DNA from: Chloroflexi bacterium TSY
GTDB lineage: Bacteria > Chloroflexota > Anaerolineae > Caldilineales > Caldilineaceae
DNA length: 59,153 bases
Direction of reading: 5' to 3'
Assembly: GCA_019217005.1 (NCBI GenBank)
Contig: JAHBNG010000094.1
Location: 1 to 59,153 of the forward strand
Position numbers and translations under genes: made by a program. Shown here one piece after another: positions 1-59,153 of the stretch. The notes beneath the pieces are model-generated. The model was given only the letters and a program-made list of their open reading frames with translations, searched no databases and was not told the DNA's origin. Each line of letters starts with the position of its first letter. Positions within the stretch are counted from its first letter, which is position 1.

Positions 1-1190
1 TTCATAGGAATAGACTGGAGTGAAACAAAACATGATGTAATGATAACGGATGAAAACGGTCGTCGAATTAACTACATGACAATAGAACATAGTGTGGATG
101 GCTTTAAGCAACTAGAAAAGTGGCGAGAAACGATGGATATCGGCCATGAAAATGTCGAATCGGATTAGAGACAGCACATAATCTGATAATTGACTACTTA
201 TGGGATGCTGGGTATACAAATCTATATGTCCTCCCACCGAACGTGGTCAAAGCAAGTCGGGCGAGGTACAATCAGAGCGGTGCTCGCACTGATGAAAGTG
301 ATGCATATACGATAGCTGAACTGGTCAGAACAGATGTTCACCGATTCTATCCTTGGCATCCAGGGAGTGAATTACTCCAGCAAATGCGCATCGTGGTGAG
401 CATGACCGAGTTTTGGCGCAAAGAAACGGTTGCTGTCTCCAATCGCTTGCGTAGTTGTTTGCTCAGATACCATCCCGCTTTGCTCAATGTCTTTAGTTGG
501 CCATCGCCCATTGCAGCTCATCTGATTCTGGCTTATCCGTCGCCGCAAGCAGCAGAAAAAGCAACCTATGATGAATTTCAGGTCTTTCTCAAGCAACATA
601 AACATAATCAGCCCTCCAAATGGCTCACCTGTTTTGATGCCTTGACCACACAACATCCCGTTCAGCTCCGGGTGTTGCCCAAGCTTGTCAAGTTCAAGCC
701 CAGCAACTTGCCCGACTCTTGCTCCATACCCTCAACTCCAAGCAAGCAACACTCCAACAGTTGAACTCTCTTTTCTGCAACACGAGGATCACCCCATTTT
801 GCTTCTGCCGGGCGCAGGAGAGCTCTTGGCTCCCTCTTTGCTGGTCAAATTTGGCGAAGATCGCCGCCGCTTCCCCATTCCAGCATGGTCCAGACTTTAG
901 CTGGCACGGCTCCGTTACCAACCAAAGTGGCAAAGTCCACTTGGTCCACTTTCGCCGCTCTTGTGATAAAGAGTTTCGTTACTTTTCTCAGCAACTGGCT
1001 CGTTCTTCGCGCCAGCAATCTCGCTGGCTTCGGCTTACTTTACACAAGCTCGTCAAAGGGCCACTCGGTCAGTCGCTCATCGGGCTTTAGCCAACCGCTG
1101 GCTGGCCATTCTTTGGAAAATGTGGCAAGACCGAACCACCTATGACGAATCTTTCCACATTCGTCAACGAACTATCCGTCGTCGACCACA
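1..1190 (+). pseudogene. IS110-family transposase, decayed and cut by the window edge
   Basis: The reading starts at the window edge with the N-terminal IS110 motif FIGIDWSETKHDV, whose Asp belongs to the RuvC-like DEDD domain. It continues in a shifted frame through a stretch ending in RTDESDAYTIAEL, with its Asp pair, and then the C-terminal IS116/IS110/IS902 region LLPGAGELLAPSLL and VTNQSGKVHLVHFRR. At least three frame changes and an internal stop (about 168, 700, 890-1090) break it, so it cannot make an active transposase. The family is known to recombine DNA without terminal inverted repeats, and none are seen. The last recognisable coding is KMWQDRTTYDESF near 1160. Confidence 0.85.
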
Positions 1191-1612
1191 AAGTTTTTCT
1201 GCTTTCTTTTTTTTCAGCTACGGCAAAGTCGGTACAAAAATGACCATGGGTGAAATCCTAGAGCAGCCCTCTGTTTGCATGAAAAATTTGTACCCGACTT
1301 TTGCTACTGTTTTTTTCTTGATTGCCTTTGATTTCTCTCTTATGTCTACTTGCTACAGCTCAATACCCAAGTTTACATAAAGTCGGAATTGTTGATTTTT
1401 TCCGACTCTTTTCAACGCGCCTATTTGGTATCTCTCTTACTGACTAAGCGTGTCCGGGAAGTTCAACCCCCTCTATTCCGGAAGAATCATAATTACTCAT
1501 GAAGACAAGCGATGTAGCCTGGAATGGCTTGGGCTTTTCCCTATCGAATTGGGTATTTTATTTTCTGGAAAAGCCTGAGCCGAATTTTTTTGTGACGCTA
1601 TTCGGTCCCATT
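1191..1612. other. Intergenic stretch without a recognisable gene
   Basis: No open frame here resembles a protein family. The left part is probably the tail of the decayed IS110 element. No repeat shared with other parts of the window was seen. Confidence 0.5.
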
Positions 1613-2512
1613 CTATACTTTTCTCGCCAGAAAGATCAACCGCTCACTTCGACTATCGTACTCTTGACCATCAAAATCCCCCCATACAGCCTCAGTTTTG
1701 AAACCAGCCATTGATAACATAAGTTCTCCCTCACTACGCCAGAGAAAGCGCAATGTAAACGGGCAAGACGTTCGTCGCACTGCACCATCTGGCAATATCT
1801 CTTCATAGATAAAGAGCGTGTCTTGAAGCTGTTCAGCCAGATCAAGCGAGCGCACGCTCCACTTGAATACAGTCGCCTCCGTGGTGGGATCCCGCCATTG
1901 ATCTGCTAGTTCACAAACGCCCTCAATCTCGATCAGACGCGCAATATCTGGGTTAAACAGATCGATGAGCAGCAGTCCGCCTAAAGCCAAATGACGATGT
2001 ACATTGTGCAGAACGGCCAACTGATCTTCTTGGCTTTCACAATGCATCAACGTGTTGCTGACACAGTAAGCAAAACCGAATTGTTGCTTAAGCAATGAAA
2101 AAGAACGGATATCGTCCTCGATTATCTGAATTGGCGGAACCTTTTGTGCTTGTACAACGTCTTCTAATTTGGCGCGTGCAATTGAAAGTAGCGCCGGACT
2201 GATATCGATACCCGTCACCTGTATCCCATTCGCAGCCAATGGCACAAGCGCGCGGCCTGTTCCGCAGCCGAGTTCCAAAACAGGACCACGACTTTTTTGT
2301 GCCAGTTCCACCACCAGATCCAGATCGGCTTCGTAGTTTCGATAATCCTGATCGTAGAATCGTGCAAAACGATCAAAGATATCAACACGTCGTTGTGTAT
2401 CGCAGTCAGTTTGCGACATGCCATTGATGTCGCTTCGAGTCACATCGTCCTGAGAATCACTGCGATGATGAGTATGCTCAGGTTCCGTTAACAGAGTAGG
2501 AGGTTTGTTCAT
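1613..2512 (-). CDS. Class I SAM-dependent methyltransferase
   Basis: The protein of about 299 residues carries SAM motif I (VLELGCGTGRALVPLA) followed by the acidic GIDISPALL strand and a later post-I region (IIEDDIRSF). This is the Rossmann fold of the Methyltransf_25/11 type. The substrate cannot be read from sequence. I chose the ATG at 2512; the frame is open further upstream to 2656, but that part is low-complexity and overlaps the promoter and body of a candidate small RNA on the other strand. No good Shine-Dalgarno sequence is seen. It stands alone on the minus strand, divergent from the small RNA and greA. Confidence 0.75.
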   Translation of the reverse strand: MNKPPTLLTEPEHTHHRSDSQDDVTRSDINGMSQTDCDTQRRVDIFDRFARFYDQDYRNYEADLDLVVELAQKSRGPVLELGCGTGRALVPLAANGIQVTGIDISPALLSIARAKLEDVVQAQKVPPIQIIEDDIRSFSLLKQQFGFAYCVSNTLMHCESQEDQLAVLHNVHRHLALGGLLLIDLFNPDIARLIEIEGVCELADQWRDPTTEATVFKWSVRSLDLAEQLQDTLFIYEEILPDGAVRRTSCPFTLRFLWRSEGELMLSMAGFKTEAVWGDFDGQEYDSRSERLIFLARKV

Positions 2513-2557
2513 AATCAATAATAATACCCGTGAAATAAGGATTAGGGGAAATCCCAT

Positions 2558-2586
2558 TTGCATATTCGTGTAAGGTGTGTTATGAT
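2558..2586 (+). promoter_or_regulatory. Sigma-70-type promoter of the candidate small RNA
   Basis: TTGCAT (2558-2563) and TATGAT (2581-2586) are separated by exactly 17 bp. This predicts a start near 2593, just before a run of stable hairpins ending in an intrinsic terminator. Confidence 0.6.
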
Positions 2587-2593
2587 GATGGTC

Positions 2594-2706
2594 GATGAAG
2601 AAGTGCCGGCCTGTCAGACGGGTCGGCGTTTGTATTGATAAACCCTTGTTGGTCAATACAACATCACTCTAGGGTTTGTTCACCGCCATTTTGGCGGTCT
2701 TTTTTT
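2594..2706 (+). ncRNA. Candidate structured small RNA with an H-type pseudoknot
   Basis: A transcript of about 113 nt would run from the promoter at 2558-2586 to a terminator at 2706. Hairpin 1 pairs GCCGGCC (2605-2611) with GGTCGGC (2621-2627). Hairpin 2 pairs TGTATTGA (2631-2638) with TCAATACA (2653-2660), perfect over 8 bp. The loop of hairpin 2 contains AAACCCT (2640-2646), which is perfectly complementary to AGGGTTT (2671-2677), giving a 7-bp pseudoknot. The terminator hairpin follows. No long open frame is seen, and I do not recognise a known RNA class. It could be a trans-acting RNA or a metabolite-binding leader; the next plus-strand gene, greA, starts 256 bp beyond the terminator, so a cis role is less likely. 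Confidence 0.55.
2682..2706 (+). terminator. Intrinsic terminator of the small RNA
   Basis: ACCGCCA and TGGCGGT form a perfect 7-bp stem with a TTT loop, followed by C and seven T residues. Confidence 0.75.
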
Positions 2707-2812
2707 AGTACAGCGATCAATGCAGCGACCAGAAGTTCACCGCTGTGCAAGAGTGTTATCCGATTGACGCATTTGCCCAAAAATATACACAATGTATGCA
2801 TGTATTGGTCAC

Positions 2813-2882
2813 AAAGTAACCTGTTACTTTAAGAGTAAGCGAGCGGCGGCAAAACCGACCCCGCAAAAAAACCTGTTACTTT
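2813..2882 (+). promoter_or_regulatory. Palindrome and partial repeat upstream of greA
   Basis: AAAGTAAC-CT-GTTACTTT (2813-2830) is a perfect palindrome with 8-bp arms. Its right half, CCTGTTACTTT, recurs at 2872-2882. The spacing and position 80-150 bp before greA fit an operator, but no regulator is identified. Confidence 0.35.
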
Positions 2883-2961
2883 GTTAGAGAGCCAAGTATC
2901 CATCATTCGTATAGTTTCATTGGAGAAATGTTAGTCGCTGTTGTAATTGAGCGGAAGTGAA

Positions 2962-3441
2962 ATGATGAGCACAAAAGAACCCATTTACCTAACCGAAGAA
3001 GGTCTGCAAAAAGCGAAGGACGAACTGGAGTATTTGACTACGACGCGCCGTAAAGAGGTTGCGCAACTCATTGCCGAGGCCAAGGCAGAGGGTGATATCA
3101 GCGAGAATGCAGGCTATGATGAAGCAAAGACCCAACAAGGTTTTCTCGAAGGTCGTATTCGCGAGTTGGAGAACGTGATTAAACACGCACAACTCATCGA
3201 GGAAAATGGCACATCCAAAAATACGATTTCACTTGGTTCGACCGTCGTTGTTCAAGAGGTTGGAACTGACTTCGAAGAAGAGTACGAAATTGTGGGCAAA
3301 ATGGAAGCTGATCCCTCGAACGGACGGATCAGTAATGAGAGTCCAATCGGGACAGCCTTGCTCGGTAAGAAAAAAGGCCAAAAGATAGCTGTCGAGACAC
3401 CGGGTGGCGCAATCGACCTCAAGATTTTAAAGATTAGCTAG
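2962..3441 (+). CDS. greA: Transcription elongation factor GreA
   Basis: GreA binds the RNA polymerase secondary channel and stimulates cleavage of backtracked transcripts. The N-terminal coiled coil is clear (LTEEGLQKAKDELEYL, then EAKAEGDISENAGYDEAK), including the conserved acidic tip residues in GDISENAGYDEAK. The C-terminal FKBP-like domain contains SLGSTVVVQE and ISNESPIGTALLGKKKG. The length from the ATG at 2962 is 159 residues, the usual size for GreA. The start is preceded by GGAAG at 5 nt; a TTG at 2947 would add five residues but has no better ribosome site. It is a single gene. Confidence 0.95.
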   Translation: MMSTKEPIYLTEEGLQKAKDELEYLTTTRRKEVAQLIAEAKAEGDISENAGYDEAKTQQGFLEGRIRELENVIKHAQLIEENGTSKNTISLGSTVVVQEVGTDFEEEYEIVGKMEADPSNGRISNESPIGTALLGKKKGQKIAVETPGGAIDLKILKIS

Positions 3442-3755
3442 TTCAATCCTCCCGACTATTGGCTTTTTTACCACAAATGTGTACAGAGGAATGGCGATTA
3501 AATCACTGATTGATGTCATTCTCGAGTGAAACGAAGGCTTGTTTCCTTCGAAGGGTTAGGATTAGCTCTTCGAAAACTTAGGACAGGCTCTGAGATGATT
3601 CTTGGGCTCGACAAAGGGGCCAGAAGAACCCACGATGAGTGATAGCATTCCGAATCTATAGAGTAAGATTCTCGGAGGAGCCTCGTTTTCATCTATCCAC
3701 ATTTTGGAGATGAGCGTCGACTGTTTTCCCATTAAGTTAAGTAAACAGATTTTCT

Positions 3756-3791
3756 AACGGCAGGTTTGTCCTTGCGGATATACCTGCCGTT
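3756..3791. repeat. Hairpin with 10-bp arms downstream of greA
   Basis: AACGGCAGGT (3756-3765) and ACCTGCCGTT (3782-3791) are perfect inverted repeats. There is no T-run, so this is not a typical intrinsic terminator. The rest of the 476-bp greA-lysS gap shows only the repeat at 3818-3899. Confidence 0.5.
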
Positions 3792-3817
3792 GATGGCGCG
3801 TAATCTATACCCGAATT

Positions 3818-3899
3818 GCTTATCGGAAAAGTTATCTAACAATGCATTCTCGCTCGAGAAGTTGGTTGGACTCGCAACCTCTTTTCAGATAGGTTCTAA
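3818..3899 (+). repeat. Miniature inverted-repeat element, family A, copy 1
   Basis: Ends read GCTTATC(C)GGAAAAG on the left and CTTTTC(G/A)GATAGGTTCTAA on the right, with a conserved core containing ATGCATTCTC and CTCGAGA. Two further copies lie at 24077-24162 and, inverted, at 52889-52974. This copy ends 18 bp before the lysS start, so it supplies the lysS 5' leader. Confidence 0.75.
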
Positions 3900-3917
3900 A
3901 TCAACAATTTTATCCTC

Positions 3918-5465
3918 ATGAATGAACAATCCCATCCTCTCTTTGATCCCAAAAATCTATCCGATCAAGAAAATGCTCGTTTGGACAATCTTCACAAACT
4001 TACCGAAGCCAATATCGAACCATTTCCGGCACGCGTCAAGCGAACGCACACAATTGCCGCTGCTCGCAAACAGTTTGAAAGTGAACAGACAGATGAGCAT
4101 GATGATTCCGAGCAGGAACCTGCACTTGTCACCGTCACCGGGCGTATCAAAGCGCGACGCGTCATGGGAAAAATGAGCTTTGCAGACCTGGAAGATGGCA
4201 CTGGTCAGATTCAGGTTGTCGCTCGACGTGATGACTTGCCAGATGGCTGGTACAACAATGTTTGGAAAAAACTGATCGACCTGGGTGATATTATTGGTGT
4301 CACGGGGCCACTGATCACAACACGCACGGGTGAACTCAGCGTAGAGGCACGAGAGATTCAATTTTTGAGCAAAGCGCTCAAACCGATGCCCGACAAGTGG
4401 CACGGGGTACGCGATCCCGAGACACGCTATCGCAGGCGTCATCTGGATCTGATTGGCAATCCCGACGTACGAACAATCTTTCGGACGCGAGCCATAATTG
4501 TGCGTGCCTTACGCGAATATTTGGATGGTGAAGATTTTCTAGAAGTTGAAACGCCGATTCTGCAACCAATCTATGGTGGTGCTGCGGCGCGTCCGTTTGT
4601 CACGCACCATAATCAGCTTCATCAGGATCTCTATCTGCGCATCAGTTTTGAACTGTATCTCAAACGCTTGATCGTGGGCGGTTTTGATCGGGTCTATGAG
4701 ATTGGACGTGATTTTCGCAACGAAGGGGTAAGCTTCAAACATAATCCTGAATTTACTCAGCTTGAATTCTACGAAGCTTACGCCGATTATCATGATGTTA
4801 TGCGACGGACAGAGGAGATGATCGCCTACGTTGCCCGGCAAGTGACCGGTAGCTTGACTATCGAATGGCAAGGCAACCAAATCAACTTGACGCCACCCTG
4901 GAAGAGAATCTCGCTGCGAGAAGCGATCTTGGATGCAAGCGATATCGATTATGAAGAGTTCCCAGACGCAGAATCTCTCGCAAACGAGATGAGACGTAAC
5001 GGAATCGAATCGGCACCAGGCATGAATTGGGGCAAGCTTGTTGACAGCTTGATGAGCAGGTTCGTTGAGCCTCATCTCATTCAGCCCACATTTTTGATCG
5101 ACTATCCACGCGATGTTAGTCCACTGGCCAAGGGTGATCCAGATAATCCGCGCCAAGTTGAACGCTTTGAGGGCTTTCTTGGCGGAATGGAACTATGTAA
5201 TGCGTTTAGCGAACTAAACGATCCGATTGACCAACTCCAGCGTTTTATAGACGAAAGCTACCGTGGTGATGATGGTGATGATGAAGCACACCCAGTCGAT
5301 GAAGATTATGTCGAAACGCTCTGCTACGGAATGCCTCCAACGGGTGGTTTTGGTATGGGGATTGATCGCCTAACCATGCTATTTACCAACAACGATACGA
5401 TTCGCGAAGTGATTCTCTTCCCACATCTGCGACAGACGCAGAGCGAAGAATCAAGCGGGGAGTAG
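3918..5465 (+). CDS. lysS: Lysyl-tRNA synthetase, class II
   Basis: This enzyme charges tRNA-Lys with lysine in the cytosol. The 515-residue protein has the N-terminal OB-fold anticodon-binding domain (VTVTGRIKARRVMGKMSFADL) at about residues 70-180. The class II catalytic domain follows: motif 1 around FLEVETPILQPIYGGAAARP, motif 2 VYEIGRDFRNEG, and motif 3 GGFGMGIDRLTMLF near the C-terminus. Length matches the family. No Shine-Dalgarno sequence precedes the ATG at 3918; a family A mobile repeat ends 18 bp upstream. Stops with TAG at 5463-5465. Confidence 0.95.
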   Translation: MNEQSHPLFDPKNLSDQENARLDNLHKLTEANIEPFPARVKRTHTIAAARKQFESEQTDEHDDSEQEPALVTVTGRIKARRVMGKMSFADLEDGTGQIQVVARRDDLPDGWYNNVWKKLIDLGDIIGVTGPLITTRTGELSVEAREIQFLSKALKPMPDKWHGVRDPETRYRRRHLDLIGNPDVRTIFRTRAIIVRALREYLDGEDFLEVETPILQPIYGGAAARPFVTHHNQLHQDLYLRISFELYLKRLIVGGFDRVYEIGRDFRNEGVSFKHNPEFTQLEFYEAYADYHDVMRRTEEMIAYVARQVTGSLTIEWQGNQINLTPPWKRISLREAILDASDIDYEEFPDAESLANEMRRNGIESAPGMNWGKLVDSLMSRFVEPHLIQPTFLIDYPRDVSPLAKGDPDNPRQVERFEGFLGGMELCNAFSELNDPIDQLQRFIDESYRGDDGDDEAHPVDEDYVETLCYGMPPTGGFGMGIDRLTMLFTNNDTIREVILFPHLRQTQSEESSGE

Positions 5466-5495
5466 TATAGCAGCAATCAAAATCGTGAATGAATA

Positions 5496-5617
5496 TTAGA
5501 CATTATAAGGATTGAAAAGTAGGACACAGATTTTCAGGATGAACACGGATTCTCTCAGAGTAAATCCGTGAAATCTGTGTTCATCTGTGTCCCATATTCT
5601 GAATCCTTATAATCTCT
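5496..5617 (+). repeat. Miniature inverted-repeat element, family E, copy 1
   Basis: TTAGACATTATAAGGATT at the left end is mirrored by GAATCCTTATAAT at the right. The interior holds a second inverted repeat around ACACAGATTT and AAATCTGTGT. A shorter copy with the same ends lies at 45571-45650. Confidence 0.65.
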
Positions 5618-5811
5618 ATTGTAGAGCCCGACTCTGACGGAACAGGCATCAAGAACGAGATCTTTTCCAAACGACGATCCAGAATTCTTGACGCCTGTCA
5701 CTTCTCTGAAGTGACCTACGATTGACGTTACGGCAGCTCCAGAGTGAAGGGGGTGGGGATCCTTTTGACGGCTGGCTGATTTTGGCAAAGTTTTGACAAG
5801 TCAAATACGCA

Positions 5812-6483
5812 TTACCCCTTGCGTCTTCGACGCATCTCCGCAAGACTAAACTCCGGGGAACGATAAAACGCCATGACGTCGGCCTCATCTTTGCGCACTT
5901 CACCAGCCAGCCGCAGAATCTCCTCGGCGCTCTCATTCGGGACGCGCACACAACCATCGGCATCGGCCACGATCAGATCGCCCGGGCGAATGCGTAGCTG
6001 CCCAATGGTAACGGGCGTGTTAAAGCGCGTCATGTTAAAAACCCCATGACCAGGTACAGCGCCCCATCCAAAGACAGGGATGCCTACCTCTCGAATACCA
6101 GCTAGATCGCGAGCGGTACCACCCACGATCACACCAACAACGCCCAACCGCTTGTGAACAGTCGCCATCCCATCACCAAAACAAGCACCTCGTCCAGGGT
6201 CGGAATCGACATCCTTGAGAACCGTTATCAGTGGCCCCGCGGACTGATCCAGATACTCATAGTAGTCCATCCAATCAACTGCATCAGAATCGGCATCATT
6301 TGTCGTCACTTCACCTGTCACCGCATAACCCACAACGCGCCCTAATTCGGGTAAGAGGCAGCGAATCTCATGGCTCGTATACTCCAGGTTGGGTAAGCCG
6401 CCATGCCGCACCATTGCGTTAAAGATCGTAGCTGTGTCGAACTCTTTCAGATCATTCAGTATTTGCTGGCTCACACGTTGCAT
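5812..6483 (-). CDS. RraA-family protein (HMG/CHA aldolase-like)
   Basis: The 223-residue protein has the RraA/aldolase signature: GDGMATVHKRLGVVGVIVGG followed by TARDLAGI, with the arginine-aspartate pair that holds substrate or metal in the family, and GDLIVADADGCVRVP near the C-terminus. Family members are either class II aldolases splitting 4-hydroxy-4-methyl-2-oxoglutarate or oxaloacetate, or RNase E regulators; without an E-type RNase here I favour the aldolase or an unassigned lyase role. The insertion TTNDADSDAVDWMDYYEYLD is typical of the non-E. coli branch. It is a single gene; a family C repeat starts 28 bp upstream of its ATG. Confidence 0.8.
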   Translation of the reverse strand: MQRVSQQILNDLKEFDTATIFNAMVRHGGLPNLEYTSHEIRCLLPELGRVVGYAVTGEVTTNDADSDAVDWMDYYEYLDQSAGPLITVLKDVDSDPGRGACFGDGMATVHKRLGVVGVIVGGTARDLAGIREVGIPVFGWGAVPGHGVFNMTRFNTPVTIGQLRIRPGDLIVADADGCVRVPNESAEEILRLAGEVRKDEADVMAFYRSPEFSLAEMRRRRKG

Positions 6484-6511
6484 TTGATATGCGTTCCTTT
6501 CCTAATTTGTT

Positions 6512-6589
6512 GAGTGTGTACCACAAAGTGTGTAAATGAACACTGCTCAGTCAGAGAACCGTTGCACTCACACATTTTGGGACACACTC
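6512..6589 (-). repeat. Miniature inverted-repeat element, family C, copy 1
   Basis: The 78-bp element has ends GAGTGTGTACCACAAAGTG and CACATTTTGGGACACACTC. A second 78-bp copy at 53858-53935 has the same core (GCTCAGTCAGAGAA). Both lie 25-28 bp upstream of the start of a minus-strand gene. A related imperfect inverted repeat (CCCAAATGTGTGCA ... CACACATTTGCGG) lies at about 6637-6697. Confidence 0.75.
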
Positions 6590-6741
6590 CCAATTTGGTT
6601 GTTCGTTGCACGTCGGATATGGATATTCTCTCGTCTCCCAAATGTGTGCAAAGGCCCGCTTCCTTCTCTAAAAATCGTTCGCGGCACACATTTGCGGCAG
6701 ATGAGCCTAAAGTGAAGTCAGTTTGAAGACGCTCGTTCTGA

Positions 6742-6807
6742 ATCTTCCCGGAAGGGGTCACAGATCGGCCCGTCTACCCTGCAATAGCTGACCCCTTCCG
6801 GGAAGAT
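6742..6807. repeat. Perfect 19-bp inverted repeat
   Basis: ATCTTCCCGGAAGGGGTCA (6742-6760) is exactly mirrored at 6789-6807, with a 28-bp loop. It lies in the 540-bp gap between the RraA-like gene and the Uma2 gene. It is a single copy in the window and may be a mobile repeat or a bidirectional terminator without a T-run. Confidence 0.6.
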
Positions 6808-7023
6808 GGGTCGGCGAAAACTATCGTTCTCTATCGGATTTCACTGTAGATTCTATTGTCGAGGAAATTATAGCCAGAAAAAATATGGTCGTCAATAAGC
6901 CAAATCAACTCATTTGGCGGTCATGATTCACACCATAGCGCTACCTAGATCTGCTTATTTTGAATGTGTTATAATATGATACTGCGGTTGCAATGAAAAA
7001 CAGATGATAAAAAGGAGACCGAT

Positions 7024-7707
7024 ATGTCTCTCATGCAAAAGACCCTTCGCGAAACCGTAGGCCACTACGAAGTACGTATTCCGATGAGCTATGAGGAGTT
7101 CCTCTTAGAACTTGATGAAAGCGTTCACGCCGAATGGGTCCAGGGGGAAGCGGTACTATTCATGCCACCCGGAACAAACCATCAAAGTACAGTCGAGTTT
7201 ATCGCTCGATTGTTAGGAAATTTTATAGAATATCTAAAGTTAGGTAAGCTTCTCTCAGCCCCTTATGAGATGAAAGTAACCCCCGAAAGTAATGCCCGTG
7301 AACCCGATATTCTCTTTGTGGTAACGGAACACCTAGATCGAATTGAGGAGCAGCGTCTTGCTGGCCCGGCGGATCTAGTCATAGAAGTTGTTTCACCAGA
7401 AAGCGTACGACGCGATCATGAAGATAAGTTCGAAGAATATGAAGCCGCAGGTATACGCGAATATTGGATTATCGATCCGCGCTCCGGCCATCAGCACGCC
7501 GAGTTCTGGGTGTTAGATGAGGACGGGGTTTATCAGTCGGTGCCTGTTCAAGATGGAATCTATCACTCGACTGTATTGGCAGGCTTCTGGTTGCGGGTTG
7601 ATTGGATATGGAACAGGAAGAGTGCTTTATCGGCTTTTGCAGAAATCGCGGGACTTCCCCAAAGCGTTGCGGAGCTACTTCAAGGGAATCAACATTCGAC
7701 TTCATGA
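7024..7707 (+). CDS. Uma2-family (DUF820) restriction-endonuclease-fold protein
   Basis: The 227-residue protein shows the family core: MSYEEFLLE at the N-terminus, REPDILFV, then DLVIEVVSPES and the FEEYEAAGIREYWIIDP stretch, which supplies the PD-(D/E)xK-like acidic residues and lysine or arginine. Uma2 proteins are abundant in Cyanobacteria and Chloroflexota, often in many paralogues; their biological role is unsettled. The start at 7024 has AAAAAGGAG upstream, and TATAAT lies at about 6970. It stands alone between mobile repeats. Confidence 0.85.
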   Translation: MSLMQKTLRETVGHYEVRIPMSYEEFLLELDESVHAEWVQGEAVLFMPPGTNHQSTVEFIARLLGNFIEYLKLGKLLSAPYEMKVTPESNAREPDILFVVTEHLDRIEEQRLAGPADLVIEVVSPESVRRDHEDKFEEYEAAGIREYWIIDPRSGHQHAEFWVLDEDGVYQSVPVQDGIYHSTVLAGFWLRVDWIWNRKSALSAFAEIAGLPQSVAELLQGNQHSTS

Positions 7708-7710
7708 GTC

Positions 7711-7796
7711 TTATAGAGACGCCACTTAAACTTCGGATAGTAGAATCGTTTTCTGTCGAGGGACAATTGTCCGAAGTTTAAATGATGTGGCTATTA
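7711..7796 (+). repeat. Miniature inverted-repeat element, family D, copy 1
   Basis: The left end reads TAGAGACGCCACTTAAACTTC and the right end GAAGTTTAAATGATGTGGCT. Other copies are at 31878-31957, a shortened hairpin form at 54145-54193, and a degenerate one at about 20509-20573. Confidence 0.7.
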
Positions 7797-7812
7797 GAAC
7801 ACACAATGAACC

Positions 7813-8037
7813 AGTCTCAGTAGATCCAAATTTGGCGATTTTGGCGATTTTCAGTCGAGATTGCAGGGATTTTGGAGTCATTTATTCAGATTTCGGTTAC
7901 AGAAAACAACCTATTTCATATCTGAAAATCGCCCAAATCTAACGCAAAAACTAGATATCGACCGGCAAATTTGTATTTATGTCAACTGTTTAGCCAGAAT
8001 TCTCTCTCAAAACCTGAAATTTGGATCTACTGAGTCT
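7813..8037 (+). repeat. Miniature inverted-repeat element, family B, copy 1
   Basis: A 225-bp element begins AGTCTCAGTAGATCCAAATTT and ends with the near-perfect inverse, AAATTTGGATCTACTGAGTCT. A 225-bp copy lies at 34420-34644, and the first 60 bp of another at 59094-59153. It contains no transposase. Copy 1 covers the first 59 codons of the downstream open frame. Confidence 0.85.
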
Positions 8038-9075
8038 ATCATACAAATTAGTCACGCCTTTTTTGAAGACATTGTCAAACCAATACTACAGGAGCATTTC
8101 CCACAGGAAACAGCCCAGACTGCCTTTGGTATCTTTGGCTATGGCTCGGAAGCGCTCCAAATGGATGATGAGTATTCGCGCGACCACCATTGGGGTCTTC
8201 GTATCGATGCGTTGATGCCGGATGATTTGTTCCAGAATCGACGCCAGATAATGATGGAAACGCTCAGCCAACATCTGCCAGCTTCATTCCAAGGATATTC
8301 GCTACGCGAAGGGCATCTTGCTGGGGCCGGCCTGGCCCCAGACAGTTTGCCCGCTTACTTGCGACGCACCATCGGTCTGGAACATGCTCCTCAAAGCTAT
8401 GTCGAATGGCTCAGTATGCCCGAAGAAGACATCGTCCATGTCATCAATGGCGAAGTTTGGCATGACCCAAAGAGTGACTTTACGTCCATCCGTCAGACGC
8501 TGAATGACTACTATCCCGAACCGGTCCGTTTGCGACGGATTGCCCACTGGTGTCGCTACTTCTCTGGGATGGGTACATATGCTCTGAAACGCGCTATCCT
8601 CCGCAAGAATGATTATTATGCCAATATCACTTTTAGCCGTGCTCTACGACTTGGCGTCCAGTTGGCATTTCTCCTTGACAAACAGTATGCTCCCTATGAC
8701 AAATGGACGCTGGCCTTTCTTGAAAAGTTACCACGTCTTGCGGCGCCTCTCCTGCCCGTTATCCATGAAGCTTCTAGTTTGGCAACTTCATGGGAGCGCA
8801 AATTAGAGTTGCTCAATCAGATGGCGGACATTTTAGATCAGACAATGGTTCATGATGGCTTGATTCAATCGCATCCTCAGTTTCAAGATTCACCCACCTC
8901 TGGTTATCGACTGTTGGAACATGCTTATGCGGAGATCATCAAGGGGTTACCGCAAGAGATCAAGACGGTTGTACCGGTGTGGGACCAAATTTATCTGGAA
9001 GAGTTCCATAGCGGCTATGTGGACACGCTTGAACTGGATGAGTGGGATCACGTTTTGAACTTGATTCCCGAATAG
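7861..9075 (+). CDS. DUF4037 protein with a start supplied by a mobile repeat
   Basis: From about residue 60 the sequence is a DUF4037 protein: FFEDIVKPILQEHFP, then FGIFGYGSEALQMDDEYSRDHHWG, a nucleotidyltransferase-like GS...D.D-type site, and a helical C-terminal domain (AYALKRAILRKNDYYAN region, FSGMGTYALKR). Function of the family is unknown; the fold suggests a nucleotidyltransferase. The first 59 codons lie entirely inside a family B mobile repeat (7813-8037) and look like translated repeat (FISENRPNLTQKLD). Either the native start was lost and the gene now uses a repeat-borne start, or a non-ATG start after 8038 is used. No ribosome site is evident. Body confident, start uncertain. 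Confidence 0.7.
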   Translation: MQGFWSHLFRFRLQKTTYFISENRPNLTQKLDIDRQICIYVNCLARILSQNLKFGSTESIIQISHAFFEDIVKPILQEHFPQETAQTAFGIFGYGSEALQMDDEYSRDHHWGLRIDALMPDDLFQNRRQIMMETLSQHLPASFQGYSLREGHLAGAGLAPDSLPAYLRRTIGLEHAPQSYVEWLSMPEEDIVHVINGEVWHDPKSDFTSIRQTLNDYYPEPVRLRRIAHWCRYFSGMGTYALKRAILRKNDYYANITFSRALRLGVQLAFLLDKQYAPYDKWTLAFLEKLPRLAAPLLPVIHEASSLATSWERKLELLNQMADILDQTMVHDGLIQSHPQFQDSPTSGYRLLEHAYAEIIKGLPQEIKTVVPVWDQIYLEEFHSGYVDTLELDEWDHVLNLIPE

Positions 9076-9193
9076 GAAACTTTTCTGCCAATCACTGAAT
9101 TGGTCAGATGACAGAGTTTATTCATCTATGGAGCGGACCAAACAAGCTGTTTGGTCTACAATTGGTCAAAATAATGATTATTCCGATGAAGAT

Positions 9194-10177
9194 ATGATGA
9201 ACGGCAAAGAACGCATTCTGGCAACCCTAACCCGCCAACCAGTCGACCGCACACCACTCGATTGTATGCTCTATCAAAAACAGTTTGTGGAGATGCTCCA
9301 GTATGAGTATGGTTCGCGCGAGCAGTTTTTGGATGAGTTTAATATCGATATCTTTGCAGGCTTTACGCCCTATCCAAATCAATTTGGTCGAACATTCGAT
9401 GTCACAGAGTTGGCAGACATCAAACTTGACGACCCTCAGGATCCGAAGTGGATCACTCACAGCGAGTGGAATGAGGATTTTGCGGGCGTCAATATTGTGG
9501 AAGCAGTGGCGTGGCACGGCGAGCAACGCATGATTCGGGCTCATTTGTGGGGGATTGTTGAGGGAACCAGTACGTTTTTAGGAATTGAGAATTGCTGGCT
9601 CAATTTGAGTGCCGAGCCCGATCTCATGATGGGCTGGTTTGACCGTTATGCCGATTGGCTGTGTGGTTTGGTTGACAACTGTGTGGATGCTGGGGTTGAT
9701 TTTATTACCTTCTCTGATGATTGGGGGAGCAACGAAACCATGCTCTTTTCGCCCCGCATGTGGCGACGCCTGATTCGCCCCTACGCAGAGCGTGTCGTTC
9801 AACACGCCAACAGTAGAAATATTCCTGTACAGTTGCATAGCGACGGCTATATTATGCAAATTATGGATGATGTGGTCGAGATGGGTTTTACACTCATTCA
9901 TCCAGTCCAAGAGAGCGCGGGGATGGATCCACAGACGATCAAAAGTCAGTATGGGGATCGACTCATCATTTATGGCTCTCTTGACGTCGTAGATGGCCTG
10001 TATGCCTTCGATGGCGAAGAACTAGACGAATACATCACCAAGCGCTTTGAGATCTATGCGCCCGGCGGGGGATTTATTTTTTGCACGGGGCATTTCGTCC
10101 AACCAGATGTCTCTCCGCAACGGTTGATTCGGGCTTATCGAGTGGCGAATGAGCTTGCGAAAAAATATCCACCATGA
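9194..10177 (+). CDS. Uroporphyrinogen decarboxylase-like protein (methyltransferase type)
   Basis: The protein of about 328 residues matches the URO-D superfamily as found in corrinoid methyltransferase systems. Visible features are GKERILATLTRQPVDRTPLD at the start, DFITFSDDWGSNETMLFSP, then PVQLHSDGYIMQIMDDVVEMG and the C-terminal TGHFVQPDVSPQ. True HemE motifs are not seen, so haem synthesis is unlikely. The frame is open from 9128, but the family start fits the ATG pair at 9194/9197 (MMNGKERI). It faces a MetE-like gene tail to tail, with 26 bp between stops, suggesting related methyl-transfer or C1 work. Substrate not identified. Confidence 0.8.
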   Translation: MMNGKERILATLTRQPVDRTPLDCMLYQKQFVEMLQYEYGSREQFLDEFNIDIFAGFTPYPNQFGRTFDVTELADIKLDDPQDPKWITHSEWNEDFAGVNIVEAVAWHGEQRMIRAHLWGIVEGTSTFLGIENCWLNLSAEPDLMMGWFDRYADWLCGLVDNCVDAGVDFITFSDDWGSNETMLFSPRMWRRLIRPYAERVVQHANSRNIPVQLHSDGYIMQIMDDVVEMGFTLIHPVQESAGMDPQTIKSQYGDRLIIYGSLDVVDGLYAFDGEELDEYITKRFEIYAPGGGFIFCTGHFVQPDVSPQRLIRAYRVANELAKKYPP

Positions 10178-10203
10178 CCTTTAAATTAACATAACCAAAT
10201 AGA

Positions 10204-11397
10204 TTACGACCAAAGTTGCTTTGAGGCAATACGCGCTCCCTCTGCCATTGCCGCCAATTTACCCCAGCAGATCTCTGGATGAATCGCCCCAAAGCCAGCA
10301 AAGGTGCCAAAACCACAATCCGTACCGGCCAATACCCGCTCGCGTCCAACAATATCTGTGAAGTGCAGAATCCGTTCGGCCACCAATTCAGGGTGTTCTA
10401 TATAGTTCGTCGTCGTGTCGAGAACACCGGGAATCAAAACTTTGTCGTCTGGAATATCGGCATCTGCCCAGATCTTCCACTCATGGGCATGCTGGGGGTT
10501 TGATGCTTCAAAGAGCAGCGCTTGAGGTTTGGCCTTTAGCACGGCGGGCAAGATGAGATCGAGCGCAACGTCGTGGGTATGCGGCCCTTCGTAGTTCCCC
10601 CAACAGAGGTGCATCCGAACTCGGTCGGCAGGAACATTGCGCAAAGCGTGATTGAGTGCTTCCACCTGCAGGTGAGCGTTACGCAAAAATTCATCATCAT
10701 CATCATCACGAAAACGAATATGACGCCCCATGGCTAGATCGGGCGAATCGATCTGGAGCAATAGACCAGCATCGACAATCGCCTCGTATTCAATACGCAT
10801 TGCCTCAGCAAGCGCTTCAATATACTCTTCTTGGGTGGCGTAATAAGTGTTGGGCTGAAAGACGGCAGTTACGCCGGGAGATGCAGCATTCATAAAAGCT
10901 TCGATTTCTTGCACATCACCCAGATCGCTTCCTTCTGAGCGACGCGACACAAATGTAACAGCCCCAATAGCATCTTTTAAGCGAGTAATGTCTTTGTCCA
11001 ACGGTTCGCTATTGACAAATTCAATGGGTGCATCGCAGATGGGTCGATGATACTTCGGTGTACCGCCTGATTCAGCCAGTTTACGCTTGTATTCGGGAAA
11101 GTCATCCAGATCCTTCGGTGTCGCGCGAGGCATCTCGCCAAGCACAAAGCCTGAAAGCCGATGACGGATATAGGTCGCATACGAGATCTTACTCATTTCG
11201 CCATCGCTCACAACGTCGACGCCAGCGTCCCGTTGTTTTTGAACGATCTCTTTGACAGCCTCAGCCATCACTGCATCATAAGCGGCTCGATCATATTTCT
11301 TACCTTGATCTTCTGCAAAGAGCATATCAACAACAGGTTGAGGACGTGGCATGGAGCCAACGTGCGTGGTTAAAATTCGTTCGTGACTCAGTTGCAT
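10204..11397 (-). CDS. MetE C-terminal-like zinc methyltransferase
   Basis: The 397-residue protein begins ILTTHVGSMPRPQPVVDML, the typical opening of single-domain relatives of cobalamin-independent methionine synthase. The likely zinc ligands are visible: His and Cys in MHLCWGNYEGPH, the glutamate region after LLFEASNPQH, and the second Cys in LAGTDCGFGTF. It is half the length of full MetE (about 750 residues) and lacks the N-terminal domain. The class includes archaeal-type methionine synthases and coenzyme-M-type epoxide transferases, so the methyl or alkyl donor cannot be fixed. It is convergent with the URO-D-like gene. Confidence 0.85.
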   Translation of the reverse strand: MQLSHERILTTHVGSMPRPQPVVDMLFAEDQGKKYDRAAYDAVMAEAVKEIVQKQRDAGVDVVSDGEMSKISYATYIRHRLSGFVLGEMPRATPKDLDDFPEYKRKLAESGGTPKYHRPICDAPIEFVNSEPLDKDITRLKDAIGAVTFVSRRSEGSDLGDVQEIEAFMNAASPGVTAVFQPNTYYATQEEYIEALAEAMRIEYEAIVDAGLLLQIDSPDLAMGRHIRFRDDDDDEFLRNAHLQVEALNHALRNVPADRVRMHLCWGNYEGPHTHDVALDLILPAVLKAKPQALLFEASNPQHAHEWKIWADADIPDDKVLIPGVLDTTTNYIEHPELVAERILHFTDIVGRERVLAGTDCGFGTFAGFGAIHPEICWGKLAAMAEGARIASKQLWS

Positions 11398-11428
11398 AAA
11401 TAGACTCGTTTTTTAGTGGAAAGAGGGT

Positions 11429-11635
11429 TTACTCTCGTGTTCGCGCAAATGCAACAATACTGGATCCTTCCTCTTTTGTCAATTGCACTTCTCTGCCGTC
11501 TGATACCCCGTGCTTGAAATCGTGCCCACTGATCGTAGGTCCCATCTCTGGCAGGACAAGCGCCGAGAGCACGACTTCTTCCAAAATGCTATTGGTAACC
11601 CGTTTCTCATCATCTAATAGCAGCCGAATATGGCC
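11429..11635 (-). pseudogene. C-terminal relic of an unrecognised gene
   Basis: A 68-codon open stretch on the minus strand (GHIRLLLDDEKRVTN ... SSIVAFARTRE, then TAA) has protein-like composition and codon use but no start codon or ribosome site; a TAA lies immediately upstream at 11636-11638. It looks like the tail of a gene whose front is gone. I do not recognise the family. Confidence 0.35.
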
Positions 11636-11777
11636 TTAAAAATTATTCAAAAAGTAAGAACGAAGGGGGTCATATCATCCGAAGAGATAAAGTCATAAAA
11701 GATACGATCCACTGTGACAACCCCTCTCTTTGTGGTATTCTTTAGAGACATAAGCGAATTCAAAAAGGAGATGAACG

Positions 11778-12569
11778 ATGTCAAAGTCACAGGTTCAGGA
11801 GTTTTTCGGCGTTAATGCGGACAAATATGCGACGAGTAAAGTCCATGCAAAGGGAGCCAGTCTAGAGCGGGTTGTGGAATTAGTACGACCGAAACCAGAG
11901 TGGCGGGCACTGGATGTGGCGACGGCGGCGGGTCACACAGCCTTTGTTTTTGCCCCTCATGTTACACATGTAATAGCAACAGATATCACCCCAGAAATGC
12001 TGTCGGTTGCACAGAAAGTTGGTGAGGAAAAGGGGATCGACAATGTTTCATTTCAAGAAGCAGATGCAGAGAACCTACCGTTTGATGATGCTTCGTTCGA
12101 TCTTGTAACCTGCCGTATTGCACCCCACCATTTTTCGAACATCGGTCGATTTTTGCGCGAGTCGGCGCGCGTTCTGCGTACCGGTGGTCTGTTGGCCCTG
12201 ATCGACAATGTTTCGCCCGATCACCATACCACCAATGCCGATGCAGAAAGTTTGCGACAAGCGGCTGACTATTACAATCAGTTCGAGAAGTTGCGCGATC
12301 AGAGCCACGGTCGCTGTTTGAGTCTAGATGAATGGCTGTTTGAACTGAACCAAGCCGGATTCCAGATTGTGCACCATGAACTGGCCTCAAAGGAGATGGA
12401 GTTTCAATCGTGGGTTGACCGATTTCAGATTACCAAGGAATTGACGGAACGGCTACGCGAAATGTTGATGGTTGCTCCGGATGTTGTAACAGAATTCTTA
12501 CGCCCGCAGATTGATGGAGAGGAGATCAAATTTTACTTGACCGAAGCGATTATTGTAGCAAGAAAATAA
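11778..12569 (+). CDS. UbiE/COQ5-like SAM-dependent methyltransferase
   Basis: The 263-residue protein carries SAM motif I (ALDVATAAGHTAFVFAP), the acidic motif (VIATDITPEMLSVAQ), motif post-I (FQEADAENLPFDDASFDLVTC) and motif III (LRTGGLLALIDNVSP). These match Methyltransf_11 proteins, many of which act on small molecules or quinone precursors; the substrate here is unknown. AAAAAGGAG precedes the ATG by about 8 nt. TGTGAC and TATTCT, 17 bp apart at about 11715-11743, could be its promoter. A strong terminator follows 28 bp after the stop, so it is a single-gene unit. Confidence 0.85.
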   Translation: MSKSQVQEFFGVNADKYATSKVHAKGASLERVVELVRPKPEWRALDVATAAGHTAFVFAPHVTHVIATDITPEMLSVAQKVGEEKGIDNVSFQEADAENLPFDDASFDLVTCRIAPHHFSNIGRFLRESARVLRTGGLLALIDNVSPDHHTTNADAESLRQAADYYNQFEKLRDQSHGRCLSLDEWLFELNQAGFQIVHHELASKEMEFQSWVDRFQITKELTERLREMLMVAPDVVTEFLRPQIDGEEIKFYLTEAIIVARK

Positions 12570-12596
12570 CAGATAGCTCAAACAGCACTACAAAAC

Positions 12597-12626
12597 AAAA
12601 AGGCTGACCGCATGGTCAGCCTTTTT
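12597..12626 (+). terminator. Bidirectional intrinsic terminator
   Basis: AAAAAGGCTGACC-GCAT-GGTCAGCCTTTTT is a perfect 8-bp GC-rich stem flanked by an A-run and a T-run, placed just after the methyltransferase. Confidence 0.9.
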
Positions 12627-12705
12627 GCACCCAATCACCTAAAAGGGGAAAACCATAAATGAGGAGAAAATACGAGTTCACACGTCATTGTGTGCGCTCG
12701 TGTAC

Positions 12706-12818
12706 TCAGGTTGTCTGTGTGCTCAACCTGAGCAGTTGTTCACAGTGTAGCAGGCAATCGTCGATAAAACGTCGATAGTGTTCTTCGTTCTTAGCCCTCG
12801 CCTCAACCTCAGCCTCCC
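12706..12818 (-). other. Possible frameshifted tail of the TM2-domain gene
   Basis: Directly after the TM2 gene stop, another frame reads GEAEVEARAKNEEHYRRF and runs on to a stop at 12706-12708. It looks coding and could be a C-terminal extension lost by a frameshift, or a small relic. A perfect 9-bp hairpin (CTCAGGTTG ... CAACCTGAG) lies at about 12706-12733. Confidence 0.25.
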
Positions 12819-13742
12819 CTATAACAGCATACGTCCCTCGCTGTCTCGAAAATTGCCAGTCAAAATGAGCACGAGATCGATAAGAGTCCAAATCATCAAT
12901 CCACCCATGGTGAGAAGTTGGATGATACCGATTACGACGTGCCCCGTATAGAGTCGATGTAGACCGGCCAGACCAAACAGCCCAAAGACACAGAGAAGAA
13001 GGGTGATTGCCTTACTTGATGGATTGACACGGGATAATCGTGGATTCCCTATATTCGATATGGTGTTTGAGTAGATGCTGGAACGATTAGCTGTTTTTCC
13101 CGTAGATAACGAGTCTCGCACTTGTTTCTGAAAGTAGACGTAGACGGCCACAGCTATACCGATTGCAATGATACCGCTAAACCGTTCTGCGCTTGGAATG
13201 ATGTTGATGATCAGACTGGCCAACACAAACGCGGCCACAGTCCATCCACAGCCGACTGACCAAATCGGCGTGGTCGTTGACGTATCGTCTAGCACGGTTC
13301 CGAAAATACCACCGTCGCGCTGAAGTTCTGGATCCAACGTCGCTTGCAGAGATATAATTTGTTGATTTAGCACAGTTTCTTGTTGGTATAATTCTGCAAG
13401 CTGACGATGGGTCGTTCTACTTTGAGCACTTCGTTCCAACAGTCGTATCTCGGACTGCACATGCGACAGACGAATTTGTGCAGCCATGATCTCCTGGTTG
13501 ATGCATAGGTGTCGCAGCTCTTCTTGCGTTGTCTCGGTTCCTTCTTGAATCCTCGCTTGCGTATTTGCACTGACCTCTTCGAGCGATTGCTGCACTTGTG
13601 CGACTAATTTTACGGCCGCCAAATCACCCTGACGCTGGATCTCCAGTTGGCTGTCGCAGTAAAGACAGGAAACTTGTTTGGTATTCCCGTCGTCGGATAT
13701 CGGTGCGCTACATGTAGGACACTTCAACTGCTGAATTTTCAT
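12819..13742 (-). CDS. Zinc-ribbon and TM2-domain membrane protein
   Basis: The protein of about 307 residues starts with a zinc ribbon (CPTCSAPISDDGNTKQVSCLYC) at residues 7-29. A long charged helical region, probably coiled coil, follows (QVQQSLEEVSANTQARI, RLLERSAQSRTTHRQL). Two hydrophobic segments come next (WTVAAFVLASLIINII, FSGIIAIGIAVAVYVYF), and then a C-terminal TM2 domain with paired helices (ITLLLCVFGLFGLAGLHRLY, VVIGIIQLLTMGGLMIWTL). The TM2 domain is a membrane module of unknown role. I use the ATG at 13742; the frame extends 8 codons upstream into a repeat. A related frame after its stop may be a lost C-terminal extension. Confidence 0.75.
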   Translation of the reverse strand: MKIQQLKCPTCSAPISDDGNTKQVSCLYCDSQLEIQRQGDLAAVKLVAQVQQSLEEVSANTQARIQEGTETTQEELRHLCINQEIMAAQIRLSHVQSEIRLLERSAQSRTTHRQLAELYQQETVLNQQIISLQATLDPELQRDGGIFGTVLDDTSTTTPIWSVGCGWTVAAFVLASLIINIIPSAERFSGIIAIGIAVAVYVYFQKQVRDSLSTGKTANRSSIYSNTISNIGNPRLSRVNPSSKAITLLLCVFGLFGLAGLHRLYTGHVVIGIIQLLTMGGLMIWTLIDLVLILTGNFRDSEGRMLL

Positions 13743-13766
13743 TCGAATCTCTCGTTCCTGATTCAA

Positions 13767-13817
13767 GTGGCTATTGGCTGTCGGCTGTCAGCTAATAGCT
13801 GATGGCTCATCGCTAAC
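13767..13817. repeat. Short palindromic repeat (AGCTATTAGCTG type), copy 1
   Basis: Contains the nested palindromes TCAGCTAATAGCTGA and GGCTATTGGCTGTCGGCTG. A similar cluster lies at 28575-28624. Such repeats, based on variations of AGCTATTAGCT, sit between genes. Confidence 0.55.
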
Positions 13818-13961
13818 GGTGCATACAATCTCGTAAATCACCTTTTGCCAATAAATATACGTCTACCATATCATCATGTCGCGTGAAAATCAATCGTTTG
13901 TGATACAATACCTGCCAGGCTCGCAATCAATTCACAAACCCAACCCATTAAGGAATGCCTC

Positions 13962-15551
13962 ATGTATGCTGACCTCGTCATGACAAACGGGAATATTCGG
14001 ACAATGGATCGCAAGATTCCACAGGTCGATGCACTTGCAATTTCTGGCAGTAGAATCCTTGCAATGGGTGGCAACGCGGAGATAAGCACTTTGTTAAAGG
14101 CTGGCGGACGCACAATCGATCTGAATGGACGTCTGGTACTTCCAGGTTTTATTGATGCACACATACACTTTATGTCATATGGTCTTAGTTTACAAGAGAT
14201 CGATTTGGCAGGCGTGCCGTCCTTGGCTCTTGCACTCGAGCGAGTAGCAGCCCGTGCAGCGAAGACACCTCCCGATCAATGGTTGATTGGCCGTGGTTGG
14301 GATCAGGTGCAATGGGGAACTACTTTTCCAACCCGTCATGATCTTGATTGCGTGGCGCCCGAACGCCCCATCTTTTTGCGTCGCAAGTGTGGACATGTAG
14401 GATGGGCCAACTCACGGGCCATGAAATTAGGCAATATTTCGAAAACCACTCCCGATCCAGCAGGTGGTGAAATCGACCGCGATCCCGCCACGGGTGAGCC
14501 AACGGGTATCTTCAAAGAACGAGCCATGCAACTCATCGCAGACTTGCAACCAGCCGCAACTGAGGACCAAGCGCTTGACGCCGTCCGACGGGCCATTTCG
14601 CATGTTCACAAGATGGGTATTGTAGGCGTTCACAACATGGAGGACGCCCAAGCGCTGCGAGCCTTTCAGCGATTACGCAAACGAGGTGAACTCTCATTGC
14701 GTCTTCTACAACAAATCCCCGAGGTTGACCTGGATGCAGCGATTCAAGTTGGCATCCATTCTGGCTTTGGCGATGATTGGATTCGGATCGGAGCCGTCAA
14801 AATTTTCTCGGATGGTGCTCTCGGTGCACGCACAGCATTGATGGTTGACCCTTACGAGAATGAACCCGACAACATCGGTATTGCTGTTGCTACAGCGGAC
14901 CATCTTAAGCGACAAGTAGATAAAGCCGCACGTGCGGGGCTTGCCGTTCACATTCACGCCATCGGAGATCTGGCGAACCGTAATGTTTTGGATGCCATCG
15001 AATTCACTCGCAAAGCCAAAGTAGGTCTTCATTTACGTCACCGGATCGAACATGCCCAAGTCCTTCACCCTGATGATGTGGACCGATTTGCGGCATTGGG
15101 CGTCATTCCGTCTATGCAGCCAATTCATTGTACACAAGACATTGATGCTGCCAATGCCAATTGGGGAGAGCGTAGTCGTTTGGCGTATGCGTGGAGTAGT
15201 CTGCTCAGTACGGGTGCGCATCTGGCCTTTGGTTCGGACGCGCCAGTCGAAACGCCTGACGTATTGCAAGGAATTTATGCTGCCGTGGTCAGACGTCGTG
15301 CCAACGGGTACCCTGGACCGGACGGATGGTATCCGGAAGAATCGATTAGCGTAGAGGAAGCGGTTCATGCATATACTGTAGGGGCAGCATTTGCAGCAGG
15401 TGAAGAAATGGTTAAGGGATCGATTACACCAGGCAAATTAGCAGATCTAGTTGTCTTATCTAAAGATATCTTCACGTCAGAACCAGAGGCAATTCTGGAG
15501 ACCAAGATAGATGCAACGATTGTCGATGGCAGAGTAGTCTTTGAACGATAA
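13962..15551 (+). CDS. Amidohydrolase family 3 protein (YtcJ-like)
   Basis: The 529-residue metal-dependent hydrolase has the family 3 layout. The N-terminal beta domain is MYADLVMTNGNIRTMDR. The metal-binding HxH lies in PGFIDAHIHFMSYG, the later His motifs in LAVHIHAIGDLANRN and HLRHRIEHAQVLHP, and the catalytic Asp in LAFGSDAPVETP. The C-terminal return to the beta domain is ITPGKLADLVVLSKD. Known relatives include N-substituted formamide deformylase and AepA-like proteins; substrates are mostly unknown. The protein has no signal peptide. The peroxiredoxin-like gene starts 33 bp after its stop, so the two are probably cotranscribed. Confidence 0.9.
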   Translation: MYADLVMTNGNIRTMDRKIPQVDALAISGSRILAMGGNAEISTLLKAGGRTIDLNGRLVLPGFIDAHIHFMSYGLSLQEIDLAGVPSLALALERVAARAAKTPPDQWLIGRGWDQVQWGTTFPTRHDLDCVAPERPIFLRRKCGHVGWANSRAMKLGNISKTTPDPAGGEIDRDPATGEPTGIFKERAMQLIADLQPAATEDQALDAVRRAISHVHKMGIVGVHNMEDAQALRAFQRLRKRGELSLRLLQQIPEVDLDAAIQVGIHSGFGDDWIRIGAVKIFSDGALGARTALMVDPYENEPDNIGIAVATADHLKRQVDKAARAGLAVHIHAIGDLANRNVLDAIEFTRKAKVGLHLRHRIEHAQVLHPDDVDRFAALGVIPSMQPIHCTQDIDAANANWGERSRLAYAWSSLLSTGAHLAFGSDAPVETPDVLQGIYAAVVRRRANGYPGPDGWYPEESISVEEAVHAYTVGAAFAAGEEMVKGSITPGKLADLVVLSKDIFTSEPEAILETKIDATIVDGRVVFER

Positions 15552-15584
15552 CATTCATGTAGCAACGGAATCATCGAGGAAACA

Positions 15585-16073
15585 ATGGCTCAAACAAACT
15601 CACCTAAACTTGATGTTGGCGATCAGTTCCCCACAATGACCCTCAACCTGGCAGATGGTCGTCGTTTGACTTTACCAGATGATCTTACGGCTGAATATAC
15701 AATTTTTCTTGGTTATCGAGGCAAGTGGTGAAGCCACTGTCGACGCCAGTTGGCGGATTTCCAAGAAAATCTAGCTGAGTTGGAACAGCGTAATGCAACT
15801 GTTTTGGCAGCTTCTGTCGATTCTCAAGAAGATGCGCAGGAATTGATAGATACTCTTCAATTGACCTACCCAGTTGCCTATGGATTGGATCACATGACAT
15901 TTGCTGAACAGACTGGGGCCTTTTATGAGACGCGACGCAGTATTATCCACGCAACTGGTTTCCTGATTGGCTCAAACGGCCAGCTAGTTGGTTCCGTCTA
16001 TAGCGCGAGCAATATTGGTCGTTATCGAGCAATAGATTGTATACGCGTCATCGATTTTTTCAATAAACAATAG
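15585..16073 (+). CDS. Peroxiredoxin-like protein, candidate selenoprotein (UGA at codon 49)
   Basis: Read through one in-frame TGA (15729-15731), the gene encodes 162 residues of an AhpC/TSA-type thioredoxin-fold protein: GDQFPTMTLNLADGRRL, then FLGYRGKW-U-SHCRRQLADF, then AASVDSQEDAQELI and a C-terminal TGFLIGSNGQLVG. In homologues the family pattern is YRG-W-C-x-x-C-RRQL, so the UGA replaces exactly the peroxidatic cysteine and makes a U-x-x-C motif. Both halves are intact and in frame; codon use does not change. The ATG at 15585 has GAGGA 5 nt upstream. A hairpin with an AGTT loop follows the UGA, as expected for a bacterial SECIS. No sel genes are in the window. If selenocysteine is not inserted, the alternative is a nonsense-mutated pseudogene. 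Confidence 0.75.
15729..15755 (+). promoter_or_regulatory. UGA codon and candidate bacterial SECIS hairpin
   Basis: After the UGA (15729-15731), 12 nt lead to CGCC-AGTT-GGCG (15744-15755). The stem is extended by a TC/GA pair across a 2-nt bulge. The apical loop begins 16 nt after the UGA and carries a GU, both within the range known for SelB-binding hairpins. Confidence 0.55.
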
Positions 16074-16106
16074 GTATATTTCTTCAGAGAGGAGGAAATC
16101 ATTGAA

Positions 16107-16514
16107 ATGATTGATACAAACAATATCGCCGAAGCAAATAACATCATTGGTGGACAATTAGAGAGTTGCTGTACTGATCCAATGACCGGATTTTATCGAG
16201 ACGGGTTTTGTCGTACTGGAGCCAATGATTATGGCATGCATGTAGTTTGTGTGCAGGTCACTGAGGAGTTTTTGAGCTTTTCGAAGTCGCAGGGGAATGA
16301 TCTGATCACGCCTGTGCCTGAGTATAGATTTCCAGGGCTTAAACCCGGGGATTGCTGGTGTCTTTGCGCATCCCGATGGCAGGAAGCATTTGAGGCGGGA
16401 GTTGCGCCACCAGTCAAGCTCTCTGCAACCCATATTTCAGCCTTGGAGTTTGTTTCGCTGGACGATCTAAAGAAGCATGCGTTAGATTTAGATGAATCTG
16501 AAATCTTTGAGTAA
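16107..16514 (+). CDS. DUF2237 family protein
   Basis: The 135-residue protein contains the family hallmarks CCTDPMTGFYRDGFC, the TGANDYGMHVVC stretch, EFLSFSKSQGNDLITP, the PEYRFPGLKPGDCWCLCASRW region and a C-terminal LSATH motif. The function of the family is unknown; the conserved cysteines and histidine suggest metal or thiol chemistry. The start has GAGGAGG about 11 nt upstream. It follows the candidate selenoprotein by 33 bp and is probably in the same transcript. Confidence 0.85.
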   Translation: MIDTNNIAEANNIIGGQLESCCTDPMTGFYRDGFCRTGANDYGMHVVCVQVTEEFLSFSKSQGNDLITPVPEYRFPGLKPGDCWCLCASRWQEAFEAGVAPPVKLSATHISALEFVSLDDLKKHALDLDESEIFE

Positions 16515-16518
16515 AAAG

Positions 16519-16591
16519 TACCCCCTCCAGGGATCGAACCTGGGACTCACGGTTTAGGAAACCGTAGCTCTGTCCACTGAGCTAAGGGGGC
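16519..16591 (-). tRNA. tRNA-Arg (anticodon CCU)
   Basis: On the minus strand the cloverleaf is clear: D arm GCTC ... GAGC, anticodon stem-loop ACGGT-TTCCTAA-ACCGT with CCT, T arm CCAGG-TTCGATC-CCTGG, and a seven-pair acceptor with a G-U first pair. The 3' CCA is not encoded. It converges on the DUF2237 gene. Confidence 0.95.
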
Positions 16592-17096
16592 TCTATCTAT
16601 TTCATTGCAGCACATTCATACACTCAGCTAAAAGCAACCATGCAACGTGATTGCGCTGCTCACCATATTCACAGTTAAAAAATATCACAGCGAACCCAAA
16701 TCGTCAAGGCTTACCCAGAATCAAATCAATTAAGGCGATTCCAGAAACGAACGATCCACAGATGGATAGAATTAGCAGGACAAAAAATAGAATTGTTGGA
16801 CGCTAGAAACTGAATTGTTGAGAAAAAACTCAGTTTCTTATCCTCAAAACTTGTCTGTCACTCTCTAGTGTTCTGTCAACTAAATTATGATAGCTCCAAA
16901 TAAACCAGGTTTCTGTCAGAAACCTGGTTTGTCAGCCTGTCAGAACTTACTTGACAGAATACTAGCGAAGCTGCGCCTCAAACCGACCAGTTGGTGCAAG
17001 GTTGCAAAGTGGCAGAGTTGCAAGGTTTCAGGGTTCAACGAGCTATCTTGCAACTTTGCCACTCTGCCACTCGGCATAAAACTTGACTCATTTGTA
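16592..17096. other. Intergenic region with tRNA promoter and cruciform repeats
   Basis: Apart from the tRNA promoter, it holds a near-perfect palindrome with 14-bp arms (AAACCAGGTTTCTG and its inverse, 16902-16930). A looser inverted pair, GCAAAGTGGCAGAG and CTTTGCCACTCTGCC, lies between about 17002 and 17070. No gene is seen. Confidence 0.5.
16679..16707 (-). promoter_or_regulatory. Probable promoter of tRNA-Arg
   Basis: Read on the minus strand, TTGACG (16702-16707) and TATTTT (16679-16684) are 17 bp apart. The spacer contains GATTTGGGTTCG, resembling the motif repeated upstream of acpP and ahcY. Confidence 0.45.
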
Positions 17097-18602
17097 CTTT
17101 ACTTTCTGGTAAAAGAAAAGAGATGAGGTGAGAAATGTGACAAAAAGCGGTTAGCGTTTCATCCTAAAGGTAGAGAACCCAAAAAGGAGGAAGGAATGCT
17201 AACCGCGCCAGAAATAACTATAGCAGTACTGATGAATGTATTGCAAGTAACGCCGGTGGGAACAAACGTAAATGTAATGCGTCTGATGTGGGCGATGATG
17301 AATGGGTCGTTTCTGAAAAGTCGAGGAGCAATCCATAGTGGATTGAGTGAAAGCGGGTTTGAAGATGAGGAGCTCCGGCGAAGCTGGTGGAGCTTTCGAT
17401 ATGGATCATGGGATATTGCAAGCCTGCTCTCATCGTGGCAAGAAGAAGTGGAGTGGAAAGGGGGAATGGGAGGCAAAAAAGTTAGAAGGATACCGAGTGA
17501 AAAGCATAGATATCACAGGGTTCTGGCGACCGAAGCTGCAAGGGAAAGTGAACCGACTCTATAACTCAACGGCTTGTCGGGCATTGCCCGCGCTCATCTT
17601 TGGAGTGATGATAAGCTCGGGGGGAGATAGGCGGGAAACGAGTGCCACTGCTCAAGGCAATCATGAGATGCGAGGTAGGCACAAAGGAAAGTGAGTTTCG
17701 GAAAAAGCTGCTGAAAGAGACGAAGAAATCACTGGAGTCAGACGAAGTGGCGGTGGTCGATGCCGGGTTTACAATCAGAGAAATGCTAGAAAGCGACGTC
17801 GACCGATTTGTCCTTCGGGAAGCGATTAACTGCACAGCGCGCCGCAATGAGTTACCCGAACGTAAGGAAAAAGGCAGACCACCCGAATATGGTGATATTG
17901 TGCGTCCGCTCTCTCGATGCTATAGGGGAAAGCGACTCGAGGCCACAACTCCAGACTCGTTTGGTCAATTTGTCTATAGTGGTCGCCTGATTCGCTATCA
18001 AGCATGGCACAATCTCGTCCCCAGGACAACCAAGGTGGATACAGCCAACCGCACCTATTCGATTTACGTCTTTCAGGATCCTGCTTATCACACACCTTTG
18101 GTTCTGGCGACCGTCATGGCTTTACAAGCTGAAACCATTTATCTTTTCTATCTGGAGCGCTGGCCTGTTGAACATCCCCCCTTGGCTTCCAAGCAGATGA
18201 TTGGCTTACATCGTCAATTTGTTCATGCCGATGAGGCTTGTTTCCGCTTACCTGAACTGGGGCTGCTGGCTGGCAATCTTCTTTCCCATTTAGCCGCTTC
18301 TCTTCCTCCCATACCGACTGGCTACTGGGATCGAGAGCCTCAAGCCACTCCCGGCAGGCTGCGCCGCGTTCTCTCGAGTGCTCTTTTTCCAACTCCCGAC
18401 CAACTCGACCCTGACTTTCGGAAAAAGGCCTCGGTTTCACACCATTTACCTAAAGGCGTTCTCGCTCATCGCCGCCTCAATGCCGCTGCTTAAACTAGCC
18501 GAGCACTATTTTTACATTTTATCCCGTTTTTTCAGGGTGGATTCTTTTTTCCGCCCCTTTCGGTTTGCCCTTTGTCACTCAAGCCTTTACCAGAAAGTAA
18601 AG
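17097..18602 (+). mobile_element. Insertion sequence with DDE transposase, copy 1
   Basis: This 1506-bp element has terminal inverted repeats CTTTACTTTCTGGTAAA and TTTACCAGAAAGTAAAG and is flanked by the 5-bp direct repeat TTGTA (17092-17096 and 18603-18607). A second copy (55303-56807) is nearly identical and has its own 5-bp target duplication, so the boundaries are firm. It lies 107 bp upstream of the MoxR gene. Confidence 0.9.
17196..18493 (+). pseudogene. IS4-superfamily-like transposase, two frameshifts
   Basis: The transposase would be about 431 residues, with DDE residues in VKSIDITGFWRP, EVAVVDAGFTIRE and LFYLERWPVEHPP. Compared with copy 2, it has one extra G in the G-run near 17460 and one in the G-run near 17622, which puts it out of frame twice. 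The C-terminal part (17642-18493) is open. The family could not be fixed beyond DDE/IS4-like. Confidence 0.8.
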
Positions 18603-18709
18603 TTGTACAGATTTTTCGATATGAAGATTCCTAGTCAATTCCGTCAATCTATGGATCGTTTAACAATTGGATTGACCTAAACCGATCAATAAGGCTATTC
18701 AGGTTTTAT

Positions 18710-19657
18710 ATGGAAGAGATTCAACGTTTCGCACAGCAGGTTACACAGAACATCGAACAGGTAATTGTTGGCAAGGCTGACGTCGTTCAGAATTTGATTA
18801 TTGCCCTCTTATGTGAAGGGCATGTCTTATTAGAAGATGTTCCAGGCGTAGGCAAAACCATGCTTGCTCGTTCACTTGCTGTGACAGTAGGAGCTGACTT
18901 TCGACGCCTCCAGTGTACACCAGATCTGCTTCCCAGTGATGTAACAGGCGTTAGTGTCTTTAATCAGGAAAGTCGTCAATTTCAGTTTATGGAGGGACCT
19001 GCTTTTACACATATCCTGTTGGCAGATGAGATTAACCGAGCAACGCCTCGTACCCAGGCATCGCTCCTTGAATGTATGGGAGAGCGCCAAGTAACAGTTG
19101 ATGGTGTGACGCGGCCACTTCCTCGCCCTTTTCTCGTTTTGGCAACCCAAAACCCTGTCGAATATGAGGGTACGTTTCCTCTCCCAGAAGCACAACTCGA
19201 TCGGTTTCTACTCAAATTGTCTTTGGGGTATCTATCGCCAGAGCAAGAAGGCGCAATGCTGATCAATTTGGGCGAACGGCATCCGATAGAAACGTTGAAA
19301 CATGCCACGACATTGGAGCAAGTACCAGCTTTGGCTGAACAAGTCTGGAAGGTCCGCGTGGATGACAGCCTACGCAATTATACTGTTGCCCTGATTCAAG
19401 CAACCCGCGCACATGGAGATCTCGCACTCGGCGCCAGCCCACGTGGTTCACTCGCCCTTTATCGCACGGCTCAGGCGCGCGCGGCGGTTGAGGGCCGCGA
19501 TTATATCTTGCCCGACGACATTCAGGCCATGGCACCGTTGGTGTTGCCTCATCGCTGTATCGTACGACCCGAAAGCGCGCTACGCAATCGAACAGCCGAG
19601 ACCATCGTGCGAGAAATCATGGAACAGACGCCACTCGATTTAGGGGAAATTGTCTAG
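18710..19657 (+). CDS. MoxR-family AAA+ ATPase
   Basis: The 315-residue ATPase has Walker A (LLEDVPGVGKTMLARSLA), Walker B (HILLADEINRATPRTQASLLE), sensor 1 (FLVLATQNPVEYEGTFPLPEAQLDRF) and the C-terminal lid. MoxR proteins act as chaperones that load metals or cofactors, usually beside DUF58 and von Willebrand A-domain genes. Those partners are absent here: a methyltransferase follows 5 bp after the stop, and an insertion sequence lies upstream. So the normal operon context seems broken or different. ATG at 18710, no strong ribosome site. Confidence 0.9.
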   Translation: MEEIQRFAQQVTQNIEQVIVGKADVVQNLIIALLCEGHVLLEDVPGVGKTMLARSLAVTVGADFRRLQCTPDLLPSDVTGVSVFNQESRQFQFMEGPAFTHILLADEINRATPRTQASLLECMGERQVTVDGVTRPLPRPFLVLATQNPVEYEGTFPLPEAQLDRFLLKLSLGYLSPEQEGAMLINLGERHPIETLKHATTLEQVPALAEQVWKVRVDDSLRNYTVALIQATRAHGDLALGASPRGSLALYRTAQARAAVEGRDYILPDDIQAMAPLVLPHRCIVRPESALRNRTAETIVREIMEQTPLDLGEIV

Positions 19658-19662
19658 CAACT

Positions 19663-20484
19663 ATGTCTCAATCAAACCTGGAAGCAGTTGCCGGTTTCTA
19701 CGACGGCAATCCGCTCTATGAATGGAATCGCCAAGATCGTCATCCAACTGAATTTGCGGTGACCCAGCGCGTTCTGCAGGAACATCTCCCCACGCCACCG
19801 GCGAGGCTTCTTGATATTGGCGGTGGTCCTGGCCGCTACACAATCTGGCTTGCCAAGCAAGGCTACGATATAACGCTTCTCGATCTGTCTGAAGGCAATC
19901 TCAAGGTTGCGAATGAGAAGTCTCAAGAAGCTGGTGTTCAATTCGCCATGACTCAAGGGACGGCGACCAATTTGGCCCAGTTTGATGATGAACGGTTTGA
20001 TGCTGCTTTGTTGCTTGGACCACTCTATCATTTAAAGCAGGAAAGCGAGCGCCAAAAGGCTGTTGATGAAGCAAAACGTATCCTCAAACCCGATGGAGTT
20101 CTCTTTGCTGCTTTTCTCAACCGTTTCACCCTATTACGCTACTTTGCCAAATATGAAGCGGATCGGCTTCTCGAACAACAAACCGCCATCGAGCTCTTGC
20201 TTGAGGATGGGGTATTGCCAGAGAGTGCAGGACCAGCAGGATTTGGAGATGTCTCATATTGGACGCATCCGGCCGAAATTGAACCATTTATGGTAAGTTG
20301 TGGCTTTCAGAAGCTTGATCTTGTCAATGTCGAGGGGGTCATCGATTATCTGGAAGAGGCCATTATTGCCTTAGAAGGTCCAACGAGGGACGCCTGGATG
20401 ACACTCAACCATCGCCTTGGCAAGCTTCCGGAACTTCACGCTTTGGCGATTCATTTGGTCTATGTTGGACGCAAAACTCAATAG
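19663..20484 (+). CDS. Class I SAM-dependent methyltransferase
   Basis: The 273-residue protein has motif I (LLDIGGGPGRYTIWLA), the acidic motif (ITLLDLSEGNLKVANEK), FDAALLLGPLYHL and LKPDGVLFAAFLNRF. The early FYDGNPLYEWNRQDRHPTEF segment is common in small-molecule methyltransferases of this class. Substrate unknown. It starts 5 bp after the MoxR stop, so the two are likely cotranscribed. Confidence 0.85.
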   Translation: MSQSNLEAVAGFYDGNPLYEWNRQDRHPTEFAVTQRVLQEHLPTPPARLLDIGGGPGRYTIWLAKQGYDITLLDLSEGNLKVANEKSQEAGVQFAMTQGTATNLAQFDDERFDAALLLGPLYHLKQESERQKAVDEAKRILKPDGVLFAAFLNRFTLLRYFAKYEADRLLEQQTAIELLLEDGVLPESAGPAGFGDVSYWTHPAEIEPFMVSCGFQKLDLVNVEGVIDYLEEAIIALEGPTRDAWMTLNHRLGKLPELHALAIHLVYVGRKTQ

Positions 20485-20508
20485 ATTTATGCTCTCAGAT
20501 GTATGACT

Positions 20509-20573
20509 TACGAGAGTATGTCCTTCGACAGAAAGCATTCCGATTGTCCGACGTTTTCGTGGCGTCTCTATTA
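20509..20573 (-). repeat. Miniature inverted-repeat element, family D, degenerate copy
   Basis: Read on the minus strand it starts ATAGAGACGCCACGAAAACG and keeps TTTCTGTCGA of copy 1, but the inverted end has decayed. Confidence 0.45.
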
Positions 20574-20596
20574 GAATCAGCAAACTATCAATCACT

Positions 20597-22588
20597 ATGA
20601 ACACGATTCAGATATCAATTGATTCAGAAACCTCCGATATTTATACAATCCAAACTCATGCCGCTGGACCAGAAGGAAGCTTACCCTTCGATGAAGATTT
20701 CCTGCTCAATGCACCCAGTGGTGACATCTTTGGCTGGAGCCAGAATGTGGGCATGGGGTGGAGTCCTCGTCGAATTCGCGGTAAGCAATATCTAATTCTC
20801 AGTACCCAAGGTGGAATTCGTGCTTCAGACGGACACCCAATTGCTCTGGGATACCATACAGGTCACTGGGAAGTTGGTCTGCTCATGGAAGCTGCGGCCA
20901 CGGAGTTCAGCGCGCAAGGGGCAATTCCGTTTGCTGGTTTTGTCAGCGATCCATGTGATGGTCGCAGTCAGGGCACAACGGGAATGTTTGATAGCCTACC
21001 TTATCGCAACGATGCAGCGGTTGTTCTGCGACGATTGGTTCGTTCCCTACCAACACGCCAGGGCGTCATGGGGGTGGGTACATGTGACAAGGGTCTGCCA
21101 GCCATGATGATTGCGCTGGCAGCCATGCATGACCTTCCCACGATTCTGGTTCCGGGAGGCGTTACGCTTCCCCCAACAGAGGGAGAGGATGCCGGCAAAA
21201 TCCAGACTGTGGGCGCGCGTTTTGCACATGGTGAAATTACGATACAAGAAGCAGCTGATTTAGGCTGTCGTGCTTGTGCGTCACCTGGTGGGGGCTGTCA
21301 GTTTCTGGGGACAGCTGGCACAAGCCAGGTTGTTGTCGAAGCACTGGGGATGTCGCTTGTTCATTCTGCGTTGGCTCCCTCGGGACAACCGATCTGGCTC
21401 GATATGGCCCGACGCTCAGCTCAGGCATTGATCAATTTGGAAGCAGCTGGTCTCACAACAACGGACATTTTGACCAAAGATGCGCTACACAATGCCATGG
21501 TCATTCATGCGGCTTTTGGCGGCAGCACAAACCTTCTCTTGCACATCCCTGCAGTGGCCTATGCGGCGGGTCTTCCTCGACCAACCGTCGCCGATTGGCA
21601 ACGCATCAACGCATCTGTCCCGCGCCTCGTGGATGTTCTGCCCAATGGTCCCGAAGGTCATACAACCGTGCAGGCATTTCTGGCGGGAGGAGTTCCTGAA
21701 GTGATGCTCCACCTGCGTGGCTTAAACTTGTTACGCTTAGATGCCTTGACTGTTCATGGTCGGCCACTCGGCGAGCTGTTAGACGAATGGGAAAGAAGTG
21801 AACGGCGCACGCGACTGCGAGATACTTTATTCCAAAAAGATGGTGTTGATCCAGATACAGTGATCATGAGTCCGATCACGGCCAAAGAGCGAGGTCTAAC
21901 CAGCACGGTGACGTTCCCCATGGGCAACTTGGCGCCCGAAGGTTCTGTGATTAAGAGTACAGCCATCGACCCAAGTGTGATCGACGATGATGGCATCTAT
22001 CGTAAGACGGGGACAGCACGCGTCTTCGCCAGCGAACGAGATGCCATCGCGGCGATCAAGAGTCAAGGTCAAGACAGCATCCAAGCAGGCGATATTATGG
22101 TGTTGGCCGGACGTGGTCCACTGGGCTGCGGCATGGAAGAGACTTACCAACTGACGTCAGCACTCAAATATCTGCCCTGGGGCAAAGAGGTGGCGCTGAT
22201 TACCGATGCACGGTTTAGCGGCGTGAGCACTGGCGCCTGTATTGGTCATGTGGGACCAGAAGCACTGGCCGGTGGTCCCATTGGACGCGTGTGCGAGGGT
22301 GATACGATTCAGATCGAGATCGACACAGTTAATCTGACGGGCACCATCGATCTGGTTGGGGATCAGGGCAAGGCCGTGAGCGCTGAGTACGGTGCAACAG
22401 TGTTGGCCGACCGCGGCATGGGAAAGGGCATTGCTCCAGATGAACGTTTACCCGATGACACGCGCTTGTGGGCTGCACTGCAAGACGCTAGTGGTGGCAC
22501 GTGGGGGGGATGCGTTTATGATGTAGACCGCATTATTGAGTTGCTTGAGGCAGGGAAGAGGGTGCTGAATGGCGACAAGATGAGATGA
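20597..22588 (+). CDS. IlvD/Edd-family dehydratase, YjhG/YagF type (probable D-xylonate dehydratase)
   Basis: The 663-residue protein is long for IlvD (about 560-610) and matches the YjhG/YagF branch, known to dehydrate D-xylonate and related sugar acids. The iron-sulfur ligand cysteines are in [22 protein letters not shown] and [18 protein letters not shown]. Further signatures are [29 protein letters not shown] and [20 protein letters not shown]. Cytosolic. No other pentose or sugar-acid genes are next to it, so the substrate is inferred from the family only. ATG at 20597 directly follows a family D repeat remnant. Confidence 0.85.
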
Positions 22589-22953
22589 TGACAAGGTGAT
22601 ATTCGTAAGAGGACATGGTTTTTTCGGATCTCAGGGGATTGACAACCGTAGGTCGCTTCTCTGGAGTGACTGAGCCGCATCAGTGGAACGTGTCACACCG
22701 AAGAAGTGACCCACGCGCAAGCTTTTTCTGTCAACCCGCCAAAATCCTGTTGAGCCGAGAATGTTCTTGTTGCCGATCCGAAACTCGACTGGCATCACGC
22801 AACACGCAATACGTATCGTGAATATCTCCCCTTTCCTATCGAGGGTAAGCATGTTACACTAGACTCGGTTGATTTTCAACTGCTCGATTATGATCAACCA
22901 TTTCATACGATTCTCTCATTTTTGCAGTATATACCGAATTCGGAGGTGTTTTG
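22589..22953. other. Intergenic region without a recognisable gene
   Basis: It holds a hairpin-like stretch (CGTAGGTCGCTTCTCTGGAG then TGAC) similar to the inverse of 5696-5727. GGAGGTG at about 22940 is the ribosome site of the next gene. Confidence 0.4.
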
Positions 22954-23502
22954 ATGGGCAAGAAACGTAAGGGACTCAACAAACATCAAAAGGCAATCTT
23001 CAAGAAGGGTGATCATCGCATACGACGCGAAGATGTTTTGATGTATCTTGAGATGTCAATTAGTGCCGATCCCAAAGAACGATTGGAGGCAGCCGAGAAT
23101 CTATGTCCATGTCACGTACGAACAAGTAGCGAGGATGTCCAACAGGCACTGTTTCGCATGATGGAAGATTCAGATAACCGGGTGCGCCGAGCTGCCTGGC
23201 ACACATTGGAAGACGGTGGCGTGCCTGATGTGCCGGAGCTAGAGTCCATTTTCGAACGAGCGATGCAAAACGAAACCGATCCTGGTGTCCGTCGCTTTAT
23301 CGAAGAGGTCGCACAACCACATCTACGGGAAAAAGCAATCATTGAAAACCAGCGTGTCCAACGCTCTATCTTTGCCGAACGAGGAAAATGTGATTTCTGC
23401 GGCGAATCGAATATTCCCGTTAAACGCGACTTTGAGACTGAGATCACAACCCTGAGTGAGACAACGCGGCTTGCCTACGTTTGCGAAGAGTGTAGCGAGT
23501 AA
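22954..23502 (+). CDS. HEAT-repeat protein with C-terminal zinc finger
   Basis: The 182-residue protein begins with a basic MGKKRKGLNKHQKAIFKKG segment. Two or three HEAT-like helical pairs follow (LEAAENLCPCHVRTSSEDVQ, FRMMEDSDNRVRRAAWHTL, DPGVRRFIEEVAQPHLREKA). The end has a four-cysteine zinc motif, CDFCGESN ... YVCEECSE. HEAT repeats mediate protein contacts; no specific role is known. GGAGGTG lies 6 nt before the ATG. The next gene starts 1 bp after the stop, so this is a two-gene operon. Confidence 0.8.
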   Translation: MGKKRKGLNKHQKAIFKKGDHRIRREDVLMYLEMSISADPKERLEAAENLCPCHVRTSSEDVQQALFRMMEDSDNRVRRAAWHTLEDGGVPDVPELESIFERAMQNETDPGVRRFIEEVAQPHLREKAIIENQRVQRSIFAERGKCDFCGESNIPVKRDFETEITTLSETTRLAYVCEECSE

Positions 23503-23503
23503 T

Positions 23504-24076
23504 ATGAATAAAACTCTTTACATCATTCGTCATTGCAAAGCATTGGGACAAGCGCCCGATGCAGCACTGACGGAGGAAGGTCAACAACAGGCCACCATTT
23601 TGGCTCAAGAGTTTACAGATCACCCAATTGAGCGTATCGTGTCAAGCCCCTATTTGCGTGCAAAGCAGTCAGTCTTGCCGTTGGCACAACAACTCGATTT
23701 GGAAATCGAACTGGATTCCCGTCTTGCTGAGCGGGTTTTGAGCACAGTGGATCTTGCGGATTGGCGCGCACAATTACGCGCAACGTTTGCAGACTTTGAT
23801 CTGTGCTTGGAAGGTGGCGAGACGAGTCATGTAGCACAGAAGCGAGGCATTTCTGTGCTACACGAAATTATCCAAGATACAACACGAGCCACAGCAATTG
23901 TCACCCATGGAAACTTGATGACGCTCATTTTGCACTACTTCGACAACAGCTTCGGTTTCGATCAGTGGTCCAATTTGACCAATCCGGATGTCTATCGATT
24001 GATCATTGATGGTTCCCGTCATGATGGCAACAATCAACTCTCGTACAACGTAAACCGACTGTTATTGACTGATTAA
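23504..24076 (+). CDS. Histidine phosphatase family protein (phosphoglycerate-mutase-like)
   Basis: The 190-residue protein has the N-terminal RHC variant of the RHG motif (YIIRHCKALGQAPDAALTEEG) with the phosphate-accepting His. It also has IVSSPYLRAKQSVLPLA with its arginine, and THGNLMTLIL with the second catalytic His. Replacing Gly by Cys in RHG is unusual but tolerated. The substrate is probably a small phosphate ester; true mutase activity is unlikely at this length. The ATG at 23504 is 1 bp after the HEAT gene stop, so they are translated together. Confidence 0.85.
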   Translation: MNKTLYIIRHCKALGQAPDAALTEEGQQQATILAQEFTDHPIERIVSSPYLRAKQSVLPLAQQLDLEIELDSRLAERVLSTVDLADWRAQLRATFADFDLCLEGGETSHVAQKRGISVLHEIIQDTTRATAIVTHGNLMTLILHYFDNSFGFDQWSNLTNPDVYRLIIDGSRHDGNNQLSYNVNRLLLTD

Positions 24077-24162
24077 GTGCTTATCCGAAAAGTTCTGCGA
24101 CGATGCATTCTCACTCGAGACTCTGGTCGGACTCACAATCACTTTTCGGATAGGTTCTAAGT
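24077..24162 (+). repeat. Miniature inverted-repeat element, family A, copy 2
   Basis: TGCTTATCCGAAAAG at the left, CTTTTCGGATAGGTTCTAAG at the right. The element begins at the base after the phosphatase stop codon. Confidence 0.8.
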
Positions 24163-24258
24163 CGTTCCAAAATTTCAGGCTCTCTTCCAATCCAACATAT
24201 CCACGTACCCACACGAAAAGAGTGAAAAGAGACAATACTACGTAGTCAATGTGGTACC

Positions 24259-25539
<1,281 letters not shown>

Positions 25540-25582
25540 TTATTTGCTCCTTCTGATTCTCAAAGTTATACGGGCCCATCCA

Positions 25583-25670
25583 ATTATAGCAATCAACCGC
25601 ATCCAAATCGTCGCGGAACAAAGTCGCTACCGTACCCAAATCGTTATTAGATGGGATGGCGATCGCATCC
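25583..25670 (-). promoter_or_regulatory. ahcY promoter with three phased CGYAYCC motifs
   Basis: On the minus strand a TATAAT -10 box (25583-25588) lacks a good -35 box. Motifs, written on the plus strand, are CGCATCC at 25598, CGTACCC at 25631 and CGCATCC at 25664, spaced exactly 33 bp apart. The first two are followed by the same AAATCGT. Confidence 0.5.
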
Positions 25671-25775
25671 GTTTTTTCGCAGCGCACGAAAGGCTCTTTA
25701 TCCTTATACTGCGATAATGTTTCGAGGGGAGAGCACTCTCTAATGGCTTGGATTCGGGGGTGACCGGCATTAAAG

Positions 25776-25910
25776 ATTACACGCAGTAGGATTTCTCAGA
25801 GGTAGAGCGTTCAAATGGCGAAAAAAGACGCAGTAGAGAATCTCGGACCATTTGGCCCGCTCGAGTCTGTTTTGACTGAGAAGTGCAGGATTATGTCTAC
25901 TGCGTGTAAT
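25776..25910. repeat. Miniature inverted-repeat element, single copy
   Basis: ATTACACGCAGTAG (25776-25789) is exactly mirrored by CTACTGCGTGTAAT (25897-25910). The 135-bp body has no gene. It lies between ahcY and a histidine kinase. Confidence 0.6.
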
Positions 25911-25944
25911 AGAGAATGCTGCGCCATGCATGGTGACTCTACGT

Positions 25945-25956
25945 GAACAAGTGTTC
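25945..25956. promoter_or_regulatory. Possible LexA-type box
   Basis: GAACAAGTGTTC fits the Gram-positive LexA pattern GAAC-N4-GTTC and sits in the larger palindrome GTGAACA-AG-TGTTCAC. It is 50 bp upstream of the kinase -35 box, so repression is not assured. Confidence 0.3.
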
Positions 25957-26006
25957 ACCTATTTCTCCGCCTGGGATGAACCATCCGAGCTCAGTTTAGG
26001 TTATGG

Positions 26007-26035
26007 TTGACAGAGCGGTGAGCAGTTGTTACACT
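26007..26035 (+). promoter_or_regulatory. Promoter of the orphan histidine kinase
   Basis: TTGACA (26007-26012) and TACACT (26030-26035) are separated by 17 bp, with the gene starting at 26094. Confidence 0.6.
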
Positions 26036-26093
26036 ACAATCAATATAATATTGGAGATGCCTTAACCTTATTTGACCATGATTCAGATCCATT

Positions 26094-27110
26094 GTGAGCT
26101 CTTACCAATCCCCTCAAAAAACTCCAGCACAGCGGCTGGTTGATACGCCGCTCAAGATAGCAGTTGTTAGTTGTATTGTCTCACTCATTATCACATTACC
26201 GTTAGTACAATACTTCAGAGGCGAAATTTCTAGCTTTGTACCCATCATCGTCATCGCTTGTGCGTTTCCCTGTGCCTACTTCACGAGTCGCCTCGCTTTG
26301 GGCTATCAGCGGACCATCGCCAAACAGAATATTCAACTTCAGCATCTGACCGATGAAATTCGCCGTACCAACCTGCTACTTCACAAACAGAACGGAGAGT
26401 TGACACAACTTGCTGATGATTTAAAAAGCAAAAATGAAGAGCTTCAAGCCTTTGCCCGTACTGTTGCCCACGACTTGAAGAACCCGCTTACAGTCATGAT
26501 GACCTATAGCGATCTGTTGGCCCGTCGCTTAGATGAGTTACCGCCAGAGAGACTCAGTGAGATGGCGCTACGAGCGCAACAATCTGGTCAGAAAGCAGTA
26601 CATATTATCGATTCGCTCCTATTGCTTGCCCGCGTCGGGCAAAGTGGGGAGTTACGGCGCGAGCCGTTAGCCATGGCCGACATTGTAGAAGAGGCACAGA
26701 CGCGGCTCTCCTACATGTTTGAAGAGCTGGATGCAACCATTACAGTGCCTCCCGAGTGGCCTGCAGCGCAAGGCTATGCGCCTTGGATCGAGGAAGTCTG
26801 GAGCAATTACCTCTCCAATGCGCTTAAATATGGTGGACGTCCACCCCAGGTAGAGGTTGGTGCAGATTATGAGGCCAACGGCATGGTCCGCTTCTGGGTA
26901 ACGGACAATGGAAAAGGAGTGGACGAGGCGGATAAAGATGTTGTCTTTACGGAATTCACGCGTCGTGATGTTAGAGGGATCGAAGGCCACGGCTTAGGCC
27001 TCTCAATCTGTAAACGAATTGTAGAACGACTCGGTGGAGAAATAGGAATTGAATCCATAGAAAGCGGTAGCAAATTCTACTTTACCCTTCCTGGTGTGGA
27101 CAAAGCCTAA
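26094..27110 (+). CDS. Membrane sensor histidine kinase (orphan)
   Basis: The 338-residue protein has two membrane segments (IAVVSCIVSLIITLPLVQY near residues 22-40 and FVPIIVIACAFPCAYF near 48-63) with almost no loop between them. A coiled coil follows to about residue 115, then the HisKA domain with His126 in ARTVAHDLKNPLTVM. The ATPase domain has the N box WSNYLSNALKYGG, G1 VTDNGKGVD and G2 GHGLGLSICKRIVERLGG. Without an extracellular sensor domain, it probably senses membrane or internal signals. The start is GTG at 26094; no response regulator is adjacent. Confidence 0.85.
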   Translation: MSSYQSPQKTPAQRLVDTPLKIAVVSCIVSLIITLPLVQYFRGEISSFVPIIVIACAFPCAYFTSRLALGYQRTIAKQNIQLQHLTDEIRRTNLLLHKQNGELTQLADDLKSKNEELQAFARTVAHDLKNPLTVMMTYSDLLARRLDELPPERLSEMALRAQQSGQKAVHIIDSLLLLARVGQSGELRREPLAMADIVEEAQTRLSYMFEELDATITVPPEWPAAQGYAPWIEEVWSNYLSNALKYGGRPPQVEVGADYEANGMVRFWVTDNGKGVDEADKDVVFTEFTRRDVRGIEGHGLGLSICKRIVERLGGEIGIESIESGSKFYFTLPGVDKA

Positions 27111-27179
27111 TCGTCACGTCTGTTAACAGGTTGATGAACGTTAAGAGAATGGTTCGGCATAAAGTGTGGGGAATGGGGA

Positions 27180-27545
27180 ATGGCGGGAAGCTAGTTGACC
27201 AGATAGAGACTCCCTACACCATCATGCTTCGTGCCCGCCTCAAGACGAATACGCCCACCGATCACCTCGCCGTGAAAGCAGAGTTGGTATCACATCGGCT
27301 GATCTGCTTCATCATTCACGCCGACCAACTCAGGGGTAAGAGGATAGCGCTGGAGAAGTAGTTGCATCAGGCTTTGTGTCTAGCCCATACCAGATAAACT
27401 TGACTATCGAGTGCCTGTTGGGGCAGGTTGGCTTCGATACGAGTTGGTGTTTTGACTCCGTTAACGATTCTGGCGGAGGCCGCGTCAAAATTGGCTCCAC
27501 ATCAACGGGGGGTGTCTCTTTCCAAAGAAGTTGTCTCATTCTTTC
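27180..27545 (-). pseudogene. Decayed minus-strand gene next to acpP
   Basis: In changing frames the minus strand reads VKTPTRIEANLPQQALDSQ..., then LLLQRYPLTPELVGVNDE and YQLCFHGEVIGGRIRLEAG. These look protein-like but are broken by stops. It would have been downstream of acpP. Family not recognised. Confidence 0.3.
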
Positions 27546-27548
27546 TAT

Positions 27549-27815
27549 CTATTGCTCCAAACTGGCATCAATATATGCAATTGCTTCACCGACAGTTTGG
27601 ATCTGGCTAACATCTTCATCACGGACTTGTACTGTAAATTTCTGACCAAGCGCGACAATTAATTCGGCCAAATCAAGCGAATCGGCTCCTAAGTCGTCAC
27701 GCAAGCGCGCATCTGGAACTAGGATATTTTCATCTACATCCAATAAGTCAACGATCTGTCGCTGTACTTCACTTTTGATCATACTCGCGCGACTAACATC
27801 CGTGATATCTGTCAT
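27549..27815 (-). CDS. acpP: Acyl carrier protein
   Basis: The 88-residue protein carries the phosphopantetheine attachment motif GADSLDLAELI with the modified Ser, within a typical four-helix ACP (VQRQIVDLLDVDENILVPD, QTVGEAIAYIDASL). It shuttles acyl chains in fatty acid or related synthesis. GGAGATCGGGAG precedes the ATG. No fab genes adjoin it, so it could be the main ACP or a specialised one. Its promoter region shares a repeated motif with ahcY. Confidence 0.85.
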   Translation of the reverse strand: MTDITDVSRASMIKSEVQRQIVDLLDVDENILVPDARLRDDLGADSLDLAELIVALGQKFTVQVRDEDVSQIQTVGEAIAYIDASLEQ

Positions 27816-27882
27816 TCTCCCGATCTCCTTATCTCCACGTACTGTAACTGGTGTAATAAATGTTACTTTTTGGCGTTTGCTT

Positions 27883-27948
27883 ATTATAGCAGATGATCGT
27901 ATCCAAAACGTCGCGCGAAGAGGGCTCTATCGCATCCGGTTCGTATCC
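27883..27948 (-). promoter_or_regulatory. acpP promoter with three phased CGYATCC motifs
   Basis: TATAAT (27883-27888, minus strand) is followed upstream, written on the plus strand, by CGTATCC at 27898, CGCATCC at 27931 and CGTATCC at 27942. Offsets are 33 and 44 bp, multiples of 11. The first motif is at the same 9-bp distance from the -10 box as in ahcY. Confidence 0.5.
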
Positions 27949-27995
27949 AATAGGTAAAATCTGTACACCTTATAACCACCTCTCACTGTATATTC

Positions 27996-28024
27996 TTGAC
28001 ACTCATAAAAGCAAGGGTTATACT
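27996..28024 (+). promoter_or_regulatory. Promoter of the gatCA leader
   Basis: TTGACA (27996-28001), a 17-bp spacer and TATACT (28019-28024) form a near-consensus promoter. The start would fall within a base or two of the leader-peptide ATG at 28032, implying a leaderless transcript. Confidence 0.8.
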
Positions 28025-28031
28025 ACCACTT

Positions 28032-28130
28032 ATGAAGCTTGATTTGCTATTCTCATCCTCAATTCTGAATCCCATTGCATCGAATGCAAGTTGGGCTGCG
28101 GCGGCAGCTACATCCGTGTCTCGGTGCTAG
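28032..28130 (+). CDS. Candidate leader peptide, 32 residues, Ala/Ser-rich
   Basis: The short frame starts MKLDLLFSSSILNPI and ends ATSVSRC before TAG (28128-28130). It contains a Trp codon (28092-28094) followed by five Ala codons in a row (28095-28109); Ala and Ser make up 14 of 32 residues. It begins at the predicted transcription start and ends just where competing RNA hairpins begin, the layout of an amino-acid attenuator. It could be a chance frame; the downstream pairing segments support a real one. Confidence 0.55.
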   Translation: MKLDLLFSSSILNPIASNASWAAAAATSVSRC

Positions 28131-28221
28131 TCAATGGTAGTGCCGTGGCACGTTTCGATTCCACGGTGTGTTTAGAATTTGTCCTTCCAAACGCTGTGGA
28201 TAGTGTCCACGGCGTTTTTTT
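28123..28221 (+). promoter_or_regulatory. Transcription attenuator with terminator, upstream of gatC
   Basis: Five segments can pair in two exclusive ways. A (28123-28130, CGGTGCTA) pairs with B (28138-28145); B (28143-28148, CCGTGG) pairs with C (28161-28166, CCACGG); C (28160-28169) pairs over 10 bp with D (28191-28200); D (28192-28200) pairs over 9 bp with E (28206-28214), followed by seven T residues. A:B plus C:D would allow read-through; B:C plus D:E makes the terminator. Segment A contains the leader stop codon, so a ribosome there would favour termination. Confidence 0.6.
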
Positions 28222-28257
28222 GTCTAATAGAAATTTCATTTTAGCAAAGGGTCCCAG

Positions 28258-28545
28258 ATGAAATTATCACAGGAAGATGTGAAACATGTTGCTGAACTGG
28301 CAAAGCTCCGCCTGAGCGAGGAGGAGATTGAGGAGTTCACGGAGCAACTTTCGGCCATTCTGGATTATGCGCAGCGGATCCAAAATGTTGATACAGGCAG
28401 CGTTGCGCCAACCCCTTACGTGCTGCCTCTTGAAAATATTATGCGCCCAGATGAGCCTGGTATCTGCTTGACAAACGAAGAAGCATTGGCCAATGCCCCC
28501 GATCGTGAAGATGGACATTTTCGTGTAAACGCAGTATTTGAATAA
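28258..28545 (+). CDS. gatC: Asp-tRNA(Asn)/Glu-tRNA(Gln) amidotransferase subunit C
   Basis: The 95-residue protein has the GatC pattern LSQEDVKHVAELAKLRLSEE, LSAILDYAQRIQNVDT and VLPLENIMRPDEP, ending DREDGHFRV. GatC stabilises the GatA-GatB complex that amidates mischarged tRNA. The ATG at 28258 lies 37 bp after an intrinsic terminator, so expression probably depends on the attenuator. gatA follows; gatB is not in the window. Confidence 0.95.
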   Translation: MKLSQEDVKHVAELAKLRLSEEEIEEFTEQLSAILDYAQRIQNVDTGSVAPTPYVLPLENIMRPDEPGICLTNEEALANAPDREDGHFRVNAVFE

Positions 28546-28574
28546 CGACAATGTACCCCAAAGTGTGAGCATAA

Positions 28575-28624
28575 TTAGCTATCAGCTAATAGCTGACGAC
28601 TGATAGCTAATGGCCAATAGCTCA
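28575..28624. repeat. Short palindromic repeat (AGCTATTAGCTG type), copy 2
   Basis: AGCTATCAGCTAATAGCTGA and GACTGATAGCTAATGGCC lie between gatC and gatA. A cluster of the same kind lies at 13767-13817. Confidence 0.55.
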
Positions 28625-28657
28625 CCGTGCTACAGTCTAAACAGCGACAAATCATCA

Positions 28658-30124
28658 ATGAAGACAAAAGAGCTTTACAAATATACAATCTCCGAAGCGT
28701 TAGACGGATTGCGTAGTGGAGAGTTTTCCTCTCTCGAATTGACACAGGCACATCTGGAACGAATTGAACAGGTCGATGGTGACGTCAAAGCTTATTTGCT
28801 TGTCACACCAGAACGGGCAATGGCCGATGCGAAGCGTGCGGACGAGCAGCGGGCCAATGGCGACGATGCGCCCTTGTTGGGTGTACCGCTGGCGATCAAA
28901 GACGTGTTAGCAACCAACGGCATCAGGACTACCTGCGGCAGTCGGATCTTGGAAAACTTTGTCCCACCCTATACAGCAACAGCGGTCGAGCGTCTTGAGC
29001 AAGCGGGGATGGTTCTGCTCGGCAAGACAAATACTGACGAGTTCGCGATGGGATCCAGCACTGAGTATAGCGGTTACTTTACAACCCACAATCCGTGGGA
29101 CTTGGCGCGAGTGCCTGGCGGCAGCAGTGGTGGGTCGGCGGCAGCAGTGGCAGCAGATGAAGCACTGGGGGCGTTGGGCACGGATACTGGTGGTAGTGTC
29201 CGGCAACCAGGATCGTTTTGCGGGGTAGTTGGTTTTAAACCGTCGTATGGACGCGTGAGTCGATATGGATTGGTCGCCTATGGCAGCAGCTTGGATCAGA
29301 TCGGTACGTTGACCAAGGACGTGCGTGATGCCGCACTTTTATTGCAGGTCATTGCAGGTCATGATCGGCGTGATAGCACGAGCCTGATAGACAATGTATC
29401 AGATTATAGTCAAGCACTGACAAACGATATCTCTGGATTGCGGGTTGGGCTTCCAGCCGAGTACTTTATTGATGGTATGAATCCAGAGGTTGAGCAAGCG
29501 ATACAAGCTGCGATTGCCCATCTGGAAACGCTTGGCGCAGAAGTTAGGCCGATCAATCTGCCACACACAGACAAAGCGCTTCCTGCCTATTATCTGGTCG
29601 CCACGTCAGAGGCGAGTGCGAACTTGACTCGCTACGATGGTGTTCGCTTTGGCTACAGTGCTGGTGCAGAAACGATGCTCGAAAATTTTCGACAGTCTCG
29701 TAGCCAAGGTTTTGGGACAGAAGTAAAACGGCGTATTATGCTGGGTACCTATGCTCTGAGTGCGGGTTACTATGATGCATATTATCTAAAAGCTCAACAG
29801 GTCCGCACATTGGTTAAACGAGATTTTGAGCAAGCGTTTGAGAATGTAGATATCATCGCTTGTCCAACGTCGCCAACGACCGCGTTTAAAATTGGAGAGA
29901 AAGTATCCGATCCATTGGCTATCTTTCTAACCGACATTTTCACAGTCAGTTTGAACCTATCAGGAATGTGTGGAATTAGCATTCCCTGCGGCTTCGACGA
30001 CCAAGGGCTTCCCGTTGGACTACAATTGATCGGTCCACACTTGGGCGAAGAAGTTGTCCTCCGTACAGCTCATGCATATGAGCAAAGTACTGATTGGCAT
30101 CAGCGCCAACCAGAACTTGCCTAA
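28658..30124 (+). CDS. gatA: Asp-tRNA(Asn)/Glu-tRNA(Gln) amidotransferase subunit A
   Basis: GatA is the glutaminase subunit that feeds ammonia to GatB. The 488-residue protein has the amidase-signature triad: Lys in [14 protein letters not shown], Ser in [12 protein letters not shown], and the catalytic Ser in [17 protein letters not shown]. Further motifs are [26 protein letters not shown] and the C-terminal [24 protein letters not shown] chose the ATG at 28658 because the frame upstream to 28610 runs into a palindromic repeat; no strong ribosome site is visible. It follows gatC by 112 bp. Confidence 0.95.
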
Positions 30125-30305
30125 ACTGGTTTATCGTTTGAATTTCATGAACAGTTCCTTTGCCTCATTACGACGCTATGTTGGCGTCGGCGGTCTCGCT
30201 TCGGCGCCCAGCCGGCAATTTATGGCTTGATTGGGTCATAATTTGTGAACGGCCGTCTCCAATCCGAATCTTGTTCTCCCTACTATGCTCTGCTCTGCCA
30301 TAATA

Positions 30306-30353
30306 AGAATAAATTCGGCCACTTTCAGTCGGTAGAACAGACGAATTTATTCT
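30306..30353. repeat. Inverted repeat upstream of the aminotransferase gene
   Basis: AGAATAAATTCG and CGAATTTATTCT are perfect 12-bp arms with a 24-bp loop. Confidence 0.5.
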
Positions 30354-30424
30354 CACCTACGGGCGAGTGCAGTCTATATAGCCACAAAAAAATTGGTCAT
30401 TACAGCCAAAGGAACTGTTTACAA

Positions 30425-31717
30425 ATGTTTATGCAATCTACCCGTCTTGAAACGAAGACCGACTACATCCAATCGCAGGAATTCTTTACAAATAACCACC
30501 TTGAACCAACCCAGCTCTGTGCAGTTGAACATAATATAGATCGGAACGGGTCTCGATTGAGTCGGCGTGTCCAATCCGTTCCGCCTTCTGCCATTCGTCG
30601 CTATTTCGATATTGCCGCAACGATGGAGAATGTTATTAGCCTCGGAATCGGCGAACCTGATTTTGTCACACCACGGCCCATTCTTGACGCTGGGATTGCC
30701 AGCTTACAACGGGGCCAGACGGCATACACATCTAATGCGGGCATTATGGAATTGCGTGAAGCGGTGGCTCATATGTTGTCGAATCGTTATGGTGCGCGTG
30801 CCTATGATCCCGAAAATGAAGTTTTGATCACTGTGGGCGTCAGCGAAGCAATGTCGCTTGTGATGCAGGCGATTCTCGACCCGGGTGATGAAGTCATTGT
30901 TCCGCAACCATGCTTTGTCAGTTACACAGCGAGTATTCAATTGGCCAGTGGTGTTGTGATTGATCTGCCAACATATGCCCAAGACAATTTCTGCGTGCAA
31001 GCATCCGCAATTGAGCAACTGATCACACCCCGAACCAAAGCTATCCTCATTGGTTTTCCCAACAATCCAACGGGTGCTGTAATGGATCGAAATGGTCTCA
31101 TGCAAATCGCGCAGATTGCGGAGCGCCACAATCTGATTGTCATCTCAGATGAAATCTATGATCGCCTGGTCTATAGTGATCATGAACACGTTATGTTTGC
31201 AGCGCTTCCCGGCATGGCGGAGCGGACTGTACATTTGGGTGGTATGAGCAAGGATTATGCAATGACAGGTTGGCGCGTTGGGTATGCCGTTGGACCGGCG
31301 GATCTGATTGGCGCTATGCGCAAAATCCATCAATACCTCATTATGTCTGCCTCGACGACTGGTCAGGAAGCAGCCCTCGTGGCTTTGACTGATCCTGAAG
31401 CAGAAGAATCTGTACAATCGATGGTCAATCGCTACGACGAACGACGCAAGCTGATCGTTAACGGACTGAATGAAATCGGTTTAGATTGCTTCGAACCCAA
31501 AGGGGCTTTTTATGCCTTTCCCAGTGTCGAAAAAACAGGCATGAATGAACATGAATTTGCAGAGCGGTTGCTTCGTGAGGAGGAAGTTGCAGTCATTCCA
31601 GGGAGCGGGTTCGGCAAAAGCGGGGAAGGCCATGTCCGTTGTGCCTATGCAGCCAGCAAAGAGAACATTGAGATAGCGTTAGAACGTATGTATCGTTTCA
31701 TGCGAAGACATGGGTAG
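30425..31717 (+). CDS. PLP-dependent aminotransferase, class I/II
   Basis: The enzyme (about 430 residues) has the fold-type I features ISLGIGEPDFVTPRPILDA, YTSNAGIMELREAVA, the GFPNNPTGAVMD cofactor loop, VISDEIYDRLVY, the PLP-binding Lys in GGMSKDYAMTGWRVGYAVGP, and the substrate carboxylate Arg in GEGHVRCAYAAS. It resembles aspartate or aromatic aminotransferases of the AspC/PatA type; the amino donor cannot be fixed. The N-terminal 45 residues before RLSRRVQSVPPSAIR are unusual and poorly conserved. I chose ATG at 30425 with AAAGGA upstream; ATG 30431 is an alternative. Confidence 0.85.
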   Translation: MFMQSTRLETKTDYIQSQEFFTNNHLEPTQLCAVEHNIDRNGSRLSRRVQSVPPSAIRRYFDIAATMENVISLGIGEPDFVTPRPILDAGIASLQRGQTAYTSNAGIMELREAVAHMLSNRYGARAYDPENEVLITVGVSEAMSLVMQAILDPGDEVIVPQPCFVSYTASIQLASGVVIDLPTYAQDNFCVQASAIEQLITPRTKAILIGFPNNPTGAVMDRNGLMQIAQIAERHNLIVISDEIYDRLVYSDHEHVMFAALPGMAERTVHLGGMSKDYAMTGWRVGYAVGPADLIGAMRKIHQYLIMSASTTGQEAALVALTDPEAEESVQSMVNRYDERRKLIVNGLNEIGLDCFEPKGAFYAFPSVEKTGMNEHEFAERLLREEEVAVIPGSGFGKSGEGHVRCAYAASKENIEIALERMYRFMRRHG

Positions 31718-31877
31718 TGGATACAATCAAGCTTGATTGTACGAAAGACCCTACTTTCAAAGTGAAATACAGACGTCTGGTGGCCTTGTGAATAGACAAT
31801 TTGTGCTATACTAGATATAAATAGGTAAGATTTCTCTGCGAAAACCTGTCAAAATGATAAATCGTATACAATTAATA

Positions 31878-31957
31878 TGACGCCACATAAACTTCGCACA
31901 ATTGGATCTGTTTCTATCGAGGGATGATTGTGCGAAGTTTAAATGATGTGGCTATTA
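31878..31957 (+). repeat. Miniature inverted-repeat element, family D, copy 2
   Basis: GACGCCACATAAACTTCGCA and TGCGAAGTTTAAATGATGTG bracket a body sharing TTTCT(G/A)TCGAGGGA with copy 1. It fills most of the 322-bp gap before the response regulator. Confidence 0.75.
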
Positions 31958-32039
31958 GGTGTGAAAGCGACCAAGATATATTCCAAATAGCACCGAACTA
32001 TCAATCATTGGGAAGGATGAGGCAGCATAAATAATCATT

Positions 32040-32717
32040 ATGGCCGAACATATATTAGTCATAGAAGATGACCGACGGATTCGAGATTTATTACGACGTG
32101 GTTTAATCTTCGAAGGGTACAGCGTTGATACTGCGGAAGATGGGGAAACGGGTTTGAGTCTTGCACGTGACAAGCTTCCAGACGCGGTGTTATTGGATTT
32201 AATGCTACCTGGAATTGATGGATTGGAAGTCTGCCGCCGATTGCGCAGTGCGTCAAATATTCCTATCTTGATTTTAACAGCGCGTGACACTGTGCCCGAT
32301 CGTGTAACCGGGCTTGATGTGGGTGCCGACGACTATTTGATTAAACCTTTTGCCTTCGACGAACTGTTAGCTCGATTACGCGCCCTCTTCCGACGACACA
32401 AGATGGATGCAACGCCCGAGATATATACATATGCTGATCTCTCATTGAATCCGCGAACGCGACAAGTGTTCCGCGGTGATGACGAGATTCAGCTCACTGC
32501 CAAGGAATTCGATCTGCTGGAACTCTTTATGCGTCATCCAAATCAGGTACTGACCCGCGATCTGATCTATGAACATATTTGGGAATACGATTTTGGAGGC
32601 GAAAGCAATATTATTGAGGTATATATTCGCTATCTGCGAACCAAAATGGAAGCGGGTAATCGAGAGCGATTGCTTCAGACTGTCCGTGGTGTGGGATACG
32701 CCTTGCGAACAAATTGA
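32040..32717 (+). CDS. OmpR/PhoB-family response regulator
   Basis: The 225-residue protein has a receiver domain with the acidic pair in [13 protein letters not shown], the phospho-acceptor Asp53 in [12 protein letters not shown], Thr in LILTARD and Lys102 in [18 protein letters not shown] winged-helix DNA-binding domain follows ([48 protein letters not shown]). It pairs with the kinase 150 bp downstream. Confidence 0.95.
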
Positions 32718-32867
32718 GCGTATATTATATCAATCGCGGTTATGGAGACCATAAATGTGTTTCGATTTTGCAGACACTCATGATCTCTATGGAGCCGAAA
32801 GATCTTCGTACCGACTTTTAATAACTATCTCATTCTTTGTTTAGCTTATGATCGTATCCTGTACGAT

Positions 32868-34421
32868 ATGACAATCCAACTACGACTAACCCTCTGGTAT
32901 ACGGCACTCCTTGGCATTACACTCATTCTTTTTAGTGTTTTGGTCTATTACGCGCTTTCCACCAATTTAGATGCCCAAATTAAACAGGATGCTCAATTGC
33001 AGGCTGACGAGGTATCACGTTTTCTCAAGCAACAACTCGATCCAGATCCGTCAACTCTCTCATCATCTTTTGTGATTGCGCTAGACGAAGAAGATTTTTC
33101 GCTGATATTTGGGTTGATCAAGCCTCCAAAGCCGCGGTTATTGGCTGGTTCAGGCGATGTTCAGCTATTCGACGTTATGACGGGCAGGATTTATGAATCT
33201 ACAGATAATTTGATTACAGAAGCTCTCCCCGTAAAGGCAGAATCACGTGAAGCTGTATTCGCCAATAACACAAAATTCAACAATGCCCAAGATGAGAACG
33301 GCATACCGCTGCTTGTCTACAGCGTCCCACTTACACTTGGCAACAAAATGTTGGGGCTACAGATCATACAATCGACTGCACCAATTGAGCATGCGCTCAA
33401 CCAAGTAAGTCGTTATCTGGTGTTCGGTACTGCGTTTAGCCTAGTTCTGGCTGCCATTGTCGGAGCCTATCTTGCGCGACGCGCCCTTCACCCGATCAAC
33501 ACAATTACGTCCACAGCAAACAGTATTACACAAACCGAGGACTTAGGGCGTCGACTAATTATCCCTCAAGACGCGGATGAAGTGGGCCAATTAGCTATTA
33601 CGTTTAATGGAATGTTGGATCGGATACAGCGCTTATTCCAGACGCAGGAGCGTTTAATTGGTGATGTCAGCCATGAGCTTCGTACCCCTTTGACAACCAT
33701 TCAGGGAAATATAGAATTATTACAACGTATGGTCAATTCAGACACGCAATCTAACAGTTCTCAGGCAGAACTGATGATGGAAACAGCACAAGACATTTTA
33801 CAAGAGGTCGAAATCGAAGCATCCAGGATGGGCGGACTGATTAGCGATCTACTTTTATTGGCACAGGCAGATAGCGGTGAACTCCAACTACAGGATGGGG
33901 TTGTTGAGATGGATACATTGTTACTCGATGTTTATCGCCAGACACGACGCATGGTGGACCATACGAAAGGCGAAAACTCATTAGAGATTCGCTTGGGAGG
34001 CGAAGATCAGGCTTTGGTACGCGGGGATCGCGAAAGATTGAGGCAATTGCTTCTAAATTTGAGTGAAAATGCTGTCAAATACACACCTACGGGCGGGGTC
34101 GTTACGCTTGGATTGATCAATAGTGACGGTTGGGTACAGTTATATGTTCAAGATACAGGCATCGGCATTAGCATGCAAAATCAGACCCATATTTTTGAAC
34201 GCTTTTTTCGAACTGACAAAGCACGCAGCCGTGAATTAGGCGGAAGCGGATTGGGACTGAGCATTGCCCAATGGATTGCACAGGCCCATGGTGGAAGAAT
34301 AGAGGTCGAAAGTGAGACGCAGCTCGGAAGTAAGTTTACCGTATGGTTGCCCGAGTGGAGAGATAGTTCAACAACAACAACCAACATGGTTGATATCAAG
34401 CAACCTATTACCGTTATGTAG
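32868..34421 (+). CDS. Sensor histidine kinase with HAMP domain
   Basis: The 517-residue protein has membrane segment 1 near residues 8-30, a periplasmic-side sensor region of about 150 residues, membrane segment 2 near 182-205 ([19 protein letters not shown]), a HAMP linker, and HisKA with His269 in [18 protein letters not shown]. The ATPase domain has [25 protein letters not shown] and [19 protein letters not shown]. It phosphorylates the regulator encoded upstream. Its stop codon TAG (34419-34421) is formed at the junction with a family B mobile repeat, so the native C-terminus may be slightly altered. Confidence 0.9.
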
Positions 34422-34644
34422 TCTCAGTAGATCCAAATTTGGCGTTTTTGACTATTTTCAGTCGGGAGAGAAGGGATTTTGGGGCCATTTTTTCAGATCT
34501 CAGTTGCCAAAAACAGCCAATTTCATATCTAGAAATCGCTTAAATTTTACGTAAATGCTAGGTATTGACTGGCAAATACGTATTTATGTCAACTAATTAG
34601 CCCAAATTCTCTCTCTAAACCTGAAATTTGGATCTACTGAGTCT
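34420..34644 (+). repeat. Miniature inverted-repeat element, family B, copy 2
   Basis: The 225-bp copy begins AGTCTCAGTAGATCCAAATTT and ends AAATTTGGATCTACTGAGTCT. It has the same length as copy 1 with scattered substitutions, and it forms the end of the kinase gene. Confidence 0.85.
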
Positions 34645-34737
34645 GATGTCTATCTATACTGCGGTTGTGATGAAAACATGGTTTTGCCTATCGCTCTACC
34701 AGAAAAAGCAAAGCCCTGTTTTCATACAGAACTCAGT

Positions 34738-36417
34738 TTAATGAATCTCTGCAAATTCAATGGGTAAGCGAATAAAAAAGGTAGTGCCTTTAAAGGGTTC
34801 AGACCGAACCCAAATCTCGCCATTGTGTGCTTCAACAATAGCTTTAGACAAAAATAGACCAAGTCCAGCACCGGCAGTTCTACGCCGAAAGCTGCTGTCA
34901 ACTCGGTAAAATTGATCAAAGATTTGTGAAAGCTCACTCTGAGGGATTCCAATTCCTTGATCAGCAACATAAAGAACAATAGAGTACACAGACGTAGCAT
35001 CCGATTGATTTTCTTCCCACCCTCCGATCCGAATTACACCTCCATCTGGTGAATATTTGATCGCATTACTGACCAGATTCGTTAGTACTTGACGCAACCT
35101 TTCCTCATCTCCAGTTATTAGCGGTAGATTAATTGCCAAATCAACTTGAATGTCATGTTGGTCGCTCTGGATGCGATACGCTTCCGCTATTTTTGTTATC
35201 ATCTGTGATAGATCGACATAAGAAAGATCTAAACGTAGACCACTCGCTTGGATTCTACTAACATCCAATAAATTGTTGATTAATGCCTCAAGCCGATCCG
35301 CCTCTTCTTCGATAATTTCGAGGCTCTGGCGTGCTGTCTCAGCATCCCACTCAACATCTGGGCGAGCCAATGTCTGTGCATATCCTTTGATTAGAGCAAC
35401 GGGTGTCTTTAGTTCATGACTAATAATCGACGTAAATGTCGATTTCATCTCTTCTTCTTCACGAAACCGCGTAATATCATGTACATTCGCAATGATATTA
35501 ACAAGTCGATTTCCATCATCATACAGGGGTGTATAGGTGACCGATACAGCAATATGTCTCCCACCTGGTTGAATGATCTCTCCTTCACAACGTAGGCCTT
35601 CGGGGTTCAAAAAATCTACAAATCCTTGAGATATGCACAAATTATCGCCTTCGACGTTCTCCAACTGCAAAACTGTATGACAAGCTCGGCCGACCACATC
35701 ATCTGGCACAACGTCAAGCATGGTTGCCAACGCCTGATTAATGACAACGACGTATCGTCTTGGATCAAGAATCATAATACCGTTGGCGCTGTTTTGAATG
35801 ACTGTATCCAGACGGGTACGCTCTCTCTCCAATTGCTGATACAGACGTGCATTCCGGACAGCAATTGCAGCCTGATCTGCAAAGCCTCGCAAAAATTGTC
35901 CATCTAACTGTGTAAATGCATGTTCGCCACGAAACATATAAATAATGCCAAGAAGCTCGTTTTCAAAAAGCAACGGCAAACCAACCACTTTTCCAAGAGT
36001 CGCCCCTAGCGATTCTTCAACACGACGTAAACGGTCTTGGAAATCCAACTGCGAAGTAATTTCGAAATCAGAATTTTCCGCCCCATCTTGCTGGTTAGCA
36101 ACACTGATGGGCACTAACGGTGCAATATCAAGCAAAGGATTAAATGCGAACAACAGATCTAATGGGATCCCGTAATAAGCGAAAATCTGAAATTGAGTCT
36201 GCTCGACTTGAATCCCTCCATCCTGAATATGTTGCTCATTATCCACCCGCTTGAGAGCAATCAGACCAGCAGGGCAATTGAGCATTTTAGCGGCGCTTCC
36301 GAGTATCAAACGCAACAAACTCGACAGGTCCAACCGCGACGTCATTGCGCGCGCAATACGCGATAGAAACTCTAACTGACGCAGCTGATACGTGGCAGTA
36401 GGTGTCGGTAAATTCAT
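34738..36417 (-). CDS. GAF-PAS sensor histidine kinase, soluble
   Basis: The protein of about 559 residues has no membrane segment. A GAF domain spans about residues 15-180 (SLLRLILGSAAKMLNCPAGLIAL, FADQAAIAVRNARLY). A PAS domain spans about 195-310 (VIQNSANGIMILDPRRYVVVINQA). HisKA follows, with His in IISHELKTPVALIKGYAQTL, and then an ATPase domain (LTNLVSNAIKYSPDGG, VADQGIGIPQSEL, GAGLGLFLSKAIVEAHNG). I chose ATG 36417; a TTG at 36432 immediately follows the upstream stop. It is probably cotranscribed with the CNNM/CBS gene; its regulator is not in the window. Confidence 0.9.
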   Translation of the reverse strand: MNLPTPTATYQLRQLEFLSRIARAMTSRLDLSSLLRLILGSAAKMLNCPAGLIALKRVDNEQHIQDGGIQVEQTQFQIFAYYGIPLDLLFAFNPLLDIAPLVPISVANQQDGAENSDFEITSQLDFQDRLRRVEESLGATLGKVVGLPLLFENELLGIIYMFRGEHAFTQLDGQFLRGFADQAAIAVRNARLYQQLERERTRLDTVIQNSANGIMILDPRRYVVVINQALATMLDVVPDDVVGRACHTVLQLENVEGDNLCISQGFVDFLNPEGLRCEGEIIQPGGRHIAVSVTYTPLYDDGNRLVNIIANVHDITRFREEEEMKSTFTSIISHELKTPVALIKGYAQTLARPDVEWDAETARQSLEIIEEEADRLEALINNLLDVSRIQASGLRLDLSYVDLSQMITKIAEAYRIQSDQHDIQVDLAINLPLITGDEERLRQVLTNLVSNAIKYSPDGGVIRIGGWEENQSDATSVYSIVLYVADQGIGIPQSELSQIFDQFYRVDSSFRRRTAGAGLGLFLSKAIVEAHNGEIWVRSEPFKGTTFFIRLPIEFAEIH

Positions 36418-36432
36418 ATGAATCCGTATCAA

Positions 36433-37806
36433 TTACTCCGATGTCGATAGAGACAAGAGCGAATCGTTTCCGGAAACAGGTTCATTTGCAGAAGAAATTT
36501 GAGGAGCATCCAACGCATCGTCGATTGTCGCAACTTCACTGACCCATTCTGTGGACATCTTCTCGGCGCGGATTTGCAAAATCCGATGACCATCAATTTT
36601 CAGCACTGTAAAGCGCCATCCTGCATAGTCAATCGATTCGCCCTGTTCTGGGACCCGTCCGACAAGCCCATAAATGAATCCACCCAATGTATCTATATTG
36701 TCTTGAGTGATTTCTATGCCCAGCAACTCGACAAGTTTATCGATATAAAGTCGAGAGTTCATTACATATGTATACTTATCAATCATTTCAACAAGCGAGA
36801 TCTCCGCCGGATCATACTCATCTTGAATTTCGCCAACAATCTGTTCAAGCAGATCTTCAATGGTCACGAGACCTGCCGTGCCACCATATTCATCCACAAT
36901 CAACGCAATATGAACGCGCTGCAATTGCATCTCTGCAATGAGCTCGTTTACTTTCTTGCTCCCAGGCACAAAATGTGGCTCGCGTAGAAGGTTTCGAATG
37001 GGTATATCGGTTTGTTGGTTCTGAAAACACAAAAGCAGATCTTTTGCATAAAGAACACCCACAATGTGGTCAGGGTTCTCTTCATAGACTGGAATGCGAC
37101 TATGTCCGGCATGAAGGATAACGTCGAGCGCATCATGTAATCTAGTTTCGACATCCAGAGCAACCATATCAATGCGCGGTACCATTACCTCACGAACGGC
37201 AGTATCATCCAGATCCAAAATACTTGCGATCATCTGTTTTTCGCTTTCTTGGATCGTCTCTTCCTCATTACGCACATTGATCAGTAAACGCAAACCATCC
37301 TCATTCAGAAAAATATTGTCAGATGGCAAAGAATCATCTACTCCTAGTGCACGACCAACACGCCGGAGAAGAACAACAATTGGCCAAACAAGAAGCCGCA
37401 TACTCTGCACAAAAGGCGTCAGCTGAAGAGCTAGTTGGAGGCTATGTTTAAGTGCAGTCGCACGCACCACCATTTGTATAAGCGCTAAAAACAACCAGAA
37501 TCCAAGTAGAAAAACAATCGTAAGATTAATTGTTCCAAGAGGAAAAATAAAACGCAAGATTGAAGCAAAAGAGGCCAAGGCACCGAGGCTTTTGACCAGC
37601 ATAATCGTGAGAAGAAATTGCGATGCGTTGTGAAGAAGGTGCTCAGTCGTTTGGGCTCGTCGGTGACCTGCATCTGCTAATTCGCGAATGTGTTTTCGCT
37701 CCATAGATGCAAACGAAATCTCAGCAGCAGTGGTGACTACGTATAATATTACCCCTGCGATGAGCATGCAAAGTGCAATGGTACTTGATAGGGGATCAGG
37801 GTCCAC
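36433..37806 (-). CDS. CNNM/CBS-domain membrane protein (hemolysin-C/CorC-like)
   Basis: The 457-residue protein has a DUF21/CNNM transmembrane domain with hydrophobic segments at about residues 8-30, 65-85 and 95-120. Two CBS domains follow (VREVMVPRIDMVALDVETRL, ALIVDEYGGTAGLVTIEDLLEQIVGEIQDEYD), then a C-terminal CorC/HlyC domain (LGGFIYGLVGRVPEQGESI). The family is linked to magnesium or other divalent-cation transport and resistance; the hemolysin name is historical. It begins a two-gene unit with the kinase. Confidence 0.9.
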   Translation of the reverse strand: MDPDPLSSTIALCMLIAGVILYVVTTAAEISFASMERKHIRELADAGHRRAQTTEHLLHNASQFLLTIMLVKSLGALASFASILRFIFPLGTINLTIVFLLGFWLFLALIQMVVRATALKHSLQLALQLTPFVQSMRLLVWPIVVLLRRVGRALGVDDSLPSDNIFLNEDGLRLLINVRNEEETIQESEKQMIASILDLDDTAVREVMVPRIDMVALDVETRLHDALDVILHAGHSRIPVYEENPDHIVGVLYAKDLLLCFQNQQTDIPIRNLLREPHFVPGSKKVNELIAEMQLQRVHIALIVDEYGGTAGLVTIEDLLEQIVGEIQDEYDPAEISLVEMIDKYTYVMNSRLYIDKLVELLGIEITQDNIDTLGGFIYGLVGRVPEQGESIDYAGWRFTVLKIDGHRILQIRAEKMSTEWVSEVATIDDALDAPQISSANEPVSGNDSLLSLSTSE

Positions 37807-37951
37807 TAGTTAATCCTTTATTTTGTATACCGTAACCTATACCTTTAGGCTCTACAGAGGTCAAAAATGTGTATCTAACTCAGACTGGACAAGCGAGAAA
37901 CATTCATGGCCTCCGTAATCGCAATTGGTATTATATATTTACTCATTTCTG

Positions 37952-39334
37952 TTAGGATTGGCTAGATCGAGGTCGGGCAGGCACCCCATAGACTAAGGTA
38001 TCTGCCGCCACGTCGCGCGTCACAACTGAACCGGCACCCGTGTTGGCATTGTTGCCTATTGTTACAGGAGCAATCAGAAGCGTACCGCTACCAACGAACG
38101 TATCTTTGCCAATATAGGTCTTATGTTTTTCAATTCCATCATAATTGCATGTGATTGTTCCAGCCCCAATATTCACTCCATCTTCCAAATGGGCATCACC
38201 AATATAGCTAAAATGCCCCATCTTTGTACCAGGTCCGAGATAACTATTCTTGACTTCTCCAAAATTGCCCATATGCACACCGTGGTCTAATTGGGCACCT
38301 TTCCGCAAATGTCCAAACGGACCGACCTCACATTCATCAGCGATAGAAGCTCCTTCAACAACCGAATGATTGATCAGGCAATTATTACCAATTGTGCTGT
38401 CACAGATTTGGCTATAAGGGCCAATCACACAATGTTGACCAACCACTGTGTCACCTCGTAAAATAGAGCCCGGCATAATTGTCGTATCTTGACCAATCTG
38501 AACTGTATCATCAATATAAGTGGAATGAGGATCAACAACTGTGACGCCAGCCAACATCAATTTTTCCAGAATGCGTTGACGCATCACCTGACTTGCAAGA
38601 GCCAAATGAACACGCGTGTTGATCCCATTCACTTCTTCTGGATTTGCAGATACAGAACAAATGCGCTTGCCTTGCTGGACAGCAATACCAATCATATCCG
38701 TTAAATAGTACTCACCCTTGGTGCTCAAGGGAATTTTGTCTAAATTGGACCAAAGCCATTCAGCATCAAAGCAATAGATACCAGGATTCAATTCTCGAAT
38801 CTGTTTTTGCTCAGGCGTACAATCAGCTTCCTCAATGATTGCCTCTATCTGCTGTTCTTGGTTACGGATAATGCGTCCAAATCCCTGTGGGTCATCTCGT
38901 ACAATCGTCAACATGGCAATTGGAACATCAGTATGTTCTCGTTCACTCTGAAATCTCAGTAACAAAGCGAATAAGGTTTCACTGCGAAGTAGAGGCATAT
39001 CACTATAAATGACCAGTACTATATCAGGTTGAGCAGAATCAGCTTGTTGATCATCTGTTCGCTTCCGAAGTAGAACCTCAGTTTGCTTGACAGCATGACC
39101 AGTACCGAGTAATTCTGTCTGTACCACATACTGAACCCGATTACCTAACAGGGCCTGCACTTTCTCTCGACCGTGGCCCACAACAACAGTCGGCAATATA
39201 GTACTGACCTGCTCAGCAACAGACGTACTCCAGTCAACAAGAGCACGACCACAAATAGGATGCAATACTTTAGGTAAATCTGATTTCATCCGGGTCCCAT
39301 AACCCGCGGCCAGAATCACAACAGCTGTATTCAC
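37952..39334 (-). CDS. glmU: Bifunctional UDP-GlcNAc pyrophosphorylase/glucosamine-1-P acetyltransferase
   Basis: GlmU makes UDP-GlcNAc for cell envelope synthesis. The 460-residue protein has the N-terminal uridylyltransferase signature VVILAAGYGTRMKSDLPKVLHPI and TELLGTGHAVKQ. The C-terminal left-handed beta-helix carries EVKNSYLGPGTKMGHFSYIGDA, NIGAGTITCNYDG and the terminal TGAGSVVTRDV. The start is GTG at 39334 with GGAG 8 nt upstream. It lies just beyond the rRNA operon terminator, on the same strand, as an independent unit. Confidence 0.95.
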   Translation of the reverse strand: MNTAVVILAAGYGTRMKSDLPKVLHPICGRALVDWSTSVAEQVSTILPTVVVGHGREKVQALLGNRVQYVVQTELLGTGHAVKQTEVLLRKRTDDQQADSAQPDIVLVIYSDMPLLRSETLFALLLRFQSEREHTDVPIAMLTIVRDDPQGFGRIIRNQEQQIEAIIEEADCTPEQKQIRELNPGIYCFDAEWLWSNLDKIPLSTKGEYYLTDMIGIAVQQGKRICSVSANPEEVNGINTRVHLALASQVMRQRILEKLMLAGVTVVDPHSTYIDDTVQIGQDTTIMPGSILRGDTVVGQHCVIGPYSQICDSTIGNNCLINHSVVEGASIADECEVGPFGHLRKGAQLDHGVHMGNFGEVKNSYLGPGTKMGHFSYIGDAHLEDGVNIGAGTITCNYDGIEKHKTYIGKDTFVGSGTLLIAPVTIGNNANTGAGSVVTRDVAADTLVYGVPARPRSSQS

Positions 39335-39367
39335 AGTTCATACTCCACACGGTACATGCTAATAATC

Positions 39368-39414
39368 AAAAAACGACCAGGAGCAACCACCCAAAAGTGG
39401 AGTCACCTGATCGT
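39368..39414 (-). terminator. Terminator of the rRNA operon
   Basis: On the minus strand CGATCAGG ... CCTGGTCG form a stem around an inner CCAC ... GTGG hairpin, followed by six T residues. It is about 250 bp after the 5S gene. Confidence 0.75.
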
Positions 39415-39597
39415 CTCAGTATGTCTAAACCCCGAAGACCTATCTCCCACACAGCTGCAAACCGCCAGTTATTGGTCAGACAAAGTCTCCATTGTGCACA
39501 TTTGTGGTGAATGAGCCAATCATAAAGCGGAACAAAAACACTGAAAGTGGCAGCTTGATCACGAGGATAAAACGATTGAGGAGGATGGTCGTCGTCC

Positions 39598-39624
39598 ATT
39601 CATTCATTCAATCAATCAATCAAT
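39598..39624. repeat. Tandem tetranucleotide tract
   Basis: Runs of ATTC and then AATC units (CATTCATTCATTCAATCAAT, continuing) lie between the 5S gene and its terminator. Confidence 0.6.
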
Positions 39625-39661
39625 ACCTGAAGGTATAATTAAATCAATAAAAAAAGTTTTG

Positions 39662-39775
39662 TTGGCAATGGCCTACTCTCGCATGCAGTTTCCCGCATAC
39701 TACCATCGGCGCTGGTGGACTTAACTACCGGGTTCGGGATGGAGCCGGGTGTACCCCCACCGCTCTAATTACCAA
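39662..39775 (-). rRNA. rrf: 5S ribosomal RNA
   Basis: The 114-nt gene has complementary ends (TTGGTAAT and GTTGCCAA region on the minus strand) and the conserved core CCATCCCGAACCCGG. Confidence 0.9.
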
Positions 39776-39878
39776 CAAAACTTTCTTAATTAACATATAA
39801 TGGTAATGTTTGATACGCTAAAGACTGAAGAGGATTAGAGCAAATTCGTAAGCAGAAGCTATCACAAGGATATTGTGT

Positions 39879-42823
<2,945 letters not shown>

Positions 42824-42999
42824 TATCGTAACCACTACCTACGTTCCAGTTTTATCATTTACTGAAGATGCTCTAATCCTATTCAGTTTTTAACGTACCA
42901 AACGAGATAATAATAAATTTCGAATACTAATCCAATTATGAATATGCGTATGACAATATACACCTATTCATAATTACAAATTAACGATTCATCATTAAG

Positions 43000-43074
<75 letters not shown>

Positions 43075-43159
43075 AGAAGATTTACGATTTTAGATTTACG
43101 AATGTGATGGTTCGAGTCCCTTGCAGGCACGTAATCGTTATCTTTTACGATTACGAAAA

Positions 43160-43200
43160 TTTACAAGTTGGGTCGTTTTTTCGAGCCAACTTGTAAATCG
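43160..43200. repeat. Spacer hairpin in the 16S-23S region
   Basis: ATTTACAAGTTGG is exactly mirrored by CCAACTTGTAAAT across a short loop containing six T residues. Surrounding sequence is made of degenerate TTTACGATT-like units. Confidence 0.5.
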
Positions 43201-43230
43201 TAAATCAAAAAACCGTAAATACATTGCGGT

Positions 43231-43260
43231 ACATTAACCGCTGAAGAGTGGTAAGAAGAA
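43231..43260 (-). other. 3' half of the 16S precursor processing stem
   Basis: This segment and 44911-44940 upstream of 16S are near-perfect complements in the transcript (shared core GAAGAGTGGTAAGA against its inverse), forming the long stalk normally cut by RNase III. Confidence 0.75.
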
Positions 43261-43368
43261 AAAAGTCTGACTATATTCTCGAACTTTTATATTTTTGGAT
43301 TGCTTTTTAACTGCTTCTGCAGCAAAAGTCATGATTCTTGTGCAGAATCATGACGAGCAATTCCCTAG

Positions 43369-44887
<1,519 letters not shown>

Positions 44888-45020
44888 ATTACTTTACAAC
44901 AGAACCTTTTTCTGTCTTACCACTCTTCAATTGTTAATGTACATTTTCTCTTCATTGCCCTACAAAATAATCTCACACCAAGCTATTAAAGATTCATTTT
45001 GCTTCTAGGGCACGAAAAAA

Positions 45021-45049
45021 ATTCTACCATATCTTCTTGTGTTTGTCAA
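45021..45049 (-). promoter_or_regulatory. rRNA operon promoter
   Basis: On the minus strand TTGACA (45044-45049) and TAGAAT (45021-45026) are 17 bp apart, about 130 bp upstream of 16S. Confidence 0.8.
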
Positions 45050-45260
45050 GCACCAATTTCAAAATCTCTATTTTGAATTTTTTGGTACTTCAAACCTCAA
45101 ATAGAATACTTTCACCAAAACAAAACGACAAGTCCAAAAAATCGTTTTGCTAGGAACTTGCCGTTTCCTCAAGTGTGAAACCTAAGTTTACCACTCGTAG
45201 ATGGCCGTGTCAAATTTCGTCTACTCTTGATGTTTACATTTAATTAATCGAAGAGCAACT
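45050..45260. other. AT-rich region upstream of the rRNA promoter
   Basis: No gene is seen. An inverted pair, AAAACGACAAGTCC and AGGAACTTGCCGTTT, lies at about 45121-45166. Confidence 0.4.
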
Positions 45261-45415
45261 GGGGTGGTTCATTTTAGGCGGACAATTAGGTTTACATTTT
45301 TGCAAAGAGAAAAGATGTTTATATTTTCTAATTTGAGCCATGCTCAGGCAGAAAATGACCTCATATAGATTTTTGTCTATGTATCAAAAGTGTAAACCTA
45401 ATTCTGAACCACCCC
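45261..45415 (+). repeat. Miniature inverted-repeat element, family F, copy 1
   Basis: The 155-bp element has ends GGGGTGGTTCA and TGAACCACCCC with inner TAGGTTTACA / TGTAAACCTA arms. It is flanked by an exact 8-bp direct repeat, GAGCAACT (45253-45260 and 45416-45423). Copy 2 at 51254-51409 differs at only a few bases. Confidence 0.9.
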
Positions 45416-45570
45416 GAGCAACTGACACAAATTGGTGTAACCTGTTCAAACTCACTAATTTGCCTTTCGTCCTAACACGCTTTACTTCTCTTGAGTAGGA
45501 CTTCGGACAGGTTTTAAAGTACTATCACATCCCGATACAATTGGTATAACAGACAAAACGTTACTTTCAA

Positions 45571-45650
45571 TAGACATTATAAGGATTCAAAGGTTCTCTC
45601 TGAGAAATTGCACAATCGTCAGGCAGAAATGTTCAATCCTTATAATGTCT
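45571..45650 (+). repeat. Miniature inverted-repeat element, family E, copy 2
   Basis: TAGACATTATAAGGATTCAA and TTCAATCCTTATAATGTCTA bracket an 80-bp element, sharing its ends with 5496-5617 but with a different, shorter interior. Confidence 0.75.
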
Positions 45651-45723
45651 AACATAGATGCAATAAATCAAATGTATTATTAACTCGATAGTTGTATTTT
45701 GAGCAGGTGCCGGATTTGACAAA

Positions 45724-46952
45724 GTCAAAATTAAGCAGAGCAGGCCTGCTGTTTGGCGAAAAGGGTAGCGAAGACCTCTGCAATCTCCTGTCCGTCATTC
45801 AAGGCATGATGTGCAGTCAAGATGAGATCTTGAATTAGTGACTGAGCTTGCTGCCGAGTAGCCTCACCAAGGGATTTGCTGGGCGAGAATTGAGTTTTAG
45901 CCAATGATGGTCCCAAACAATCAAGGTGCAAGAGAATAAGCCACGAAGACCAGAGACCAATGTTTTGAAAGGCGTGGGCAGTTCGCATGCAATATTCATC
46001 AAGGCCAAACGTTGTTTACCATCCTGATAAACCGTCTCGATAGGCCAACGAAAGGTAAATCGAGAGAATGCGTTTGGCATTACAATCAGTGCGATTGGTC
46101 ACTAAAACGGCCTAATTGCCTTGCAATTCAGGATTATCAAAACTAATCACGATGCGTACCTTGCCGATAGAAGGGATACGCACAGTCATGGTAAAGGTAT
46201 AGTAAGTACGACCATCAATGGTGACAGGTTTGTAGGCATTCTGGGGGATGTAGGGGACCAACTCTTTGACTTTAATATGTGGCCCTCGAAAGTTATCGGC
46301 TGACCGTCTTCATCTCGCAAACGAAAGCTATTTGTCTCCAGATTGCGATTGCACTTCAAGATGCTGATCCAATCTTTATTCAGACGATCGAGTACAGCTA
46401 GAAGATCTGGAGCGAGATACCAACCATCGAAGAGAGCCCAACCAAAGATAAGGGTTCGTTCAACAGCTTTTTTCAACCAGTTCACTGGCAATGGTTATCT
46501 TGGTCTTAAACGCTTCGTCTAGCCCTCGAAAGGCGGGGTCAGTTAATAGGTGGCTATCCACTCGTTTATGAAAAGCGGTTCGTTCTTTCTTTTTTCTTGG
46601 GAATCTCAGTCACTGGGAAATGGTTTTCCACAAATGCTTCCCAGTCGGTAAACTCTTCGTACCGTCGGTAGATACTTGCATCGACCGGAAAACGAACAGC
46701 GCCACTGACATAGTGACTTGTGACTAAGTTATGAGCCAGTGGATGCTGACCATTGCTATGATTGTAGTGGGTGTCGATATACTCGAACAGACTTCCCACG
46801 TGTTCACATAGTGTATCGTCAATCGCTAATACCGATTCTGACTCTGAACGTTGGTATTGTGCTGTCTCTGACTTCATGTAACCTATACGCTCATCATTGA
46901 GTTTTTCGGCTCGCCAAGGAGCTTCACTCAAATACCGTGATATATTCGTCAT
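45724..46952 (-). pseudogene. DDE transposase (IS701-like), N-terminally truncated and frameshifted
   Basis: On the minus strand, in several frames: NISRYLSEAPWRAEKL, LAIDDTLCEHVGS (first Asp), RTLIFGWALFDGWYLAP (second Asp), RWPIETVYQDGKQRLAL (Glu), and a C-terminal tail ending AKQQACSA. The N-terminal region expected before NISRYL is missing. Several breaks fall at runs of A. Its first ATG (46952) overlaps the stop of the biotin carrier gene, so the element abuts the carboxylase operon exactly. Confidence 0.8.
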
Positions 46953-47443
46953 TCCAGGAGAATGAGTACCGAGTTTTGCTCAACGCGTTGACCGGCAGTA
47001 ACATTTATCTTCTTAACAGTTCCTTTGCCCTGTGCACGAATCTCGTTTTCCATCTTCATTGCTTCTAATATTATAAGAGGTTGATCTTCTTCTACCTCAA
47101 CCCCTTCTTCCACTAACACCTTTACGACAAGCCCGGGGATCGGCGCACTCAACGAGCGTTCTCCAGACGGTGATGAGGGTGCTTTACGGCCCATATTCAG
47201 TTTACGGGTCTGCTCATCTTCTACCGTTATCTGAAACTGTTCACCGCGCAATGTCACAGCGTAGTTCATTCTATCCGATTCGATTAAGACTTCATAACTC
47301 ACACCACCAAACAAAAGGCTATATAATTCAGAAACGCCTCCTTGTTGCAAATCAATTTGTATCGGCTCGCCATTGACCAAGATCTGTTCTTTGTCAATCG
47401 TCACTTCATATTCGGTCTCGCCAACTTGTGCAAAGTATTTCAC
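46949..47443 (-). CDS. Biotin carboxyl carrier protein of an acyl-CoA carboxylase
   Basis: The 164-residue protein ends in a biotinyl domain with the modified Lys in ILEAMKMENEIRAQG, preceded by APIPGLVVKVLVEEG. The first 90 residues form a beta-rich domain (VKYFAQVGETEYEVTIDKEQ) like those linking carrier and carboxylase subunits. The start is GTG at 47443, with GGAGG about 6 nt upstream; it overlaps the stop of the biotin carboxylase gene by 4 nt (GTGA), showing translational coupling. It carries CO2 from carboxylase to carboxyltransferase and depends on BirA, encoded at 56817-57806. Confidence 0.9.
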   Translation of the reverse strand: MKYFAQVGETEYEVTIDKEQILVNGEPIQIDLQQGGVSELYSLLFGGVSYEVLIESDRMNYAVTLRGEQFQITVEDEQTRKLNMGRKAPSSPSGERSLSAPIPGLVVKVLVEEGVEVEEDQPLIILEAMKMENEIRAQGKGTVKKINVTAGQRVEQNSVLILLE

Positions 47444-48954
47444 CACCGACCTCCAACTGCTCGCATCCGTCCAGATCGCTTCCATAAATTATCAGTCGGT
47501 TCTGTACCGTTTGACTGACCAATATGAACTGCCTTGCGACCTTCTTCATTCGCAATCAAAACCGCTGCAACCGCCGCAACGCGTTCATACTCGACCCGTC
47601 TTTCTGATTTCTTCCCCGGTGACCGTCTATTGAGATATCCAGTATCAAATGTTCCCCACATAAACTCAGCGCTATCCATAATCTCTTGGTGAAACGGGAT
47701 CGATGTTTTAATCCCACCAATACGATATTCGCTCAATGCCCGCCTCATTCGCAAAATTGCTTCTGCTCGATTATCACCCAACACGATAAGTTTAGCCACC
47801 ATTGGATCATAAAAAAGCCCTACTTCGTGGCCACGATATAGTGAGCTTTCTACACGCACTCCCGGTCCATTGGGCTCCTTAAGATAGGTAACAGTTCCAG
47901 TACTTGGTAAAAAATTATTCAGGGCATCTTCGGCTGTAATTCGACATTCAATTGACCAACCCTTGGGCACGATATCTTCTTGACGATAGCGCATACGTCG
48001 ACCATCTGCAATCGTCAGCTGCTCCTTGACAATATCAATACCGGTCACCATTTCCGTCACAGGATGCTCCACCTGCAAACGTGTATTCATCTCTAAAAAA
48101 TAGTATTTCTCTTCGTCGATATCGAAGAGAAACTCAACAGTTCCAGCATTTACATAATTGACCGCTTCTGCAGCAGCAATCGCAACATTGCCCATCTCTT
48201 TACGTAGAGCAGCATCCACGGCAACACTAGGGGCCTCTTCAATCAATTTCTGATGGCGCCGTTGAATGCTACATTCACGTTCACCCAGATGTATAGTATT
48301 TCCGTGGCTATCTGCCAAAACCTGAATCTCAATATGCCTTGCACTAGTGATCAGCTTCTCCAAATAGACCTCATCGTTGCCAAAGGCCCCAGCTGCCTCA
48401 CGACGAGCCGCCTCTAATGCGCTTTCAAACTCTGATATCTCATTTACAGCGCGCATCCCTTTTCCGCCACCGCCAGCGCTCGCTTTGATCATCAGCGGAA
48501 AACCGATCTCCTTGGCCACATGCATCAACTCATCGTTATGCAATCCTTTTGCCGAGCCAGGAACAAGCGGAACATTGCGTTTGGCCACGGTTTGACGTGC
48601 CGTCAGTTTATCACCCATCTTTTCAATTGCATCCGGCTTTGGACCGATAAACGTCATACTGGCATCGACACACGCAGCAGCAAATTCAGCATTCTCAGCC
48701 AGAAAGCCATATCCGGGGTGAATTGCATCAACCCCTGCCTTTCGAGCCACATCAATAATTTTGTCAATACGCAAGTAACTTTCGAGGCTTGGTGATGGAC
48801 CGATATGATACGCTTCATCGGCATAACGCACATGTAATGAAGAACGATCTATGTCCGAATAGACGGCAACGGTAGATATTCCTCGCTCGCCACAGGCACG
48901 CAACACGCGAACTGCGATTTCGCCACGGTTTGCAACTAAAACTTTTTGGAACAT
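47440..48954 (-). CDS. Biotin carboxylase subunit (AccC-like)
   Basis: The 504-residue ATP-grasp enzyme carboxylates biotin. Visible features are KVLVANRGEIAVRVLRACGE, the ATP-binding glycine loop KASAGGGGKGMRAV, HIEIQVLADSHGN, and the catalytic EMNTRLQVEHPVTEMVTGID. The C-terminal domain has ECRITAEDALNNFLPSTG. The last 60 residues extend beyond typical AccC (about 450) and may contact the carrier. It is the third gene of a four-gene operon. Confidence 0.95.
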   Translation of the reverse strand: MFQKVLVANRGEIAVRVLRACGERGISTVAVYSDIDRSSLHVRYADEAYHIGPSPSLESYLRIDKIIDVARKAGVDAIHPGYGFLAENAEFAAACVDASMTFIGPKPDAIEKMGDKLTARQTVAKRNVPLVPGSAKGLHNDELMHVAKEIGFPLMIKASAGGGGKGMRAVNEISEFESALEAARREAAGAFGNDEVYLEKLITSARHIEIQVLADSHGNTIHLGERECSIQRRHQKLIEEAPSVAVDAALRKEMGNVAIAAAEAVNYVNAGTVEFLFDIDEEKYYFLEMNTRLQVEHPVTEMVTGIDIVKEQLTIADGRRMRYRQEDIVPKGWSIECRITAEDALNNFLPSTGTVTYLKEPNGPGVRVESSLYRGHEVGLFYDPMVAKLIVLGDNRAEAILRMRRALSEYRIGGIKTSIPFHQEIMDSAEFMWGTFDTGYLNRRSPGKKSERRVEYERVAAVAAVLIANEEGRKAVHIGQSNGTEPTDNLWKRSGRMRAVGGRW

Positions 48955-49010
48955 TTAGAATCTCTCAAACTTGAATAGAATCAGTACAGGAAAACAACTG
49001 TCAACGTCTG

Positions 49011-49592
49011 TTAATGTAATCGCGCCGATATTAGAACTGTGTCATATGTATAAGGCGCACGAGCAAGCTCATTGCTGTGATGCCATTGTCCAAAAAGCGG
49101 ATCTCCTGGTGTTAGGACAAGCCGTCGGATACTCCAAACTGTTGCACCAATGAATTCGCCTATTGGCATAGAAAAATCTTCTTCAATAATTCCTTGGATC
49201 AGACTGATACCAGTCAGGTATCGAGTTTCCCATGTACCAAAAGGAAGTCGACCGTCATCCATTGCACCACACGTAACTCGTAAGCGAATGCCGGCACAGT
49301 CTACAATGACGATAGCAGACTCTTCCTCTAGCTCCTTGAATAGCTCAGCCTGCTGAATCTGTCCAGTAAAAGCATATGTAGCAGGGCCCACATGAACAAA
49401 GCAAGGGGCAAGTGGTTCTTTTTGAACGGCAAACCAATGATCGGCGGCAGGATCGGGTAATAAAACACCTGCATCCAGGATTAAAGAAAGAGGCTGACCT
49501 TGTATTAAACCCGAAAAGCCCATTACCTCATACTGTACTGCAGGCAATTCAAATTCAATTTCAGATTTAGATGGGTGGTCGTCGGTCATCAT
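49011..49592 (-). CDS. Unknown protein inside the acyl-CoA carboxylase operon
   Basis: The 193-residue protein starts [20 protein letters not shown] and has no family I recognise. It is acidic, with beta-prone segments (LSLILDAGVLLPDP, SAIVIVDCAGIRLRVTCGAM) and no signal peptide or membrane segment. Its ATG overlaps the carboxyltransferase stop by one base (TAATG), so it is translationally coupled to the carboxylase. By position it may be an accessory or epsilon-like subunit or an assembly factor; such subunits are known in some actinobacterial carboxylases, but they are much smaller and no similarity is visible. Confidence 0.7.
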   Translation of the reverse strand: MMTDDHPSKSEIEFELPAVQYEVMGFSGLIQGQPLSLILDAGVLLPDPAADHWFAVQKEPLAPCFVHVGPATYAFTGQIQQAELFKELEEESAIVIVDCAGIRLRVTCGAMDDGRLPFGTWETRYLTGISLIQGIIEEDFSMPIGEFIGATVWSIRRLVLTPGDPLFGQWHHSNELARAPYTYDTVLISARLH

Positions 49593-51148
49593 TAGAGTGG
49601 GATATTGCCATGTTTTTTGGGCGGGATCGCCTCTTGTTTATTATTCAACATCTCCAAAGCGTTAATCAAACGAGGCCTCGTCTCATGAGGTTCAATCACA
49701 TCATCAATGAATCCGGCTGAAGCAGCAACAAAAGGATGCGCAAACCGTTGCCGATAATCATCCACTAATTCCGCTTTGCGTGCCACAGGATCTTCCGCTT
49801 CCGCCAATTCACGGCGAAAGATCACGTTGACCGCTCCATCGGGTCCCATTACAGCAATCTCGGCGCTTGGCCAAGCCAAAACAAGATCAGCCCCCAAGTG
49901 TCGTGGGTTCATGACGCAATAGGCGCCGCCATACGCCTTTCGCACGATTACAGTTACTTTCGGAACTGTTGCCTCGGAAAAAGCATACAGCAATTTTGCA
50001 CCATGACGGATGATTCCGCCATGTTCTTGATTTAACCCCGGCATAAACCCCGGAACATCTTCCAAAACCACAAGCAGTATATTAAAGGCGTCACAAAATC
50101 GTACAAAACGAGCAGCTTTCTGGCTAGCGGCTACGTCAAGGACTCCCGCCAAAACAGCTGGTTGCTGAGCAACAATCCCAACTGAACGTCCACCCAAATG
50201 GGCAAAGCCCACAAGAATATTCTGCGCCCAATGTTCGTGAACCTCTAAAAACTGACCATCATCAACGATATGCTTGATGATACGTTTCATATCATAAGGC
50301 CGGTTGGGATTATCCGGCACAATTGTGTCGAGTTCGGGTTCTTGACGCAATGGATCATCCTGACTTGCTCGCCCACCGGGATCATCCATGTTGTTGCTCG
50401 GAATATAGTTGACCAGCTGTTGAACAAGAAACAGTGCATCTTCTTCATTGTCGGCCGCAAAATGAGCCACACCTGATTCACTGGCGTGAACAAATGCTCC
50501 ACCCAATTCCTCGAAGGAAACATCCTCTTGGGTAACAGCTTTGACCACATCTGGACCAGTGATAAACATATGGCTAGTATCTTTTACCATGATCACAAAA
50601 TCGGTTAGTGCGGGGCTATAAACAGCGCCGCCCGAACAAGGTCCCATGACAACACTAATTTGAGGAACCACGCCGGAAGCCATGACATTACGGTAAAAGA
50701 TCTCCGCATAACCCGCAAGACCAAAGACTCCTTCCTGAATACGTGCACCGCCTCCATCGTTGAGACCGATGACAGGAGCACCATTCTTCATAGCCATATC
50801 CATAATTTTGCAGATCTTGCGCGCGTGGGCAAGTCCAACGCTTCCACCGATGACAGTAAAATCTTGGGAGTAAACGTAGACAAGGCGTCCTTGAATTGTG
50901 CCATAACCAGTCACAACTCCATCCCCCGGATATTTACGGTCGGCCAATCCAAAATCGTTACAGTCATGCGTCACAAACACATCTAATTCACGGAATGTAC
51001 CGTTGTCCAATAACAATTCTAGCCGTTCGCGCGCAGTATTCTTGCCAGATGCGTGCTGTCTAGCAATACGCTCCTCGCCGCCACCAATTTTAGCTGCGCG
51101 ACGTAGATCATTCAATGTTTGAAATTGAGGATTCAGATTCTCACTCAA
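49592..51148 (-). CDS. Acyl-CoA carboxylase carboxyltransferase subunit (PccB-like)
   Basis: The protein of about 518 residues has both crotonase-like halves. The N-half has [46 protein letters not shown] and [16 protein letters not shown]. The C-half has [29 protein letters not shown] and [39 protein letters not shown]. It ends KKHGNIPL, as in propionyl-CoA carboxylases. Acetyl-, propionyl- or longer-chain substrates cannot be separated by eye. I chose TTG at 51148; the frame is open to 51247 but that part enters an insertion sequence whose end lies at 51219, so the native promoter is displaced. Confidence 0.9.
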
Positions 51149-51253
51149 AAGAAGCTTCTTTCTAGATTTAATAAAGTAAATGGGAAATAATAGATGTTGA
51201 TAAACTGCACTATCCGCACTAAGCTTGACTTTGTAAGTTTTGAGCACATTAAA

Positions 51254-51409
51254 AGGGGTGGTTCATTTTAGGCGGACAATTAGGTTTACATTTTTGCAAA
51301 GAGAAAAGATGTTTATATTTTCTACTTTGAGCCATGCTCAGGCAGAAAATGACCTCATATAGATTTTTATCTATGTATCAAAAGTGTAAACCTAATTCTG
51401 AACCACCCC
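51254..51409 (+). repeat. Miniature inverted-repeat element, family F, copy 2
   Basis: The 156-bp copy is flanked by the exact 8-bp repeat CATTAAAA (51246-51253 and 51410-51417). It is inserted inside the terminal repeat of the insertion sequence, so it arrived later. Confidence 0.9.
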
Positions 51410-51419
51410 CATTAAAAAG

Positions 51420-52778
51420 TTAATAACAGACAGCAGAAAGTAAGGTGTTCACCTGAGAGGGAGAGAATAAACGAAGAGCAGGTGAAATGTGGGATGTCTG
51501 GAAAAGGAAATGGGACCATAAGCGGCGGCGAACCAGAGAGAGGAGGTCATGGAAGGAGGCGTGAGTCTTGTGATACCAAGCAGCTTGAGGCAAAGGGATA
51601 GAGCCATCAGGAGAGAAGGCATGAGCCATCAAAATGACAAGGCTGAAAAGACCAAAGAGAGCAGGAGTAGTGCGCTCAATGGCCAAGTCACTCCACTGGC
51701 GCTGAGTTTCGACACCGAGATGAGCCCTGGCTTCCTCGAAAGTGACTTCAATGGACCAGCGTTTGACGAAATCAGCGATGATGTGGGGGGGGCAGCCTGA
51801 TGAATGTCGGTGGAGAAGTAAGCGACGGTCTCAGCTTGGCCTTTGGGATCGCGGACTAAAACCCAGCGCAGAAGGAGCGGGGTAGTGCCAGTGGAGTACC
51901 AAAAAGGCAAGGCCAGTGGCCCAGTCGACGACTTCAGAGTCTCCACCATACCAGTCAATGCGGCAGCGGTGCCAACAGGTGGTTTGGAAGAGGGCGACAT
52001 CTGCCAGATTGGGCAGTCGCTGCCCAACGACAGGAGGACGACCAGGTCGTTTTGTGCCGTCAGGTTTCAAACGGGAGGGTGGATAGTCAAAGAGACGCGC
52101 ATCCAGTCGCAGAGGCCCAATCAAGGTGACTCCTTGGGATTGACAGCGCAAGCCCAACTCGATCACACTGTAAGCCCCATCGCCGATGAGCTTGATTTCT
52201 CGACCTGGCAAAGCTCGACGCAGCCAGGCCACCACCTGCATGGTTCGTTTCGCTACTGTCCGGTGGCGCTTGTTAAGCGTTTCGCTGACTTTCGGCGTTG
52301 TGAGTAAGACGCTCAGAAAGGGCAACGACCAGTAGAGGTCACTCCACGGCAACTTGACCACCACACAGAAGACCAGCCACCGCAATCCGCTCGTGCTTAC
52401 GTTCATCTTCCGGCCTGACGCCAGGCTATCTCGCCAGTGTCCTCGTTTGCTGATCTTGGGACCCCAGCGCCTTTCTAGCGTCTCGTCTACCGTTATCTCG
52501 ACTGGCGCTCCCATGACCACAAACGTATCCACAATCAAGTGCAGTAAGATATAGCTCAACATCAATCCATCCCACTTCGCTCGATTCAGCACATGGTGAT
52601 ACTTGGACCAGTCTCCCTCTTGCTCCAATCCCATCACTCTCAACGCCGCTGTCACCGTTCGTCTTCCCTTCGTTAACACCGTCCCTATCACCAAGACCAG
52701 TGCCTTTTGGTACGTCGGTTCTGTGAAGACTGGGCGAAAGCTCTCGAACAACGGGATTATTTCTGCTGGAAGGAACAT
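51420..52778 (-). pseudogene. IS701-like DDE transposase, frameshifted
   Basis: The N-terminal two-thirds is open (51831-52778) with the first Asp in VEITVDETLERRWGPK and the second in KLIGDGAYSVIELG. The remainder continues in two other frames: YSTGTTPLLLRWVLVRDPKG, then FVKRWSIEVTFEEARAHLGVETQ with the catalytic Glu, then LAIERTTPALFGLFSL. The breaks fall at a run of five T (about 51900) and a run of eight C (about 51790). Confidence 0.85.
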
Positions 52779-52888
52779 TGGGCTCTCCTCTCTTTGATAG
52801 TTGTTTTCTCACTCCTATCTTACATCAGCTTCCCTTTTGTTCCTTCTTTATTAACTTTTTAATGTGCCCAAATTGTACAAAGTCGAGC

Positions 52889-52974
52889 TTAGAACCTATC
52901 CGAAAAGTGACTGTGAGTCCGACCAGCTTCTCGAGTGAGAATGCATCATCACAGAGCTTTTCGGATAAGTACTA
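52889..52974 (-). repeat. Miniature inverted-repeat element, family A, copy 3
   Basis: TTAGAACCTATCCGAAAAGT to TTTTCGGATAAGTACT, inverted relative to the other two copies. It fills the gap between the insertion sequence and the DUF1405 gene and covers that gene's stop codon. Confidence 0.8.
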
Positions 52975-53832
52975 AGAGGAATGAGATGCGAGCCGAGATA
53001 GTCCCTGCCGGTTGTCGCTGGACACGCTCCAAGAGAACAAGGATAACTCACTCAGCCCGAACAATACAATTGTAAAAATAATTGTAAACGATATGGTGCT
53101 CCATTGCATGATCGAGAGTGGAATGATATCCGGTATTGGTGGATACCAGCCCAAGCCATAATCGACAAAGTCACTGAGGGCGAACCAGACAAATCCACCC
53201 AAAATGGCTAACCGACTTGGTTTGAAATAGGTCAATAGGACAAGTCCCATAGCGATCATACCAAGATGAGTGATGGTCATGAAGACACTATCAGGCGTAA
53301 AGAGAGGAGCACCAAACGCGAGGGCGGTGTTGCGCCAGAAAACAAGCCAAGCTGTCACAGTCCATAGACCATACTTAATGTTGCCAAAGAGCGTAATCAC
53401 AAGCAGCCAATTTGGCCGCTGTTGGAAGAAAGCGCCAAAAAGCAACAAGGTCCAACCAAACATCGCCAACATTGCACGTTGATTGACAAATCCAGATGGA
53501 AGGTTGGGCAGATATGTAACAAGCCATAAAATCGTAAATAGAAATCCAACACCGATTTGAATTTTCTGTGCTTGTCTCCGGGCGTCAACAGACCAATACC
53601 GATGTGCAGACACCATCATCAATCCAAGGCCGCCTAATAATCCCCAAAGTGGACAATCTGGAATAAAGAGCCAGGCCCAAATAGGAGGTTGTGTTTGGAC
53701 GATATATAGACCATACCAATAAAGCAGACCGCCAAAATAGGCGACGACAGTAGTGACGACCAGCAAAGCGAGAATCGTGCGCTGTGAGATAAAAGAATGT
53801 AGCCAGGTAATCTGAGCTTTGAGCCACTTCAT
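52972..53832 (-). CDS. DUF1405 family membrane protein
   Basis: The 286-residue protein has about seven hydrophobic segments, starting with LALLVVTTVVAYFGGLLYWYG and including WLFIPDCPLWGLLGGLGLMM and LFGNIKYGLWTVTAWLVFW. The FIPDCPL and NIKYGLW motifs are typical of DUF1405 (YpjA-like) proteins, whose function is unknown. The stop lies at the edge of a family A repeat, so the last few residues may be foreign. A family C repeat starts 26 bp upstream of the ATG. Confidence 0.85.
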   Translation of the reverse strand: MKWLKAQITWLHSFISQRTILALLVVTTVVAYFGGLLYWYGLYIVQTQPPIWAWLFIPDCPLWGLLGGLGLMMVSAHRYWSVDARRQAQKIQIGVGFLFTILWLVTYLPNLPSGFVNQRAMLAMFGWTLLLFGAFFQQRPNWLLVITLFGNIKYGLWTVTAWLVFWRNTALAFGAPLFTPDSVFMTITHLGMIAMGLVLLTYFKPSRLAILGGFVWFALSDFVDYGLGWYPPIPDIIPLSIMQWSTISFTIIFTIVLFGLSELSLFSWSVSSDNRQGLSRLASHSS

Positions 53833-53857
53833 TGTGTTTCTTCACCTCATTCTATTC

Positions 53858-53935
53858 GAGTGTGTACCACAAAGTGTGTAAATGAAGACTGCTCAGTCAG
53901 AGAATCGCTGCATTTACACACTTTGGGACACACTC
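53858..53935 (-). repeat. Miniature inverted-repeat element, family C, copy 2
   Basis: GAGTGTGTACCACAAAGTG to CACTTTGGGACACACTC, 78 bp, like 6512-6589. The following 200 bp contain weaker relatives of the same ends (GTTTATATTACAAAGTGTAA at about 54040) and no gene. Confidence 0.8.
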
Positions 53936-54144
53936 CCTTCTATTCTTCCGGGCGGTAGACCATAATTTGTGTAAAAGCTATTTGGTTTCTCAGAGAAAAG
54001 GCGAACTTGCACACAATTTGGAATACCATCTTATTTCGAGTTTATATTACAAAGTGTAAATAAACGTTAACATCTATACTCCGCAGCAGCACATTATAAC
54101 ATTCTTTCTCGACTAAAAAGTGTCATGTTATGGCGCTGCTCAGT

Positions 54145-54193
54145 ATAATAGCCACTTAAACTTCGGATAATTGTCCGAAGTTTAAGTGGCTTC
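54145..54193 (+). repeat. Miniature inverted-repeat element, family D, short hairpin form
   Basis: GCCACTTAAACTTCGGA and TCCGAAGTTTAAGTGGC form a perfect 17-bp stem with a TAATTG loop; the interior of the longer copies is missing. It lies just after the acyltransferase stop. Confidence 0.8.
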
Positions 54194-54214
54194 TTTATAA
54201 GTACTCTGAATTCT

Positions 54215-54745
54215 TCAGATAGAATCGTGTAAACTTGATCCTTTAAGCATTCGTATTGGAATTCCCCCAACGACCGCATGTGGAGGAACATCCTTATTCA
54301 CAAGACTCATTGCACTGATGGTTGCTCCATCACCAATCACGACACCAGGCAAGATCGTACAATTTGCACCGATTGTCACATTTGCACCGATTGTTACTGG
54401 TCCAACACGCCATTCGCCGATCAGATATTCATGCGTTAGAATGGTGGTATTATAGCCTATTATTGTATTCTCGGAAATGCGAATGAGTTCTGGGAAAAAT
54501 AAGTCAGGTGTTGCTTGCCAAGCAAAGCTTACATTGGGACCTACATCCATGTCAATTGTACGGAAGAGAAAGCGTTTGAACGCCAGGCTCGGGGAATGGC
54601 GTGCCAGAACAATCACAAACCCATTACGCAGAGCCTTGAAGAGCGGGACTGTTTTGTACCAGAGGACAAGACTGTTGCGTGCGTCGGGTGCTGGCGTCAC
54701 AGTTAGGCGGGTATGACGATGAGCGGATAATCCCAGATGTTCCAA
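54215..54745 (-). CDS. Hexapeptide-repeat acyltransferase
   Basis: The 176-residue protein has a helical N-terminus (LVLWYKTVPLFKALRNGFVI) and a left-handed beta-helix made of hexapeptide repeats (IRISENTIIGYNTTILTHEY, VTIGANVTIGANCTILPGVVIGDGATISAM). It closes with the PPHAVVGGIPIRML cap typical of acetyltransferases of the maltose/LPS class. The acceptor is unknown. The start is TTG at 54745, 1 nt after the TGA of the upstream gene, with TGGAG about 8 nt before, so it is coupled to that gene. Confidence 0.85.
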   Translation of the reverse strand: MEHLGLSAHRHTRLTVTPAPDARNSLVLWYKTVPLFKALRNGFVIVLARHSPSLAFKRFLFRTIDMDVGPNVSFAWQATPDLFFPELIRISENTIIGYNTTILTHEYLIGEWRVGPVTIGANVTIGANCTILPGVVIGDGATISAMSLVNKDVPPHAVVGGIPIRMLKGSSLHDSI

Positions 54746-54746
54746 G

Positions 54747-55142
54747 TCAACGACTCCATATCAAAAATAGTGTTGCCGCAATGGCACTGGAGAGTGTACA
54801 TAACCCGAAAAACAAAATAGTCATTAAAATAAGGCCACAACTAAAGGCTACATTGGTAACAGTGGCTTTCGAACTAGTCAGGATAGATGCCGTCACAGCC
54901 ACAAAACCGATACCAAAAAGCAGAGCTGTTGTGGTAAGTCCAGCACTAACCACAATGCTCAAACTGAGCACACCGTAGGTCAAATAGAGTGTAATTATAC
55001 TTATCCCCAGACCAAATGCGGCGCTAAACAAGATAATCGGTAATGAAGGGGAAGTCGCTTCTTCTTCTGGTTCGGCCAAGAAGAAATGTGCATCATAGTC
55101 AGATTGCACAAACGGATGATCAATGGGGATCTTTCGAGCCAA
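54747..55142 (-). CDS. Small four-helix membrane protein, unknown
   Basis: The 131-residue protein has a short acidic N-terminus (HFFLAEPEEEATSP) and four hydrophobic segments (IILFSAAFGLGISIITLYL, LSLSIVVSAGLTTTALLFGI, then two more). No family is recognised. It is the first gene of a two-gene unit with the acyltransferase, so it may help deliver or anchor the same envelope product. Confidence 0.65.
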   Translation of the reverse strand: MARKIPIDHPFVQSDYDAHFFLAEPEEEATSPSLPIILFSAAFGLGISIITLYLTYGVLSLSIVVSAGLTTTALLFGIGFVAVTASILTSSKATVTNVAFSCGLILMTILFFGLCTLSSAIAATLFLIWSR

Positions 55143-55302
55143 AATCGCTGCTCATTCAATAATCATAATCGCTTCTGCCGAGATTTTTCAGAATCGTTCA
55201 GAAAAACTTCACAACCCTATCATAGCATTCTCTGAACTTCTATCGCTCATTCTACACGATTGCCAATTTGATTGCCAATCGAGATACTCAGATTTATCAT
55301 TA

Positions 55303-56807
55303 CTTTACTTTCTGGTAAAAGAAAAGAGATGAGGTGAGAAATGTGACAAAAAGCGGTTAGCGTTTCATCCTAAAGGTAGAGAACCCAAAAAGGAGGAAGG
55401 AATGCTAACCGCGCCAGAAATAACTATAGCAGTACTGATGAATGTATTGCAAGTAACGCCGGTGGGAACAAACGTAAATGTAATGCGTCTGATGTGGGCG
55501 ATGATGAATGGGTCGTTTCTGAAAAGTCGAGGAGCAATCCATAGTGGATTGAGTGAAAGCGGGTTTGAAGATGAGGAGCTCCGGCGAAGCTGGTGGAGCT
55601 TTCGATATGGATCATGGGATATTGCAAGCCTGCTCTCATCGTGGCAAGAAGAAGTGGAGTGGAAAGGGGAATGGGAGGCAAAAAAGTTAGAAGGATACCG
55701 AGTGAAAAGCATAGATATCACAGGGTTCTGGCGACCGAAGCTGCAAGGGAAAGTGAACCGACTCTATAACTCAACGGCTCGTCGGGCATTGCCCGCGCTC
55801 ATCTTTGGAGTGATGATAAGCTCGGGGGAGATAGGCGGGAAACGAGTGCCACTGCTCAAGGCAATCATGAGATGCGAGGTAGGCACAAAGGAAAGTGAGT
55901 TTCGGAAAAAGCTGCTGAAAGAGACGAAGAAATCACTGGAGTCAGACGAAGTGGCGGTGGTCGATGCCGGGTTTACAATCAGAGAAATGCTAGAAAGCGA
56001 CGTCGACCGATTTGTCCTTCGGGAAGCGATTAACTGCACAGCGCGCCGCAATGAGTTACCCGAACGTAAGGAAAAAGGCAGACCACCCGAATATGGTGAT
56101 ATTGTGCGTCCGCTCTCTCGATGCTATAGGGGAAAGCGACTCGAGGCCACAACTCCAGACTCGTTTGGTCAATTTGTCTATAGTGGTCGCCTGATTCGCT
56201 ATCAAGCATGGCACAATCTCGTCCCCAGGACAACCAAGGTGGATACAGCCAACCGCACCTATTCGATTTACGTCTTTCAGGATCCTGCTTATCACACACC
56301 TTTGGTTCTGGCGACCGTCATGGCTTTACAAGCTGAAACCATTTATCTTTTCTATCTGGAGCGCTGGCCTGTTGAACATCCCCCCCTTGGCTTCCAAGCA
56401 GATGATTGGCTTACATCGTCAATTTGTTCATGCCGATGAGGCTTGCTTCCGCTTACCTGAACTGGGGCTGCTGGCTGGCAATCTTCTTTCCCATTTAGCC
56501 GCTTCTCTTCCTCCCATACCGACTGGCTACTGGGATCGAGAGCCTCAAGCCACTCCCGGCAGGCTGCGCCGCGTTCTCTCGAGTGCTCTTTTTCCAACTC
56601 CCGACCAACTCGACCCTGACTTTCGGAAAAAGGCCTCGGTTTCACACCATTTCCCTAAAGGCGTTCTCGCTCATCGCCGCCTCAATGCCGCTGCTTAAAC
56701 TAGCCGAGCACTATTTTTACATTTTATCCCGTTTTTTCAGGGTGGATTCTTTTTTCCGCCCCTTTCGGTTTGCCCTTTGTCACTCAAGCCTTTACCAGAA
56801 AGTAAAG
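55303..56807 (+). mobile_element. Insertion sequence with DDE transposase, copy 2
   Basis: This 1505-bp copy of the element at 17097-18602 has the same terminal repeats and the 5-bp target duplication CATTA (55298-55302 and 56808-56812). It ends only 9 bp before the birA ATG. Confidence 0.9.
55402..56698 (+). pseudogene. IS4-superfamily-like transposase, one frameshift
   Basis: Open from 55402 to about 56390, including both Asp motifs (VKSIDITGFWRP, EVAVVDAGFTIRE) and the Glu in LERWPVEHPP. A seventh C in the C-run near 56386 (six in copy 1) then shifts the frame. The remainder (56372-56698) is intact in the next frame. One base separates it from a full-length gene. Confidence 0.8.
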
Positions 56808-56816
56808 CATTATACA

Positions 56817-57806
56817 ATGATCACAAAATCAGATTATCCGCAACTAAACATCGACGCTCTTCGCGAGCGACTAGCATCGAATCCAATAGGACATCAGCTT
56901 TTCCATTATCATCGTGTACCCAGTACAATGCCTTTAGTGCGCGAATACGTCCAGAGCCAGCGGAATCATATACTCATACAAGAACCTTCGACTCAAGTTG
57001 AGCCAAAGGATTCAGACAATCAACATGTGGAGCAAGAACAGTCAACACTCATCCATCTTCTCAATCGGCTCTCTGGTACTATATTCGTTGCTGAAGAACA
57101 GACGGCAGGGCGAGGTAGACAGAAGCGGAGTTGGACAACGCCCTACGGCTCTTCATTGTTACTAAGCATCTTATTGGGTCCTTGTCATATTCCTATAGAC
57201 AATCTCGCATATTTACCAATGCTGCTGGCAGTTGCGGCAACCCGCTCCATCGAACGTGTTGAACCGGTCTTAACAGGGCAAATATTCTTAAAATGGCCGA
57301 ATGATCTTTTGGTGGGGTATTATCTTTCGGAACCTACAATCAATCGGAGCGAGCATTCTCCGCACACAACTTGCGTCCATCGTCAAGGGAAAGTCGCTGG
57401 GATTCTTGTCGAAACAATCTTTCACGGTAATCAAATCGGGTATGCCATTTTAGGTATTGGTATCAACATCAACCAAACCCCAGAACAGCTACCTCAAACG
57501 CCAAATGGTGCCCCAGATGCAACAAGCCTATATTGTTCTCTTAAGCGTCAGGTTGATCGCACAGAGCTTCTTGGTGCATTAGCAGAAGAGTTGGGCAGTC
57601 TAATTTCAGATAACTCACCGACTGACATATATGGCAGCTGGCGCAATTTACTACATACGCTTGGGCAGCAGGTGAAAATCGTTCAGCAAGAAAATATCGT
57701 CTTCCAGGGCTTAGCTGTTGATGCAACAAATGACGGAGCATTAATTGTTGAAAACTCAGATGGAGAGAGACAGATCTTTCATGCTGGAGATGTCTCAATT
57801 CGCTAA
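56817..57806 (+). CDS. birA: Biotin--[acetyl-CoA-carboxylase] ligase
   Basis: The 329-residue enzyme attaches biotin to the carrier encoded at 46949-47443. The adenylate loop AEEQTAGRGRQKRSWTTPYG, the substrate motif FLKWPNDLLVGYY, KVAGILVETIF and AILGIGININQ are clear. The C-terminal SH3-like domain has GQQVKIVQQENIVFQGLAVD. There is no N-terminal helix-turn-helix, so it is not a repressor. Insertions at about residues 60-85 and 175-195 are longer than usual. The ATG at 56817 is 9 bp after an insertion sequence, so its native promoter has been displaced. Confidence 0.9.
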   Translation: MITKSDYPQLNIDALRERLASNPIGHQLFHYHRVPSTMPLVREYVQSQRNHILIQEPSTQVEPKDSDNQHVEQEQSTLIHLLNRLSGTIFVAEEQTAGRGRQKRSWTTPYGSSLLLSILLGPCHIPIDNLAYLPMLLAVAATRSIERVEPVLTGQIFLKWPNDLLVGYYLSEPTINRSEHSPHTTCVHRQGKVAGILVETIFHGNQIGYAILGIGININQTPEQLPQTPNGAPDATSLYCSLKRQVDRTELLGALAEELGSLISDNSPTDIYGSWRNLLHTLGQQVKIVQQENIVFQGLAVDATNDGALIVENSDGERQIFHAGDVSIR

Positions 57807-58175
57807 AGACAACGCATCCATGTCTCATATCCACCGATATCCCTACTCTTGATATGCACTCTCTCCCTCCGTTACGAAATTATTCAAGCTTCAGTGTATA
57901 ATCGTGGAGATTCGAGGTTGGGAACTGAAAATTAGGCTGACTCATTCCCAATTTTCAAATCGATATCAATCATTTTATCTGTGTTTATCCGTATCAATCA
58001 TGTTCCATTTCTATTTTCTAGGACTTACGCAGAGTCCTCTCGTACGGGCATGATATTTCACGCCCGTACGAGAGAGAGCACACCAGTTTGATTGCATATT
58101 TGCACACTTTCTGGAAGAAAGACTTTTGCCATAGATGAGCCTTCTTTTCTTGGTTTCACTTTGTAGGTATTTTAT
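57807..58175. other. Intergenic region with one strong hairpin
   Basis: CTCTCGTACGGGC (58037-58049) and GCCCGTACGAGAG (58062-58074) are perfect 13-bp arms, preceded by TAGGACTTACGCA, which resembles an insertion-sequence end. No gene is seen. Confidence 0.5.
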
Positions 58176-58713
58176 ATGGATTTGAATCGTGTGAATCGAA
58201 TTGTTAAGCGTTGCAGTTGTCTAAATAGATTGTACTCCGTCTCTCCACTTAGGAACGTGGGACAAAGCCTTTTGGGATGGAAATATGTAGAAAAATATAC
58301 CTGGAAAACACTACTCCTTTTCGTGCTTTTCGTCATCATGTTTGGACTGTTGCTTTCAATTGATAGTGGCCAAGCCGCGGAACAGCACGCCTCTCAGCAC
58401 GGCAACCAATATCGCAACCATCAAGCCAACGATTATGCCGCTGACAATGCCCCAAAAAAGCCGCAAACAAATCGATGAGAATCAACAAACATCACCGGTC
58501 TCACCGCTCACGACAAAAACACAAACAGCTGATGATGAATCTACTGAACAACAGGACAACCCAGGTGATCAGAACCAACAGTCAGCATCGGTCTCGATCT
58601 CGACTCCGATTCGCATTGGTAGCCAAGCCAATCAAATGAGTCTTGTCCTAGTTGGTGCTATCTTTGTTGGATTGATCATGATCGTTGGGCTTGTTCTAGG
58701 GCGTAGACGTTAG
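58176..58713 (+). pseudogene. Secreted, membrane-anchored linker protein, frameshifted
   Basis: The first frame gives a basic N-terminus and a signal-like helix (TLLLFVLFVIMFGLLLSID) then a hydrophilic stretch (AEQHASQHGNQYRNHQANDY). After the A-run at about 58456-58461 a different frame continues the Gln/Ser/Thr-rich linker (ENQQTSPVSPLTTKTQTADD) and ends in a membrane helix plus basic tail (SLVLVGAIFVGLIMIVGLVLGRRR), like a sorting anchor. A single-base indel joins them into one protein of about 178 residues. It would be a cell-surface stalk. Confidence 0.55.
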
Positions 58714-58756
58714 TTTGACGATACACCCATGGCAAGGCGCAGAATTGCAAGCTCGT

Positions 58757-59104
58757 ATGACACAGCGAAGGCATCCGATCCTCTTTTTCATATTCTCCAT
58801 TAGCATGAGCATCATCGGCCTCATCCTCTTTACTGTTGCCATGAAGGGAGGAACAAAATTAGCCGTGGAGCCTAATCATTCCCAATACGATAACTCTTTG
58901 AACAATAGACTCTGGCAACAAAACCCCCAAATTGCGCTCATGAAAACGGTCAGCCGCAATAACGATCCTTGTCGCTCCAATGACGTCCGTATAAGCGTGC
59001 CTGCTGGGACAGATGTCTATTATTGTTACAAAGTTACGAACACGGGCGACGTACCCTTTACAGATCACCTCGTCACAGATTCATCAATCAGCCAGACACA
59101 GTAG
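58757..59104 (+). pseudogene. Surface protein with adhesin-like repeat domain, cut by a mobile repeat
   Basis: From the ATG at 58757 the protein has an N-terminal membrane segment (ILFFIFSISMSIIGLILFTV) and then a beta-sandwich start resembling DUF11/DUF7507 repeats (ISVPAGTDVYYCYKVTNTGD, VPFTDHLVTDS). The stop TAG (59102-59104) is part of the family B repeat that begins at 59094, so the gene is interrupted; the rest would lie beyond the window. A TTG at 58715 is an alternative start. Confidence 0.55.
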
Positions 59105-59153
59105 ATCCAAATTTGGCGTTTTTGGCGATTTTCAGTCGAGATTGCAGGGATTT
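59094..59153 (+). repeat. Miniature inverted-repeat element, family B, copy 3 (runs off the window)
   Basis: AGACACAGTAGATCCAAATTT followed by sequence close to copy 1 (TTTCAGTCGAGATTGCAGGG). Only the first 60 of about 225 bp are visible. Confidence 0.8.

Follow-up and report, generated by a model that had tools for sequence, protein, structure and literature searches.

Gene organization and sequence signals

The window, i.e. the whole stretch of 59,153 nucleotides analysed here, contains on its forward strand an AhpC/TSA reading frame (15585-16073) which opens with ATG, runs through 48 codons to a TGA (15729-15731), continues for 113 more codons and closes with TAG. The UGA at codon 49 is the only one in this frame and very probably specifies selenocysteine (Sec, U) in a peroxiredoxin-like (Prx-like) oxidoreductase. 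The features considered in the following are:

13962..15551, forward strand: Amidohydro_3 protein, upstream neighbour, ending 33 nt short of the gene (considered as context)
15576..15580, forward strand: GAGGA, resembling a ribosome-binding site, 4 nt 5' of the ATG (read directly)
15585..16073, forward strand: candidate gene of a Prx-fold selenoprotein, 162 residues including U49, stop codon TAG
15729..15731, forward strand: in-frame UGA (codon 49), for which selenocysteine is the most likely reading; 12 of 13 related loci likewise have TGA here
15738..15740, forward strand: TGT, C52, second residue of U-x-x-C, aligning with the peroxidatic Cys of peroxiredoxins
15744..15755, forward strand: candidate bacterial SECIS hairpin CGCC-AGUU-GGCG, occupying the site of the hairpin seen in the relatives, with a one-base slip
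16107..16514, forward strand: DUF2237 protein, downstream neighbour, starting 33 nt past the gene (considered as context)
43369..44888, reverse strand: 16S rRNA gene, used for placing the organism

An open frame conserved on both sides of the UGA, preceded by a ribosome site, had been proposed in the initial annotation, and both points are borne out. With Cys put at position 49, residues 11-134 match the Pfam family AhpC-TSA (PF00578; 1.4e-19, 70.7 bits versus a cut-off of 26), residues 1-156 share 60-63 % identity with six genes from Chloroflexota, and the GAGGA motif precedes the start codon by 4 nt. The AlphaFold2 model, likewise calculated with Cys at 49, has a mean pLDDT of 92.9 and a pTM of 0.89.

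The frame could alternatively represent two genes, one for a 48-residue peptide and one for a 107-residue protein re-initiated from the TTG at 15750. A 107-codon ORF is indeed present in the ORF list of the window, and 41 of the 51 first-round database matches (one of the 41 being the window's own fragment) align solely downstream of codon 49, a pattern that is expected if genes are cut at a misread stop. However, both halves form a single Prx domain according to Pfam and the AlphaFold2 model, the second piece would be devoid of C52, and the Cys-containing homologues L012, L049 and L050 possess unbroken frames. Two separate genes are therefore rejected as scarcely conceivable. The 41 matches rather document how databases cut genes of this type, most of the 41 having been considered as protein records.

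The use of UGA as an ordinary stop elsewhere in the window, also claimed initially, is confirmed: TGA ends 7 of the 30 window ORFs of at least 200 amino acids (mechanically derived and largely non-overlapping), among them those for D-xylonate dehydratase, an OmpR-type response regulator and biotin carboxylase, which were matched over most of their length. An interrupted transposase (see below) is also one of these seven.

Conservation of the UGA codon

Scanning of genome contigs with a profile built from 17 close relatives yielded 13 loci, comprising the six of Chloroflexota and others with 37-48 % identity. Codon 49 is TGA in 12 of them (six Chloroflexota, five delta-type, one Tectomicrobia), and the thirteenth, L012 from a member of the Acidimicrobiaceae, carries TGC at this position. 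As the loci come from separate genomes, so consistent a TGA at one codon renders chance or sequencing error untenable. Since the scan patterns were drawn from UGA-type relatives, this proportion overstates the share of UGA in the wider family, in which Cys forms predominate among the matches listed.

The same conservation bears on the possibility that an ordinary Cys gene acquired a nonsense mutation or was misassembled. A degraded appearance is seen in one relative, the Syntrophaceae copy L010, which contains two TAG codons besides the UGA. Among the 13 loci, however, the UGA occupies the identical codon in all except L012, and pN is far below pS downstream of it, indicating purifying selection; a pseudogene is on both grounds rejected as highly improbable. 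In a further relative, L013, the frame diverges later. Both L010 and L013 were omitted from the 12 UGA genes used for column counts and the tree, and retained in the hairpin counts.

A comparison with Cys-containing homologues, as had been suggested, agrees with a Sec/Cys position. Of 125 full-length homologues, 118 have C in the column of codon 49 and the other seven have W, whereas W48 and C52 are invariant throughout (among the matches listed). L012, L050 and 123 database proteins make up this set, with proteins shorter than 135 amino acids excluded; from the profile search, the best 120 of 4414 matches out of 7999 scored candidates were considered. P0066 and P0081 in the set are probably the L012 and L049 genes, respectively. 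C52 is also kept in all 12 UGA genes examined.

The seven W rows would suit a reading of UGA throughout as Trp or another standard residue. They most likely represent TGA codons called by gene callers under a Trp code. Moreover, Cys occupies the column in the other 118 homologues (among the matches listed), UGA terminates recognisable genes of the window, and the relatives possess the machinery for Sec described below, so that a general reassignment of UGA is dismissed as next to impossible.

Within the order of the nearest relatives, the gene was found in 7 of 46 genomes (1e-20), each time with one TGA. A class-level search retrieved matches in 8 of 298 genomes (1e-10); two of these, in G003 (61 %) and G219 (40 %), were counted to the family and contain the UGA, and four others have no stop inside. 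The remaining class-level observation concerns a distant redoxin gene (L031 and L032 in genomes G093 and G264) with an in-frame UGA in the motif YRGQT-U-G-P-C, followed by the hairpin GCAGAUC-GUG-GAUCUGC; it is probably another selenoprotein gene. On a plasmid of Deinococcus sp. QL22 (L051), the annotation splits a homologue into two overlapping genes, as would result from a frameshift. No relatives were found in viral contigs.

In a quick tree of 137 proteins calculated with column 49 removed, the window protein belongs to a group of nine rows (SH-aLRT 100), seven with UGA and two with W. The distribution of UGA/W versus Cys needs five changes on this tree, at least two of which are forced by supported branches. 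Provided that the W rows stand for UGA, exchange between Sec and Cys took place more than once. Three Cys-to-Sec events have been reported for the Prx-like family (PMC1794560, Table 1).

Selenocysteine machinery

Genes for the Sec machinery were detected over the curated cut-offs in most of the 12 UGA genomes: SelB in all 12, tRNA-Sec in 11 (absent in G009), SelD in 11 (absent in G002) and SelA in 10 (absent in G002 and G013). All four are present in nine of the 12; the genomes with a missing part are bins and may be incomplete. None of the four exceeds its cut-off in the Cys genome G012, a 1.8 Mb bin which may likewise be incomplete. Absence of selB or tRNA-Sec had been named initially as a refutation of Sec insertion; applied to the relatives, this check favours Sec. 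In control genomes, the cut-offs were passed by SelA in 1 of 14 and by SelB and SelD in 2 of 14 each. For tRNA-Sec, 5 of 14 controls were over the cut-off, which thus lacks full specificity. ARAGORN predicted tRNA-SeC(tca) at 11 best places, i.e. in 11 of the 14 loci scanned, and tRNA-Ser or tRNA-Leu in the other three; one place over the tRNA-Sec cut-off in G013 (L027) is a tRNA-Ser by this program.

In each of the 11 genomes with SelD over the cut-off, SelD itself harbours a single in-frame TGA. Among the SelD loci (L041-L048), the site reads ACAG-U-ASKL in the five Chloroflexota genes read.

Within the window, no tRNA-Sec was found, and SelA, SelB and SelD were absent from the NCBIfam matches listed for the 30 large ORFs (1e-10; for six ORFs encoding a kinase, regulator, amidase or aminotransferase, these are the best 25 matches). 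The placement of the source organism is provided by the 16S rRNA gene, whose best full-length match is G006 (genome of L006, Caldilineaceae) with 89 % identity over its length; all other matches of at least 1,200 bases (same order plus the 298-genome class sample) have at most 88 %. All six near relatives belong to one order, taken as Caldilineales, and 41 of the 46 genomes analysed from this order have a tRNA-Sec over the cut-off. The 16S rRNA match and this frequency of tRNA-Sec suggest that the DNA stems from a Caldilineales-like member of the Chloroflexota which, judging from its relatives, probably decodes Sec.

Hairpin downstream of the UGA codon

The codons directly following the UGA are under pronounced constraint in the six relatives from Chloroflexota. 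Their pS is 0.085 in codons 50-62 versus 0.432 elsewhere, corresponding to an about fivefold drop, and the 13-codon window starting at codon 50 has the lowest pS of 132 overlapping windows. Between the gene under study and these six relatives, synonymous change is saturated, and pS in codons 50-62 (0.70-0.93) is no lower than elsewhere.

A 6-bp hairpin is common to 14 aligned sequences (13 distinct), with the loop AGUU in 13 of the 14 rows. Of its cells, 92.3 % are paired, three pairs show two-sided changes, and the covariation score was not reached in any of 500 shuffles, a control that ignores the tree. The measure of further pair types is not above that of the shuffles (306/500), and the A-U/G-C switch at the main hairpin pair largely tracks clades. 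Removal of L029 weakens the signal to two two-sided pairs, with 6 of 500 shuffles reaching the score.

For the window gene itself, a hairpin beginning 12 nt after the UGA had been proposed. The inverted repeat CGCC-AGTT-GGCG is present at exactly this distance, but a different structure is predicted to have the lowest energy: the 4-bp hairpin has -6.6 kcal/mol taken alone and an ensemble probability of about 0.5 % in a 45-nt segment, for which the minimum-energy structure is another hairpin with the loop GCCA (-10.8 kcal/mol). In view of this low probability and the more stable rival fold, the window hairpin is weak evidence by itself. In the register of the relatives, the window forms three of the six pairs; its own stem is slipped by one base. 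No SECIS family of Rfam matched in 15600-15900, where the search gave one chance match (E=5), and no SECIS loop common to the gene and the SelD genes was seen in the SelD of eight relatives read.

Selenocysteine at codon 49 is thus strongly supported by the relatives, that is, by conservation of the UGA, the Sec machinery, the constraint on codons 50-62 and the covarying hairpin. We infer from these that Sec is inserted in the window's own organism, and the exact form of its hairpin is inferred likewise.

Active site

The UGA had been thought to replace the peroxidatic cysteine, which needs correction. In profile alignments to solved peroxiredoxins (five listed, from four proteins, 5ovq being represented by two chains), the segment Y-R-G-x-W-U-x-x-C falls on H-P-[GA]-D-F-T-P-V-C. 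Accordingly, U49 aligns with the Thr of PxxxTxxC, and the peroxidatic position three residues away is held by the retained C52. Peroxiredoxins head the Foldseek and VIA-align results, and the fold is that of a peroxiredoxin; of the motif PxxxT/SxxC, C52 is present, and R45 and U49 stand in place of Pro and Thr. For lack of this motif, the gene is filed as that of a Prx-like selenoprotein rather than of a peroxiredoxin.

A second active-site feature is the catalytic Arg of peroxiredoxins, the position of which we take to be the column of A123 in the alignment with 6q5v (a sequence alignment only). Nine of the 12 UGA genes have A in this column and three have P, and none of the 125 other homologues has Arg there (among the matches listed).

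Two modes of action can be envisaged for the same selenoprotein. The UxxC motif is typical of thiol-disulfide exchange, and judged by sequence, exchange of this type is the most likely mechanism. The gene product would be a Prx-fold selenoprotein with the active site U49-S-H-C52, its UGA being decoded by SelB and tRNA-Sec under the direction of an RNA hairpin formed by the codons that follow. Most likely, the selenol of U49 would attack an oxidised substrate (disulfide or peroxide); C52 may then resolve the intermediate as a selenenylsulfide, which a cellular thiol donor would reduce. The function, with the whole proposed cycle and its substrate, is assigned by homology, and which of the two residues attacks first is much less certain than Sec at codon 49. 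As the main alternative, the protein could act as a true peroxidase with C52 as the peroxidatic residue, like that of peroxiredoxins, and U49 as the resolving selenol. Such a role is possible without being probable: R45 and U49 stand for the Pro and Thr of PxxxTxxC, the Arg column contains A or P in the UGA genes and no Arg elsewhere, and the motif itself points to exchange chemistry.

A hybrid site may tentatively be considered, with Sec at the Thr position next to the retained peroxidatic Cys, in which peroxiredoxin chemistry at C52 would be combined with thioredoxin-like selenenylsulfide chemistry at U49, the hairpin having slipped by one base in the lineage of the window; such a combination appears rather unlikely.

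Comparison with known selenoproteins

By domain, motif and published description, the gene is filed as a member of the already known Prx-like UxxC selenoprotein family. This family was described from the Sargasso Sea as distantly homologous to Prx, UXXC taking the place of TXXU, the motif of Sec-containing Prx (PMC1088965), and a 2026 review lists a Prx-like thiol:disulfide oxidoreductase (PF00578) with UxxC and UxxU (PMC13188914, Table 1). The likeness is drawn to the published description, the reference sequence of the family being WP_010940744.1. Shared features are the AhpC/TSA domain, UxxC at the place of TxxC/TxxU, the existence of Cys homologues and, in the relatives, a hairpin after the UGA. 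The window gene differs in its origin from a probably Caldilineales-like member of the Chloroflexota and in its hairpin, which is shorter and slipped by one base.

Sec-containing peroxiredoxins (PF00578, TxxU) have the fold in common with the window protein. Their Sec replaces the peroxidatic Cys, whereas in the window gene Sec would replace the Thr and the peroxidatic Cys stays. Sec at the Thr versus Sec at the peroxidatic position within one fold provides a useful pair for studying what an enzyme gains from selenium.

With oxidoreductases of the ResA/TlpA type, the window protein shares a W-C-x-x-C site in a thioredoxin-like fold. It differs in that its best Foldseek and VIA-align rows are peroxiredoxins and its Pfam domain is AhpC-TSA; the ResA model of NCBIfam reaches 6.3e-09 and 36 bits versus a cut-off of 170. 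Proteins of cd02970 may resemble it in a U/CxxC-type site. The selenoprotein form given for this peroxiredoxin-like family in Table 1 of the 2026 review is UxxS (PMC13188914), as opposed to UxxC in the window gene.

Chloroflexota were credited with three selenoproteins in three families in Table 2 of a 2006 survey (PMC1794560). The present gene adds a well-supported selenoprotein gene from this phylum. Among the open-literature titles and abstract starts listed as matches, no report on a member from Chloroflexota was found; that it is unreported is not claimed.

Other features of the window

No genomic context common with the relatives was detected by tblastn of 31 window proteins (the 30 large ORFs plus the DUF2237 gene) against L001-L013 (1e-8; loci of 3.8-10.5 kb). 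Directly past the DUF2237 gene, a tRNA-Arg(CCT) is encoded on the opposite strand (16518-16591). A 283-codon frame at 17642-18493 (forward strand), which has no Pfam or NCBIfam match, resembles by eye a transposase remnant. The TGA-interrupted transposase mentioned above is of the IS701 type (51831-52778, reverse strand; NCBIfam NF049999, Pfam DDE_5); 136 open codons lie beyond its TGA, and it most likely represents a decayed insertion sequence rather than a selenoprotein gene.
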